This document shows, piece after piece, positions 1 to 49,238 of a stretch of 49,238 bases of DNA. This stretch comes from Candidatus Woesearchaeota archaeon. Its GTDB lineage: Archaea; Nanobdellota; Nanobdellia; Woesearchaeales; UBA11576. A model generated the notes under the pieces. It had not been told where the DNA came from. It worked only from the letters and a program-made list of their open reading frames with translations, and ran no database searches. Numbering within the stretch: position 1 is the first letter of the stretch; the number at the start of each line of letters is the position of its first letter. The stretch covers positions 1-49,238 of the forward strand of contig JAFGJH010000052.1 of assembly GCA_016929255.1 (NCBI GenBank). The letters run 5' to 3'. The translations under genes and the position numbers were made by a program.

Positions 1-75
1 CCATAATACGCCCTAAAGGGCTATCTGCGTATCCCCCTGTTAAAAACAGACGCTAAAGCGGGGTATTGCAGAAAC
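1..75 (+). repeat. Partial R1-family element (3' part)
   Basis: This is a hairpin-rich stretch: a TACGC/GCGTA stem encloses CCCTAAAGGG, followed by CTGTTAAAAACAG and CGCTAAAGCG hairpins between CCCC and GGGG. It ends in GGGGTATTGC, the same ten bases found at 324-333 near the 3' end of the full R1 copy that follows. The simplest reading is that a head-to-tail copy of the R1 element begins upstream of the window. The match is short, so this is inference. Confidence 0.35.
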
Positions 76-83
76 TAAAAACA

Positions 84-344
84 ATAACAAAGACTCGCCG
101 CTCGTCCCTACAACAAAACAGTGGGTTTTGTGTGCCAAAACGCTATGCGTTTTGAGTATCCTCGCCCTGAAGAAAGAGGTTTTACAGGACTCACTTTTGA
201 CAGGCAGGTCTGCGGAACGCCTGAAATGCATGCATTTTGGCATGCCAAAATCGCTTCGCGATTTTGAGCATTGCAGAAGGTGCAATCCGCGACAGAAGAC
301 GCTGCATCCTGACCTTCAAAGAAGGGGTATTGCGCCTTCTGCAA
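84..344 (+). ncRNA. R1 structured intergenic element, copy 1
   Basis: This non-coding stretch shares a 70-base identical block (208-277) with 18775-18844. The 5' start (ATAACAAAGAC) is also shared. It contains a hairpin CAAAACGC-TAT-GCGTTTTG (136-154), a second hairpin CAAAATCGC-TTC-GCGATTTTG (246-266), and a 16-pair terminal stem, 271-286 with 329-344, containing one G-U pair. An inner hairpin CCTTC-AAA-GAAGG lies at 313-325. Both main hairpins are followed by TTTTGAG. In copy 2 the first hairpin has a different sequence but still pairs, and the terminal stem shows a two-sided change. No convincing ORF covers it. It lies 3' of the coiled-coil gene, which is on the other strand. Function unknown. 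Confidence 0.65.
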
Positions 345-352
345 TAGAATGA

Positions 353-3232
353 TTAAGCAAGATGCGCCAGCTCTATGTCTGTCTTGAGCTCGAGTATTGC
401 GTAATACACGCGTTTCTTCTCTGAGGGCTCTGCGTGCAGCTGCTCGTAGAAGTTGCCTATCCTCGCGTATATCGCCCTTGCTTCGCTCAGCCTTCCCATC
501 GTTACCAGCTCGCGGGCCTCGTCTATGAGACTGTAGATGTCGCCGGCGTCCTCGATTACAGGAAGCTCTGGCTTCTCGTACTTCAGCATCTCGTGCTCGA
601 CATAGTCCTTGAACTCGCCTGCCTCGACCTCTGCTTCCTCTGTCAGGAGCGCTTTCTCTTTCTGCTCTATCTCCTTGCGCTTCCTGTCGAGATCATCTTC
701 CATTCTCTTGACCTTGAGGGTCTCTGCTGTGCCGCTTATCACCTCTGTCTTGAGGGATTCCAGTTCGCTCTGCTTGACAGTCACTTCATTGTCGAGCTTC
801 TTGAGCCTGCTCTCGAGCTGGGTTATGTTCGCCCTGAGCTCTTTGGCAGCTGCTATCTTGGCCTCCTTCTTCTCGAGCCTGTCGATGGTCTTCTCCATCT
901 TGTCTTTTGTCCTGTCGAGCTCCTTGACGCGCTTCTGGTAGTCCTTCTCGAGCTGCCTCTCCTTCTCTGCGAGGGCCTTGTCGTATGAGTCTATCTCATC
1001 GCGCATCTTCTTGAGCTCCTGCTCGCGCTTGGGCACGGTGGCCTGCAGCTCTTCCATGAGCGAGACCTTCCCGATTATTTCTTCCTCTTTCTGCTCTATC
1101 ATGAGCTTGTCCTGCTCTATCCTCCTCGCCGCGTTGGATATCTCGTCTTCCTTCTTGTCGAGGAGCTCCTTGTCGACCTCAAGGTCCCTGATGGTCTGGA
1201 GCAGCTCCATCTCCTTGTCCTTCAGCAGCTTCTCGCTCTCTCCGAGCTCTTTCTGCCTGAGGTCGCGCAGCCTTGTGAGGTCTGAGAGCTCTGACTGTCT
1301 CTGTTTTATCTCCTCGTAGATCATGCGCCTGTTGGCCTCTGCCTTCTGCAGCTCGTATTCGATGCCTTTCCTGTTGCTCTCAAGCTCCTTCTCTTTCTGC
1401 TCGAGGAGCTTCTGTTTCCGGGAAAGCAGCTCGTCTATCTTGTTGAGGTCAGCCTCCTTCTTTGCGAGTATCTGTTTTGTGAGCGCGACATCTGCGACCG
1501 ACTTCTCTTTCAGCTGCAGCACAGACTCTCTCCTTTTCAGGATGCTCATATCCGGCTCTTTCATGCCCGTGAGGCCTGTCACTTCAGAGAGTCTCTTGTT
1601 CGCATCAGCTATCTGCTGCTCTATCCTGGACTTGTCCGCCCTAAGGCTTGCTACCTGTGCGCTCAGGTCTGCCAGCGATCCCTGCTGGTCCCTGTGGTCT
1701 GAATCATATTGTGACTTGAGGTCTTCGAAGCTCTTCTGCCTTGCTATGAGCTCATTCTCCTGCTTCGCGAGCTCTGACTGCCTGGACCTGAGCGATTCTT
1801 CCTGCTGGTGCAGCTTGAGCTTGCTCTCGTCCATCCTCTTGTTTATGTCCAGGACCTGTCTCTGGAGCTTCTCGAACTCTTTCCTCTTGGAGTCCATGTT
1901 GAGCTCCTTGTCCTTCATCGACAGTAGCTGGTTGGTCTCCCTGAGCCTGTCGCTCACCTCTGCGACCTTGGCCTCGAGCTCCTGCTTCTTCTGCGCCAAT
2001 GAGTCTATCTCTCTCAGCAGGTTCAGCTTCTCCCTGTTTATGGTGTCTGATTTTGTCTCTGCCTGCCTGAATCCTGACATCAGCTCTTTCTCTTTCCGGA
2101 TAAGTTCAGCCTCTTTCCTGTCGAGGACAGTCTTCTTGGTCGATAGCGCTGATTCCAGGTTGCCGAGCGCCGTCTTCTTCCTGTCGAGCTCCTGGTTGAG
2201 CCTGTCGAGCAGGGATTTCTTCTTGTCTGTAGAGCCGATCTCTTTTGTCTTGAGCTTTATCTGGTCCATCAGCTGGGCAAGCTTGCCGCTGCTGTCCTTT
2301 ATGCTGTTGTCTAGCGAGTATCTCTTGTTCTCGAGCGCCATGACCTCTTTCATCAGCTTCTTCTTGTCAGAGTCGAGCTGTGATGTCTGCTTTCCGAGGT
2401 CTTTCATCTGTTCCTTTATGGTCTTCTCTTTTGCGGCCAGCTCGTTCCTGAAGAGCTTGAGCTTCTCCCTCTCCTGGAGGAGGAGGTGCTCTTCGTCTGT
2501 GAGCTTCTCGTGCTTGCTCCTGAGCGCATTCTCCAGCCTGGTCAGGAGGGCTTCTTTCTGTGCGAGCGCCTTGTCTGCGGTCTTGGCTCCGGCAGGCATC
2601 GGCGGTATCAGTGTCTGTGATGACAGCTTCTTCTGTATGGCCTCGATTTCCCGCTTTTTCTTCTGCAGGTCCTGCTCCTCTTTCTCAATGCTTTTTTTCT
2701 TTGTCGTGAGGACTTCTGCGAGATCATTCAGCAGATTCTCTTTCTTTGCGAGTGTCGCTTCTCTTTCTGTCAGATATTTCTCTGGCTTTTGCGCCTTTTC
2801 CTTTTTCGGGGCAGTGGGAGTTTTAGGAATCTTGACAGATTTTTGGGCTTTTTGGGCTTTTTGGGCTTTTTCTGCCTCCAGCGTAAACGCAGGCGGGGCT
2901 GGTATGGCTTCCTCTTCCTTGATTCCCATCTCCTTCGCCTGCTTTTCAGCAAGGGCTTTCGCCTCTTTCAGCGAGAGGGTGGTCGCAGGCTCTTTCTTCT
3001 TGCCGAATAATCTTGAGAATATACCTCTCTTGACGGGTTCAACTGGTTCCTGCGAGATGACTTCTGGCTCTTTCAGATCTTCTTCCTCGGGCTTGGTCTT
3101 CGCAGACTTCGCAGACTTCGCGGACTTTGCAGCATTCACATCATCAGTCTCTGTTTCAGGCTTCTCCTGTTTCTTTGCCTTGCCTGTGGCCAGAAGCTGG
3201 TCCATCTCTTTTGCTAGTTCCTCAAAGCTCAT
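353..3232 (-). CDS. Long coiled-coil protein with conserved C-terminal helical domain
   Basis: The protein has 959 residues and no recognised catalytic domain. Residues about 1-150 are low-complexity and charged, with AKSAKSAKSAKT and KAQKAQKAQKS repeats encoded by 9-base tandem repeats (3098-3124 and 2840-2871). Residues about 150-870 are nearly continuous Lys/Glu/Leu heptad-like coiled coil, lacking the Walker motifs of SMC or Rad50. The last ~90 residues (from about EFKDYVEHEM) look globular-helical and TPR-like, a tail type I associate with archaeal scaffold proteins. There is no signal peptide or membrane segment. A structural or scaffolding role is plausible. The 651-residue plus-strand ORF across it is a shadow of the coiled-coil codon pattern. 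Confidence 0.85.
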   Translation of the reverse strand: MSFEELAKEMDQLLATGKAKKQEKPETETDDVNAAKSAKSAKSAKTKPEEEDLKEPEVISQEPVEPVKRGIFSRLFGKKKEPATTLSLKEAKALAEKQAKEMGIKEEEAIPAPPAFTLEAEKAQKAQKAQKSVKIPKTPTAPKKEKAQKPEKYLTEREATLAKKENLLNDLAEVLTTKKKSIEKEEQDLQKKKREIEAIQKKLSSQTLIPPMPAGAKTADKALAQKEALLTRLENALRSKHEKLTDEEHLLLQEREKLKLFRNELAAKEKTIKEQMKDLGKQTSQLDSDKKKLMKEVMALENKRYSLDNSIKDSSGKLAQLMDQIKLKTKEIGSTDKKKSLLDRLNQELDRKKTALGNLESALSTKKTVLDRKEAELIRKEKELMSGFRQAETKSDTINREKLNLLREIDSLAQKKQELEAKVAEVSDRLRETNQLLSMKDKELNMDSKRKEFEKLQRQVLDINKRMDESKLKLHQQEESLRSRQSELAKQENELIARQKSFEDLKSQYDSDHRDQQGSLADLSAQVASLRADKSRIEQQIADANKRLSEVTGLTGMKEPDMSILKRRESVLQLKEKSVADVALTKQILAKKEADLNKIDELLSRKQKLLEQKEKELESNRKGIEYELQKAEANRRMIYEEIKQRQSELSDLTRLRDLRQKELGESEKLLKDKEMELLQTIRDLEVDKELLDKKEDEISNAARRIEQDKLMIEQKEEEIIGKVSLMEELQATVPKREQELKKMRDEIDSYDKALAEKERQLEKDYQKRVKELDRTKDKMEKTIDRLEKKEAKIAAAKELRANITQLESRLKKLDNEVTVKQSELESLKTEVISGTAETLKVKRMEDDLDRKRKEIEQKEKALLTEEAEVEAGEFKDYVEHEMLKYEKPELPVIEDAGDIYSLIDEARELVTMGRLSEARAIYARIGNFYEQLHAEPSEKKRVYYAILELKTDIELAHLA

Positions 3233-3427
3233 TATGAAACCCCCTTTTTTTCAGCGTGAGAAGCAAGGTGATTCCTGACGTAGCATCGTCTAAAACACCA
3301 CCCTACTTACTACCCCCAAATTGGCATTTCTGAAAGACACGCCGTTTATAAATCTTTATTACCACTTCAAGATAGAAAGGCTTTTAAGGGGGCTCTGGAC
3401 TGCTCCTGAAGGCACTGAAGCGGTAAG

Positions 3428-3436
3428 TTTATTAAG
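3428..3436 (+). promoter_or_regulatory. TATA-like box for the Zn-ribbon/aEF1-beta operon
   Basis: TTTATTAAG lies about 43 bases before the ATG at 3475, which would give a leader of about 15 bases. A Shine-Dalgarno-like GGAGGGA at 3461-3467 falls in that leader. Confidence 0.45.
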
Positions 3437-3474
3437 GACAGCTTACCGCCGTGGGATGTTGGAGGGATTTTAAG

Positions 3475-3645
3475 ATGGAAGATACTGTTTGCACATCTTG
3501 CAGGAAAAAGATCACCAATCTTGCAGGGACGACCAAGTTCATGTGCCCTAACTGCGGCAAGACGCAGATTGTCCGCTGCGGCCATTGCAGGGAGATTGTC
3601 ACAAGATACAAGTGTCCTGGATGCGGCTTTGAAGGGCCTAATTAG
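3475..3645 (+). CDS. Zinc-ribbon RNA-binding protein linked to aEF1-beta
   Basis: This 56-residue protein carries four CxxC knuckles (CTSC, CPNC, CGHC and CPGC), enough for two zinc ribbons. Archaeal genomes commonly keep such a small zinc-ribbon gene directly upstream of the elongation factor 1-beta gene, and that is the case here: its stop is 10 bases before the next ATG. I chose the ATG at 3475 over an in-frame upstream start because it follows GGAGGGA at good spacing and begins right at the domain. A role in translation or RNA binding is inferred from family and neighbour. Confidence 0.85.
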   Translation: MEDTVCTSCRKKITNLAGTTKFMCPNCGKTQIVRCGHCREIVTRYKCPGCGFEGPN

Positions 3646-3655
3646 TCAGGTGCTG

Positions 3656-3940
3656 ATGATGGGAACAGCTGTTGTCACTTTGACGGTAATGCCTGAGTCG
3701 CCTGACGTCAACCTGGATGATGTCCAGGACGCGGTCGCGAAGATAGTCCGAGAGTTCGCTGGCGAGCGCGACACAAGGGCGAGCATAGAGCCCATAGCTT
3801 TCGGTCTCAAGGCATTGAAGTACATCTTCGTGATGGATGAGGGCCTCGGCTCTCCGGATGTTGTCGCTGAGAAGGTCCAGGAGCAGGTTAAAGGTGTCCA
3901 GAGCGCAGAAGTCAGCGATGTAAGAAGGGCTGTCGGCTGA
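3656..3940 (+). CDS. ef1b: Translation elongation factor 1-beta (aEF1B)
   Basis: The 94-residue product matches the archaeal guanine-nucleotide exchange factor for EF-1 alpha. It starts MMGTAVVTLTVMPESPDVNL and contains the family's IEPIAFGLKALK core and a VQSAEVSDVRRAVG end. It is a single ferredoxin-like domain of the usual archaeal length, without the eukaryotic N-terminal extension. A second ATG follows immediately at 3659. Upstream in-frame codons belong to the overlapping zinc-ribbon frame and are not part of the protein. It is probably co-transcribed with the zinc-ribbon gene. Confidence 0.93.
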   Translation: MMGTAVVTLTVMPESPDVNLDDVQDAVAKIVREFAGERDTRASIEPIAFGLKALKYIFVMDEGLGSPDVVAEKVQEQVKGVQSAEVSDVRRAVG

Positions 3941-4063
3941 GCTCATTTACTTTTTCTGTTTATCTGTTTATACCAGAGCATATCAAACAACGCTCAGCCA
4001 TCTTCTTTACAGAATGCCGAAGAAACCCCCTGATGGATGCCTGGAAACTATTCTAGAATTATT

Positions 4064-5032
4064 CTAAAATATTACTCCCTTGCCGTCCTCAGGGATGTCT
4101 GCAGGACAATCAATGATCTCGCCGCTGCCTATCCTGGCCAAGTCAGTATTTACGAATATCACATAGTTATCGATGCATCCTGGAGTGGTCAGGCTGTAGA
4201 GCCTGCCGTCAGGGCCTTGCACCTCTTCAGGCATGTCTGAAGCGTCAACGGTCATCCTGTTCTGTCCGTGATAGCGCTCGAACACCAGATGGCTTGAGTC
4301 ATGATTAGAACGGGCAATCGCGAACTTGTACATTTTCATGTCAAGGAACTCTGTGTTTTTGAGCGAGCCTATTGCGTCGTTGGTCCTGAATGACAGCGTC
4401 ACTTTTCCGTCATCAAATTCGAATGATACCCTGTACTGGCCAGCGGTCTTCCTGTCAAGTGAAGGGGTCTTCATGTAGGCGAGCCTTATGATATCGACAT
4501 ACTCAAGCGCAGGGTCTGCTGCGGTGTATCTTGCCAGCTCCTGTATGAAGAGGGCTGTCCCTTCGATGCGCTTCCTGAACAATTCGCCGAAGTCAAACTC
4601 CACTTTTCCCTCGACCATTCCTGAATCGGATAGCTTCACGTCAATCGAGATATTGTGTCCGCTGTTGCCTTCCTGTATATACAGTTCCTGGTTGACCTGC
4701 ATCTCGAGCGCGTCTTCCTTGAAGCAGTAGCCTGCAAGGTCGCGCAGCTTCTCTTCAAGAAGAGGTATGTTTAGCCTCTGCGTGAGGGGTATCCTTGCTA
4801 TTCCTATTGTCTCTGGATGGACTTCTTCCCGTCTCTCAAGCCTGCCCTTTTTGGCAGAATGTATGTTCCCTACGACATCAACTATGGTCTTTGTGGAGAT
4901 ATATGAGGATTTTTTCTTTGGTCTCCCATATTTATTTTGAATTGGCTGGCTGGTCTCAGGACTAGCCACCGCCTGTTCAACACCGCCTGTCTGCGCTTCA
5001 AGAGCAGACTCCTCCAGATTCTTCATCACCAT
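4064..5032 (-). CDS. Hypothetical protein with AT-hook-like basic N-terminus
   Basis: I do not recognise this 322-residue protein. The N-terminal ~50 residues are disordered-looking and contain KYGRPKKKS, whose GRP flanked by basic residues resembles an AT-hook DNA-binding motif. The rest looks like a soluble alpha/beta protein (for example KVEFDFGELFRKRIEGTALF and YRVSFEFDDGKVTLSF). No transmembrane segment or signal is visible. The frame extends to a TTG at 5041, but the ATG at 5032 (or 5026) is the likelier start. TATTTAAAT at 5072-5080 could be its TATA box. It sits directly downstream of orc1 on the same strand. Confidence 0.75.
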   Translation of the reverse strand: MVMKNLEESALEAQTGGVEQAVASPETSQPIQNKYGRPKKKSSYISTKTIVDVVGNIHSAKKGRLERREEVHPETIGIARIPLTQRLNIPLLEEKLRDLAGYCFKEDALEMQVNQELYIQEGNSGHNISIDVKLSDSGMVEGKVEFDFGELFRKRIEGTALFIQELARYTAADPALEYVDIIRLAYMKTPSLDRKTAGQYRVSFEFDDGKVTLSFRTNDAIGSLKNTEFLDMKMYKFAIARSNHDSSHLVFERYHGQNRMTVDASDMPEEVQGPDGRLYSLTTPGCIDNYVIFVNTDLARIGSGEIIDCPADIPEDGKGVIF

Positions 5033-5212
5033 AAAAATCAACAGTATTCGATGTAAAAGAGGTTTTCAATGTATTTAAATTTATTTTCGGATGTTTTTAC
5101 AGAAAGCCTGAACAGATGCCTGGTTTATAAAGAGGCTGCAGTGAAACTGGAATCATCGCAGCAGGAATAGAGCCAGGGACAGGGTTAGGAACAGGGTTGA
5201 TAGGAATATAAT

Positions 5213-5256
5213 CGGCAAGGGACTGCCCCCCACCCCCGTAAGGTCAGCCCTTGCCG
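5213..5256. repeat. Inverted repeat downstream of orc1
   Basis: A perfect 9-base inverted repeat, CGGCAAGGG (5213-5221) and CCCTTGCCG (5248-5256), extends by CTG/CAG after one bulged base. The loop holds a C-rich tract, CCCCCCACCCCC. It lies 42 bases past the orc1 stop codon. It could be a terminator or processing stem for orc1, or part of an origin region. The sequence alone does not decide. Confidence 0.45.
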
Positions 5257-5297
5257 TGGTCTCCAGAAAGGAGTATGATATGTGTAAATCAGACTGA

Positions 5298-6476
5298 TCA
5301 TATCGAGTCGCGTATCACCTTCCGCAGCTTCTTCCTTGTCGCTGAGTCGAGTTCGAGAGTTATTGTCCTGCTCTTCTTCCTGAGGCTCCTGAGCCAGGTG
5401 ACTTCTGACTTTATCAGGCCGAGCTCGGAGAAGTTGACGAGGAATGTCCTGATGCGCCTGATCGACAGGGGCTGGACATTCTGTTTCTGGCATGCCTCCA
5501 CATACATGCTGTACACCCTGCCGCCGTCAAGGTCTGACTTGTTGGACTGCACCATTCCCAGGTAGAGCAGCTTCTGGTGCTTGGTCAGTGTGCCTACGAT
5601 GTTGAATATTGTGTCTTTCTCAAGGGACCTGTCTGCCTCGTCCACAAGGTCAAGCGTCACCTTCCTGCCACCCTTTGATATCGCCGCTTTTGCGCAACTG
5701 TCGAGCAGCTCGAGCGCTTTCCTCGCATCGCCGCCTCTCGAGGACTCTATCTCAGCTATCTTCTGCAGCACCTGGTCTGACACGACATCAGGATTGAATG
5801 CGTATCTGGCCCGGTCCTTGAGTATGTCATTAAGCTCTTCTGATGTGTAGGGCGCGAATATCACGCGGACCCTTCCAAGCGTCGAGTGCGTCTTGGGCTT
5901 GATGTAGTCGCCGACCCTGACATCGTTTGATATTAGTATGGTGGATACCTTGGATCCAGCCTTCTCGTTTATCCTGCTGAGCCTGTATATTATGTCGTCG
6001 CCTGATTCCTTCAGGGCATAGTCCACTTCATCCAGCACCGCGATTATGTTGGTGTTGAGCTCGTTCGTGACCCTCGTGAATTCAGAAACTGCCTTCGACC
6101 TTGTCCAGCCTACGCGGGGGTAGCTCTTTGAGGGGTCTATCTGGCTCAGGATGTCGACGATTATGGTGGTCTCTGTCCTGTTCTCTGAGCAGTTTACATA
6201 GGCCTGCTTGAGGTTGACCTTGCGTTTCTTGGCCTCTGCGGTGAGCTCTGCTAGGAGCTCTGTTATGACTGCGGTCTTCCCGGTGCCCGGGTTGCCGTAG
6301 ACAAAGACGCATGAGACTGCTGAGTTCATGAGTATCGGAGCCAGTTCCATGACCAGCTCGTTCTTCTGCTCTGTCCTGTGGAGAAGTCCTGTTTGCGGGA
6401 CAAGTGCATACAGTACATCCCTGTCCTTGTATATTGGATTCTGGAGTACTGATGCAAATGTTACCGCTTTAGCCAA
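5298..6476 (-). CDS. cdc6: Orc1/Cdc6-type replication initiator
   Basis: This 392-residue AAA+ ATPase recognises archaeal replication origins and loads the MCM helicase. Walker A is GNPGTGKT (61-68), Walker B is LDEVD (148-152), a sensor-1-like ISND sits at 182-185, and sensor 2 is in RGGDARKAL (248-256). A C-terminal winged helix follows (about 300-392). The start is a TTG preceded by GAGGGGTGG at good spacing; no ATG fits better. Length is normal for the family. The divergent neighbour is trm1. Orc1 genes often sit beside an origin, but I found no convincing origin-box repeats in the 150 bases upstream. Confidence 0.93.
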   Translation of the reverse strand: MAKAVTFASVLQNPIYKDRDVLYALVPQTGLLHRTEQKNELVMELAPILMNSAVSCVFVYGNPGTGKTAVITELLAELTAEAKKRKVNLKQAYVNCSENRTETTIIVDILSQIDPSKSYPRVGWTRSKAVSEFTRVTNELNTNIIAVLDEVDYALKESGDDIIYRLSRINEKAGSKVSTILISNDVRVGDYIKPKTHSTLGRVRVIFAPYTSEELNDILKDRARYAFNPDVVSDQVLQKIAEIESSRGGDARKALELLDSCAKAAISKGGRKVTLDLVDEADRSLEKDTIFNIVGTLTKHQKLLYLGMVQSNKSDLDGGRVYSMYVEACQKQNVQPLSIRRIRTFLVNFSELGLIKSEVTWLRSLRKKSRTITLELDSATRKKLRKVIRDSI

Positions 6477-6626
6477 AAAAATCCACCCCTCTTCCCCAGC
6501 AACGCTGAGAATTGCCTTGATAGCTGAAAACAGATATGTCGCTCATATTTAAATGTTCCTTTTTTTCCGTTGTTTCCGATAGTGATTGAGTTGCGCTCAC
6601 TGCCCAGCTAATACGATAATTAATAA

Positions 6627-7730
6627 ATGAAAATATTTCCCTGCAGATGCATGTTCAGGAAGTTGACTGAAGCAGGCATCACGATCGATGCGCCTGAAGA
6701 AGAGAAGATATCCGCGAAGCTCCCTGTATTCTATAATCCTGTGATGAAGCTGAACAGGGACATATCTGTATTGCTCTTGAAAGCTGTTGAGACTCCGGAC
6801 TCAGGCATCCAGGTATGCGATCTTCTTGCAGGCACAGGGATACGCTCCATCCGCTTCCTTGCGGAGCTGGAAAAAAAGATCAAATCGATTACGATCAATG
6901 ACTGCAGCGAGAAGGCCGCAGAAATCATCAAGAAGAATCTGGAGACGAACAAGGATAAGACTCAGAAGGCAAACCCGCAGGCAGAGATCAGCATCACCAA
7001 CAGTGAGGCCTCAACCATGCTGCTGCAGTCCGCTGGTTTTGATTATATCGACATCGACCCTTTCGGCACCCCTAACCCTTTCCTTGATGCTGCCATACGC
7101 AGGCTTGCGCGTGACGGCACACTTGCAGTGACTGCGACTGACACCAGTGCGCTGGCAGGGACTTTTCCCAAGGTCTGCATGCGGAAGTACTGGGCAGTGC
7201 CTGACCGCGGACCGTTGAAGCATGAGTTCGGCGTGCGCATACTGATAAGGAAGGTGCAGCTTGTCGCTTCGCAGTATGAGAAAGCGCTAATCCCGATATA
7301 CTCATATTCAAAGGAGCATTACATGCGGGTGTTCTTCCGCTGCAGGAAAGGGAAGGCAGAGGTTGACAAGGTCGTGAAGCAGCATAGCCTGTTCAATGAT
7401 GCCGGCCCGCTCTGGCTTGGCAGGCTCTGGGACCCTGGCCTCGCTGAGAGGATGTATCTTCTTGTCGAGAAGCTGGGCTACGAGACAGAAGGCAAGTTCC
7501 TGCGCACTATAAAGGATGAGAGCAGGATCGATGCCGTCGGTTTCCATGACATTCACAACCTATGCAAGAGGAACCGCATCGAGGTCCCTGCTTTTGCTCC
7601 CGTCTTTGAGAGGATTATCGCTGAGGGATATCCTGTCTCGAGGACGCATTTCTCGGATTTCGGGGTGAGGAGCAAGATAAGTGAAGAGGACCTTGTTGAG
7701 ATAGTGCAAAGTGTGGCTAATAGCAAGTGA
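6627..7730 (+). CDS. trm1: tRNA (guanine26-N2)-dimethyltransferase Trm1
   Basis: Trm1 uses S-adenosylmethionine to dimethylate G26 of tRNA. The 367-residue protein has the family's KLPVFYNPVMKLNRDIS segment near residue 30, the SAM-binding VCDLLAGTGIRSIRF, and the catalytic DIDPFGTPNPF. A C-terminal domain follows, ending in RTHFSDFGVRSKIS. Length is normal for archaeal Trm1. The ATG at 6651 is an alternative start that would keep all motifs. It is divergent from orc1, with 150 bases between them. Confidence 0.95.
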   Translation: MKIFPCRCMFRKLTEAGITIDAPEEEKISAKLPVFYNPVMKLNRDISVLLLKAVETPDSGIQVCDLLAGTGIRSIRFLAELEKKIKSITINDCSEKAAEIIKKNLETNKDKTQKANPQAEISITNSEASTMLLQSAGFDYIDIDPFGTPNPFLDAAIRRLARDGTLAVTATDTSALAGTFPKVCMRKYWAVPDRGPLKHEFGVRILIRKVQLVASQYEKALIPIYSYSKEHYMRVFFRCRKGKAEVDKVVKQHSLFNDAGPLWLGRLWDPGLAERMYLLVEKLGYETEGKFLRTIKDESRIDAVGFHDIHNLCKRNRIEVPAFAPVFERIIAEGYPVSRTHFSDFGVRSKISEEDLVEIVQSVANSK

Positions 7731-7803
7731 ATCTGCAGCACAGCATCATATATGCGCATATTTCAATCAGCTCGCTAGGCACTGGTGGCGGCGCTTGCAG
7801 AAA

Positions 7804-8394
7804 TCAGGCATTCGGCATGGCTATGTTCATGAACTGGTCCTTTATGACGCGCTCGCCGCTCTCGGTGATATTGAAGAAAGTCCTGTTGTTCTTTTTCACG
7901 CGTTCAAGAAGGTTCAGCTCTTCAAGCTTCTTTGCGTACTTTGACACGGTGCCCGACTTCGCTCCAGGGTCCTTGTAAGGGTACACTTCCTGCGTCAGCG
8001 TGCTCAACGGCACTGCTGCGCCGCTCTCTGATTTCATCTTCGCGCACAGCACCAGTATCCTCTGCTCCATAGGTGTGAGGTTATACTCCACCTGGTATGC
8101 CTTGAGCTCTTCTCTCTTTCCAGCCATCACCTCGATGAGCCTGTCGAACTGTTCGACGAACTGCTTGCCCTTATTGGTTATGCTGAATACTGTCTCTCCG
8201 GTGCCTGTCTTCTCCGCAGATATCAGCGCAGCATCTACCAGGTTAGGCACGGTGGTGGGCAGCTCCCTGACCGGCAGCTTCGCGGCAAGTTCAGAATGGA
8301 GCATCGTGTACTTCTTCGCCGCAGCCTCGTTTTCATACAGTATCTTAAGTATGTTGATGCTTGCTCTGTCTCTGAGGAGGGTGTACAAATGCAT
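7804..8394 (-). CDS. Winged-helix transcriptional regulator
   Basis: The 196-residue protein appears to hold two winged-helix units. The first is at residues about 1-75 (LRDRASINILKILYENEAAAKKY then LPTTVPNLVDAALISAEKTGTGETVFSITNKGKQF, described in two parts). The second is at about 110-190 (LTPMEQRILVLCAKM then SGTVSKYAKKLEELNLLERV). No ligand domain is visible, so it is probably a DNA-binding regulator of unknown targets. It is divergent from aIF5B; TTTTTATA at 8417-8424 (minus strand) lies about 26 bases before the ATG, implying a leaderless transcript. Confidence 0.75.
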   Translation of the reverse strand: MHLYTLLRDRASINILKILYENEAAAKKYTMLHSELAAKLPVRELPTTVPNLVDAALISAEKTGTGETVFSITNKGKQFVEQFDRLIEVMAGKREELKAYQVEYNLTPMEQRILVLCAKMKSESGAAVPLSTLTQEVYPYKDPGAKSGTVSKYAKKLEELNLLERVKKNNRTFFNITESGERVIKDQFMNIAMPNA

Positions 8395-8416
8395 GACTGG
8401 AATCCCTGTTCTCGTG

Positions 8417-8424
8417 TATAAAAA
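8417..8424 (-). promoter_or_regulatory. TATA-like box for the winged-helix regulator
   Basis: On the minus strand this reads TTTTTATA, centred about 26 bases from the ATG at 8394. That spacing predicts transcription starting at the start codon. Confidence 0.5.
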
Positions 8425-8459
8425 AGTTTTGATTTGGCAGCCGTCCGGCCACCCAAACC

Positions 8460-8467
8460 TTTAAAAA
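8460..8467 (+). promoter_or_regulatory. TATA-like box for aIF5B
   Basis: TTTAAAAA is centred about 26 bases before the ATG at 8490, again predicting a leaderless or nearly leaderless transcript. Confidence 0.5.
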
Positions 8468-8489
8468 CGCCTTCCTTTTCCTTCAGGTC

Positions 8490-10280
8490 ATGGCAAAGAA
8501 GGATTCTGCTGATAATATCAGGAGCCCTGTGTGCTCGGTCATCGGCCATGTCGACCATGGCAAGTCAAGCATACTGGACAGCATAAGGGGCACGCACATA
8601 ATCGACAAGGAGGCAGGAGGCATAACCCAGGCCATCGGGGCCTCCATAATCCCTCTGGATGTGATAAAGAAGAAGGCAGGGCCTCTTCTGCAGGCGCTCA
8701 ACATGAAGTTCACAATCCCTGGCCTGCTGTTCATCGACACTCCCGGCCACGCCGCTTTCACAAGCCTCAGGAAGAGAGGAGGCAACCTTGCAGACATCGC
8801 GATACTTGTCGTTGACATCAATGAGGGCTTCAAGCCGCAGACAGTCGAGTGCATCGAAATACTCAAGAATTACAAGACTCCTTTCGTGGTCGCAGCGAAC
8901 AAGCTCGACCTCATTCCTGGCTGGAGGGAGAAGAAAGTCGGCATTCTTCAGGCAGTCAATTCCCAGGAGCCCGGCACCAAGAATGCTGTCGAGACAAAGC
9001 TTTATGAGCTGGTCGGCAGGCTGCACGAGTTCGGCTTTGCCTCTGAGCGTTTTGACCGGGTCGGTGATTTCACCAAGGAGATTGCGATAGTCCCTGTCTC
9101 TGCGAAGACAGGTGAAGGCATACCTGAGCTTCTAATGGTCGTGACAGGCCTTGCGCAGAGATATCTTGAGAAATGCCTGAAGTGCAACATCCGCGGGCCT
9201 GCAAAGGGCACCATCCTCGAGGTGAAGGAGGACAAGGGCCTTGGCAAGACGATGGATGTCATAATCTACGACGGTTACATCAAGGTTAATGACACGATTG
9301 TCATCGGAGGGATGAACGGCCCCATAGTCACCAAGGTGCGCGCTTTGCTGCAGCCGCTTCCTCTCGCCGAGATGCGCGACAAGAAGGCGAAGTTCACAGG
9401 CATAAAAGAGGCAGTGGCGGCTACTGGCGTGAAGATATCTGCGCCAGGGATGGACGAAGTCATTGCAGGCATGCCGATACGGTCTGCGTCGGACTCAGGT
9501 CTTGAGCAGGCCAAGAGCGAGGTGCAGGCAGAGGTTGAAGAGGTCATCATGGAGACAGAGAAGGAAGGCATAATAGTCAAGGCTGACACGATCGGCTCGC
9601 TCGAGGCCATCGTCGGGCTGATGCGGGGCAAGGGCATGAGCATAAGGAAGGCTGCTGTCGGCGAGGTGTCGAAGAAGGATGTCGCTGACGCAGAGTCCAA
9701 CCTGAAGACTGACCCTCTCAATGCAGCCATACTCGCGTTCAACATCCCGGTGAGCGAAGAGACCCTCAACTATTCAAAGGGTAAGGGAATCAGGGTGGTA
9801 CACAGCGAAGTTATATACGCCCTGATAGACGAGTTTGAGAGGTGGCGTGAGGATGAGAAAAAGCGCCTTGAGGCAAAGGAGCTGGAAGGCTTGATCCGTC
9901 CGTGCAAGTTCCGCATACTGCCCAACTATGTATTCAGGCAGTCCAACCCCGCAATTGTCGGTGTAGACATACTCGTCGGTGAGCTGAGGGTTGGCTCTCC
10001 CGTGATGAAGGAGGGCAGGGACATCTCTGTCGTCAAGTCGCTTCAGCACGAGAAGGAGTCTTTGTCTGTCGCAGAGGCTGGCAAGCAGGTGGCTGTCTCG
10101 CTGACGAACGTGACTGTGGGCAGGCAGATAAATGAGAATGATATCCTTTACACAGGCATCCCTGATACTGACTTCAGGAAGCTAAAGTCACTGAAGCAGC
10201 ACCTCAGGAAGGATGAGATAGATGTCATGAAGGAGATTGCTGAGCTCAAGCGCAAGGAAAACCCATTATGGGGAGTATGA
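8490..10280 (+). CDS. infB: Translation initiation factor aIF5B (IF-2 homologue)
   Basis: This 596-residue GTPase promotes ribosomal subunit joining and initiator tRNA placement. G1 is GHVDHGKS (19-26), the switch I motif is GGIT (43-46), G3 is DTPGH (83-87) and G4 is NKLD (137-140), followed by LIPGW, which is typical of archaeal and eukaryotic IF5B. Domains II-IV follow, including EKEGIIVKADTIGSLEA. Length matches archaeal aIF5B (about 600). No intein is present, although this gene often carries one in other archaea. Confidence 0.97.
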   Translation: MAKKDSADNIRSPVCSVIGHVDHGKSSILDSIRGTHIIDKEAGGITQAIGASIIPLDVIKKKAGPLLQALNMKFTIPGLLFIDTPGHAAFTSLRKRGGNLADIAILVVDINEGFKPQTVECIEILKNYKTPFVVAANKLDLIPGWREKKVGILQAVNSQEPGTKNAVETKLYELVGRLHEFGFASERFDRVGDFTKEIAIVPVSAKTGEGIPELLMVVTGLAQRYLEKCLKCNIRGPAKGTILEVKEDKGLGKTMDVIIYDGYIKVNDTIVIGGMNGPIVTKVRALLQPLPLAEMRDKKAKFTGIKEAVAATGVKISAPGMDEVIAGMPIRSASDSGLEQAKSEVQAEVEEVIMETEKEGIIVKADTIGSLEAIVGLMRGKGMSIRKAAVGEVSKKDVADAESNLKTDPLNAAILAFNIPVSEETLNYSKGKGIRVVHSEVIYALIDEFERWREDEKKRLEAKELEGLIRPCKFRILPNYVFRQSNPAIVGVDILVGELRVGSPVMKEGRDISVVKSLQHEKESLSVAEAGKQVAVSLTNVTVGRQINENDILYTGIPDTDFRKLKSLKQHLRKDEIDVMKEIAELKRKENPLWGV

Positions 10281-10325
10281 TATTTTATTATAACATCCTA
10301 TTCTGTATTTGTTTAGCTATTATTG

Positions 10326-10500
10326 GCGGCACTGCCACCGCTTTCTGCGTGTCCTCTGACTGAAGAAACAGAATGGGCTGCACTTAATCTGAACTGTGCG
10401 GATATTGCGCAAGCACGGTCAGAATCATAAGAGGATAGCAGCCGACATGGGTGTAGCAGCGTGGCGGTGCTGGCTCAAGCGGCTGCGCTGGCCAGATATA
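10326..10500 (+). ncRNA. E-family structured intergenic element, copy A
   Basis: This GC-rich non-coding stretch between aIF5B and the lipoprotein gene shares three blocks with 41480-41673, 47768-47985 and 49105-49238. Block 1 is CCGCTTTctGCGTGTCC. Block 2 is GCGCAAGC (10407-10414), in which TGC/GCA can close a GCAA (GNRA) loop. Block 3 is AGCAGCGTGGC, starting 48 bases after block 2. A GGCTGC (10376-10381)/GCAGCC (10438-10443) stem brackets block 2; copy D keeps it as GGTTGC/GCAACC with the same 56-base interior. The 68 bases so enclosed align without gaps to copy D at about 47 identities. No ORF. Function unknown. Confidence 0.6.
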
Positions 10501-10520
10501 TGCCCAAACCCATCAAAACA

Positions 10521-10529
10521 TTTTTATAC
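10521..10529 (+). promoter_or_regulatory. TATA-like box for the lipoprotein gene
   Basis: TTTTTATAC lies just after the E element and about 72 bases before the ATG at 10597, which implies a leader of roughly 45 bases. The E element would therefore lie upstream of this transcript rather than within it. Confidence 0.45.
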
Positions 10530-10596
10530 TAATGTGCATTGAATTGTCGGAAGGGGGCTTTTGGAATCTGTTTTAACAACAGGGGGTGTGAGGACT

Positions 10597-11361
10597 ATGA
10601 GAAATAGGTGTTTGGCTTTTGTGTTTGTTCTGGCTGTGGTTTTGATGTTCTTGGCTGGCTGCGGCGGGAGACAGGCAGCGCCGGAGGAGGTCACAGAGCC
10701 TACCGAAGAGGTGGCATCAAGACCTGCAAAGACTGTCTCTGAACCCGGGGAAGCAGAGCCCGAGCCTGAAGAGGTTGAAGCACAGCCTGAGCCTGACAAG
10801 GTTCCTTCGAAGAAGATTCAGGAGCTTCTGCAGAAGCATGTGGGTAGGGTCAACAGCCTCAGGTACATGTACCAGGACCTGACTATCAAGCCTGAGGAGT
10901 GGGAGACCTGGACTGACGGCAGCAAGATGCATGTCAAGCTCAGGGAGCTTGACAATGTGCAGGGCGAGGTGTATATAGACAATGTATATCTTGATCTGGG
11001 GACAAGGAAGGCGCAGGGTTACTGCGAGAGGAGCATATACAGGTGTGCCGATCCGAACTCGCCTGTCGATGTGAGCTTCGCAAAGTATTACAGGAAGACG
11101 CCTCTTGAGTGGATAGATGAAGTGACTTATGCTGAGAAGGTGGCAGAGGAGCAGATGCAGCAGAGGACTGTCTGGCAGATAAAGTACACTGAAGGCAGCA
11201 AGACAGTAACGATGTGGGTCGATGACTACTACGGCGTCCCGATGAAGATCAAGGTTGTTGATGGCGGCATCACGAATGATTATGTCTATGAGGACATAGC
11301 GTTTAACAGCGTCGAGGAGTCTGATCTGAAGCACAACCTCATATCAAAGACGTACAATTGA
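10597..11361 (+). CDS. Secreted lipoprotein, LolA-like fold possible
   Basis: The 254-residue product begins MRNRCLAFVFVLAVVLMFLAG and then Cys: a basic n-region, a hydrophobic h-region and a lipobox LAGC (19-22). It should therefore be anchored outside the membrane through a lipidated Cys22. A Pro/Glu-rich linker follows (about 23-75). The remaining ~180 residues are rich in beta strands (for example GEVYIDNVYLDLG and VWQIKYTEGSKTVTMWVDDYYG), resembling the LolA/LppX lipoprotein-binding fold, but I cannot prove that. The ATG at 10597 follows GGGGTGTGAGG; an upstream TTG at 10561 would spoil the signal peptide. Confidence 0.8.
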   Translation: MRNRCLAFVFVLAVVLMFLAGCGGRQAAPEEVTEPTEEVASRPAKTVSEPGEAEPEPEEVEAQPEPDKVPSKKIQELLQKHVGRVNSLRYMYQDLTIKPEEWETWTDGSKMHVKLRELDNVQGEVYIDNVYLDLGTRKAQGYCERSIYRCADPNSPVDVSFAKYYRKTPLEWIDEVTYAEKVAEEQMQQRTVWQIKYTEGSKTVTMWVDDYYGVPMKIKVVDGGITNDYVYEDIAFNSVEESDLKHNLISKTYN

Positions 11362-11393
11362 TTTTTTGTTTTTTCTTTTTCTTTTTTTCTTTT
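11362..11393 (+). terminator. T-rich tract, probable archaeal terminator
   Basis: The 32 bases following the lipoprotein stop codon are almost all T, with a few C and G. Long T-runs terminate archaeal RNA polymerase. The next gene begins only 17 bases later, so some read-through may serve it. Confidence 0.5.
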
Positions 11394-11409
11394 GTGGTTG
11401 GTGGTCGTT

Positions 11410-11889
11410 ATGGAATATAAGAGCTCGCCGAAAGAGTCCCTGCGCATACTCAACACCAGGGAGAAGAAGGAGATAAACCAGCAGGTCAGTTCGCAGTGGG
11501 GCTGTGAGCTCGACAGGTCCCTGGTCTGGCTTCTCAGCAACAAGGGAAAGCTCTACGTAGCTGACAATGACATAGGCAGTATAGATTTCAGGAAGCTGAA
11601 GATCGACAAGATAGGCCTTTACGTGTGCACTGTCTCTGACAAGGGTGTCCGCCTGAGCATCGAGGGATCCCAACTCATCGGGCCTTGCGCAAAGAAGAAT
11701 GTCGTAGATGTATCTGATGACGGGCTGAAGGCGTGGTTCCGCGGAGAAGACCTGGAAAAGACAGTTGATGGCTGCTCAGGATTTGTGATACTCAGGCATG
11801 ATGGTGATTTCATAGGCTGCGGCAAGGCCACAGAGAAAGGAGTTCTTAATTTTGTGCCGAAGACAAGAAGGGTCCTGGGCGTAGATTGA
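11410..11889 (+). CDS. PUA-type RNA-binding protein, Nip7/NOL1-tail-like
   Basis: The 159-residue protein starts MEYKSSPKESLRILNTREKK. Its C-terminal half (about residues 85-155) carries a PUA-like pattern: KKNVVDVSDDGLKAWFRGED, then GFVILRHDGDFIGCGKA and a basic VPKTRRV end. This arrangement of a pre-PUA domain and a PUA domain resembles archaeal Nip7 and the C-terminal part of NOL1/NOP2 methyltransferase proteins, which bind rRNA or tRNA. No methyltransferase domain is present. The ATG at 11410 is preferred over 11392 because it follows GGTGGTC. Confidence 0.65.
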   Translation: MEYKSSPKESLRILNTREKKEINQQVSSQWGCELDRSLVWLLSNKGKLYVADNDIGSIDFRKLKIDKIGLYVCTVSDKGVRLSIEGSQLIGPCAKKNVVDVSDDGLKAWFRGEDLEKTVDGCSGFVILRHDGDFIGCGKATEKGVLNFVPKTRRVLGVD

Positions 11890-11894
11890 GGCTG

Positions 11895-12422
11895 TCAGCC
11901 CTGATCGTGGTATCTGCCGAGCGTCATGTCATAGTCTGTCTTGCTCTTCAATGCTTCGGCCTTGTTGTTCCCGACTCTCTTCTCGGATGGGTCTTCGAAT
12001 GTCCCGAATTCCCTGACAATGACTGATTTGGTGGCCCTGACGTCGGTAGGCAGGTATGCGGCTCTGACTCCCGCAACCCTGAATGCTTCTTCCAGCTTTC
12101 TTCTTGTGAGGTTGTGTTCGACATACACGAAAAAGCCCTCATCTACAGGTATGTGCTCCCTGAAATCACCGCCTATTATGATCGCCTCCACGTTGTCGAC
12201 TGTCACGCCGCTGTCCATACCCAGCGACTCCAGATATTCTTTCACAAGGCGGCAAATCATATCGTATGATCTGGGCAGGTCATAAGGATCGAAGTTCATG
12301 GCTGCGAATTCTGGTGCTGAAGGTGTCCTGAGTATGACCGCTGCATTGCTTGTTATGTCATCAATCGTGCAGTCGGATGACCCTATTTTCTTTTCAGCCA
12401 GCTTGAGTTTGTCGGTTTTCAT
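11895..12422 (-). CDS. Unknown protein, weak CheD-like pattern
   Basis: I do not firmly recognise this 175-residue protein. Its middle and end (VEAIIIGGDF, then LEEAFRVAGVRAAYLPTDVRATKSVIVREFGTF) faintly follow the order of motifs in the CheD deamidase fold. The Cys and His that CheD needs for catalysis have no counterpart, so if related it would not be an active deamidase. It is 9 bases downstream of the RelA-like gene on the same strand and probably co-transcribed with it. Confidence 0.7.
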   Translation of the reverse strand: MKTDKLKLAEKKIGSSDCTIDDITSNAAVILRTPSAPEFAAMNFDPYDLPRSYDMICRLVKEYLESLGMDSGVTVDNVEAIIIGGDFREHIPVDEGFFVYVEHNLTRRKLEEAFRVAGVRAAYLPTDVRATKSVIVREFGTFEDPSEKRVGNNKAEALKSKTDYDMTLGRYHDQG

Positions 12423-12431
12423 TTTCTAACC

Positions 12432-13556
12432 TCAGGATTCGGCGTGGTTGTTGCCGAATATCTTCATAAGGACATTATAGACCACCCTTGCTTCAGGCAT
12501 CCTCTTGAACATCTCCTGTCGCAGGCCCTCTTCGACTTCCACGTAGTTCACGTGGCCTATCGCAGACTTCCTGTCCTGTTCTCTCATGAAAGTGTCAAGG
12601 GTCTTTATCTGGCCCTCGAACACCTTCCCATGATAATTCAGCGGGAACTGGAGCATCTTGTAGGACTCTATCCTGCCCTCGCGTTCGCGCATCTTCGGGC
12701 GCGCTATGTTGTTCTGGAGCCTTGACGAGTCTGTCTCGAACTCACGTGCAAGTATCTGCAGCATGGCATAGCAGACTGCGTCCTCGATCGGCATGTTGAA
12801 TGGGAGCGCTGTGCCGTAGTGCTCCTTGAACATCCTCCTGTATTTCTTCTCGCTGATGCCGTTCGGAGTGTTGAGCACCAATGCGAAAGCATACCTGTCA
12901 AGTATGCTTCTCTTCCTCATGCTCGGGTCATCTTTGTCGTAGAATATCAGGTCGACGAGCTTCTGGCAGTAGCGTCCTGCTGATTTCACCCTGTGCGCGA
13001 TGAAGTGGACTATCTGCTGTTCCTTCGGGATTATCAGGTTGGATGCGTTCGTGATCTCCAACAGCGTCCCGCACTTCTTCTGTGCGCAGACCGGGACAAA
13101 ACCAGCTTCACAAAGGTAATGCAGGGACGTCCCGTCCTGGAGGTGCGCTTCACGCACATAGCTGTCAACAGGCACTGCCTGGACGCCTTTGCTGGACTCC
13201 CTTATCCTGTCCCTGTTTGAGTTGGCGCAGGCAGGGCATTTTGTGATTACATTATACTGCCTGACCCAGTTTCCGGTCTGCCTGCCCTTTCCGTGTATCA
13301 GCCTTCTTGCCAGGGTGGTGCCAAGGTCCTCAAGTATATAATCATTTAGCAGCAGGTCGTCGACTATCCTCTGCCTTATGGCCGCGACATCCTCAAATTC
13401 ATCCCTTATGAGCCCTTCCAGGTCCTGTTCCAGCCGTGCGAGATACGCATTTGCATTGTGATAGCTGTCTTTGTCTCTTCGGGCCACATTTTTTATCGCG
13501 CCAAGAAGTGCTGGAATCCTGGGGTCGAAACTGGTCTGTATAAGTTGCTCCTCCAT
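12432..13556 (-). CDS. Zinc-finger protein with divergent RelA/SpoT-like domain
   Basis: The 374-residue protein has an N-terminal helical region (1-100), a cysteine cluster (CPAC at 107-110 plus Cys149, Cys157 and Cys162) that could bind zinc, and a C-terminal half resembling the RelA/SpoT nucleotide-synthetase fold. RSILDRYAFALVL (216-228) aligns with the family's I-x-D-x-x-A-I-R strand. FEGQIKT (313-319) matches the ExQxRT motif. HVNY (335-338) matches HxxY. The Arg of the first motif and the His of the Y-x-S-x-H motif are not kept, so (p)ppGpp synthesis is uncertain. A TATA-like box predicts a leaderless transcript. Confidence 0.6.
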   Translation of the reverse strand: MEEQLIQTSFDPRIPALLGAIKNVARRDKDSYHNANAYLARLEQDLEGLIRDEFEDVAAIRQRIVDDLLLNDYILEDLGTTLARRLIHGKGRQTGNWVRQYNVITKCPACANSNRDRIRESSKGVQAVPVDSYVREAHLQDGTSLHYLCEAGFVPVCAQKKCGTLLEITNASNLIIPKEQQIVHFIAHRVKSAGRYCQKLVDLIFYDKDDPSMRKRSILDRYAFALVLNTPNGISEKKYRRMFKEHYGTALPFNMPIEDAVCYAMLQILAREFETDSSRLQNNIARPKMREREGRIESYKMLQFPLNYHGKVFEGQIKTLDTFMREQDRKSAIGHVNYVEVEEGLRQEMFKRMPEARVVYNVLMKIFGNNHAES

Positions 13557-13578
13557 ATGTCATCTGCCAAAGAAGTGG

Positions 13579-13586
13579 TTTATAAA
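13579..13586 (-). promoter_or_regulatory. TATA-like box for the RelA-like gene
   Basis: TTTATAAA, palindromic, is centred about 26 bases before the ATG at 13556. This predicts a leaderless transcript. Confidence 0.55.
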
Positions 13587-13597
13587 TCTTTCTATTT

Positions 13598-14080
13598 TTA
13601 TTCCGGTCCGGTAGTGAAATTCCAGACTTCATCACCGACATGATGGAGGTTCAGGACCACCTTTCCGACCTCCATGCCCTGAATCTCATCCTTTGAGAAC
13701 AGGCTCTGTCCTATGGCTATGGGCTTCAGGTTCTTCTCATCCACTATTGCCACTATGTTGCCTTCCTCCACATATGCATCCACCCCCACTATCCCTGGCC
13801 TCATGAGGTCTGCTCCCTTCGCTATGAAAGGCACTGCTCCCATGTTTATCACCACATTCTTCAGAAAATTGCTCTGGATTATGAGCCTTAAGGAGGGCAG
13901 CAGCAGGTCCTCCTTGTAGAAGAAGATTATTTCGCCGTCCCTGAGGACGTATGTGTCATCTGCCAGCGCCACGAAATCGTCTTTTGAGAAGAACTCATCT
14001 ATGCCGTAGTGCGTGCTGATCTCGCTGTTCAGTCCTTTGATATCCTTCTTGCTGAGTGTTATCTGTCTCATATCGATCAT
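13598..14080 (-). CDS. PUA-domain RNA-binding protein (MCT-1/Tma20-like)
   Basis: This 160-residue protein has an N-terminal domain (about 1-75, MRQITLSKKDIKGLNSEIS onward) and a C-terminal PUA domain (about 76-155) with GAVPFIAKGADLMRPGIVG, the hallmark PUA segment, then AIVDEKNLKPIAIGQSL and GKVVLNLHHVGD. This is the layout of archaeal homologues of eukaryotic MCT-1/Tma20, which act with the ribosome in initiation or recycling. The ATG at 14080 follows AAGGA at six bases; an in-frame ATG at 14071 is the alternative. Confidence 0.8.
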   Translation of the reverse strand: MIDMRQITLSKKDIKGLNSEISTHYGIDEFFSKDDFVALADDTYVLRDGEIIFFYKEDLLLPSLRLIIQSNFLKNVVINMGAVPFIAKGADLMRPGIVGVDAYVEEGNIVAIVDEKNLKPIAIGQSLFSKDEIQGMEVGKVVLNLHHVGDEVWNFTTGPE

Positions 14081-14135
14081 CAGTTGTCCTTAATCAGATG
14101 TCATTGGTAAGGCAACCAAGGTCAGGCATCCTTGG

Positions 14136-15242
14136 TCAGATGTCCTTGATTATCTCAAGGAGCTGATTCATGGATGTTATCTCGTAGTCCACGTATTCAA
14201 AATGTTCCCTCCCCTGCATCTGCGCCCAGCTGCCGTGCTTCATCCAGACAGTCTTCATGCCGAGTTCCTTCGCGAGCTTGAGGTCCACCTGGGGCTTGTC
14301 TCCGACCATGATGCACTCGTTGGCCTTGACTTTGAGCTTTGCGAATACTGCATCGTAGAACCTGTTGTCGGGCTTGTTCACGCCCATGTCGTCGCTCATT
14401 ATGAAAACATCTATGAGACCGAGCAGCCCGACTTTCTTTGCCCGTTCGATCTTGATGTTCCTGTCCCCGTCAGAGTCTGTTATCACCGCAATCTTGTATT
14501 CCTTCCTCAGCTCCTGAAGAACGCTCTGTGCATCCTGCATCGGCTTGACAGAATCCATCATGTGCTTCCAGTAGAGCTGGACGCATTCCTCCACCTCTCC
14601 CTGCGCAGGCTGGATGCCGGTGCGCCTGAAATATTCCTCGAACCAGATGTGCCTGTCATAGTTGCTCGGGGAGGAGTGCACGCCCTTTATGCTGAACATC
14701 CTGTCTATATCGTAGAGCAGCCTGACTGTCGTCGGCCCATAAACCCCGTGCCTCTCGAACAGCGCCTTGGCGAGGTTCTGGTGCGTGTAGTCTATGGCTG
14801 CCTTCAGGTCGGCTATCGTGTCGTCGAAGTCGAATATGGCAGCCTTCAGCAGCGGCTCTATCTCGATGGTGATCCTCTGGCCAGGGTCTTTGAGCTTCTC
14901 GACTAGATCCCTGTCGAGCTGCCTGGCGGATTTTGTCGCCCTGAACCCAAATGTCCTGTCCGAGCTGAACTCTGAGAAGCGTATCACCAGCTCGTGCTCT
15001 GAGCTGAAGTTCTTGTTGACAGTGAACTCTATCTCGTCTGCAAGACCCCCTGCCTTTATCCTCATGAGCAGCTGCGAATGGCTCCTCGCCATCTTCTGCA
15101 GCTCACCGATAGAGAAGTCTGCCTCAAGCCCGAGGATGCAGTCTCCGTCAGGGCTCATCTCCCTGTCTTTTGTGAACTCGAGGGTGTTCTTGTGAGTGGC
15201 CAGTATGTTCCTGTGCCCTCTTGCAGTGAAAGTGTATACCAT
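14136..15242 (-). CDS. DUF371 domain fused to HAD-family phosphatase
   Basis: Residues 1-130 match the archaeal DUF371 family: ARGHRNILATHKNTLEFTKD, then SPDGDCILGLEAD. Residues 134-368 are a HAD hydrolase: motif I is DFDDT (138-142), motif II is ITDSDGDRN, the motif III lysine is in GVNKPDNRFY, and motif IV is VGDKPQVDLKLA. A helical cap lies between motifs I and II. The HAD half resembles phosphoglycolate-phosphatase-like enzymes, but the substrate is unknown. DUF371 is normally, as far as I know, a stand-alone protein of about 140 residues, so the fusion is unusual. TTATTTAAAAG at 15264-15274 predicts a leaderless transcript. Confidence 0.85.
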   Translation of the reverse strand: MVYTFTARGHRNILATHKNTLEFTKDREMSPDGDCILGLEADFSIGELQKMARSHSQLLMRIKAGGLADEIEFTVNKNFSSEHELVIRFSEFSSDRTFGFRATKSARQLDRDLVEKLKDPGQRITIEIEPLLKAAIFDFDDTIADLKAAIDYTHQNLAKALFERHGVYGPTTVRLLYDIDRMFSIKGVHSSPSNYDRHIWFEEYFRRTGIQPAQGEVEECVQLYWKHMMDSVKPMQDAQSVLQELRKEYKIAVITDSDGDRNIKIERAKKVGLLGLIDVFIMSDDMGVNKPDNRFYDAVFAKLKVKANECIMVGDKPQVDLKLAKELGMKTVWMKHGSWAQMQGREHFEYVDYEITSMNQLLEIIKDI

Positions 15243-15352
15243 ACAGCAGAAGGATTTGGGCGCTTATTTAAAAGTGTTGTGATGGAGCATATTCAGAAAG
15301 CGCACTGCAAGTCTACGCAAAACATCCTCCAGCCAAGACCTGCTTAACGCGC

Positions 15353-15445
15353 TTAATGCATATCAGCCTTGACTCTCGGGAATATGTACTCGACAACAGC
15401 CGCGATGGCAAGTATTGCCATCATCGATATCGCTTCCAGTAGCAT
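15353..15445 (-). CDS. Possible 30-residue membrane peptide
   Basis: A short ORF starts MLLEAISMMAILAIAAVVEY and ends IFPRVKADMH. About 19 hydrophobic residues followed by Arg/Lys would form one membrane helix with a cytoplasmic basic end. AGGGGGAT lies five bases before the ATG, a good ribosome binding site. It sits in a 450-base gap otherwise free of genes. No homologue is known to me and an ORF this short can occur by chance. Confidence 0.4.
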   Translation of the reverse strand: MLLEAISMMAILAIAAVVEYIFPRVKADMH

Positions 15446-15655
15446 ATAGATCCCCCTGTTTTCTGAATCCTTACAATATCCTTAGGAGATAACGATTCAA
15501 GAGTCCTGCGATAATCTCGCAATAGATTTACACTGCCTTAAGACCTTAAGACAATATAATAAATGCAACAGGACTGCAGGGCAAGATGTAACACAATACC
15601 ATATGTTAAGCCCCAAAACATATTAAAACTTGGCTCGGGTTTTTTTAGAAAACAC
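15446..15655. other. Intergenic, AT-rich, no gene seen
   Basis: This stretch lies between the small minus-strand ORF and the promoter of the double Lrp gene. It holds short inverted repeats (GCGATAATCTCGC near 15510 and CTTAAGACCTTAAG near 15538) but no ORF, tRNA or repeat shared with other parts of the window. Confidence 0.4.
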
Positions 15656-15662
15656 AGAAAAA

Positions 15663-15670
15663 TTTATAAA
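15663..15670 (+). promoter_or_regulatory. TATA-like box for the double Lrp regulator
   Basis: TTTATAAA is centred about 29 bases before the ATG at 15696, preceded by an A-rich BRE-like run. The transcript would be leaderless or have only a few leader bases. Confidence 0.6.
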
Positions 15671-15695
15671 TGCATGAGCATTTAGTAAAAAGGAC

Positions 15696-16763
15696 ATGGA
15701 ATCAAAACATGAGGAGTCTGCTTCTGAAGAGCCTGACAAGGGCAATAACTCGAATAACTCCAAGAGCCCTTTCAAGATAGACAACAAGGACAAGGAGATA
15801 CTCCGCCTTCTCAATGAGAACGCGAGGCTGACATCCAAATCAATAGGTGCGAGCACCAACATCTCAAGGGAGGTTGCGGACTACCGAATCAAGAGGCTCA
15901 TGAAGAACGGCCTCATCTCAGGATACATTACGATAGTTAGCGACCATAAGCTGGGCTATGAGTCTTATGTGCTCCTGCTCCAGCTGCAGAACTACACGAT
16001 GGATGATGAAAGGAGGATAATTGATTTCCTCAAGAACCGCCCTCATACTAAATGGGTCCTCAAGTGCAGCGGTGACTGGGACATCCAGACCACGATAGTC
16101 GCAAAGAACAAGGGCCAGCTGGCCAGGGTGATAGATGAGATAGACAACTTCTGCGGAAAGAACCTTAGGAAGTATGACCTTGCGCTGGTCATCAACCTGC
16201 TCGTTCCCGAGAATCTTGCCTTCTTCCTGCCTAAGCAGACCCGCAGGCTCAATCTGAAGGATCTGCCCGTTGTTGAAAAGGAGGATGAGGGCAGTGCGAC
16301 CGACATCGACGACAAGGACAAGAAGCTGCTGAAGTCTGTCGCGGTCGATGCGAGGGCTCCGATAGTCAAGATTGCGCAGCAGATAGGCCTGTCTGCGGAT
16401 GCGACCAACCTGAGGATAAAGAAGCTGCAGAAGAGCGGGGTCATCAGGAAGTTCCAGACAGTCGTAGACCTTTCGACACTCAACTACCTGCTTTACTCAC
16501 TGTTCCTGAAGATAAACAACTACAGCCCGAAGAGGGAGAGCCAGATAAGGACTTTCTTCTATTCGCTTCCTAATGTGACTTTCGCCGAGAGGATAATAGG
16601 GAATTGGGACGTGCGCATCCAAGTCTCGTGCGCGCACCCGCAGGAGTTCGAGAAGATACTCCAGCAGATAAGGGAGTTCCTGTCTGCGGACCTGAAGTAT
16701 TACAATTTCGCTCTTATGCTCAAGGAATCCAAGAGGGTCTCGTACCCTGAAGGTATGGAATAG
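15696..16763 (+). CDS. Tandem Lrp/AsnC-family regulator (two units in one chain)
   Basis: The 355-residue protein repeats an Lrp-like layout twice. Unit 1 has a helix-turn-helix at about 30-80 (ILRLLNENARLTSKSIGAST, then VADYRIKRLMKNGLISGY) and a ligand/assembly domain at about 85-175 containing GDWDI. Unit 2 has its helix-turn-helix at about 205-255 (LLKSVAVDARAPIVKIAQQI, then LRIKKLQKSGVI) and a domain with GNWDV at 260-345. Normal Lrp proteins are about 150 residues and dimerise; here a dimer is effectively built into one chain. It is followed by a glycogen synthase gene, which may be a target. Confidence 0.85.
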   Translation: MESKHEESASEEPDKGNNSNNSKSPFKIDNKDKEILRLLNENARLTSKSIGASTNISREVADYRIKRLMKNGLISGYITIVSDHKLGYESYVLLLQLQNYTMDDERRIIDFLKNRPHTKWVLKCSGDWDIQTTIVAKNKGQLARVIDEIDNFCGKNLRKYDLALVINLLVPENLAFFLPKQTRRLNLKDLPVVEKEDEGSATDIDDKDKKLLKSVAVDARAPIVKIAQQIGLSADATNLRIKKLQKSGVIRKFQTVVDLSTLNYLLYSLFLKINNYSPKRESQIRTFFYSLPNVTFAERIIGNWDVRIQVSCAHPQEFEKILQQIREFLSADLKYYNFALMLKESKRVSYPEGME

Positions 16764-16848
16764 CTCAGGATCGCATAAATATACATCAGCCTGATTCAAT
16801 TTTTCATTTCCGATTCCAGAAATCTTTTTTAAAAAAAAGAGGTGAAGT

Positions 16849-18666
16849 ATGGGTAATCAGGACAGGTTCGTGTTTGAGGCCTCGTGGGAAGTCTGCCATA
16901 AGGTCGGTGGTATATATACTGTTGTAAAGTCAAAGGCAGCTCTCCTCAACGCAGCATACCCTAATTATTTTCTTATAGGCCCTTACTTCAAGGATCTTGC
17001 CGATCTAGAGGTTAATGAAGAGACCCTGCCGCACGGTTTCCAGGAGGTCTTTGACGAGCTCAGGAATGAAGGGATAGTCTGTCATTTCGGCAGGTGGCAG
17101 ATAAAAGGCAGTCCAAGGGTGATACTGATAGACTTCTCAGGCTACTGGCCCAGGAAGGACGCGATAAAGAAGATGCTTTGGGATAAGTTCCAGGTCGATT
17201 CGCTGTTCGCTGGCGGCGATTATGACGAGGCGATAGTCTGGTCTTCTGCTGCTGGCAGGTTCATCGAGCGCTTCATCCAGAAGAAGCAGGAGAGAGGTGA
17301 GAACAATTTCAAGTACGTGGCGCATTTCCACGAATGGCTCTCCGGCGGAGGCCTTCTACACCTGAAGAACAGCGGTGTGAAGGTAGGCACAGTATTCACG
17401 ACGCACGCTACTATGCTCGGCAGGACCATTGCGGGATCCGGACGCGACCTCTACGACGAGCTTGAGGGCATCAACCCTGAGGCCGAGGCGAAGAACTCAG
17501 GGATACAGGCTAAGCATACCACAGAGATGGCCTGTGCGCAGAACGCGGATGTGTTCACGACAGTCTCGGAGATAACTGGCATCGAGGCGGAGCACCTTCT
17601 CGGAAGGAAGCCTGATGTGCTGGTGCTGAACGGCCTCGACATCGAGAAGCTGCCGACCTATGAGGAGGCGGCATATAAGCACAGGCTGAACAGGGAGAAG
17701 ATACACAACTTCCTGAGGTATTATTTCCTCCCCTATTACTATTTTGACATAGAGGACACCCTCCTGCTTTTCATCGTCGGAAGGTATGAGTTCAAGAACA
17801 AGGGCATCGACCTGGTCATACAGGCTCTCGCAAGGCTGAATGAGAGGCTCAAGAAAGAGGAGTCGAAGCGTTCTGTGATATGCTTCATCTGGATACCGAG
17901 GGATGTCCACGGCGTCAGGAATGACATCTCGATAAACAAGTCTGCTTACAGCACCATCAGGGGATTTGTGGATGAGCACATACCCCGGATAGAGGAGAAT
18001 ATAGTGACCAACATAATCAAGAGCGGGCTTAAGAAGATTGATGTGAGCGCGATAGGCAATGATATCTTCGATGATGAGTTCAAGCACAACATCAAGAAGC
18101 TCGAGGTCAACTTCGCGAAGCAGGGCAACCCATCGCTCTCGACGCACAACATACCTAACGAGTATGATGACATAATAATAAGGACACTGACAGAGACAGG
18201 ACTTGACAACAAGGAGGATGACCCTGTTAAGGTGATATTCTATCCTATCTACCTTTCAGGCGTGGACGGCCTGACCGATCTGTCTTATTATGATGCGATG
18301 AACGCATGCCATCTGGGGCTTTTCCCGTCGTATTACGAGCCGTGGGGATACACCCCTCTGGAGTGCGCGGCCCTTGCTGTGCCTTCGATGACAAGCGACC
18401 TCGGCGGTTTCGGCAGGTTCCTGCTGCAGAAGACGACAGGCAATTCAGGCATCTATGTCCTGAAGAGGTACAAGAGGGACATGGAGGATGTCATGAAAGA
18501 GTTCACCGATGTCCTCTACAAGTTTGCGAAGTTCAACGCAAACGAGAGGGTGCAGCAGAAGATACTCGCAAAGGAGCTTGCCAATCTCGCCGATTGGAAG
18601 GAGCTGATAGTCAATTATTTCAACGCGCACGACCTTGCTATAAAGAAGGCCTTCGGCGGAAGCTGA
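16849..18666 (+). CDS. Glycogen synthase, GT3 family (copy 1)
   Basis: The 605-residue enzyme should add glucose from a nucleotide sugar to the growing glycogen chain. It starts with FEASWEVCHKVGGIYTVVKS (9-28), the donor-binding motif of GT3 glycogen synthases. It also has HFHEWLSGGG, THATMLGR, the central AQNADVFTTVSEITGIEAEHLLGR region (given only in part) and the C-terminal FPSYYEPWGYTPLECA with the catalytic Glu pair. GT3 is the animal/fungal-type family rather than bacterial GlgA (GT5). GAGGTGA lies at good spacing before the ATG. A paralogue is at 41697. It opens the run leading into glycolysis. Confidence 0.88.
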   Translation: MGNQDRFVFEASWEVCHKVGGIYTVVKSKAALLNAAYPNYFLIGPYFKDLADLEVNEETLPHGFQEVFDELRNEGIVCHFGRWQIKGSPRVILIDFSGYWPRKDAIKKMLWDKFQVDSLFAGGDYDEAIVWSSAAGRFIERFIQKKQERGENNFKYVAHFHEWLSGGGLLHLKNSGVKVGTVFTTHATMLGRTIAGSGRDLYDELEGINPEAEAKNSGIQAKHTTEMACAQNADVFTTVSEITGIEAEHLLGRKPDVLVLNGLDIEKLPTYEEAAYKHRLNREKIHNFLRYYFLPYYYFDIEDTLLLFIVGRYEFKNKGIDLVIQALARLNERLKKEESKRSVICFIWIPRDVHGVRNDISINKSAYSTIRGFVDEHIPRIEENIVTNIIKSGLKKIDVSAIGNDIFDDEFKHNIKKLEVNFAKQGNPSLSTHNIPNEYDDIIIRTLTETGLDNKEDDPVKVIFYPIYLSGVDGLTDLSYYDAMNACHLGLFPSYYEPWGYTPLECAALAVPSMTSDLGGFGRFLLQKTTGNSGIYVLKRYKRDMEDVMKEFTDVLYKFAKFNANERVQQKILAKELANLADWKELIVNYFNAHDLAIKKAFGGS

Positions 18667-18692
18667 ACAGAGATCTGTCTGGATTGATCAAG

Positions 18693-18910
18693 ATAACAAA
18701 GACCCGTCGCTAGGAACTACAGCTAAATCCCCGCAGGGATTTTGAGCATTACTTACGTTCCTCGCAACTGACGAGTCTGCGGAACGCCTGAAATGCATGC
18801 ATTTTGGCATGCCAAAATCGCTTCGCGATTTTGAGCATTGCAGATGGTGCGATCCATGCGAATGGCGCTACATCCTCGACTTTAAAGATGAGGTCTTGCA
18901 CCATTTTCAA
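18693..18910 (+). ncRNA. R1 structured intergenic element, copy 2
   Basis: This copy lies between glycogen synthase and gap. Bases 18775-18844 are identical to 208-277, and the 5' start ATAACAAAGAC is shared with 84-94. The first hairpin is AAATCCC-CGCA-GGGATTT (18725-18742) where copy 1 has AAAACGC-TAT-GCGTTTT, so the whole stem changed while pairing was kept. The terminal stem, 18838-18852 with 18896-18910, is kept with one mismatch. One A-T pair of copy 1 is replaced by T-A. An inner CCAT-GCGA-ATGG hairpin has a GNRA loop. It could lie in the gap 5' leader, but its likeness to the stand-alone copy 1 argues for an independent element. Confidence 0.65.
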
Positions 18911-18945
18911 TAAAGAAAGAGCAAGGTAAGGGAAGAGGTGGGAAG

Positions 18946-19959
18946 ATGATTAATGTCGCTATAAACGGTTTCGGGAGGATAGGGCGGATGGTGTTCAAGG
19001 CAGGGCTTGACGACCCTGACATCAACTTTGTGGTCATAAATGACCTGACTGACACGAAGACTCTCGCGCACCTGCTTAAGTATGATTCTGTCCACGGGAT
19101 ATTTCAGGGCAATGTCGACGCGGCTCCTGACGCGCTCATCGTGAACGGGAAGAAGGTGAGTGTCGTATCCGAGAAGGACCCTACCAAGCTCCCCTGGAAG
19201 AGGTTCGATGTGGATGTGGTGGTCGAGAGCACGGGCAGGTTCACTAAGAAGAGGGATGCGATGCTGCACATAACTGCGGGCGCTAAGAAGATCCTGGTCT
19301 CTGCCCCCTGCAAGTGCGATGCAGGAGAGGAGCCCGTGAAGACCATAGTCAGAGGCGTCAACGAGGACAGGCTGACCAAGGATGATATAATAGTGAGCAA
19401 TGCGTCTTGCACCACGAACTGCCTTGCGCCCATGGCCAAGGTGCTGGAGGACAACTTTGGCATCGAGAAGGGTTTCATGACGACTATACATGCTTACACC
19501 TCCGACCAGAGGCTTGTCGACGCGCCTCATGAGGACCTGAGGAGGGCGAGGTCTGCTGCGCTTTCGATAATCCCTACATCGACGGGCGCTGCGAAGGCCA
19601 TAGGAGAGGCTATCCCTAGCCTGAAAGGGAAGATGGACGGTTTTGCTGCGAGGGTGCCTGTGCCTGACGGTTCCCTGACAGACCTGACAGTCATCCTTAA
19701 GCAGGACGTGACGAAGGAGCAGGTCAATGAGCTGTTCAGGAACGTCGCTAATTTTCATCTCAAGGGAATACTGCTTTACTCTGAGGACGCTCTTGTGTCC
19801 TCTGACATCGTTGGCAACCCTCATTCGTGCATCTTCGACTCATCGATGACGAATGTTATCGACAAGAGGCTTGTTAAGGTGGTAGGCTGGTATGATAATG
19901 AGTGGGGATACTCGAAGAGGATGGTAGACCTGCTCAAGATAATGGCCGGGAAGGTCTGA
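18946..19959 (+). CDS. gap: Glyceraldehyde-3-phosphate dehydrogenase, type I
   Basis: The enzyme converts glyceraldehyde-3-phosphate to 1,3-bisphosphoglycerate. The 337-residue protein has the NAD-binding INGFGRIGRM (7-16), Asp33 in INDLTD (which favours NAD over NADP), the catalytic Cys155 in SNASCTTNC, the following TTIHAYTSDQ, and WYDNEWGYS near the C-terminus. This is the bacterial/eukaryotic type I enzyme, not the archaeal type II form, so the gene was probably acquired by transfer. GAGGTGGGAAG directly precedes the ATG. pgk follows 49 bases later. Confidence 0.96.
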   Translation: MINVAINGFGRIGRMVFKAGLDDPDINFVVINDLTDTKTLAHLLKYDSVHGIFQGNVDAAPDALIVNGKKVSVVSEKDPTKLPWKRFDVDVVVESTGRFTKKRDAMLHITAGAKKILVSAPCKCDAGEEPVKTIVRGVNEDRLTKDDIIVSNASCTTNCLAPMAKVLEDNFGIEKGFMTTIHAYTSDQRLVDAPHEDLRRARSAALSIIPTSTGAAKAIGEAIPSLKGKMDGFAARVPVPDGSLTDLTVILKQDVTKEQVNELFRNVANFHLKGILLYSEDALVSSDIVGNPHSCIFDSSMTNVIDKRLVKVVGWYDNEWGYSKRMVDLLKIMAGKV

Positions 19960-20008
19960 ACGCGCAAGCGGACAGCCAGAGGCAAAAGGTTTTTTGACGG
20001 TCTTGAAT

Positions 20009-21187
20009 ATGGAACTGCCCACCCTGCAGAATACTTACATAGGTAAGAAGAAGGTCCTTGTCAGGACAGGGTTCGATGTCCCTCTCGACGACAAAGGCAA
20101 TGTCATTGATGACAGCAGGATACGTGCTTCTGTGCCGACAATCAGCTATATTCTCGAGCATGGCGCAGAGCAGGTGATAATAATGACACATATCGGCAGG
20201 CCGAAGGAAAGGGAGCGCAGGCTCATGACAGGGAAGGTCGCTGCCAGGCTATCCGAGATCATCGGCGAGAAGGTTATACATCTTGAGGACTTCGGGGAGA
20301 ACGGTCTGCCTGACCCAAAAGTATGCAGGGTGGTGGTGCTGGAGAACCTGCGTTTCCATCCTGGCGAAAAGGACAAGGATCCTGCGAAGCGGGACGCGTT
20401 CGGAAGGATGCTGGCTTCGCTCGCGGATGTCTACGTGAATGACGCTTTCTCCAACTGCCACCGCGACCATGCTTCGATGACCTCCGTGCCCAAGTTCATC
20501 CCTGGCTGCGTCGGCCTCAGTGTCGAGAAGGAGGTTTCTATGATAAGCAGGGCAATTAAGGACCCTGAGAGGCCTTTTGTATCAATAATAGGCGGTGTAA
20601 AGGCTGACAAGCTCAACGCTGTTGCCAACCTCATCGACCGGGTGGACAGGATACTCATCGCCGGAGCCCTCGCTTTCGCTCTCCTCAAGAGGTTCGGCAG
20701 GGAGGTCGGCAGGACAAAGACAGATACTGAAGGTCTTGGGGCGTTCGATGCGCTGGTGGAGAGGATAAAAGACAATCCGAAAGTGATGCTTCCTGTAGAT
20801 GCAGTCCTTGCGGACAGGTTCGATGCCGGTGCCAGCTCAAAGGTCACGTCAGTTGACAGTATAGACCCTGGATGGATGGCGCTTGACATAGGTCCCGAGA
20901 CCATAAGGCGTTTCAGGGAGGTCATCGCCGGCGCGAAGACCATAATCTGGAACGGCCCGATAGGTGTGTTTGAGTTCGACAGGTTTGCGGGCGGCACCAG
21001 GGAGGTCGCCAATGCCCTTGCGGAGTCAGGCGCAATAACCATCGTCGGCGGCGGCGACTCAGGAGCTGCTGTTGAGAAGCTCGGGCTCAAGGACAGGCTG
21101 ACACTTGTCTCTTCTGGCGGCGGGGCTTCGCTTGAGCTCTTTGAGGGCAAGGAGCTTGTCGCTTTAAAAGCTCTTGTCAAGGAATAG
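20009..21187 (+). CDS. pgk: Phosphoglycerate kinase
   Basis: The enzyme transfers the acyl phosphate of 1,3-bisphosphoglycerate to ADP. The 392-residue protein has KKVLVRTGFDVPLD (RxDFNVP is typical; here TGFDVP), the THIGRPK substrate loop, VVVLENLRFHPGEKDKD, DAFSNCHRDHAS, IIGGVKADK, and the C-terminal IVGGGDSGAAVEKLG and SSGGGASLELFEG. I start at the ATG at 20009; a TTG at 19994 is in frame but lacks a better ribosome binding site. It is the second gene of the glycolytic run. Confidence 0.95.
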   Translation: MELPTLQNTYIGKKKVLVRTGFDVPLDDKGNVIDDSRIRASVPTISYILEHGAEQVIIMTHIGRPKERERRLMTGKVAARLSEIIGEKVIHLEDFGENGLPDPKVCRVVVLENLRFHPGEKDKDPAKRDAFGRMLASLADVYVNDAFSNCHRDHASMTSVPKFIPGCVGLSVEKEVSMISRAIKDPERPFVSIIGGVKADKLNAVANLIDRVDRILIAGALAFALLKRFGREVGRTKTDTEGLGAFDALVERIKDNPKVMLPVDAVLADRFDAGASSKVTSVDSIDPGWMALDIGPETIRRFREVIAGAKTIIWNGPIGVFEFDRFAGGTREVANALAESGAITIVGGGDSGAAVEKLGLKDRLTLVSSGGGASLELFEGKELVALKALVKE

Positions 21188-21245
21188 GAATCCGGGATAT
21201 GATTGCATAGAAAGTTATAAAAAAGAATAGGACAACTGTTGAGGC

Positions 21246-22223
21246 ATGGCTAAAAAGAGCGGGAAAAGAGGGCAGGGCGGCAAGTATGATGTCATATCCG
21301 TCGGTTCCGCTACTGTGGACTGTTTTGTCAGCGTCCCTTTTGACCTGGACCAGATAAAGCATGGGTCCAAATCGCTGATCAATGAGATCAAGCTTCTTAC
21401 AGGCGGCGGCGGGACGAATGTCGCTGTCGGGCTTTCAAGGCTCGGGCTCAGGACAGGCATCGTCTGCGAGGTAGGTGATGACCTTTCTGCGCACATAATA
21501 AAGAATGAGCTGGCGAAGGAGGGTGTGGACTTCCTTGTGAAGCAGCACTCCAGGCACCAGACGGCATATTCAGTGATAATCGAGGCCAAAGGCAAGGACC
21601 GGGCTATCCTGACATACAAGGGCGCGAGCAGCTTCCTGCACAGGGATGAGCTTCCTAAACACAGGCTCAGGGCAGATTGGTTCTATTTCGGGTCGTTGAT
21701 GGGCGCGTCTTTCGATACCATGAAGTACCTGGCGGGTTTCGCGAAGAGGAATGGCATAAGTATATATTTCAATCCAAGCAGCTACATGGTCAAGCAGGGC
21801 CAGGGATTCCTTAAGGGGGTCATATCCGCCACCGATGTCATCGCCATGAACAAGGAAGAGGCGCAGATGCTTCTCAAGAGCAGGTCGAAGAGAACTGACG
21901 AGCTCCTCAGAGGGCTGCACAGGCTCGGGCCGGGGATATGCGTTATCACCGACGGGAGCAGGGGAGTGTATGTTTATGACGGCAAGAGGTTCTACTCGCG
22001 CAGGCCCAGGAAGGTGAAGGCTGTCGACACGACCGGGGCAGGTGACGCGTTCGGCACAGGGTTCCTTGCAGGGCTGATCATGAAGAAGGAATCGACTGCC
22101 GAGAAGAGGATATTGTTCGCGATTGATTTCGGCATGGCTGACGCGGCGTCTGTCGTCATGTATGCCGGGACAAAGGCAGGGCTTCTGAGGAGGAAAGAGG
22201 CCTTGAAGAGGGTTGGTGGTTGA
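21246..22223 (+). CDS. PfkB-family sugar kinase
   Basis: This 325-residue kinase of the ribokinase/PfkB family phosphorylates a sugar or sugar phosphate with ATP. It has the N-terminal VGSATVDCFV and GGGGTNVAVGLSRLG signature and the C-terminal DTTGAGDAFGTGF with the catalytic Asp. Its place between pgk and fba, and the absence of another phosphofructokinase in the window, make fructose-6-phosphate a candidate substrate, but related kinases for ribose, fructose or nucleosides look alike. The family assignment is firm and the substrate is inferred. Confidence 0.87.
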   Translation: MAKKSGKRGQGGKYDVISVGSATVDCFVSVPFDLDQIKHGSKSLINEIKLLTGGGGTNVAVGLSRLGLRTGIVCEVGDDLSAHIIKNELAKEGVDFLVKQHSRHQTAYSVIIEAKGKDRAILTYKGASSFLHRDELPKHRLRADWFYFGSLMGASFDTMKYLAGFAKRNGISIYFNPSSYMVKQGQGFLKGVISATDVIAMNKEEAQMLLKSRSKRTDELLRGLHRLGPGICVITDGSRGVYVYDGKRFYSRRPRKVKAVDTTGAGDAFGTGFLAGLIMKKESTAEKRILFAIDFGMADAASVVMYAGTKAGLLRRKEALKRVGG

Positions 22224-22224
22224 T

Positions 22225-23142
22225 ATGCTTGTTACTAACAGGAAGCTTCAGGATGATGCCCAGAAGCGCGGGTATGCTGTCGGCGCTTTCAACGTGTATG
22301 ACATGGAATCTGTCCAGGCAGTGGCGAGGGCTGCTGAGCTTGAGAAGTCTCCTGCAATCATAGCGACGACAGAGGGTGCTATCGAGTACGCAGGGCACGA
22401 GTTCATCGCTGAGCTGATCGGGCTCGCGACAAGAAAGTCAAACATAACATACAGCATGCACCTCGACCATGGAAAGGACATGGACATAATCAGGAACTGC
22501 GTCAGGCTCGGCTACACTTCAGTCATGATTGATGCTTCGCATTACGAGTTCAAGAGGAACATACAGGTCACTAAGACCGTGGTCGCTCTTGCCCACAGGA
22601 AGGGAGTATCTGTGGAAGCTGAGCTCGGCACAATAGGAGGAGTTGAGGATTCTGTCTCTGCCAAGAGGATTCTGCTCACTGACCCGAGGGACGCGAAGGA
22701 GTTCGTCGAGAAGACAGGCTGTGACACGCTTGCTGTGGCCATCGGCACGAGCCATGGCGCCTACAAGTTTGCGACAAGGTCGAAGCTCGCGATTGACAGG
22801 CTCAAGGAGATCCGCAAGGCAGTGGATGTCCCGCTTGTCCTGCATGGCGCGTCAGGCATCCCGAGCTGGGTGGTCCGGAAAGCGAAGCTTTTCGGCGCTG
22901 TGCTTGGCAAGGCAAAGGGTGTCTCTGAAAGCGACATCAAGGCAGCCATCGCAAATGGGATAAGCAAGGTCAACATAGACTCTGACCTGCGCCTGACTTT
23001 TGACGCTGCTGTGCGCGAGGTGCTGAAGAAGCATCCTGAGGAGTTTGACCCGAGGCACATACTCGGCCCTGCGAAGGACGCCGTCACGAACATGGTCAGG
23101 TACAAGATGAGGCTGTTCGGCTCGTCCGGGAAAGCAAGATAA
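22225..23142 (+). CDS. fba: Fructose-bisphosphate aldolase, class II
   Basis: This zinc-dependent aldolase splits fructose-1,6-bisphosphate. The 305-residue protein has YAVGAFNVYDMESVQA near the start, the metal/catalytic HLDHGKDMDII, VSVEAELGTIGGVED, AVAIGTSHGAYKF and VPLVLHGASGI, all typical of class II. Most archaea use class I or the bifunctional aldolase/phosphatase, so this is another bacterial-style enzyme. The ATG at 22225 follows the kinase stop codon directly and a GGTGG motif. A GTG at 22213 in frame would overlap the kinase gene. Confidence 0.93.
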   Translation: MLVTNRKLQDDAQKRGYAVGAFNVYDMESVQAVARAAELEKSPAIIATTEGAIEYAGHEFIAELIGLATRKSNITYSMHLDHGKDMDIIRNCVRLGYTSVMIDASHYEFKRNIQVTKTVVALAHRKGVSVEAELGTIGGVEDSVSAKRILLTDPRDAKEFVEKTGCDTLAVAIGTSHGAYKFATRSKLAIDRLKEIRKAVDVPLVLHGASGIPSWVVRKAKLFGAVLGKAKGVSESDIKAAIANGISKVNIDSDLRLTFDAAVREVLKKHPEEFDPRHILGPAKDAVTNMVRYKMRLFGSSGKAR

Positions 23143-23225
23143 TCATCTTTATCCAGCATCCTCCTGCGGATGCAGGGCGGGTGGTGGGGGCCGGAAGGCG
23201 GGAATAGGAGATTTGGTTGATAAAT

Positions 23226-23921
23226 ATGGGTATTGTCGTCGTGAATTTCAAGGCATATGCTGAAGCGACCGGCCAGAGGGCTGTGGATCTCGCGAAGCTC
23301 TGCGAGAAGGTGGCGAAGGACACCAAGATGGAAGTCATCATCGCTGTGCAGAATGTTGACCTGTTCCACGTGTCGAGCGAGGTCTCGATACCGGTGTATG
23401 CGGAGCATATGGATCCGGTCAAGTACGGCGCTCACACAGGCAAGGACCTTCCCGAGGCGGTTGTTGAGAACGGCGCCACAGGTGTGCTGATTAACCATTC
23501 TGAGGACAGGGCGGGGCTCGCAGAGATTGAGGATGACATAAGGCGCGCCAAGGGCGTCGGCCTCCAGACGATTGTCTGCGCGCCGACTGCCTCGTCGAGC
23601 GAGGCCATTGCCGCGCTCAGCCCTGATTTCATAGCTGTCGAGCCTCCTGAACTCATCGGAGGCGATGTCTCTGTATCGAAGGCAAAGCCTGAACTGATAT
23701 CTGACACTGTGAAGCTCGTGCACAGGATTGACGAGAGGATACCTGTGCTGTGCGGAGCAGGCATAAAGGACCATGATGATGTGAGGATAGCTATGAATCT
23801 CGGGTGCAGGGGCATCCTTGTCGCTTCCGGGATCACCAAGGCCAAGGACCCTGAGAAGGCTCTGCTTGACCTGATAAGGGGCATGAAGAAAGAGAGGAAG
23901 AAGAGGGCAGGAACGGCGTAA
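23226..23921 (+). CDS. tpiA: Triosephosphate isomerase, archaeal type
   Basis: The enzyme interconverts dihydroxyacetone phosphate and glyceraldehyde-3-phosphate. The 231-residue protein is the short archaeal form. Substrate-binding NFK is at residues 7-9, the catalytic His91 is in NHSEDR, and the catalytic Glu139 is in VEPPELIGGD. The C-terminus has CGAGIKDHDDVRIAMNLG. A lysine/arginine-rich tail (MKKERKKRAG) ends it. It differs in origin from the bacterial-type gap and fba genes beside it. Confidence 0.95.
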   Translation: MGIVVVNFKAYAEATGQRAVDLAKLCEKVAKDTKMEVIIAVQNVDLFHVSSEVSIPVYAEHMDPVKYGAHTGKDLPEAVVENGATGVLINHSEDRAGLAEIEDDIRRAKGVGLQTIVCAPTASSSEAIAALSPDFIAVEPPELIGGDVSVSKAKPELISDTVKLVHRIDERIPVLCGAGIKDHDDVRIAMNLGCRGILVASGITKAKDPEKALLDLIRGMKKERKKRAGTA

Positions 23922-23942
23922 GACCTGAGGTAATATGCGAAG

Positions 23943-25148
23943 ATGATACATCTTGACATTTCACACCTGAAGATAAAGGATTATTCTCCGCTGAAGCCGA
24001 AGCTGGGCAGGATCAGCAGGAGGGAGTTCCCTCTTTTTGACAGGTACAAAGAGGACATGGCTGCGCTGAAGAAGGTCGTGGAGAGGTACCGCAGGTACGA
24101 CAGCCTGATAGTCATCGGTAACGGCGGCTCGAACACATCATTCAAGGCGTTCCACCAGGCCCTTGTCCCGCTCGGCTCGAAGAAGAGGTCTTTCATCCTC
24201 ACCACGATGGAGCCTGACCTCCTGAACAGTCTTAAGGAGGTGTTCCCGAGGAGGAAGACACTGGTAATGCCTATCAGCAAGTCCGGCACGACGATAGGCC
24301 TCATCGAGGCTATGCTCGCTTTCAAGGGATACAGGATGCTTCCCGTGACAGACCCCGGTGCTGGCGCGCTTTCTGTCATCGCAAAAAAAGAGGGGTTTGA
24401 CCTGGTTCCGCACCCGCCTGTCGGCGGCAGGTTCTCTGGCCTGACCTCTTCTGCTTTCGCCCCCGCACTGTTCTTCGGCATGGATATCGAGGCGATTGAC
24501 CGCGGCGCGAGGGAGATTTACAGGCAGTGCAACCCCTCCGTGCCGATAGAGAATAATCCTGCCCTGCAGCTTTCTGCTGCGCTTTTCATGCTGGAGAAGA
24601 AGGGGATTGATGAGCTCTTCTGCCCCATCTACTCGTCGAGGCTCAGCGGTTTCAGCAACCTGATAGTCCAGCTGTTCCACGAGTCCGTGTGCAAGAAAGG
24701 CAGGGGCCAGACCATCTACTGCGCAGAGGCTCCTGAGTCGCAGCACCACACGAACCAGCGCTTCTTCGGCGGCAAGAGGAATGTGGCTGGGCTTTTCCTG
24801 ACTGTGGAGAACCAGGAGGACAGAAGCTCCAAGGTCATCGTGCCTGATTCCATCAGGGACATAAAGGTCAGGGAGGGCGTTCTCAGGGACATCAACAATG
24901 TGCCTTATGCCAAGTCGCTTGAGTATGAGTTTAGGGGGACGTTCCAGGATGCGATCAAGAACAGGATACCGGTCATACACGTGAGCCTTGACAAGGTCAC
25001 TGCTTTCACAGTGGGCGAGTTCATCGGGTTCTGGCATTACGTCGCAGTTTACAGCGCATGGCTGCGTGATGTGGACGCCTTTGACCAGCCGCAGGTGGAG
25101 TCCAGCAAGGAGCTGAGCTTCAGGCTGAGGAAGGAGCATGATTTCTGA
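23943..25148 (+). CDS. pgi: Glucose-6-phosphate isomerase (classical PGI)
   Basis: The enzyme interconverts glucose-6-phosphate and fructose-6-phosphate. The 401-residue protein has the SIS fold: VIGNGGSNTSFKAF near residue 57, then PISKSGTTIGLIEA with the phosphate-binding SKSGTT, and a C-terminal domain with HYVAVYSAWLRDVDAFDQPQ split around the family's DQPQVE motif. It belongs to the PGI superfamily and not to the cupin-type PGI of Pyrococcus. It is shorter than E. coli PGI (about 550) and close to the compact bacterial forms. It is the last gene of the glycolytic run and converges on hydA. Confidence 0.93.
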   Translation: MIHLDISHLKIKDYSPLKPKLGRISRREFPLFDRYKEDMAALKKVVERYRRYDSLIVIGNGGSNTSFKAFHQALVPLGSKKRSFILTTMEPDLLNSLKEVFPRRKTLVMPISKSGTTIGLIEAMLAFKGYRMLPVTDPGAGALSVIAKKEGFDLVPHPPVGGRFSGLTSSAFAPALFFGMDIEAIDRGAREIYRQCNPSVPIENNPALQLSAALFMLEKKGIDELFCPIYSSRLSGFSNLIVQLFHESVCKKGRGQTIYCAEAPESQHHTNQRFFGGKRNVAGLFLTVENQEDRSSKVIVPDSIRDIKVREGVLRDINNVPYAKSLEYEFRGTFQDAIKNRIPVIHVSLDKVTAFTVGEFIGFWHYVAVYSAWLRDVDAFDQPQVESSKELSFRLRKEHDF

Positions 25149-25192
25149 ATTAATAACTTGCAGTGTGGCAGCTGCCTTTCGAAAAGAACAAT

Positions 25193-26473
25193 CTACTTCT
25201 TGACCCACTTCACTCTCAGGAAGTGCGAGCTGCAGCTGAAGCAAGGGTCGTATGCGCGTATCAGCTTCTCTATCTCAAGGACAAGCTTCTTCTCAGGGAG
25301 TTTGAGTACGCCCGGAAGAAATGTCCGTATATCTTCCTGCATGTTGAGCAGGTTCTGGCATGTCGGTGTGATTATGTTTGCCTTTGTTATATCTCCCTTG
25401 TTGTTTATCTCGTAGTCGTGTATGAGCAGGCCTCTGGGCGCCTCGCCGACCCCTATGCCTCTTGACTTCTTGAACTTGAGCTCTGCAGGCGCTTCCTCCT
25501 TTATCTTGAGCTTCCTGCATATCTCGACAGCCTTGTCGATGGTGTGGATGAGTTCGACGGCCTGGCAGAAGTTGTTCATGAATGGGTTTGTTATCGGGAA
25601 CTTGACCTTCGCGTCGTTGATGACCTTCTTTGCGTTCTTTGAGAGGTATCTGTAGTTGTTATTGAGTCTTGCGAGGGACCCTACAAGGTATCTCTTTTCT
25701 TTCTTGACGACGAAGTTTGCTGTGGAGTATGGCTCGTGGTACTCTTCGAGATACTTAGGGTAATCTTCCTTCTTGAACCTGTGGGACTGCGAGACAAGGT
25801 CACCGTCAAGCGTGGGTATGTTGATTCCGTCTGACAGGGAAAAGTATTCTGTTGGGCTGTCGAATGCGGGGTTCTTGAGCTTAGCGAACAGCTTGCCCGC
25901 TGCCACCGCATCTGTCTGGGCGTCCTGCAGCTGCATTCTCAGCTCGTCTATCTGCTTCTGCTGCGGCAGCTTTAGCATCCCTCCGACCTGCGCGGAGACA
26001 GGGTGCATGGCCCTTCCGCCTATGGTGCTGACCACCTCGTTGCCGAGTTTTGTGAGCCTCAGCGCCCTCAGCACCTCTTCCTTGTATTTTGCGCCCATTG
26101 CGAGCGCTGATTCGAAACCAAGATAGTCTGGCAGCGAGAGGAAGTACAGGTGGGCTGCGTGGCTCCGTATCCTCTCGCCGAGTATTATCAGCTCCCTGAG
26201 CATCTGCGTCTGCTCTGTAGGCTTGATGCCAAGCGCGTTCTCGACGGCCTGCACTGATGTGATGGTGTGTATGCAGCTGCATATGCCGCATATCCTTGAT
26301 GTCAGCTCAGGGGCCTCGTAGCATTTCCTTCCCTTGAGAAGGCCCTCGAAGTATCTTGAGCCCTCGTACGATCCCAGTTCACATCTCTTGACCTGGCCGT
26401 TGTCGATGGCCAATGTCAGTGTTGCGTGCCCTTCTATCTTTGTTATGTGGTTGAGTTTTATTGTTTTTGCCAT
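25193..26473 (-). CDS. hydA: [NiFe] hydrogenase large (alpha) subunit
   Basis: The 426-residue subunit holds the Ni-Fe site. The N-terminal ligands are in RICGICSCIH (60-69: Cys62, Cys65) and the C-terminal ligands in DPCFSCSSH (409-417). Nine residues follow His417 and should be removed by a maturation protease. The layout and the partner genes match cytosolic group 3b hydrogenase (Pyrococcus sulfhydrogenase I). It is the last gene of hypA-hydBGDA. All four nickel-ligand cysteines are present, so it is probably active. Confidence 0.95.
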   Translation of the reverse strand: MAKTIKLNHITKIEGHATLTLAIDNGQVKRCELGSYEGSRYFEGLLKGRKCYEAPELTSRICGICSCIHTITSVQAVENALGIKPTEQTQMLRELIILGERIRSHAAHLYFLSLPDYLGFESALAMGAKYKEEVLRALRLTKLGNEVVSTIGGRAMHPVSAQVGGMLKLPQQKQIDELRMQLQDAQTDAVAAGKLFAKLKNPAFDSPTEYFSLSDGINIPTLDGDLVSQSHRFKKEDYPKYLEEYHEPYSTANFVVKKEKRYLVGSLARLNNNYRYLSKNAKKVINDAKVKFPITNPFMNNFCQAVELIHTIDKAVEICRKLKIKEEAPAELKFKKSRGIGVGEAPRGLLIHDYEINNKGDITKANIITPTCQNLLNMQEDIRTFLPGVLKLPEKKLVLEIEKLIRAYDPCFSCSSHFLRVKWVKK

Positions 26474-26506
26474 TTTGTTCTGTGTTGCGCTTTGCGTCTC
26501 GTATCA

Positions 26507-27616
26507 TCATTTTTTCTTGAGCTTGCCTTTGAGCATGCCTATGAGTGATTGGGGCTTGCCCGGCCGCTTATTCGTCGGCTTCTTCTGCTTCTTGGTCTGC
26601 TTCATCTTCGCGGCGGCTTTCCGGGACTTGGAAACGGGCTTGGTTTCAGGCCTTTTCATTGCAGGCTTCTTTGACACGGATTTATTTTTTGACTGCTTCT
26701 CCGGTTTTTTCCTCACCGCTTTCTTCACCCTCTTAGCATTCTTAGTCTTCTTTGCCTTCTTCAGTTTCTTTGCCTGCTTTGCCTTCTTTTTAGACTTCTT
26801 CTTGACTGCCCTCTTTGCCCTCTTGGGCTGCACTGCCTTGAGTTCAGGCCTCTCTATCTGCATTCCTGCGAAAGTTCTCATCCTCTGCTTTATTTGGTCT
26901 TTGGTGAACCCCTTCTTCTCAAGCAGCTTTATCATGAGGGGTATGTTGGCGTCAGGCACCAGTCCCCTGCACCCCCAGCACTCAAGCTTGCCGTTTGGGC
27001 ATACGCTGTTGCAGCCGCCCCTTGTTATGGGCCCGAGGCACAGTTTGCCTTCGTCGAGCAGGCACCTGTTCTCGTTTAGCCTGCACTCGAAGCAGACTGA
27101 CTTGTCATAGTCATACGGGTTCTTCCCCAGCGCGATGTCCTTCATGAAGCTCGCTATCTGTTTCTTGTCAGGGGGGCATCCCGGTATGTAGTATTCGACA
27201 GCCACGTGCTCGTTTATAGGTGTGGGTGGCTGGTCCCCCAGCTCGGCTGTCTTGTCATGCACCAGGTGGGCGTATTTTGACGCGTCCATGAAGTTCCTGT
27301 ATGCAGGTATGCATCCCGTGCATGCGCAAGTGCCCAGCGCGACAAGTATCTTGGACCTTTCGCGCAGCTCCCTGAGTATCCTGAGATCGTCGTTGCTGGC
27401 CACAAGGCCCTCGACGAACACTATGTCGAGCTGCTTATCGTCCTTCTGCTCCTTTATGAACCTGAATGCCTTTATGTCGAAGTGCTTCGCCAGGTCGAGC
27501 ACCTCGTCCTCGTTGAACAGGAATGACAGTATGCATCCCTGGCAGCCTGTCAGGTCGTAGAACGCCACTGCTGGTCTGCTCGTTTTCGCATTCCCCCTGT
27601 TTGTTTTTTTCAGCAT
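26507..27616 (-). CDS. hydD: [NiFe] hydrogenase small (delta) subunit with Lys-rich tail
   Basis: Residues 1-260 are the usual small subunit that passes electrons from the active site through iron-sulfur clusters. The proximal cluster pair is CQGC (25-28), followed by GTCACTGC (96-102), PGCPPDKK, and the clusters around CFEC, CLGPITRGGC and CWGC. Residues 261-369 are an extra tail of about 110 residues, nearly half lysine, with Ala, Arg, Pro and Gln. Such a tail is not part of the Pyrococcus protein. The frame is uninterrupted into it, so it seems genuine rather than a frameshift. Confidence 0.93.
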   Translation of the reverse strand: MLKKTNRGNAKTSRPAVAFYDLTGCQGCILSFLFNEDEVLDLAKHFDIKAFRFIKEQKDDKQLDIVFVEGLVASNDDLRILRELRERSKILVALGTCACTGCIPAYRNFMDASKYAHLVHDKTAELGDQPPTPINEHVAVEYYIPGCPPDKKQIASFMKDIALGKNPYDYDKSVCFECRLNENRCLLDEGKLCLGPITRGGCNSVCPNGKLECWGCRGLVPDANIPLMIKLLEKKGFTKDQIKQRMRTFAGMQIERPELKAVQPKRAKRAVKKKSKKKAKQAKKLKKAKKTKNAKRVKKAVRKKPEKQSKNKSVSKKPAMKRPETKPVSKSRKAAAKMKQTKKQKKPTNKRPGKPQSLIGMLKGKLKKK

Positions 27617-27637
27617 GTTCTCTGGACTATCATATCA

Positions 27638-28477
27638 TCAATCGTTCCTGTCTTGGCTGATCTCGTCGTAGCGGAACACCGGCCCGTCCAGGCAGGTGTA
27701 TTTCCCGTGTATCATGCAGTGGCCGCACACTCCTAATGCGCATTTCATCAGCCGTTCTGTGCTTATGTATATCTGATCTTCCTTGAAGCCCTTGTTCTTG
27801 AGCAGCTCTATGGTTATCTTCATCATGACCGGAGGCCCGCAGATGAACACCACCTTGTTTTCCGGGTTGAGCTTTGCCTTCTCGACAAGGTTGGTGATGA
27901 AGCAGACGTCGCAGGATATCTTCGCCTTCTTGGGGTTCTTGTCCACGCTCATGTTGAGCTGGTATTTCCGCCTCCACTGCTTCATCTCCTCCTTGAAGAG
28001 TATGTCATCAGGTGTCCTGAACCCGAAATATATCGTGACGTCGCCGAAGCTGTCCTTGTGCTGGTCGACGTATGTCAGTATGCCCTTGAGGGGCGCCACT
28101 CCGCTCCCTCCTCCTATCAGCATGAGGCTCTTGCCGAAGAGCTTCTCCATAGGATATCCTTTGCCGTAGGGGCCCCTTATGAATAGTGTGTCGCCTTTCT
28201 TGAGCTTTGAAAGGTATTTCGTGACATTTCCCACCTCGCGTATGTTCAGGTCGAGGAAATCCTGTGAGTATGAAGCCACTGATATAGGGGCCTCGCCAAT
28301 CCCTGGGATGGAGACCTGGAAGAACTGGCCTGGCTCGTATTTGGACTTGAGGTCGGTGCGTATGAGGAAGCAGTCAGGGCTCTCTCTTCTCACCAGGGTT
28401 ATCTTCGTCGGTCTTGGCAGGTAAGGGTTCTCGGTCTTTTCGCCCTGATCTTGATTTATCGTCTTTGTTCTTGGCAT
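27638..28477 (-). CDS. hydG: Hydrogenase gamma subunit, FAD/NAD(P)H oxidoreductase
   Basis: The 279-residue subunit connects the hydrogenase to NAD(P). It has an FAD-binding beta-barrel (about 20-105, with PGQFFQVSIPG and RGPYGKGYP), a nucleotide-binding domain (about 110-230, LMLIGGGSGVAPLKGIL and VFICGPPVMM), and a C-terminal [2Fe-2S] motif, CALGVCGHCMIHGKYTCLDG. It resembles ferredoxin-NADP reductase and the dihydroorotate dehydrogenase electron-transfer subunit; the neighbours fix it as HydG. The gap to hydD is 21 bases. Confidence 0.94.
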   Translation of the reverse strand: MPRTKTINQDQGEKTENPYLPRPTKITLVRRESPDCFLIRTDLKSKYEPGQFFQVSIPGIGEAPISVASYSQDFLDLNIREVGNVTKYLSKLKKGDTLFIRGPYGKGYPMEKLFGKSLMLIGGGSGVAPLKGILTYVDQHKDSFGDVTIYFGFRTPDDILFKEEMKQWRRKYQLNMSVDKNPKKAKISCDVCFITNLVEKAKLNPENKVVFICGPPVMMKITIELLKNKGFKEDQIYISTERLMKCALGVCGHCMIHGKYTCLDGPVFRYDEISQDRND

Positions 28478-28507
28478 TTTGTTCTCTTCTTTTTTCTTGT
28501 GCCTGTT

Positions 28508-29482
28508 TCAGGCCTGTTCTTTCATCTCGTTGAGTATCTGGATGAAGTTTATCCTGGTAGGGCATCCTCTTATGCACCTGCCGCAGCCGGTGCAAAGGTT
28601 CATGCCGTGCCTGTCCTTGAAGTACTGCAGCTGGTGGTATATGCGGTGCTTGAACCTGTCTTCCCTGGTGTCGCGGAATATGTGGCCGCCTGCCACTTTG
28701 GTGAAGCAGTGGAGCTGGCACGAGTCCCAGTTCCTCTTCTTCTCTGATTTGCTGAGCTTCGCATCTACCTCGTCGTAGAGGTCGAAGCAGTAGCAGCTCG
28801 GGCAGAGCGTCACGCAGGCTGCGCAGCTGAAACACTGGTCAACCCCTTTCTTCCAGTCTGGATTGTTGTAGTATTGGCTTATGTCCCTCTTGTTTAGCTG
28901 GAGCTTGGTCTCTATCCTCCTGTCCTCAGCCCTCAGGAAGAGATCTGTGTCCCAGAAGTATTTCCTGTACCTGTCGACGAAGTTCCTTCCTTTCTCGCTC
29001 CCTATCTCCACGAGGTATGCGTCGTCCTTGTCGTACAGCATGAGGTCATAGAAGTCCCCAAGGTCCATGGATGAGCAGAAGCAGTACTCGTCGAAGGGCT
29101 GGTTGCAGTGGTGGCCTATGAGTATCGTCCTCTCCCTCTCTTCAGTGTAGTATGGGTCGCGGGTCTCCTTCATGAACATCATGTCCTGGCGCTTTATCGA
29201 GTTAAGGTCGCATCTCTTCAGGCCTATCATCACCCTCTGTTTCTTGTCCGTGACCAGCTCAGGGACAGTGAACCTGTTCTTCTCCGCAGAATAGAGCGTT
29301 TGGTGCTTCTTGAAGAAGAATTTCTTCGCAGGGAAGTATGTGTGGAGGTCCATCTGGATCATGGATATGTCCTTTACGACCTCGAACCTTGACTCGTCTG
29401 TCTTAACAGGGGCTACAAGCTCGTTGTATCTCATTATGTCTGTCAAGAAGTCGTTGAATGAGGACTTGTTTATCTTCAGCAT
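28508..29482 (-). CDS. hydB: Hydrogenase beta subunit, 4Fe-4S protein
   Basis: The 324-residue subunit carries two [4Fe-4S] clusters: CFSCAACVTLCPSCYC and CTGCGRCIRGCPTRI near the C-terminus. The N-terminal ~200 residues match the HydB/AsrA-type domain (for example VMIGLKRCDLNSIKRQDMMF). In group 3b enzymes this subunit relays electrons, and in the Pyrococcus enzyme it is linked with sulfur reduction. Length is close to the Pyrococcus protein. It is the second gene of the operon, after hypA. Confidence 0.93.
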   Translation of the reverse strand: MLKINKSSFNDFLTDIMRYNELVAPVKTDESRFEVVKDISMIQMDLHTYFPAKKFFFKKHQTLYSAEKNRFTVPELVTDKKQRVMIGLKRCDLNSIKRQDMMFMKETRDPYYTEERERTILIGHHCNQPFDEYCFCSSMDLGDFYDLMLYDKDDAYLVEIGSEKGRNFVDRYRKYFWDTDLFLRAEDRRIETKLQLNKRDISQYYNNPDWKKGVDQCFSCAACVTLCPSCYCFDLYDEVDAKLSKSEKKRNWDSCQLHCFTKVAGGHIFRDTREDRFKHRIYHQLQYFKDRHGMNLCTGCGRCIRGCPTRINFIQILNEMKEQA

Positions 29483-29537
29483 CTATACCACTTTTTTGTT
29501 ATGTAAACAGTGGCGCCGCGGATTTGCGGGGCGTTGT

Positions 29538-29861
29538 TCACTCAACTTCCACCTGTTTGAGCACTATGTCCTGGCCTTCTGTCGCTTCAGGCACCAGGCC
29601 GCATTTCGGGCAGAGGAACACCGAATGCCCGTGCGAATGCTCGAGTATCTTCGGCTCGCCCCTGTACCCGCACGCGCACCTGACCTTTGCTTTCCTGCAC
29701 GTCATCGTGATCTTCCAGTCCGGGACCATCCTTTGCAGGGTCTCTTTGAGCTCTTCTGCAGGCAGGTGCCCCAGGTCCCCCACTTCGACGGTTATACCCC
29801 TGACTTTGCCCTTTTTAAGGGCTGTTTCTATGATATCTTTGCTTATAAGGGTATCATGCAT
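29538..29861 (-). CDS. hypA: Hydrogenase nickel-insertion protein HypA
   Basis: The 107-residue protein delivers nickel to the hydrogenase large subunit. It has the N-terminal nickel ligand in MHDTLIS (His2) and a zinc ribbon made by CRKAKVRCACG and CPKCG. Canonical HypA begins MHE; here it is MHD. It opens the hydrogenase operon and has a TATA-like box at leaderless spacing. HypB, D, E and F are not in the window. Confidence 0.92.
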   Translation of the reverse strand: MHDTLISKDIIETALKKGKVRGITVEVGDLGHLPAEELKETLQRMVPDWKITMTCRKAKVRCACGYRGEPKILEHSHGHSVFLCPKCGLVPEATEGQDIVLKQVEVE

Positions 29862-29880
29862 CAGAAAACCAAGAAACCCT

Positions 29881-29890
29881 TTATATATAA
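29881..29890 (-). promoter_or_regulatory. TATA-like box for the hypA-hydBGDA operon
   Basis: TTATATATAA is centred about 25 bases before the hypA ATG at 29861. A leaderless operon start is predicted. Confidence 0.55.
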
Positions 29891-29997
29891 AATTTTGCGT
29901 GATTTCTCAGGGTTTTGTAACCATCAGAAAGTTAAGAAGTTATATAAACAATTTTGAACAGAGCTGATAATCTCTGCTCATGCTGCCTGGAAAAGAT

Positions 29998-32409
29998 TCA
30001 CTTTATCCCCAGCTGTTTCTCCTTCTCTGCGATCTTGATTGTTGTCTTGACCACCGTGTCCGGGTTGAGGCTCATGCTGTGGATGCCTGCTTCGACCAGG
30101 AACTGCGCGAAGTCCGGATAGTCTGAAGGCGCCTGTCCGCATATGCCTATGTACTTGCCTTTCCTGTTCGCGACATCTATGACGTTCCTTATCAGCTTCT
30201 TCACTGCCTCGTTCCTCTCGTCGTAGATTGAGGCGACGAGCTCTGAGTCCCGGTCAAGTCCGAGTGTCAGCTGCGTCAGGTCGTTGCTCCCGATGCTGAA
30301 GCCGTCGTAGATGTCGAGGAACTCCTCTGCCAGTATCACGTTGGCAGGTATCTCGCACATGCAGATGACCTTGAGGCCGTTCTCGCTCTTGCGGAGGCCG
30401 TTCTTCTCCATCTCTGCGAGCACGCTCTTCGCCTCTTTTATCGTCCTGCAGAACGGGACCATCACCTGGAGGTTAGTGAGCCCCATCTCGTTCCTCACGC
30501 GCAATACTGCCTTGCACTCAAGCCCGAACGCCTCCTTGAACGCTTCAGCATAGTATCTTGATGCGCCCCTGAACCCTATCATAGGGTTGTCCTCTATTGG
30601 CTCGAAGTCCTTTCCTCCGATGAGGTTGGCGTATTCGTTGCTCTTGAAGTCGCTGAACCTGAGTATGACATCCTTGGGGTAGAATGCCGCGGCTATCCTT
30701 GCTATTCCCTGCGCAAGCTTGTCGACGTAGAAGTCTACTTTGCTCTTGTAGCCGAATGTCAGCTGCTCTATCTGCTTCCTCGTGGCGGGATCTTTCACCT
30801 TGTCGAAGTGCAGCAGTGCGTTCGGGTGGACCTTTATGTAAGAGTTTATTATGAACTCCTCTCTCGCAAGCCCCACTCCTTTGTTGGGAAGGAAGCTGAA
30901 CTCAAATGCCTCTTCAGGGTTTCCGACGTTCATCATTATCTTGGTCTTTGTCTCTGGCAGGGTCTTGAGGTCCATCTTGATGAGCTCGAACTTGAGGATG
31001 CCTTCGTAGACATATCCCTCATCTCCCTGTGCGCAGTCGACAGTGACTTTCTGTCCTGGCTTTATCGCTTCGGTGCCGCTGCCTGTGCCGACGACGCAGG
31101 GTATGCCCAGCTCCCGCGAGATTATCGCCGCGTGGCATGTCCTTCCGCCCCTGTTGGTCACTATGGCGGACGCTATCTTCATTATTGGCTCCCAGTCAGG
31201 GTCTGTCATGTCTGTTATCAGCACCTGGCCTTTCTTGAAGTCGGCTATGTTGTGCACGTTCTTGATGACGTTCGCCTCGCCTGCGCCTATCCTCTCTCCG
31301 ACGCTCTTGCCTGTTATGAGCACCTTGCCTTTCTCCTTGAGGTGGTACTCTTCCAGGGTTGTCTTGTCCTTCCTGCTCTGGACGGTCTCAGGCCTTGCCT
31401 GGACTATGAACAGTTGGCCAGTATGCCCGTCTTTTGCCCATTCCATGTCCATCGGCTTGAAGTATCCTGCCTTTGCGCTGTAGTGGTCCTCGATTATGCA
31501 AGCCCACTTCGCGAGCGTCAGGACCTCTTCATCGTTCAGCGCAAACACCCTCCTTTCCTCCTCGGCGACAGGTATGTTCTTTGTCTGCTTGATGCCGTTG
31601 TGGGTGTAGATCATCTTTATGGCCTTCTCTCCGACTTCCTTGTGGATGATGGGCCTGAACCCTGCCTTGAGTGTCGGCTTGAACACATAGAACTCGTCAG
31701 GGTTGACTGCCCCCTGCACGACATTCTCTCCGAGGCCGTATGCGGATGTGACGAACACGACGTCCTTGAATCCCGATTCTGTGTCTATGCTGAACATGAC
31801 CCCTGAGCATGCCATGTCGCTCCGGACCATCTTCTGCACCCCTATGGAAAGCGCTATCTTGAAGTGGTCGAATCCCTTGTCCACCCTGTATGATATCGCC
31901 CTGTTGGTGAAGAGTGATGCGAAGCACTTCCTGCAGGCGTCGAGCAGCTGTTCAGGCCCTCTTATGTTGAGGAAGGTCTCCTGCTGTCCTGCGAAGCTCG
32001 CGTCAGGCAGGTCTTCTGCAGTGGCCGAGCTCCTGACCGCGACATCTGTGTTCTCTCCGTACTGCTTGCAGAGGTTTGCGTATGCCTCTACTATCTTTGC
32101 GCTCAGCTCTGGCGGGAATTCTGTGTTGAGGAATACGTGGCGGACTTTCTCTCCTCTGTCGGCGAGGTTTTTCATGTCTGACGTGTTGAGGTCCTTGAGT
32201 ATGGTCCTGATCTTGTCCTTTATGCCCATTATGTCTACAAGGTGGTTGTAGGCTGTGGCAGTGACCGCAAAGCCGTTGGGGACCTGGACGCCTTTAGATG
32301 TCAGGTTGCGGTACATCTCCCCGAGTGATGCATTCTTTCCCCCTGTCAGCGGCACATCCTCTATGCCCAGTTGGTCGAACCATAGAATGAACTCTTTAGA
32401 CTTATCCAT
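29998..32409 (-). CDS. ppsA: Phosphoenolpyruvate synthase
   Basis: The enzyme converts pyruvate and ATP to phosphoenolpyruvate, AMP and phosphate; in some archaea it also works in the glycolytic direction. The 803-residue protein has the ATP-grasp domain (GGKNASLGEMYRNL at the start, VAVRSSATAEDLPDASFAGQ), the phosphohistidine domain with GGRTCHAAIISRELGIPCVVG split around the catalytic His, and the PEP-binding barrel ending GICGQAPSDYPDFAQFL. All domains are complete. TTTATAAA at 32486-32493 would give a leader of about 50 bases. Confidence 0.96.
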   Translation of the reverse strand: MDKSKEFILWFDQLGIEDVPLTGGKNASLGEMYRNLTSKGVQVPNGFAVTATAYNHLVDIMGIKDKIRTILKDLNTSDMKNLADRGEKVRHVFLNTEFPPELSAKIVEAYANLCKQYGENTDVAVRSSATAEDLPDASFAGQQETFLNIRGPEQLLDACRKCFASLFTNRAISYRVDKGFDHFKIALSIGVQKMVRSDMACSGVMFSIDTESGFKDVVFVTSAYGLGENVVQGAVNPDEFYVFKPTLKAGFRPIIHKEVGEKAIKMIYTHNGIKQTKNIPVAEEERRVFALNDEEVLTLAKWACIIEDHYSAKAGYFKPMDMEWAKDGHTGQLFIVQARPETVQSRKDKTTLEEYHLKEKGKVLITGKSVGERIGAGEANVIKNVHNIADFKKGQVLITDMTDPDWEPIMKIASAIVTNRGGRTCHAAIISRELGIPCVVGTGSGTEAIKPGQKVTVDCAQGDEGYVYEGILKFELIKMDLKTLPETKTKIMMNVGNPEEAFEFSFLPNKGVGLAREEFIINSYIKVHPNALLHFDKVKDPATRKQIEQLTFGYKSKVDFYVDKLAQGIARIAAAFYPKDVILRFSDFKSNEYANLIGGKDFEPIEDNPMIGFRGASRYYAEAFKEAFGLECKAVLRVRNEMGLTNLQVMVPFCRTIKEAKSVLAEMEKNGLRKSENGLKVICMCEIPANVILAEEFLDIYDGFSIGSNDLTQLTLGLDRDSELVASIYDERNEAVKKLIRNVIDVANRKGKYIGICGQAPSDYPDFAQFLVEAGIHSMSLNPDTVVKTTIKIAEKEKQLGIK

Positions 32410-32520
32410 ACTTCTTCACCCTCTTTTTCCCGTTAAGCGATAATGAATTAAAAAAATAATACGGATATGGCCCAATGCCCTGTTATTTATAAATGTTGCC
32501 CTGCTGGAAGAGCCAAAAAC

Positions 32521-32529
32521 TATTTATAC
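32521..32529 (+). promoter_or_regulatory. TATA-like box for the DMT transporter
   Basis: TATTTATAC is centred about 27 bases before the ATG at 32552, again at leaderless spacing. Confidence 0.5.
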
Positions 32530-32551
32530 TATCTGCTATTCTGCAGTCAGC

Positions 32552-33451
32552 ATGAAAAGAGGATACTTGTTCGTTCTGTTGACTGCGTTGGTCAGCGGCA
32601 CCTCTATATTCCTTAACAAATTCGGTGTTGCAGGCCTGAACCCTTACTTGTTTACAGGGGCCAAGAACCTGCTCGTGGCAGTTTTCCTTTTTTCAGCATT
32701 GCTTCTTTTCAGGGAGTTCAGGGAGCTGAAGAAGCTGACGCATAAACAATGGGGCCAGCTGGCATTGATAGGCCTTCTGGGCGGCTCGGTTCCGTTCCTG
32801 CTGTTCTTCAAGGGGTTGAGCATGGCTTCCAGCGCGACGTCTTCGCTGATTCACAAATCGATGTTCATATTTGTCGCGATTGCGGCAGCGTTCTTCCTTA
32901 AGGAGAAGCTGAACAAGGCGTTCATAGTCGCGGCAGTCCTCCTGTTCGCAGGCAATCTTGTGCTGCTCGGCACGATTTCGTTGGGTTTCGGCATCCCCGA
33001 GCTTCTGATACTGCTGGCTGTACTGTTCTGGTCTGCTGAGACCATCGTGTCAAAGCGCGCTCTGGCTGGACTTCCCTCAAGGATCGTGGCGTTCGGCAGG
33101 ATGTTCTTCGGCGTGATTTTCATACTGGCGTTCCTGGCCGCGACAGGGAACATCGCGGGCGTCGCCTCTCTGACCTTGCCGCAGCTGGGCTGGATAGTGT
33201 TCACTTCAGTGCTCCTTTTCGCTTATGTCGCTACATGGTACGCAGGGCTCAAGATTGTCCCTGCCGCTAGAGCCGGTTGTATCCTTGTCCTCGGCAGTGC
33301 GGTCACTACGCTGCTGTCATTCATCTACGCAGGTTCTGTCACGATTGCAGGGCTTTCGGGCGTCGCTCTCATACTCCTGGGCGTCATCCTGATAATAGGC
33401 TATTCTCGTATCATCTCTAAAGCCAAAGTGCCTAAGCCTTCTGAGAATTAG
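32552..33451 (+). CDS. EamA/DMT-family membrane transporter
   Basis: The 299-residue protein has about ten hydrophobic segments arranged as two EamA repeats (about 1-140 and 148-290). The first starts LFVLLTALVSGTSIFLNKFG and the second begins GIPELLILLAVLFWSAETIV. This is the layout of drug/metabolite exporters. The substrate cannot be read from the sequence. It is transcribed alone, divergent from ppsA and convergent with the hypC-like gene. Confidence 0.88.
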   Translation: MKRGYLFVLLTALVSGTSIFLNKFGVAGLNPYLFTGAKNLLVAVFLFSALLLFREFRELKKLTHKQWGQLALIGLLGGSVPFLLFFKGLSMASSATSSLIHKSMFIFVAIAAAFFLKEKLNKAFIVAAVLLFAGNLVLLGTISLGFGIPELLILLAVLFWSAETIVSKRALAGLPSRIVAFGRMFFGVIFILAFLAATGNIAGVASLTLPQLGWIVFTSVLLFAYVATWYAGLKIVPAARAGCILVLGSAVTTLLSFIYAGSVTIAGLSGVALILLGVILIIGYSRIISKAKVPKPSEN

Positions 33452-33484
33452 GTATATCTGGCGGTATATCTGGTCAGTCAAAGA

Positions 33485-33946
33485 TCATGTCTGGTCTGCA
33501 GGGTTGACTTTCTCGACAGCATAACCATAATGCACCATCGCGGTGTCTCCGACCTTGGCGTCCTTGTAGAGCGCAGTCACAATCCTTATGTCACCGTCGC
33601 CGAGGTCTGCCTTGAAGCATCCTTTGATATATTGTACAAGTTTTCCCGGCTTGACAACGCAGAGCCGTTTTATCATGGGCGGGAGGTCCTTGCTTAGCGT
33701 CGCCTCGTGCCCTTCGCAGAAGTACTTCCTTATCGTCTTGACGTTCCACACGTCGTCGCTGACGGTCTTCATGCGCTCAAATGCCAGATGAAACACCTTC
33801 TCCAGGTACTTGCGTGAGAGCGGTATGTCGTTCTCGACCGCGTTCTGCATCTGCTCGAACTCTTCCTCTGTTATATCTTTCCTGAGATCGACAAGTACCC
33901 GTGCGCATGGGAACGCGTATCTCAAGAAATAGACTTCAGGGAGCAT
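33485..33946 (-). CDS. HypC-like domain fused to a novel N-terminal domain
   Basis: Residues about 95-150 of this 153-residue protein follow HypC: LCVVKPGKLVQY corresponds to MCLAxPGKVV, and KVGDTAMVHYGYAVEKV to the end of HypC. In HypC the cysteine is residue 2, freed by Met removal and used to bind Fe(CN)2CO. Here the matching Cys96 is internal. The N-terminal ~90 residues (MLPEVYFLRYAFPCARVLVD onward, helical, with a CEGH near 77-80) are not known to me. The start overlaps the end of true hypC by 11 bases, so the two are translationally coupled. A role in hydrogenase maturation is inferred. Confidence 0.75.
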   Translation of the reverse strand: MLPEVYFLRYAFPCARVLVDLRKDITEEEFEQMQNAVENDIPLSRKYLEKVFHLAFERMKTVSDDVWNVKTIRKYFCEGHEATLSKDLPPMIKRLCVVKPGKLVQYIKGCFKADLGDGDIRIVTALYKDAKVGDTAMVHYGYAVEKVNPADQT

Positions 33947-34154
33947 TATCCGCTGCCTCTTCCCATGCCTTGATGCTCATTTTGGCTTCATCTTCAGGTA
34001 TCTTTGCGACTATGATCTTGGCGGAAACGAACACATAGTCCCCGACCTTGTAGTCACCATCGATGATGCCTGCCTCGCGCGTCTGGCCGGGATACTTGAC
34101 AGTAGCCTTATCTCCTTCAATTTTCACAATCTTTCCGGGCATCGCGAGACACAT
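33936..34154 (-). CDS. hypC: Hydrogenase maturation chaperone HypC
   Basis: This 72-residue protein begins MCLAMPGKIVKIEG, the diagnostic HypC start with Cys2, and continues through YKVGDYVFVSAKIIVAKIPED. It carries the iron-cyanide precursor with HypD and docks on the immature large subunit. Upstream in-frame codons (to 34343) lie opposite the divergent protease gene and are not coding. It shares a promoter region with that gene. Confidence 0.93.
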   Translation of the reverse strand: MCLAMPGKIVKIEGDKATVKYPGQTREAGIIDGDYKVGDYVFVSAKIIVAKIPEDEAKMSIKAWEEAADNAP

Positions 34155-34180
34155 ATGATACCGCCGATGTTGCAAAAAGA

Positions 34181-34187
34181 ATATAAA
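34181..34187. promoter_or_regulatory. Shared TATA-like box between hypC and protease genes
   Basis: ATATAAA is about 26 bases before the plus-strand ATG at 34210 and about 30 bases before the minus-strand hypC ATG at 34154. The only 55 bases between the two start codons hold this single strong box, so it may serve both directions. A second box, ATATAAAA at 34197-34204, is too close to the plus-strand start. Confidence 0.45.
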
Positions 34188-34209
34188 CCTGGCCCCATAT
34201 AAAAGATTT

Positions 34210-34608
34210 ATGCTATACCTGCTCGCTTTCGGAAACCCGTATTTAAATGAGGATAATCTTGCGCTCCACATCGCAGATGCAGTAATAGAAGAAGGAATCA
34301 AAGGCGTTGAGGTGGTCAAATGCGTCTCGCCTGAGGAGGTCATGAACTACACCGGCAAGGATTTTGTGATCCTCGACGTGGTAAAAGACGTGAAGGAAGT
34401 TATGATAATCGATGACATCGACCGCCTGAAGGCAGATGGCATGGTCTCCCTGCACGACTTTGACCTGGGCTTCTTCCTGAAACTGATGAAGGAGACAGGC
34501 AAGATAACAAAGGTCAGGATTATAGGCATTCCACAGAAAGGCGACAAAGACGTTCTCAAGAAAAAAGTTCTCACTCTGCTTCCCACTCCAACTCGAGGAA
34601 GTGCGTAG
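34210..34608 (+). CDS. Hydrogenase maturation protease (HycI/HyaD type)
   Basis: The 132-residue protein has the family start LLAFGNPYLNEDNLALHIAD (the GN plus acidic residue that binds nickel), DFVILDVVKDVKEV with the second conserved Asp, and HDFDLGFFLKLM with the conserved His region. It should cut the C-terminal extension from a hydrogenase large subunit after the last His ligand. The frame overlaps the 3' end of the convergent large-subunit gene by 38 bases. Which of the two hydrogenases it serves is unknown; position favours the second. Confidence 0.82.
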   Translation: MLYLLAFGNPYLNEDNLALHIADAVIEEGIKGVEVVKCVSPEEVMNYTGKDFVILDVVKDVKEVMIIDDIDRLKADGMVSLHDFDLGFFLKLMKETGKITKVRIIGIPQKGDKDVLKKKVLTLLPTPTRGSA

Positions 34609-35848
34609 AGCAGGAGATACAGGGGTCGTATGCCCTTATCAGTTTCTCTATCTCGAGTTTCACTTCGTCAGGGCTTCTGTCAATAAGCTGCTGGACCCTG
34701 CCCTTTATCGCTTCTTCAAGGTGCTGCAGGTTCTGGGTCGTGGGTGTTGTGATGTCTGCGAACGTGCAGTATCCTTTGTCGTCGAACTTGTAGTGGTGGA
34801 ATAATATTCCTCGCGGGGCTTCGCATGCAGCTATCCCTTCACACTCGCATGATTTCACGCAGTTCTCTGCGCATGGGGACTCTCCGAGATTTATGTTGGA
34901 CAGTATAATTATGCACCTGTTTATCCCTTCGAGCATCTCCAGCGCCTGGGCAGGTATGTTCATGAAAGGGTTGTCTTTTCTTTCAGCCATCTTCCGTGCA
35001 TACTGTTTTGACTCATTGGTCAACAATTCTATGTTGTTGCACACTCTCGCCAGCGCGCCGACAAAGTAGCTCTTGCCCTCCTTGGTGGCAAACTCTGCTG
35101 TAGATCCCTCGACAAGGTATTCCTTGAAATGGTCTTTGTAGTCGTGTGTTGGGAAGCATGCTCCCCCTTCGCACCTGACTATCTTGTCTGAATAGAAGTA
35201 TGTGCCTCCTGTGAGCGCGAAGTGCGGAACTGATTTAGTGAAGTCAGGGTATTTCAGGCTCATAAAGAGATTCACTGTCTTGATGGCGTCTTCCTTGCGG
35301 CTCTTGAGCTCTTCAAGCAGCGCGTCAATCCTTTCCTTCAAAGGAAACCTTGAGAATCCTCCGACAACACAGGCGATTGGGTGCACGTCCCTGCCAGCCA
35401 GCGTGTGGACTATCTGGTTCCCGAGCCTTTTAAGTCTTAGCGCCCTGTCTATAGTGACCTTGTTTGTCCTGGCGAGCTCTATCGCGCTCTCAGCCCCCAG
35501 GTAATCTGGCAGTGTAAGGAAATAAAGATGCAGTGCATGGCTCTGGATGATGCCTCCGATATTGAGTGCTTCGCGCAGCTGATTTGTCTGCTCAGAAACC
35601 GTAATCCCGAAAGCGTCCTCTATCGCTTTTATCGACGTGATTGTGTGGACGACCGAGCACACTCCGCATATCCTTGATGATATATGGCTGAGGTCGTTGT
35701 ATTTCTTGTCCTTGAGTATGCCTTCAAAGAATCTTGCTCCCTCAAGCACCCTGAGCTCTACATTCTCGACCTTTCCGCCCTTTACCTTGATGTGGAGCTT
35801 TGCGTGGCCTTCTATCTTCGCAACGTGTTCAAGGTTGAGCTTTGCCAT
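34571..35848 (-). CDS. [NiFe] hydrogenase large subunit, second copy
   Basis: The product is 425 residues from the ATG at 35848, chosen because MAKLNLEHVAKIEGHAKL lines up with the start of HydA; upstream ATGs at 35866 and 35875 are in frame. Nickel ligands are in RICGVCSVVH and DPCISCSTH, with nine residues after the last His to be clipped. An insert with CAENCVKSCECEG near residue 330 has extra cysteines not present in HydA. With the small subunit it forms a two-gene unit lacking flavin and ferredoxin subunits. It is probably a group 3 enzyme. Confidence 0.9.
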   Translation of the reverse strand: MAKLNLEHVAKIEGHAKLHIKVKGGKVENVELRVLEGARFFEGILKDKKYNDLSHISSRICGVCSVVHTITSIKAIEDAFGITVSEQTNQLREALNIGGIIQSHALHLYFLTLPDYLGAESAIELARTNKVTIDRALRLKRLGNQIVHTLAGRDVHPIACVVGGFSRFPLKERIDALLEELKSRKEDAIKTVNLFMSLKYPDFTKSVPHFALTGGTYFYSDKIVRCEGGACFPTHDYKDHFKEYLVEGSTAEFATKEGKSYFVGALARVCNNIELLTNESKQYARKMAERKDNPFMNIPAQALEMLEGINRCIIILSNINLGESPCAENCVKSCECEGIAACEAPRGILFHHYKFDDKGYCTFADITTPTTQNLQHLEEAIKGRVQQLIDRSPDEVKLEIEKLIRAYDPCISCSTHFLELEWEAE

Positions 35849-36653
35849 CTTTGCTGTTCCCGCCATTATTTCCATTGCCGTTCTTGCGGTCATTCTTCAT
35901 CTTCTGCCCGCCGAACTCGCTTAGCTTCCCAATTATGTCTTTCTCATCGAGTCCCCAGCTCCTGAATAGCTTTGTCTCTGCCGCGAAGTTTGCGGTATCC
36001 AACGGCCCTCTGCACATTATGCAGGGCATGCCCTCGCGTATGCAGGCTGCATTGCAGCCTCCGTGCGTCATCGCTCCGAGGCACACCTTCTTCTCAGCCA
36101 GGTAGCAGTTATTTCCCCTTCGGGGGCATTGGTTGCATACAGGCCCCTGAAATTCCTTGCTCTCTTTTCCGGAGAGATAATTATTGACGAACCCGACAAA
36201 TTCTTCCTTCATTATGGGGCAGCCGTACATGTAGTAATCTACCTTGATGAAGTTGGATATCGGCTGCGCGTCGATGGAGTCTTCGAGCATCTGCTGGTTG
36301 TAGACGTATTTTCCAAGCTCATCATGCTCTATGAAGTTGCGCATCGCGGGTATGCCTCCGTGGCATGCGCACGCGCCCAGCGCGACAAGGACCTTTGACC
36401 GCGACCTTATCCTCTTGAGCTTCCTTGCCTCTTTATGTGTGGTTATCGCACCCTCTACAAAAGCTATGTCGAACTCTGCCTCCTTGTTCTTCTGCTTGAT
36501 CAGGTGGAAGTGCTGTATGTCCAGCTTCTCCATGAGCTCAGGTAGCTCATCCAGGAACAGGACAGTGAACTCGCATCCTTCGCAACAGGTGAAAGAGAAG
36601 AAGCCGACCACTGGTTTTTTGTCCGCCTTTTTTTGGTCCGCCATCTTTTTCAT
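35829..36653 (-). CDS. [NiFe] hydrogenase small subunit, second copy
   Basis: The 274-residue protein has FTCCEGCEFT (21-30) for the proximal cluster, GACACHGGIPAMRNF, YMYGCPIMKEE, and the cluster motifs in CNQCPRRGNNC, CLGAMTHGGC and CIMC. The last ~27 residues are Asn/Gly/Lys-rich. The gene order is small then large with a 20-base overlap. It is a paralogue of HydD but without the long lysine tail. The tail of this one lies in the overlap with the large-subunit gene. Confidence 0.92.
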   Translation of the reverse strand: MKKMADQKKADKKPVVGFFSFTCCEGCEFTVLFLDELPELMEKLDIQHFHLIKQKNKEAEFDIAFVEGAITTHKEARKLKRIRSRSKVLVALGACACHGGIPAMRNFIEHDELGKYVYNQQMLEDSIDAQPISNFIKVDYYMYGCPIMKEEFVGFVNNYLSGKESKEFQGPVCNQCPRRGNNCYLAEKKVCLGAMTHGGCNAACIREGMPCIMCRGPLDTANFAAETKLFRSWGLDEKDIIGKLSEFGGQKMKNDRKNGNGNNGGNSKDGKAQP

Positions 36654-36839
36654 TTTTCCTCTTTTTAAAATTTACTGGCGTGATGTTTGGCTGATGTTTT
36701 ATAATTTTTGTGATTTTTGGCTGCGGTTTCTTCCGTTTGCTCTATAATATTAAGGGAACATCTAAAAAGATCATCTAAAAAAAAGTTTCCGAAAGAACAC
36801 CGAAAACACACCCATACCACTAAAGAGTGAAAAAGAACA

Positions 36840-36848
36840 TTTATTAAG
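36840..36848 (+). promoter_or_regulatory. TATA-like box for the glycogen island
   Basis: TTTATTAAG lies about 90 bases before the ATG at 36935, which implies a leader of about 60 bases. That leader ends in the short hairpin GTAGTGAAACTAC just before the ATG, which could mask the start. The minus-strand hydrogenase likely uses TTTATAAT near 36698-36705. Confidence 0.4.
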
Positions 36849-36934
36849 ACTGTTTCATGAGGGGAAAGAGTTAGTTACCAACAGGTCTAGTAAACAAAAA
36901 GAGGCACGCTGATTGCGTCAGTAGTGAAACTACA

Positions 36935-38170
36935 ATGAAAGTGTTGATGTTCGGTTGGGAGTTCCCCCCCTTTAAGAGCGGTGGTCTAGGCACTGCTTGC
37001 TATGACTTAACCAAAGGTCTCTCCCGCCAGGGCGTTGACGTCACTTTTGTCATGCCCGCTGCGCCTGAAGGAGCGAACGCACAGTTTGTCAAGCTTTTAG
37101 GGGCCAATAATTTCGCCAAGAATGTTAAAGTCAGGAAAATAAGCTCTATTCTTTCTCCATATCAATCATTCACTTCTTATGCTGAAGCGCTGAAACATAT
37201 CAAGTCAAAAGCAGGGCTGAAGAAGAACCCTGAAGACATCTACGGCACCAACCTTTACGAGGAAGTATACCGCTATTCCATCGCAGCGGAGGAAATAGCC
37301 GAGGAAGAGAAGTTTGACGTCATCCATGTCCACGATTGGATGACTTATCAGGCCGGAATCAACGCCAAACGCGTTTCCGGGAAGCCTTTGGTCGCGCATA
37401 TCCACGCTACGGAGTTTGACAGGACAGGAGGCAACCCCAACCAGGTCATAAGCAACCTGGAATACCAGGGTCTTCTTGCAGCTGATGTGGTCATAGCCAA
37501 CTCCAATTTCACGAAACAGAACGTTGTCCAGCACTACAATATCGACCCCGGCAAAATCGAGGTTGTGCACTGGGGGATTGATCCGGAGAACCCTCATTAC
37601 GGTATCAACCAGAAGTCGCCTTTCGATGATGAGAAGGTGGTGCTCTTCCTGGGCAGGATAACCATCCAGAAAGGGCCTGATTATTTCATCGAGACAGCCG
37701 ACAGGGTGCTGAAGTACCTGCCTAACACCAAGTTTGTGGTGGCAGGCTCGGGGGACATGTTCGAGCGCATGATCAACCGGGCGGATGAGCTGGGCATACT
37801 GGACAGGTTCCTGTTCACAGGCTTCCTCAAGGGTGCTGATGTGCACAGGGCGTTCCAGCTGGCCGACCTCTACGTGATGCCGTCCGTGTCAGAGCCTTTC
37901 GGCCTTGTGGCGCTGGAGTCGCTGAAGAACGGCACGCCCATCCTGATCTCAAAGCAGTCAGGTGTGAGCGAGGTCGTGAACCATGCCCTTAAGGCTGATT
38001 TCTGGGATGTGGATGAGATGACCAACAAGATAGTGAACCTGCTGAAGTACTCTGAGCTGCTAGAGGAGCTGAAGGAGAACAGCATCATGGAGGTTGGGAA
38101 GTTCAATCTTGACGAGCCCGCGATGAAGACCAGGGCGGCCTACGAGCGGGCACTGACGATAAGGAGGTAA
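36935..38170 (+). CDS. Glycosyltransferase, GT4/GT5-like
   Basis: The 411-residue GT-B enzyme has the N-terminal MFGWEFPPFKSGGLGTACYD, in which the KSGGLG motif resembles the ADP-glucose-binding KxGGL of glycogen synthases, and the C-terminal VLFLGRITIQKGPDYFIE and SEPFGLVALESLKNG, typical of GT4. It probably builds alpha-glucan or a related glucoside. It is 9 bases upstream of the GH57 gene and opens the island of sugar genes, which supports a glycogen role. Confidence 0.85.
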   Translation: MKVLMFGWEFPPFKSGGLGTACYDLTKGLSRQGVDVTFVMPAAPEGANAQFVKLLGANNFAKNVKVRKISSILSPYQSFTSYAEALKHIKSKAGLKKNPEDIYGTNLYEEVYRYSIAAEEIAEEEKFDVIHVHDWMTYQAGINAKRVSGKPLVAHIHATEFDRTGGNPNQVISNLEYQGLLAADVVIANSNFTKQNVVQHYNIDPGKIEVVHWGIDPENPHYGINQKSPFDDEKVVLFLGRITIQKGPDYFIETADRVLKYLPNTKFVVAGSGDMFERMINRADELGILDRFLFTGFLKGADVHRAFQLADLYVMPSVSEPFGLVALESLKNGTPILISKQSGVSEVVNHALKADFWDVDEMTNKIVNLLKYSELLEELKENSIMEVGKFNLDEPAMKTRAAYERALTIRR

Positions 38171-38179
38171 CCGGGGAAG

Positions 38180-39421
38180 ATGGTAAGCGTATGTTTTTAC
38201 TTTCAGGTGCATCAGCCTTTCAGGATGAGGAAGTACTCAATCTTCGAGATAGGCAAGAAGGACGACTATTTCGACGACGAGAAGAACATAGAGGTGCTGA
38301 GGAAGGTCGCGAGGAAGTGCTACCTGCCCGCCAACAGCCTCATGCTCGAGCTCCTTGAGAGTCATCCTGAGTTCAAGATATCATACTCGCTATCGGGCGT
38401 GTTCATAGAGCAGTGCGAGAAGTGGGCCCCAGAGGTCATCGAGAGCTTCAGGAAGCTCGTCGCCACCGGACGCGTAGAGCTGCTCACAGAGACATATTAC
38501 CACTCTCTCTCGTACATATTCTCGAAAGAGGAGTTCAGGGAGCAGGTGATGCTGCACAGGAAGAAGATAAAAGAGGTGTTCGGCTGCGAGCCGAAGATAT
38601 TCAGGAACACCGAGCTGATATACAACAACGAGATCGCGAACTTCGTAGAGAGCATGGGATTCAAGGGGATTATCGCTGAAGGCTGGGACCCTATACTCGG
38701 CTGGAGGAGCGCGAATTTCGTCTACAGGCCCAAGACGACGAAGAGCATCAGGCTGCTCATGAAGAACTACAAGCTTTCAGATGACATAGCGTTCAGGTTC
38801 TCCAACAGGGGATGGGAGGAATGGCCCCTCACCACAGATAAGTTCTGCCAGTGGGTTAACAGCTACAACGGCAACGGGGAATGCATCAACCTCTTCATGG
38901 ATTATGAGACGTTCGGCGAGCACCAGTGGGAGGACACGGGAATCTTCGAGTTCATGCGCCACCTGCCCGGAGAGCTGCTGAAGCACCCTGACAACAATTT
39001 CAAGACACCCTCAGAGGTGATAGACACTTATGAGCCCAAGGACGAGATTGACTGCCACAGCATGATATCATGGGCGGACATCGAGCGCGACCTGTCCGCC
39101 TGGCTGGGCAACAGGATACAGCAGTCATCCGCCAGCAGGCTCTATTCCCTTGAGAAGGACATAAAGAAGACCGATGACTCCCGGCTGTTAGATGACTGGC
39201 GAAAGCTTCAGACATCAGACCACTTCTACTACATGTGCACTAAGTGGTTCAACGACGGCGACGTCCACAAGTACTTCAACCCGTACGACTCTCCGTACGA
39301 CTCTTTCATCAATTTCATGAATGTCATCAACGATGTGGTGCTCAGGATAAAGTCAGGGCACGGGAAAAGCTCAGGGACAGCCAGCGGGGTGAAGGGCAGT
39401 GAAGTGGGTAAGGCACTATAA
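38180..39421 (+). CDS. Glycoside hydrolase family 57 (alpha-amylase-like)
   Basis: The 413-residue enzyme has the GH57 signatures: HQPFR (11-15), the catalytic nucleophile Glu145 in FRNTELIY, and the acid/base Asp241 in LFMDYETFGEH. It is compact, about the size of a single catalytic barrel with a short helical end, which is typical of archaeal GH57 alpha-amylases or amylopullulanase-type single domains. It acts on alpha-glucans. There is no signal peptide, so it works in the cytoplasm on stored glycogen. It follows the GT4 gene after 9 bases. Confidence 0.9.
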   Translation: MVSVCFYFQVHQPFRMRKYSIFEIGKKDDYFDDEKNIEVLRKVARKCYLPANSLMLELLESHPEFKISYSLSGVFIEQCEKWAPEVIESFRKLVATGRVELLTETYYHSLSYIFSKEEFREQVMLHRKKIKEVFGCEPKIFRNTELIYNNEIANFVESMGFKGIIAEGWDPILGWRSANFVYRPKTTKSIRLLMKNYKLSDDIAFRFSNRGWEEWPLTTDKFCQWVNSYNGNGECINLFMDYETFGEHQWEDTGIFEFMRHLPGELLKHPDNNFKTPSEVIDTYEPKDEIDCHSMISWADIERDLSAWLGNRIQQSSASRLYSLEKDIKKTDDSRLLDDWRKLQTSDHFYYMCTKWFNDGDVHKYFNPYDSPYDSFINFMNVINDVVLRIKSGHGKSSGTASGVKGSEVGKAL

Positions 39422-39476
39422 GAAGAGATCGTCGGCAGGGCACCACATAATCAAGAGGATAGGGAGGCGAGAGGAT

Positions 39477-39812
39477 ATGGCCAGGAAGAAGACGGGGACA
39501 GCGGCGGGTTCCGCAGGGAAATTGAAGGCTGCTAAGGCAGCCAAGGGCAGTGTCACTGACATCCCGCCTGAGAAGTATTTCATCCTCCGTAGCGGGACAC
39601 CCATCAAGAGCATAGAGGAGCTCGCTCTGATGCTTGACAGCATCAGCGATGAGGACTTCAGTTTCCACGTGAACGTACAGAAGAATGATTTTTCAAACTG
39701 GCTCAAGGACGTGTTCGGCAGGGCGGACCTTGCTGACATGCTGGGTCCTGTGAAGGACAGGAAGGAGAGCCAGATAGTCCTGCTCAAGCACATGGTGTAT
39801 AAGGGCAGGTGA
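39477..39812 (+). CDS. Small DUF5752-like protein (copy 1)
   Basis: The 111-residue protein has a low-complexity Ala/Lys/Gly start (1-30) and one domain with KYFILRSGTPIKSIEELALM, then DEDFSFHVNVQKNDFSNWLKDVF. This FxLRxGxxIKSIEEL...HVNxxKNDFxNWxKDVF pattern is, as I recall, the domain catalogued as DUF5752, of unknown function and often near sugar genes. The ATG at 39477 follows GGGAGGCGAGAGG; an earlier ATG at 39399 lies inside the GH57 gene. A paralogue follows 49 bases later. Confidence 0.75.
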   Translation: MARKKTGTAAGSAGKLKAAKAAKGSVTDIPPEKYFILRSGTPIKSIEELALMLDSISDEDFSFHVNVQKNDFSNWLKDVFGRADLADMLGPVKDRKESQIVLLKHMVYKGR

Positions 39813-39861
39813 AGTGTGGGTCTTGCAGCGCTTGCAGTGAATACAAAAGAGGTGGTCGTTT

Positions 39862-40701
39862 ATGGTTAAGGATTACGCCTCAAAAGAGGCAGAGAGGGTC
39901 CTTGCGGATGTGCACCCTGAGAAGGTGTTCAACCTGAGGGACGGTTCCTCGATAAAGAACATTAAGGAGCTTTATTCGGCGCTGCAGTCGATAGGGCCTG
40001 ATGTGTTTGACCACCACGTGAACAGCGGGAGGAATGATTTCAGCAGTTGGGTGAAGGATGTCCACAGGGACTACAGGCTCGCCGACGGCCTTTCATCGGC
40101 GAAGAGCAGGGAGGAGTGCACGAAGGCGGTGGCAAGCAGGATATACGAGATAGAGAAGATGGCAGAAGAGAGGAAGAGAATGGAACTGAAAGAGACAGAG
40201 ACGGCCGCAGAGCGGCTTGAGAAGATACTTACTGAGGCTGTGAAAGCAAAGTCAGGACAGGATGTCAGTATGGCTGCTCCTGCAGGGTGTGTAATTGTTG
40301 CGGCAAAGGCAGGCGGCAGGTCACGCACCGCACCGATGAGAGATAAGAAGGCCAGGGCAGAGAAGGCTGTGAAAGATGAGCCAAATCTGCCTACGGCGCA
40401 GGAGCTCATCTGCGAGGCGCTCCCTAAAGCTTATCCTTCAGAAGAGGCGTCTCTGGAGCTGATCAGCTTTGCAGAGCCTGACGGCTTCCACAGGCAGTTC
40501 GCGAAGGAACTGTCAGCAGTATTCTCAATATCAACATTAGGTGAGTTTGCATCCGACATGAAGAAATTGTTCGGTTCAGGCAGCATCGCTGAGCAGAGGT
40601 TCCTTAAGGAGCGGGACGAGCCTGAAGCCGCAGGAGACGCAGCCGATGATGGCTGCAGGAAAGACAAGATGATATCACATCTCAAGAGGGTGTACGAATG
40701 A
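39862..40701 (+). CDS. DUF5752-like protein (copy 2) with long extension
   Basis: Residues about 10-75 repeat the copy 1 domain (KVFNLRDGSSIKNIKELYSA, then HHVNSGRNDFSSWVKDVHRD). A helical charged segment and an Ala/Lys-rich linker follow (about 95-175). Residues about 190-245 may be a degenerate second unit: QFAKELSAVFSISTLGEFAS could match the NDFxxWxKDV area, but this is weak. The stop overlaps the start of the MinD gene (ATGA), so translation is coupled. A partner role with the ATPase is inferred. Confidence 0.72.
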   Translation: MVKDYASKEAERVLADVHPEKVFNLRDGSSIKNIKELYSALQSIGPDVFDHHVNSGRNDFSSWVKDVHRDYRLADGLSSAKSREECTKAVASRIYEIEKMAEERKRMELKETETAAERLEKILTEAVKAKSGQDVSMAAPAGCVIVAAKAGGRSRTAPMRDKKARAEKAVKDEPNLPTAQELICEALPKAYPSEEASLELISFAEPDGFHRQFAKELSAVFSISTLGEFASDMKKLFGSGSIAEQRFLKERDEPEAAGDAADDGCRKDKMISHLKRVYE

Positions 40702-41474
40702 GCGGCACAGGAAAGGTAATAGGGGTAATATCAATCAAGGGAGGCGTAGGCAAGACCACTGTGGTCTCCAACCTCGGGGCGGTCCTCGCCCAGCAGTTCA
40801 GCAAGAAGGTGCTGGTTGTCGACGGAAACATAACCGCGCCTAACCTCGGGCTGCACCTGGGTGTCCTCAAGTCGAAGTATACCCTGCATGATGTGCTGTA
40901 CGACAACGTCCCGATCTGGAAGGCGATCCGGAGGTCAGAGCACGGATTTGATGTCCTGACAAGCTCTCTTGTGCCCGGCAAGAGCCAGCGTGGAAGGATA
41001 AACCCCTACAAGCTGCATAACAGGGTGTCGCAGGTGAAGAAGGAATATGACTTCATCATAGTGGACTCTTCCCCCAACCTGAACGAGGAGATGCTCTCGA
41101 CGATGATAGCGTCAGACGAGCTGCTTGTCGTGACAAGCCCTGACTATCCCACTCTCAGCTGCACCATGCACGCGATCAAGGTCGCGAAGGAGAGGAAGAC
41201 GCCCATATCAGGCCTTGTGCTCAACAAGGTGAGGGATAGGAGCTTTGAGCTGTCGGTGCAGGACGTCGAGAACGCGACCGGAGTCCCTGTTCTGTCGGTG
41301 ATAAAGGACGATGTAAGGGTGCTTGAGGCGCTGTCGAAGACCACTCCTGCGGCGTTGGGCACGCCGAAGATGGATGTCTCGGTGGCGTACTGCACGCTCG
41401 CTGCGAAGCTCGCAGGCCTTGAATACTCGGACCCGCGGCTGTGGCCGAAGATGCTTGGGATGTTCAGGAGATGA
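40698..41474 (+). CDS. MinD/ParA-family ATPase
   Basis: The 258-residue ATPase has the deviant Walker A KGGVGKTT (14-21), VLVVDGNITAPNLGLHLG (switch I, with Asn in place of the usual Asp of VDxDxxxP) and IIVDSSPNLNEE (switch II). Its C-terminal end LWPKMLGMFRR is short, hydrophobic and basic, like the membrane-targeting helix of MinD. Such ATPases position proteins or cargo. Here it is coupled to a DUF5752-like gene and lies between glycogen genes, not beside septum or flagellar genes, which suggests positioning of glycogen or its enzymes. That is inference. Confidence 0.88.
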   Translation: MSGTGKVIGVISIKGGVGKTTVVSNLGAVLAQQFSKKVLVVDGNITAPNLGLHLGVLKSKYTLHDVLYDNVPIWKAIRRSEHGFDVLTSSLVPGKSQRGRINPYKLHNRVSQVKKEYDFIIVDSSPNLNEEMLSTMIASDELLVVTSPDYPTLSCTMHAIKVAKERKTPISGLVLNKVRDRSFELSVQDVENATGVPVLSVIKDDVRVLEALSKTTPAALGTPKMDVSVAYCTLAAKLAGLEYSDPRLWPKMLGMFRR

Positions 41475-41479
41475 TTCAT

Positions 41480-41673
41480 TTCAGCAGAGCCACCGCGGCG
41501 CCAGTCGGTCAATCGAGCGATAACCTGCCACATCTCCTGTGATGTGCGGAAGGCGCCAGCCTCCTGCTGCAAAATATTCAATTTCCCGCGGGCCGCACAC
41601 CAGCAGCGTGGCGATGGTTCAAGCTTTGCTTGATACCCTACAAACCGCGGGGTTGCGCTGCGATGGCAGATAT
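41480..41673 (+). ncRNA. E-family structured intergenic element, copy B
   Basis: This lies between the ATPase and second glycogen synthase genes. Block 1 is GTCGGTC (41504-41510). Block 2 is AAGGCGCCAGCCTCC (41550-41564), one base different from copy C, in which AGGC/GCCT closes a four-base loop. Block 3 is AGCAGCGTGGC (from 41602), 49 bases after block 2, as against 48 in copy A and 50 in copy C. TCAAGC-TTT-GCTTGA forms a clear hairpin after block 3. The end, TTGCGCTG...GGCAGATAT, resembles that of copy A. No ORF. Confidence 0.5.
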
Positions 41674-41696
41674 CTTTTCCGTGACATAAATCTGCA

Positions 41697-43556
41697 ATGA
41701 TTTTGTTGGGGGATTTCAGTTTGGTTGATGAAAAAAGAGGTGAAGATAAGCATATCAAGGCAGATTTCCTGTTCGAGGTATCTTGGGAAGTCTGCAACAA
41801 GGTCGGCGGCATCTACACAGTTCTCAAGAGCAAGATACCGCAGACAGTGAAGAAGTATGGTGAGAATTACTGCCTGGTGGGGCCTTACTTCCACTCCAAG
41901 GTGAAAGGCGAGTTTGAGGAGCTCATCATGCCTGATGAGTACAGGGAGGGGACAGAAGCGCTGAAGGCGATGGGCATCGTTCCCCACTATGGCAAGTGGC
42001 TTACAGAAGGGAGCCCGAACACTCTTCTTCTTGATTTCCAGCCGTTCTTCGCGAGGAAGGATGAGATAAAGCGCGGGCTGTGGGACCATTTCAGGATAGA
42101 CTCACTCAACGCCCCTTTCGAATTCGAAGAGCCTGTAGTGTGGGCCTGGGCGGTCGGAGTGGCTATCGAGAGCTTCTTCAGGCGCTACACTTCGCGGTGG
42201 AGGATTGCTGCAGTGTTCCACGAGTGGCTGGCCGGCGCTGGACTGCTTTATCTCAGGTCGCAGAAGAGCCCCATCGGCACGATCTTCGTGACGCACGCGA
42301 CTGTCCTCGGCAGGAGCCTGGCCAATGCAGGCGTCGACATATATCATAAGGAGAATGAGGATAACAGCCTTCTTGATACCATGGATTTCGACAGGGAGGC
42401 ATACACCCGCCAGGTCTCCTCGAAGCACCAGCTCGAGAAGGCATGCGCCCACAATGCTGATGTCTTCGCCACAGTGTCTGAGATAACAGGCATCGAGGCC
42501 GAGCACATATTGCAGAAGAAGCCGGACCTTCTGGTGCCGAACGGCCTGAACCTGGACAACTTCCCGACGATAGAGGAGAGCTCCATAAAGCACAGGGTGT
42601 TCAGGGACAAGATATACCACTTCCTGCTCTATTATTTCTTTCCATATTACCACATAGACATCGACAACACCCTGATATACTTCATAGCGAGCAGGTACGA
42701 GATGCATGATAAGGGCATCGATGTCTTCATAAAGGCCCTGGGAAAGCTGAACAAGGAGCTCAAGAAGGAGGACTCTGAGAAGAGCATCGTAGCGTTCTTC
42801 TGGGTCCCTACAGGCGTCAGAGGCATAAAGCCCGAGATCATCGAGAACAAGACATTCTTCAAGGATGTCGAGGACAGCCTTAAGGACAATGCAGAGCATG
42901 TGATGTGGCGCCTGCTGAGCACGTTCGTGGCGGGCAAGCCTATTGATAAGGATACCATATTTGACAAGGAGTTCCTTGATGACATCAAGAGGAAGGTGGT
43001 GAGGTTCAAGAGAAGCGAGACCAGCCCTCCTGTATGCACGCACGACCTTCAGGATCCTAATGATGCCATCATCCGCGAGTTCATGAAAGAAGGCCTCAAT
43101 AATGCCAAGGATGACAAGGTGAAGGTGATATTCTATCCGATATACCTGGCCGGCGCTGACGGCCTGCTTGACCTGGCCTATTATGAAGCGATCCAGGGTT
43201 CTCATCTCGGCATATTCCCTTCCTTCTATGAACCTTGGGGCTACACGCCTCTGGAGTCTGCAGCGCTGGGTGTCGTATCGATAACATCTGACCTGGCAGG
43301 TTTCGGGAGATACATCAAGCAGCACATGAGCGAGGAATGCCCGGGGATATGTATACTTGAGAGGATGGGCAGGACAGATGACAAGGTCGTGGATATGCTG
43401 AAAGAGAAGCTCCATGCATATTCGATGATGACCAAGAAAGAGCGCGTGAACAACAAGGTCGAGGCCAGGAAGCTGGCCAACAAGGGGGATTGGGATTTGC
43501 TTATCGACAATTATGTGGATGCGCAGAACCTGTGCATCGAGAGGCATTTTGGATAG
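41697..43556 (+). CDS. Glycogen synthase, GT3 family (copy 2)
   Basis: The 619-residue paralogue of the 16849 gene has FEVSWEVCNKVGGIYTVLKS near residue 26, VFHEWLAGAGLL, THATVLGRSLANAG, and FPSFYEPWGYTPLESAALG. Both active-site Glu positions of the C-terminal motif are kept. The start is uncertain: the ATG at 41697 has no ribosome binding site, while the in-frame TTG at 41721 follows GGGGGAT at good spacing and would still precede the domain. Two GT3 enzymes in one window suggests specialised roles, for instance chain initiation and elongation. Confidence 0.87.
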   Translation: MILLGDFSLVDEKRGEDKHIKADFLFEVSWEVCNKVGGIYTVLKSKIPQTVKKYGENYCLVGPYFHSKVKGEFEELIMPDEYREGTEALKAMGIVPHYGKWLTEGSPNTLLLDFQPFFARKDEIKRGLWDHFRIDSLNAPFEFEEPVVWAWAVGVAIESFFRRYTSRWRIAAVFHEWLAGAGLLYLRSQKSPIGTIFVTHATVLGRSLANAGVDIYHKENEDNSLLDTMDFDREAYTRQVSSKHQLEKACAHNADVFATVSEITGIEAEHILQKKPDLLVPNGLNLDNFPTIEESSIKHRVFRDKIYHFLLYYFFPYYHIDIDNTLIYFIASRYEMHDKGIDVFIKALGKLNKELKKEDSEKSIVAFFWVPTGVRGIKPEIIENKTFFKDVEDSLKDNAEHVMWRLLSTFVAGKPIDKDTIFDKEFLDDIKRKVVRFKRSETSPPVCTHDLQDPNDAIIREFMKEGLNNAKDDKVKVIFYPIYLAGADGLLDLAYYEAIQGSHLGIFPSFYEPWGYTPLESAALGVVSITSDLAGFGRYIKQHMSEECPGICILERMGRTDDKVVDMLKEKLHAYSMMTKKERVNNKVEARKLANKGDWDLLIDNYVDAQNLCIERHFG

Positions 43557-43564
43557 GAAGGTGC

Positions 43565-44539
43565 ATGAAGATGGAACTAAGAAAAGATTATATCCTTGAC
43601 AGGTGGGTCATAATCGCGACAGGCAGGGGTAAGAGGCCTGAGCAGTTCAGGACAGAAGATGAAATCTATGCCAATGACCAGGGGCCTGAGAAGTGCTTCT
43701 TCTGCCCGGGGCATGAGGACCTGACGCCTCCTGAGATAGGCAGGACAAAGGGAGACCATGGCAGCTGGAACATGCGGTGGTTCGCGAACAAGTTCGCTGC
43801 TGTCGACAAGAAAGGTGACCCGAAGATAAAGACAACTGACCGCTTCTTCACATATGCTGACGCTTACGGTGTCCATTCCGTCATCGTGGAGACTCCTGAG
43901 CACAGCAAACAGATGATTGACCTGAGCGAGGATGAGCTGATGGAGCTGCTCAGGGTGTATGCTAACCGCATTGCCGATAGGCTCAATGAGCCTGACATCA
44001 AGTACGTGGCGGTGTTCAAGAACGAGGGTCCGAAAGCGGGCACATCCATAGTGCATTCGCACAGCCAGCTGATATCGCTGAATATAGTCCCTCCTACGGT
44101 GAGGGAGAAGCTCGACGCTGTAAAGAAACACCCTTCCTGCCCTTACTGCGACATCATCAAAATCGAGAACAAGAGCCTGAGACATGTGCACGAGGATGAC
44201 ACGACAGTCACTTTCACCCCTTACGCGTCCAGGTTCAACTTTGAGGTGTGGATAGTCCCGAAGAGCCACTACAGGACGCTCATGGACTTCTCTGACGATG
44301 AGCTTTTCGACCTGGCCTCCGCGCTGAAGAGGGTGCTGAGGAAGCTCAAGGAGCTGAACGCAAACTTCAACATGGCGATATATTATGCTCCCAAGGGCGA
44401 GGACCTGCACTTCCACATCGAGATCCTGCCGCGCATAGCGACCTGGGCAGGGTTCGAGCTTGAGACCGGCATCATCATCAATGTCGTCAGCCCGGAAGAC
44501 GCGGCCAATTTTTATAGGGGCGAGCACAAACAAGGATAA
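43565..44539 (+). CDS. galT: GalT-like nucleotidyltransferase
   Basis: The 324-residue protein belongs to the GalT branch of the HIT superfamily. Zinc ligands are in CFFC (44-47), the active-site motif is VHSHSQ (163-168), a CPYC is at 192-195, and the C-terminal HFHIEILPR is conserved. Classical GalT has HPH; HSH is found in some GalT-like ADP-glucose phosphorylases, so it may interconvert glucose-1-phosphate and ADP- or UDP-glucose. Its place after a glycogen synthase gene supports that, and no other nucleotide-sugar pyrophosphorylase is in the window. GGAAGGTGC precedes the ATG. Confidence 0.88.
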   Translation: MKMELRKDYILDRWVIIATGRGKRPEQFRTEDEIYANDQGPEKCFFCPGHEDLTPPEIGRTKGDHGSWNMRWFANKFAAVDKKGDPKIKTTDRFFTYADAYGVHSVIVETPEHSKQMIDLSEDELMELLRVYANRIADRLNEPDIKYVAVFKNEGPKAGTSIVHSHSQLISLNIVPPTVREKLDAVKKHPSCPYCDIIKIENKSLRHVHEDDTTVTFTPYASRFNFEVWIVPKSHYRTLMDFSDDELFDLASALKRVLRKLKELNANFNMAIYYAPKGEDLHFHIEILPRIATWAGFELETGIIINVVSPEDAANFYRGEHKQG

Positions 44540-44590
44540 TAACAACAAATAATAAAAAGGCGTCCTGCGTCAGGCATCCAGGTGATGTTC

Positions 44591-45934
44591 ATGGCAGTTA
44601 ATGAGGGCATATTCAAGGCGTATGACATAAGAGGGGTGTATCCTGCAGAGCTTGACGAGGATACCGCTTATAGGATAGGCCGCGCTTTCGTGAGTTTCCT
44701 GAAATGCAGGGAGGTCATCGTAGGGCAGGACATGAGAAAGAGCTCATCCTCTCTTTTCAAGGCCCTTGCAGAGGGCATCACTGACCAGGGGGCTGATGTC
44801 ATCGACATAGGCTATGCAAGCACGCCCTTCTTCTATTTCGGGACAGCAAAGCACAAGGCAGGGATGATGGTCACCGCTTCCCATAACCCCGCAAAATACA
44901 ACGGTTTCAAGATGTGCCGTGATGGCACGGTCCCTATCGGCGGGGACAGCGGTATGCAGGAAATAAAAGAGCTGGCTGTGAGAGGTGTATTTGCTGAGCC
45001 TGAAGCCAAAGGGAGTGTGACAAAGAAGGATATTATGGGGGATTTCATCGCGCATAACCTCAATTTCCTTGACAAGGGCCTGAACAGGCATTTGAAGATA
45101 GTGGTGGACACAGGGAACGGGATGGGAGGTTACACTTTCCCTAAAGTCTTCGAAAAAATACCTGATGTAGAGGTCATTCCCCTTTTCTTTGATGTTGACA
45201 TGTCATTCCCGAACCATGAAGCCAACCCTCTGAAGGAAGAGAACATCGCCGACCTTAAGGGGATGGTCATCAAAGAGAATGCTGATTTCGGCGTCGGCAT
45301 AGACGGTGACTGCGACCGCTGCATGTTCGTGGACGAGAACGGTGAGCTGATCACTGCAGACATCATGACTGCGATTCTCGCAAAGGTGCTGCTGAAAGGC
45401 AGTCCGGGGGCCAAGATACTTTATGACCTGCGATCGAGCTGGGCGACAAAGGAAATAATCGGGGAGAGCGGCGGCGTCCCTGTGATGTGCCGTGTGGGGC
45501 ATGCTTTCATCAAGAAACAGATGCGGGAGGAAGACGCATTGTTTGCAGGCGAGCTTTCAGGACATCTCTATTTCAGGGATTCTTTCGTCACAGAGAGCTC
45601 TATAATATCGACGGTACTGGTGATCAACCTGCTGAGGGCGGAAGGCAAGAGGCTTTCAGAGATTGCCGGACCTCTCAAGAGGTATTTCGCCAGCGGCGAG
45701 ATAAACTCCGAGGTGGAGGACAAGGAAGGGAAGATGAAAGAACTCGAGGATATGTTCAGGGAGGAAGCGAAGGTCACTTCACATCTCGACGGCATAAAGC
45801 TCGAGTTCGACGACTGGTGGTTCAATGTCCGACCTTCCAACACAGAGCCGCTCCTCAGGCTCAACCTTGAGGCAAAGACGAAGAAGAGGATGGAAGAGAT
45901 GCGGGACAGGGTCCTAGCGGTGATAAGGTCATGA
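44591..45934 (+). CDS. Phosphoglucomutase/phosphomannomutase
   Basis: The 447-residue alpha-D-phosphohexomutase moves the phosphate between C6 and C1 of glucose or mannose. It has FKAYDIRGVYP at the start, the phosphoserine loop TASHNPAKYNG, the metal-binding DGDCDR, the GELSGH sugar-specificity loop, and the C-terminal RPSNTEPLLRLNLEA. Which sugar it prefers cannot be read. Context suggests glucose-6-phosphate to glucose-1-phosphate for glycogen synthesis. The ATG at 44591 follows AGGTGAT; its stop overlaps the next ATG. Confidence 0.93.
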   Translation: MAVNEGIFKAYDIRGVYPAELDEDTAYRIGRAFVSFLKCREVIVGQDMRKSSSSLFKALAEGITDQGADVIDIGYASTPFFYFGTAKHKAGMMVTASHNPAKYNGFKMCRDGTVPIGGDSGMQEIKELAVRGVFAEPEAKGSVTKKDIMGDFIAHNLNFLDKGLNRHLKIVVDTGNGMGGYTFPKVFEKIPDVEVIPLFFDVDMSFPNHEANPLKEENIADLKGMVIKENADFGVGIDGDCDRCMFVDENGELITADIMTAILAKVLLKGSPGAKILYDLRSSWATKEIIGESGGVPVMCRVGHAFIKKQMREEDALFAGELSGHLYFRDSFVTESSIISTVLVINLLRAEGKRLSEIAGPLKRYFASGEINSEVEDKEGKMKELEDMFREEAKVTSHLDGIKLEFDDWWFNVRPSNTEPLLRLNLEAKTKKRMEEMRDRVLAVIRS

Positions 45935-47757
45935 AGATAACCCACAAGCTTCCGAAGCAGAGCATCAGCAGGGATGTCGGAGGGAATCCCGTCTGCATAC
46001 TCTCCAACAGGGCCGGCGGCTTCCTTTTTCTTTCTGACCCTGTGATATCCAAGTACAACGGCCTCTTCGTGAACTATAACATGCAGATTTACAGGGTGCT
46101 GGAGAGCATCAGGCTCGCTGACAGCGATGTCCGGGAGCTGGAGAATGGGCTGGCGTACATCAAGAGAAAGCACGCCGGTAACTCAGAGAAGATAATATTT
46201 CCGCCTGGCGTAAACGGGTTATATTACTCTCTCGCGAAGAAAGCAAAGATAGTCCTGGACTTTGACTGCATGAGGATGCATGACCTGCGTTCTTTCGGCA
46301 GGCATTATCATGTCGACGCAGGAAAGGACCTCATAACAATGGGATTCACAAAGCGCAGTGACGGCAGGGACGACCCGACCGAGGACATCGGGGAGTTCGG
46401 TCTGTTCATCGTGATCCGGCCCAGGGGTTTCGTGCCTGAGAAGGACTATGATTTCGTCGACCAGTGGCTTGAGAGCCATTACAGCTTCGACCACAGCAGG
46501 AAGGACTCCCCTGCTGAAAGGTATTTCTACAGGCCGTTCGTCCTGGCTGCTAAGGAGCTGCTCATCGCTGTCGGCAGGACAAAGGATGAGGCTCTTGCAG
46601 AGCTCGGCAGGCTGAAGAAGGCAGGGCTGCCGCGAGCAGAGCATAAGAGCATCGACAGGAAGAAGGATGCTGAGGCTGCTGCCGCCTTCATCTGCGCGCA
46701 GGAGTCTCTTGAGTGCATGAAGACAGTGCATGAGGGCGTCACAAGGCTCTACGCAGGCTATCCCTGGTTCTTCCAGCTCTGGTCAAGGGACGAGAACATC
46801 TCCCTCGGCGCGCTCATAAGGACTGGACAGTTCGGGACAGTCAAGGATATACTGTTCAAGTATATATCTAACATCGGCAGGGACGGCAGGCTGCCCAACC
46901 ACATACCTTCACCGCATCTCGGCTCTGCCGACGGTGTCGGCTGGTTCTGGAAGAGGTTCAGTGATTTCATCAATGAACTCAGGGAGAAGGAGCTGCTGGA
47001 CAGGCACATTTCTGCTGCAGAGATGGGGAAGATAAAGGAGTCCCTTGCAGAGTCCATAAAGAGGGTCGAGAAGAGCTTCGGCTCAGAAGGCCTGGTGACA
47101 AACAAGGGCAAGGAGACCTGGATGGATACTGACTGCGGAGGGCAGGACCCGCGCGACGGCGCGAGGATTGAGGTACAGGCATTGCATCTCAACATGCTGC
47201 GCCTGATGCATGAGCTAAGCGGCGGGAAGGGATACAAGACACAGGAGGAGAAGATGAGGAAAGCGGTTCTTGAGAGGTTCTGGAACGGTTCTGTTCTGGC
47301 TGACGGCGCAGGCGATTTCGCTGTAAGGCCTAACATCTTCATCGCGTATTACGCCTATCCTGACCTCCTTTCCCGCCGTGAGTGGCAGACTGCCTTCGAC
47401 AGCTGCCTTGACAGGACCTGGCTCGACTGGGGCGGGCTCGCGTCCATCGACAGAGACCATCCTCTTTTCCGTCCTGACTACTCAGGCATGGACAACCTCA
47501 GCTATCACCGCGGCGACTCGTGGTACTGGCTCAACAACCTGGCTGCGCTCTGCATGTTCAGGAACAACGCAATACATTTCGAAGGGAAGATAAAGAAGGT
47601 CATCGAGGCGAGCTCTGAGGAGATATTGTGGCACGGAGCTGTCAGCCACCATGCAGAGCTCTCTTCTGCATCTCATCTCTCGTCATATGGCTGCCTTGCG
47701 CAGGCATGGTCCGCTTCGATGTTCATAGAGCTGATATCTGAGGTGTACTGCAAATGA
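45931..47757 (+). CDS. Glycogen debranching enzyme (amylo-1,6-glucosidase, GH133-like)
   Basis: The 608-residue protein has an N-terminal beta-rich domain (about 1-230, LSNRAGGFLFLSDPVISKYN) and an (alpha/alpha)6 barrel (about 240-605) with PWFFQLWSRDENISLGALI and ETWMDTDCGGQDPRDGARIE, the substrate-site motifs of the glycogen debranching C-terminal domain. It should remove the branch glucose as free glucose, which the downstream glucokinase can use. There is no signal peptide. Translation is coupled to the phosphohexomutase by an ATGA overlap. It is shorter than bacterial/eukaryotic bifunctional debranchers. Confidence 0.87.
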   Translation: MKITHKLPKQSISRDVGGNPVCILSNRAGGFLFLSDPVISKYNGLFVNYNMQIYRVLESIRLADSDVRELENGLAYIKRKHAGNSEKIIFPPGVNGLYYSLAKKAKIVLDFDCMRMHDLRSFGRHYHVDAGKDLITMGFTKRSDGRDDPTEDIGEFGLFIVIRPRGFVPEKDYDFVDQWLESHYSFDHSRKDSPAERYFYRPFVLAAKELLIAVGRTKDEALAELGRLKKAGLPRAEHKSIDRKKDAEAAAAFICAQESLECMKTVHEGVTRLYAGYPWFFQLWSRDENISLGALIRTGQFGTVKDILFKYISNIGRDGRLPNHIPSPHLGSADGVGWFWKRFSDFINELREKELLDRHISAAEMGKIKESLAESIKRVEKSFGSEGLVTNKGKETWMDTDCGGQDPRDGARIEVQALHLNMLRLMHELSGGKGYKTQEEKMRKAVLERFWNGSVLADGAGDFAVRPNIFIAYYAYPDLLSRREWQTAFDSCLDRTWLDWGGLASIDRDHPLFRPDYSGMDNLSYHRGDSWYWLNNLAALCMFRNNAIHFEGKIKKVIEASSEEILWHGAVSHHAELSSASHLSSYGCLAQAWSASMFIELISEVYCK

Positions 47758-47767
47758 GTATGTGTTT

Positions 47768-47985
47768 AGCGGATATTGGCCGCTGCCGCCGCTTTAGCGT
47801 CGGTCAGGATAAGGCGGTGGAAACCGGCCGCATCGCCGAAAATGCACATTAAGGCGCAAGCCTCCAGCAGTTTATGGTGCAGGGGTTTGCCGGCCAGCCG
47901 TATAGCAGCACGGCAGCTGCCAAACGGAAGCCGAACATTACGCAAATGATTTTAATGGGCGCCTAAGCAGGTGGCGTAAAAAAGG
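47768..47985 (+). ncRNA. E-family structured intergenic element, copy C
   Basis: This lies between the debranching enzyme and glucokinase genes. Block 1 is GCCGCCGCTTTAGCGTCGGTC (quoted as GCCGCCGCTTT and GCGTCGGTC), close to GCCACCGCTTTctGCGTGTCC of copy A. Block 2 is AAGGCGCAAGCCTCC (47851-47865), where AGGC/GCCT closes a GCAA tetraloop. Block 3 is AGCAGCACGGC (from 47904), 50 bases later, part of a GCCGT-ATAGCAGC-ACGGC hairpin. It could be the glk leader or an independent RNA. No ORF is seen. Confidence 0.5.
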
Positions 47986-47992
47986 GATCTAT

Positions 47993-49093
47993 ATGGAGCA
48001 TAAGCTGATAGAACTTAAGAATTTCACAAAATCGGATTATGATAGTTTTGTTCTCGGCGGTGACGTGAGCGCCACCAACACGAGCCTGTCGATTGCAGGC
48101 GTCAAGGGCAAAAGCATCGAGCCGCTCTTCATATTGAGGTTCAGGAGCCAAGAGACAAAGGGAATCAGCGAGGCGCTTAACGAGACGCTGAAGTTCGCTG
48201 CGGAAAAGCATGGCATAAATGTCTCAAAGGCCTGTCTCTCGCCTGCAGGGCTCATCAGCCCTGAGAGGGATTTCTGCAAGCTGACCAACATCCCCTGGTC
48301 CATCGACGTGAAGAAAGTGCTGGGCGAGACCATGCTCGGCTCGATTGCGCTTGTCAATGATTTTGAAGCGATAGGTTTCGGCATTCCTTTCCTCGACGAG
48401 AAAGACAAGGATGATCTTGTGGAACTTGCGCATCCCGGCAAGAGGATGCCAAAGCCAGTTCCAAAGGCTGTCAAGGGGATTGTCGGCGCAGGCACAGGCC
48501 TCGGCAAGGCACTGCTCTTCTATCATGAGGACAAGAAGTCCTATGCTCCAATCCCTTCTGAAGGAGGCCATGCAGACCTTCCGGTCGCTGACTCTTATGA
48601 GTACGAGCTCATGCAGTTCATCAAAGACAAGAGAGGTGGCGAAGCCCAGTGCGAATGGGAAGACATCCTCTCAGGCAGGGGAATAGTCTCGATATACGAA
48701 TTCATGCAGGAGATGGAGGAGTTCGACAGGAATGATGTGTCTGCTGAGATTGAAAAGGCAGATGACAAGGCAGCAGCCATCTCAAAGCACGCGAAGAAGG
48801 ATCCTGCCTGCAGGAAGGCGTTTAACATATTCGTCAGGTTCTATGCAAGGGCGCTGCGCAACATGACATTGGACATCATAGCCAGGGGAGGGATGTACAT
48901 AGCAGGAGGCATAGCTGCGAAGAACATGGATTTCTTTACTTCCGGAGAGCTGATGAAAGAGTTCGAGACTAACCATTCCATGCATGATGTCCTGAAGGAC
49001 ATACCCTTATTTGTCATAACGAACTATAATGTCAGCCTGTTCGGCACTGCGAACGTGGCTGCCAACTTCCCGGAGCTCGCAATAAAGAAGTAG
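47993..49093 (+). CDS. glk: Glucokinase
   Basis: The 366-residue protein belongs to the bacterial-type glucokinase family (not ROK, not the archaeal ADP-dependent enzyme). It has the phosphate loop LGGDVSATNTSLSI near residue 22, the glucose-binding LVNDFEAIGFG with the catalytic Asp, GAGTGLGKALL, PIPSEGGHADLP, and GGMYIAGGIAAKN. It phosphorylates free glucose with ATP. It follows the debranching enzyme, which releases glucose, so the two fit one pathway. The last residues, NYNVSLFGTANVAANF, are typical of the family end. Confidence 0.9.
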   Translation: MEHKLIELKNFTKSDYDSFVLGGDVSATNTSLSIAGVKGKSIEPLFILRFRSQETKGISEALNETLKFAAEKHGINVSKACLSPAGLISPERDFCKLTNIPWSIDVKKVLGETMLGSIALVNDFEAIGFGIPFLDEKDKDDLVELAHPGKRMPKPVPKAVKGIVGAGTGLGKALLFYHEDKKSYAPIPSEGGHADLPVADSYEYELMQFIKDKRGGEAQCEWEDILSGRGIVSIYEFMQEMEEFDRNDVSAEIEKADDKAAAISKHAKKDPACRKAFNIFVRFYARALRNMTLDIIARGGMYIAGGIAAKNMDFFTSGELMKEFETNHSMHDVLKDIPLFVITNYNVSLFGTANVAANFPELAIKK

Positions 49094-49104
49094 GCAGCGG
49101 CACA

Positions 49105-49238
49105 TACTTCTCGCATGGCTGCAGCCACTGCTCTTTGCGTGTCCTAATATAATTGAAGCAGAATGGTTGCACTTCAGCTATAGACCGCAGATACTGCGCA
49201 AGCACAGTCGGATGCACCATCTGATAGCAACCAACTGC
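49105..49238 (+). ncRNA. E-family structured intergenic element, copy D (cut by window end)
   Basis: This is the closest relative of copy A. GCGTGTCCT starts at 49137 and GCGCAAGC at 49196, the same 59-base distance as in copy A. Stem GGTTGC (49165-49170) with GCAACC (49227-49232) replaces GGCTGC/GCAGCC of copy A, a paired C-G to T-A change, with the same 56-base interior. A GCAG-ATA-CTGC hairpin aligns to GCGG-ATA-TTGC of copy A. Block 3 would fall at about 49245, beyond the window. Confidence 0.55.

Follow-up and report, generated by a model that had tools for sequence, protein, structure and literature searches.

The E family of a DPANN archaeal genome: probably a superfamily of MITEs whose core is structured and strand-specific

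Four related elements, A to D, lie in the intergenic DNA of the 49,238-nucleotide stretch analysed here (the window). They very probably belong to a MITE superfamily, the E family, the core of which is structured and strand-specific. Members of this family are short and non-coding, are bounded by terminal inverted repeats and by a duplication of fixed length, and occur in multiple copies with insertion differences between relatives. The sequence-only reading that preceded this analysis was right about the family and about the structure signal but missed the mobile element around them. At about 84 copies per 1.21 Mb and about 142 bp per core, roughly 1% of a small DPANN genome would be structured mobile repeat, and the family would offer an unusually clear case of a MITE interior under strand-specific structural selection.

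The window copies and the genome-wide family

HMMs built from copies outside the window recover all four elements, which are real, homologous and all on the plus strand: copy A at 10328-10470 (E = 1.9e-36), copy B at 41484-41615 (E = 6.8e-19), copy C at 47780-47920 (E = 8.8e-26) and copy D at 49115-49237 (E = 7.7e-26). The same independent HMMs detect no fifth copy in the 49-kb window, and the reversed window scores at most 1.2 bits. Such E-values, obtained with window-free models, refute a chance likeness among G+C-rich intergenic sequence; nothing is left in favour of this explanation, the probability of which is negligible. The homology expressed in the initial description of the copies as three spaced sequence blocks holds, but block 1 of D had to be corrected to CTGCTCTTTGCGTGTCC and the true ends of the elements lie outside the blocks; block 3 is absent from D because the contig ends first. 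A and D form subfamily 1, B and C subfamily 2.

Element A covers about 195 bp (10305-10499, plus strand, as delimited by its terminal repeats), with an intact left terminal repeat, GTATTTGTTTAGCT (10305-10318), and a decayed right one, GCTGGCCAGATAT (10487-10499). Its structured core (10324-10475, plus strand, 144 bits with the R2 covariance model) consists of an outer helix, a helix P1 (GGCTGC/GCAGCC) and the hairpin TGC-GCAA-GCA. Element B (41482-41673, plus strand) is degenerate, with a core at 41482-41618 and a decayed right end at 41662-41673. It scores 97 bits (E = 2.4e-17) with model R1, the training set of which included B, the independent score being the 6.8e-19 given above; in the orthologue of B in the congeneric genome G001, the right repeat (AGCTAAACAAATAT) is preserved and the copy contains a nested hairpin insert of 50-60 bp. 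Element C (47758-47941, plus strand, 184 bp, 119.5 bits with R1) is intact, its terminal repeats reading GTATGTGTTTAGC and GCCGAACATTAC. Comparison of its flanks reveals a perfect 8-bp target-site duplication, GCAAATGA, at 47750-47757 on the left and 47942-47949 on the right (both given on the plus strand), the left copy containing the TGA with which the upstream gene (45931-47757) terminates. The core of C (47778-47921, plus strand) comprises an outer helix, P1 (CCGGC/GCCGG) and the hairpin AGGC-GCAA-GCCT. Finally, element D (49105-49238, plus strand), whose core begins at 49114, is cut by the contig end and scores 84.6 bits with the covariance model, or 104 bits once truncation is allowed for; its complete orthologue, G001:C20:15326-15476, scores 143 bits.

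The genome from which the window comes (G000; 1.21 Mb in 60 contigs, 93% complete) contains 47 places matched by copy A in BLASTN searches. Two covariance models gave 69 and 70 matches genome-wide at E ≤ 1, each subfamily model matching the members of the other weakly; merging these matches yields about 84 copies, many of them at contig ends, so that the genome-wide search proposed by the sequence-only reading did uncover further copies. Among 59 related genomes, the core is restricted to one genus: it is present in at least 39 copies in G001 (a Nanoarchaeota MAG) and in one or two copies in the congener G002, and gives no score in the congener G003 or in any other genus searched. A scan of GTDB genomes with the core pattern returned a single record set, JAHJSS01 (MAG Nanoarchaeota archaeon OS_PC_MetaG.mb.26). 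Viral contigs contained neither a match to the core pattern nor an exact full-length end pair; a short end pattern matched them 51 times, with any inverted partner in one case, which was devoid of a duplication. Phage and plasmid records gave no match.

Terminal repeats and target-site duplications

Intact members of the family are 170-190 bp long, the range for intact elements at large being about 159-190 bp; they are non-coding and are longer only when they contain nested inserts. Their terminal inverted repeats, 13-14 bp in length, start with GTATTTGTTTAGCT and finish with AGCTAAACAAATAC; consistently, TATTTGTTTAGC is over-represented in the sequence to the left of the cores and its complement in that to the right. 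In the 13 copies that retain both ends (with at most 4 mismatches), the 8-mers just outside the ends are identical at 6.7 of 8 positions on average, versus 2.9 of 8 for mismatched pairing. More generally, 21 of 54 distinct elements with paired ends are flanked by an exact 8-bp target-site duplication, whereas no other length between 3 and 14 is exactly duplicated in more than 3 of 54. A+T makes up about 79% of the target sequence that is duplicated. Note that most copies in G000 are devoid of one or both outer repeats and that some lie in tandem, neighbouring units having a terminal palindrome in common, two features that simple transposition does not account for. A lone GGCAGCTGCC palindrome, possibly the remnant of an E-type end, is also found between convergent genes of the window (25160-25177).

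The combination of terminal repeats with 8-bp duplications points to a DDE-type transposase, which would act in trans on the shared ends and insert the elements with 8-bp staggered cuts. Mobilization in trans by a DDE-type transposase is established for elements of such form. Searches for the Y1, IS1595 DDE and tyrosine recombinase families identified no transposase or autonomous element with these ends. More specifically, (i) none of nine genomes, including four of the genus, encodes a Y1 transposase, in a search run with positive controls; (ii) IS1595 DDE transposases are absent from the genus, which rejects IS1595 as the parent element; (iii) G000 contains no tyrosine recombinase, though it has the most copies. 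Neither did about 313 kb of G009, a genome of the sister genus g5, yield a long element bounded by these ends: where such ends form long pairs there, the genes between them are housekeeping or unrelated ones, and the pairings seem fortuitous. The elements would point to a transposase that makes 8-bp target duplications and belongs to none of the families searched (Y1 and IS1595 in the genus, tyrosine recombinases in G000).

Insertion differences and exchange of cores

Comparison of related genomes reveals both empty and shared sites. Two G000 copies (C38:18383 and C28:37124) correspond to empty sites in G001, with flanks 82-93% identical; these two cases document presence and absence, not clean ends, because the outer repeats of both copies are gone. 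The site of element C carries no element in G003, where the orthologous interval spans about 42 bp instead of 270. Conversely, G000 and G001 share B, D and the C12:3059 copy, which must therefore be older insertions.

Other sites are occupied by different cores in sister species. The site orthologous to G000:C44:27604 carries the other subfamily in G001, the three tandem units at G000:C10:79079-79485 correspond in G001 to a single unit of the other subfamily, and the site of B in G003 contains an unrelated nested hairpin with a nearly identical terminal helix; this hairpin core recurs elsewhere in G003 and has relatives in G001 and G000. Within the genus (G001, G003 and G000), GTATTTGTTTAGCT ends flank at least two further cores, several of them with 8-bp duplications. 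In the sister genus, G007 contains 106 occurrences of the end motif and G009 contains 214 (2-3 in the reversed control); there the motif surrounds unrelated cores, some with perfect 8-bp duplications, and in 18 of 26 elements inspected in G009 the two copies of the duplication agree at 7 or 8 of the 8 positions. Cores at one site that differ between sister species and unrelated sister-genus cores between the same ends lead to the same conclusion: cores change fast and are swapped, while the ends stay.

The cores and their surroundings are themselves varied. A second core type, exemplified by G003:C23:30145-30324, is made of nested hairpins around GGGGGATGCCCCC; BLASTN locates this type at 35 places in G003, at 12 in G001 and at 3 in G000, and a number of these adjoin E copies. 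A third type, of about 159 bp (GCGCCGCCAGCCCCGCC...GGCTGGCGGCGC), sits inside the same terminal repeats in G001 (C25:41334-41492, C64:1821-1979, C60:3979-4137 and C15:4295-4459). Smaller nested palindromes are hosted by the cores, such as TGTCAGAAATGCC...TTTCTGACA within the orthologue of B in G001 (G001:C20:23192-23250), and TTCAAGCTTTGCTTGAA-type hairpins adjoin several copies, as well as occurring at 41620-41640 in the window. In G007 and G009, elements of about 140 bp are near-identical to one another and have perfect 8-bp duplications, which probably reflects recent activity.

A covarying fold in the core

The core, about 142 nt long, is predicted to fold into a bulged outer helix, a long-range helix P1, the arms of which are about 65-80 nt apart, and a small hairpin with mostly GNNA or GNA loops. 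RNAalifold, applied to an alignment mixing the subfamilies, gave only seven pairs because P1 is out of register between them; the subfamilies were therefore modelled separately, with 63 copies of subfamily 2 and 52 of subfamily 1. Canonical pairs fill 96.2% of the helix cells in subfamily 2 and 93.9% in subfamily 1, counts that lean somewhat toward structure since the alignments were fitted to the models; rows left out of model building show the same pairing behaviour. Compensatory double changes affect 11 of 18 pairs in subfamily 2 and 9 of 18 in subfamily 1, each value being reached by 1 of 500 shuffles, and the covariation signal is lost when the partner is slid by 1-3 columns. In subfamily 2, ranking all column pairs of the alignment by covariation puts one pair from each of the three helices in the top three places. 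Compensatory changes beyond chance are found in all three helices and in both subfamilies. Single-sequence folds are only modestly more stable than shuffled sequences (z = -1.9 for A and -2.6 for C) and do not reproduce the consensus fold.

The nature of the non-Watson-Crick pairs indicates which strand folds. The helices contain 74 G·T versus 23 A·C cells, whereas the corresponding changes are about equally frequent at unpaired positions (170 C->T and 181 G->A). The imbalance persists when relatives are collapsed to one per cluster (59 G·T versus 22 A·C, p about 5e-5) and is most pronounced in the inner helices (24 versus 3, relatives collapsed), most A·C cells falling in the outer helix. Since a G·T excess over A·C implies that one defined strand folds, these data point to a fold acting on one strand, as RNA or single-stranded DNA, instead of a plain inverted repeat that a protein reads in the duplex. 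The folded strand would matter either once transcribed or while the DNA is transiently single-stranded.

Alternative explanations and known systems

If the copies were resident genes for structured non-coding RNAs, each expressed as a trans- or cis-acting RNA, one would readily understand the strand-specific covarying fold with its two subfamilies, the lack of a protein-coding signal and the retention of B, D and C12:3059 at the same place in two species. Yet such genes would not be expected to lie between terminal inverted repeats with exact 8-bp target duplications, to alternate with empty sites, to number more than 80 divergent copies, to be confined to one genus, to form tandem and nested arrangements or to share their ends with other cores; moreover, no common promoter-like motif precedes the copies, the enriched upstream words being the terminal repeat or neighbouring copies. 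We consider this explanation quite improbable. Of the earlier suggestion of an old structured RNA, the conserved single-strand structure survives and the old RNA family does not, because the core is limited to one genus and lies inside a dispersed transposable element. That no known RNA family is involved is borne out by Rfam, which returned nothing credible at gathering or relaxed thresholds; there are no tRNA genes either. A more serious contender accepts the MITE and treats the pairing as a by-product of palindrome copying, through hairpin-templated repair or gene conversion between arms, the folded strand being functionless. The outer helix is indeed itself a palindrome and holds most of the A·C cells, the intergenic regions concerned are rich in nested palindromes, and repair templated by hairpins could imitate some of the signal; however, P1 spans about 65-80 nt, the small hairpin covaries as well, and arm-to-arm copying does not predict the inner-helix bias toward G·T. 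On balance, we judge this explanation unlikely. As for the MITE with a structured core, it is conceivable, and we propose it tentatively, that the core functions as a structured RNA, or as a device made of single-stranded DNA, spread behind many genes by DNA-transposon ends, its modules being swapped; if so, it would represent a mobile structured RNA of DPANN archaea.

The REP/BIME/REPIN repeats mobilized by RAYT, a Y1 transposase, and the integron attC sites, on which a tyrosine integrase acts as folded single strands, come to mind for other reasons. REP-type repeats are likewise palindromic, extragenic and located at gene ends, and attC sites likewise lie past stop codons, fold as single strands and diverge in sequence. 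Neither the Y1 (RAYT) nor the integron tyrosine-integrase mechanism is known to make 8-bp duplications, however, and the E family further differs from REP/BIME/REPIN by a much longer unit and the absence of Y1 from the genus, and from attC by a genome without integrase and by neighbours that are syntenic core genes, not cassette arrays. With no Y1 in nine genomes and no tyrosine recombinase in G000, both readings are rejected within these assemblies (own genome 93% complete) and have a very small probability. The E family also resembles the enterobacterial ERIC (about 127 bp), which is intergenic, mobile, built on a long imperfect palindrome and sometimes found at gene 3' ends, but is unrelated in sequence; to our knowledge, 8-bp duplications and core exchange are not features of ERIC. 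Prokaryotic MITEs provide the closest parallel: like E elements, they are short, non-coding and multicopy, with terminal inverted repeats, target-site duplications and A+T-rich intergenic targets. A 2024 review (PMC10969869) gives terminal repeats, duplications, A+T-rich intergenic targets and hairpin transcripts as their hallmarks and lists archaeal examples from Sulfolobus, Halobacterium, Haloquadratum and others. The E family stands apart in that no parent insertion sequence was found among the Y1, IS1595 and tyrosine recombinase families searched, in that a second, internal, strand-specific fold covaries, and in that cores are exchanged while ends remain constant. We found no report of a MITE from this archaeal group in the open-access literature, and the superfamily appears new to us.

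Position relative to genes

Copies are nearly always found outside predicted genes, and most lie no more than about 50 nt from a stop codon; either orientation is seen. With tandem copies and orthologues each counted separately, the neighbouring genes are in the same-same orientation in 29 cases, opposite-opposite in 15, convergent in 26 and divergent in 15. This mixture does not favour a role in mRNA, and a 3'-UTR element tied to the gene strand is rejected because both orientations occur. The simplest account would be insertion into A+T-rich DNA just past genes combined with loss of insertions into genes or promoters. The most likely role would be that of a hairpin in read-through 3' RNA, which could make insertion behind genes tolerable or protect transcripts; the fold would also be compatible with processing into a small RNA or with a stage as single-stranded DNA. 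In any case, many genes owe an altered 3' end to these elements, and C even duplicates a stop codon. The window also contains two Glycogen_syn (GT3-type) glycogen synthase genes (16849-18666 and 41697-43556), the second of which lies near genes for an amylo-alpha-1,6-glucosidase and a glucokinase.
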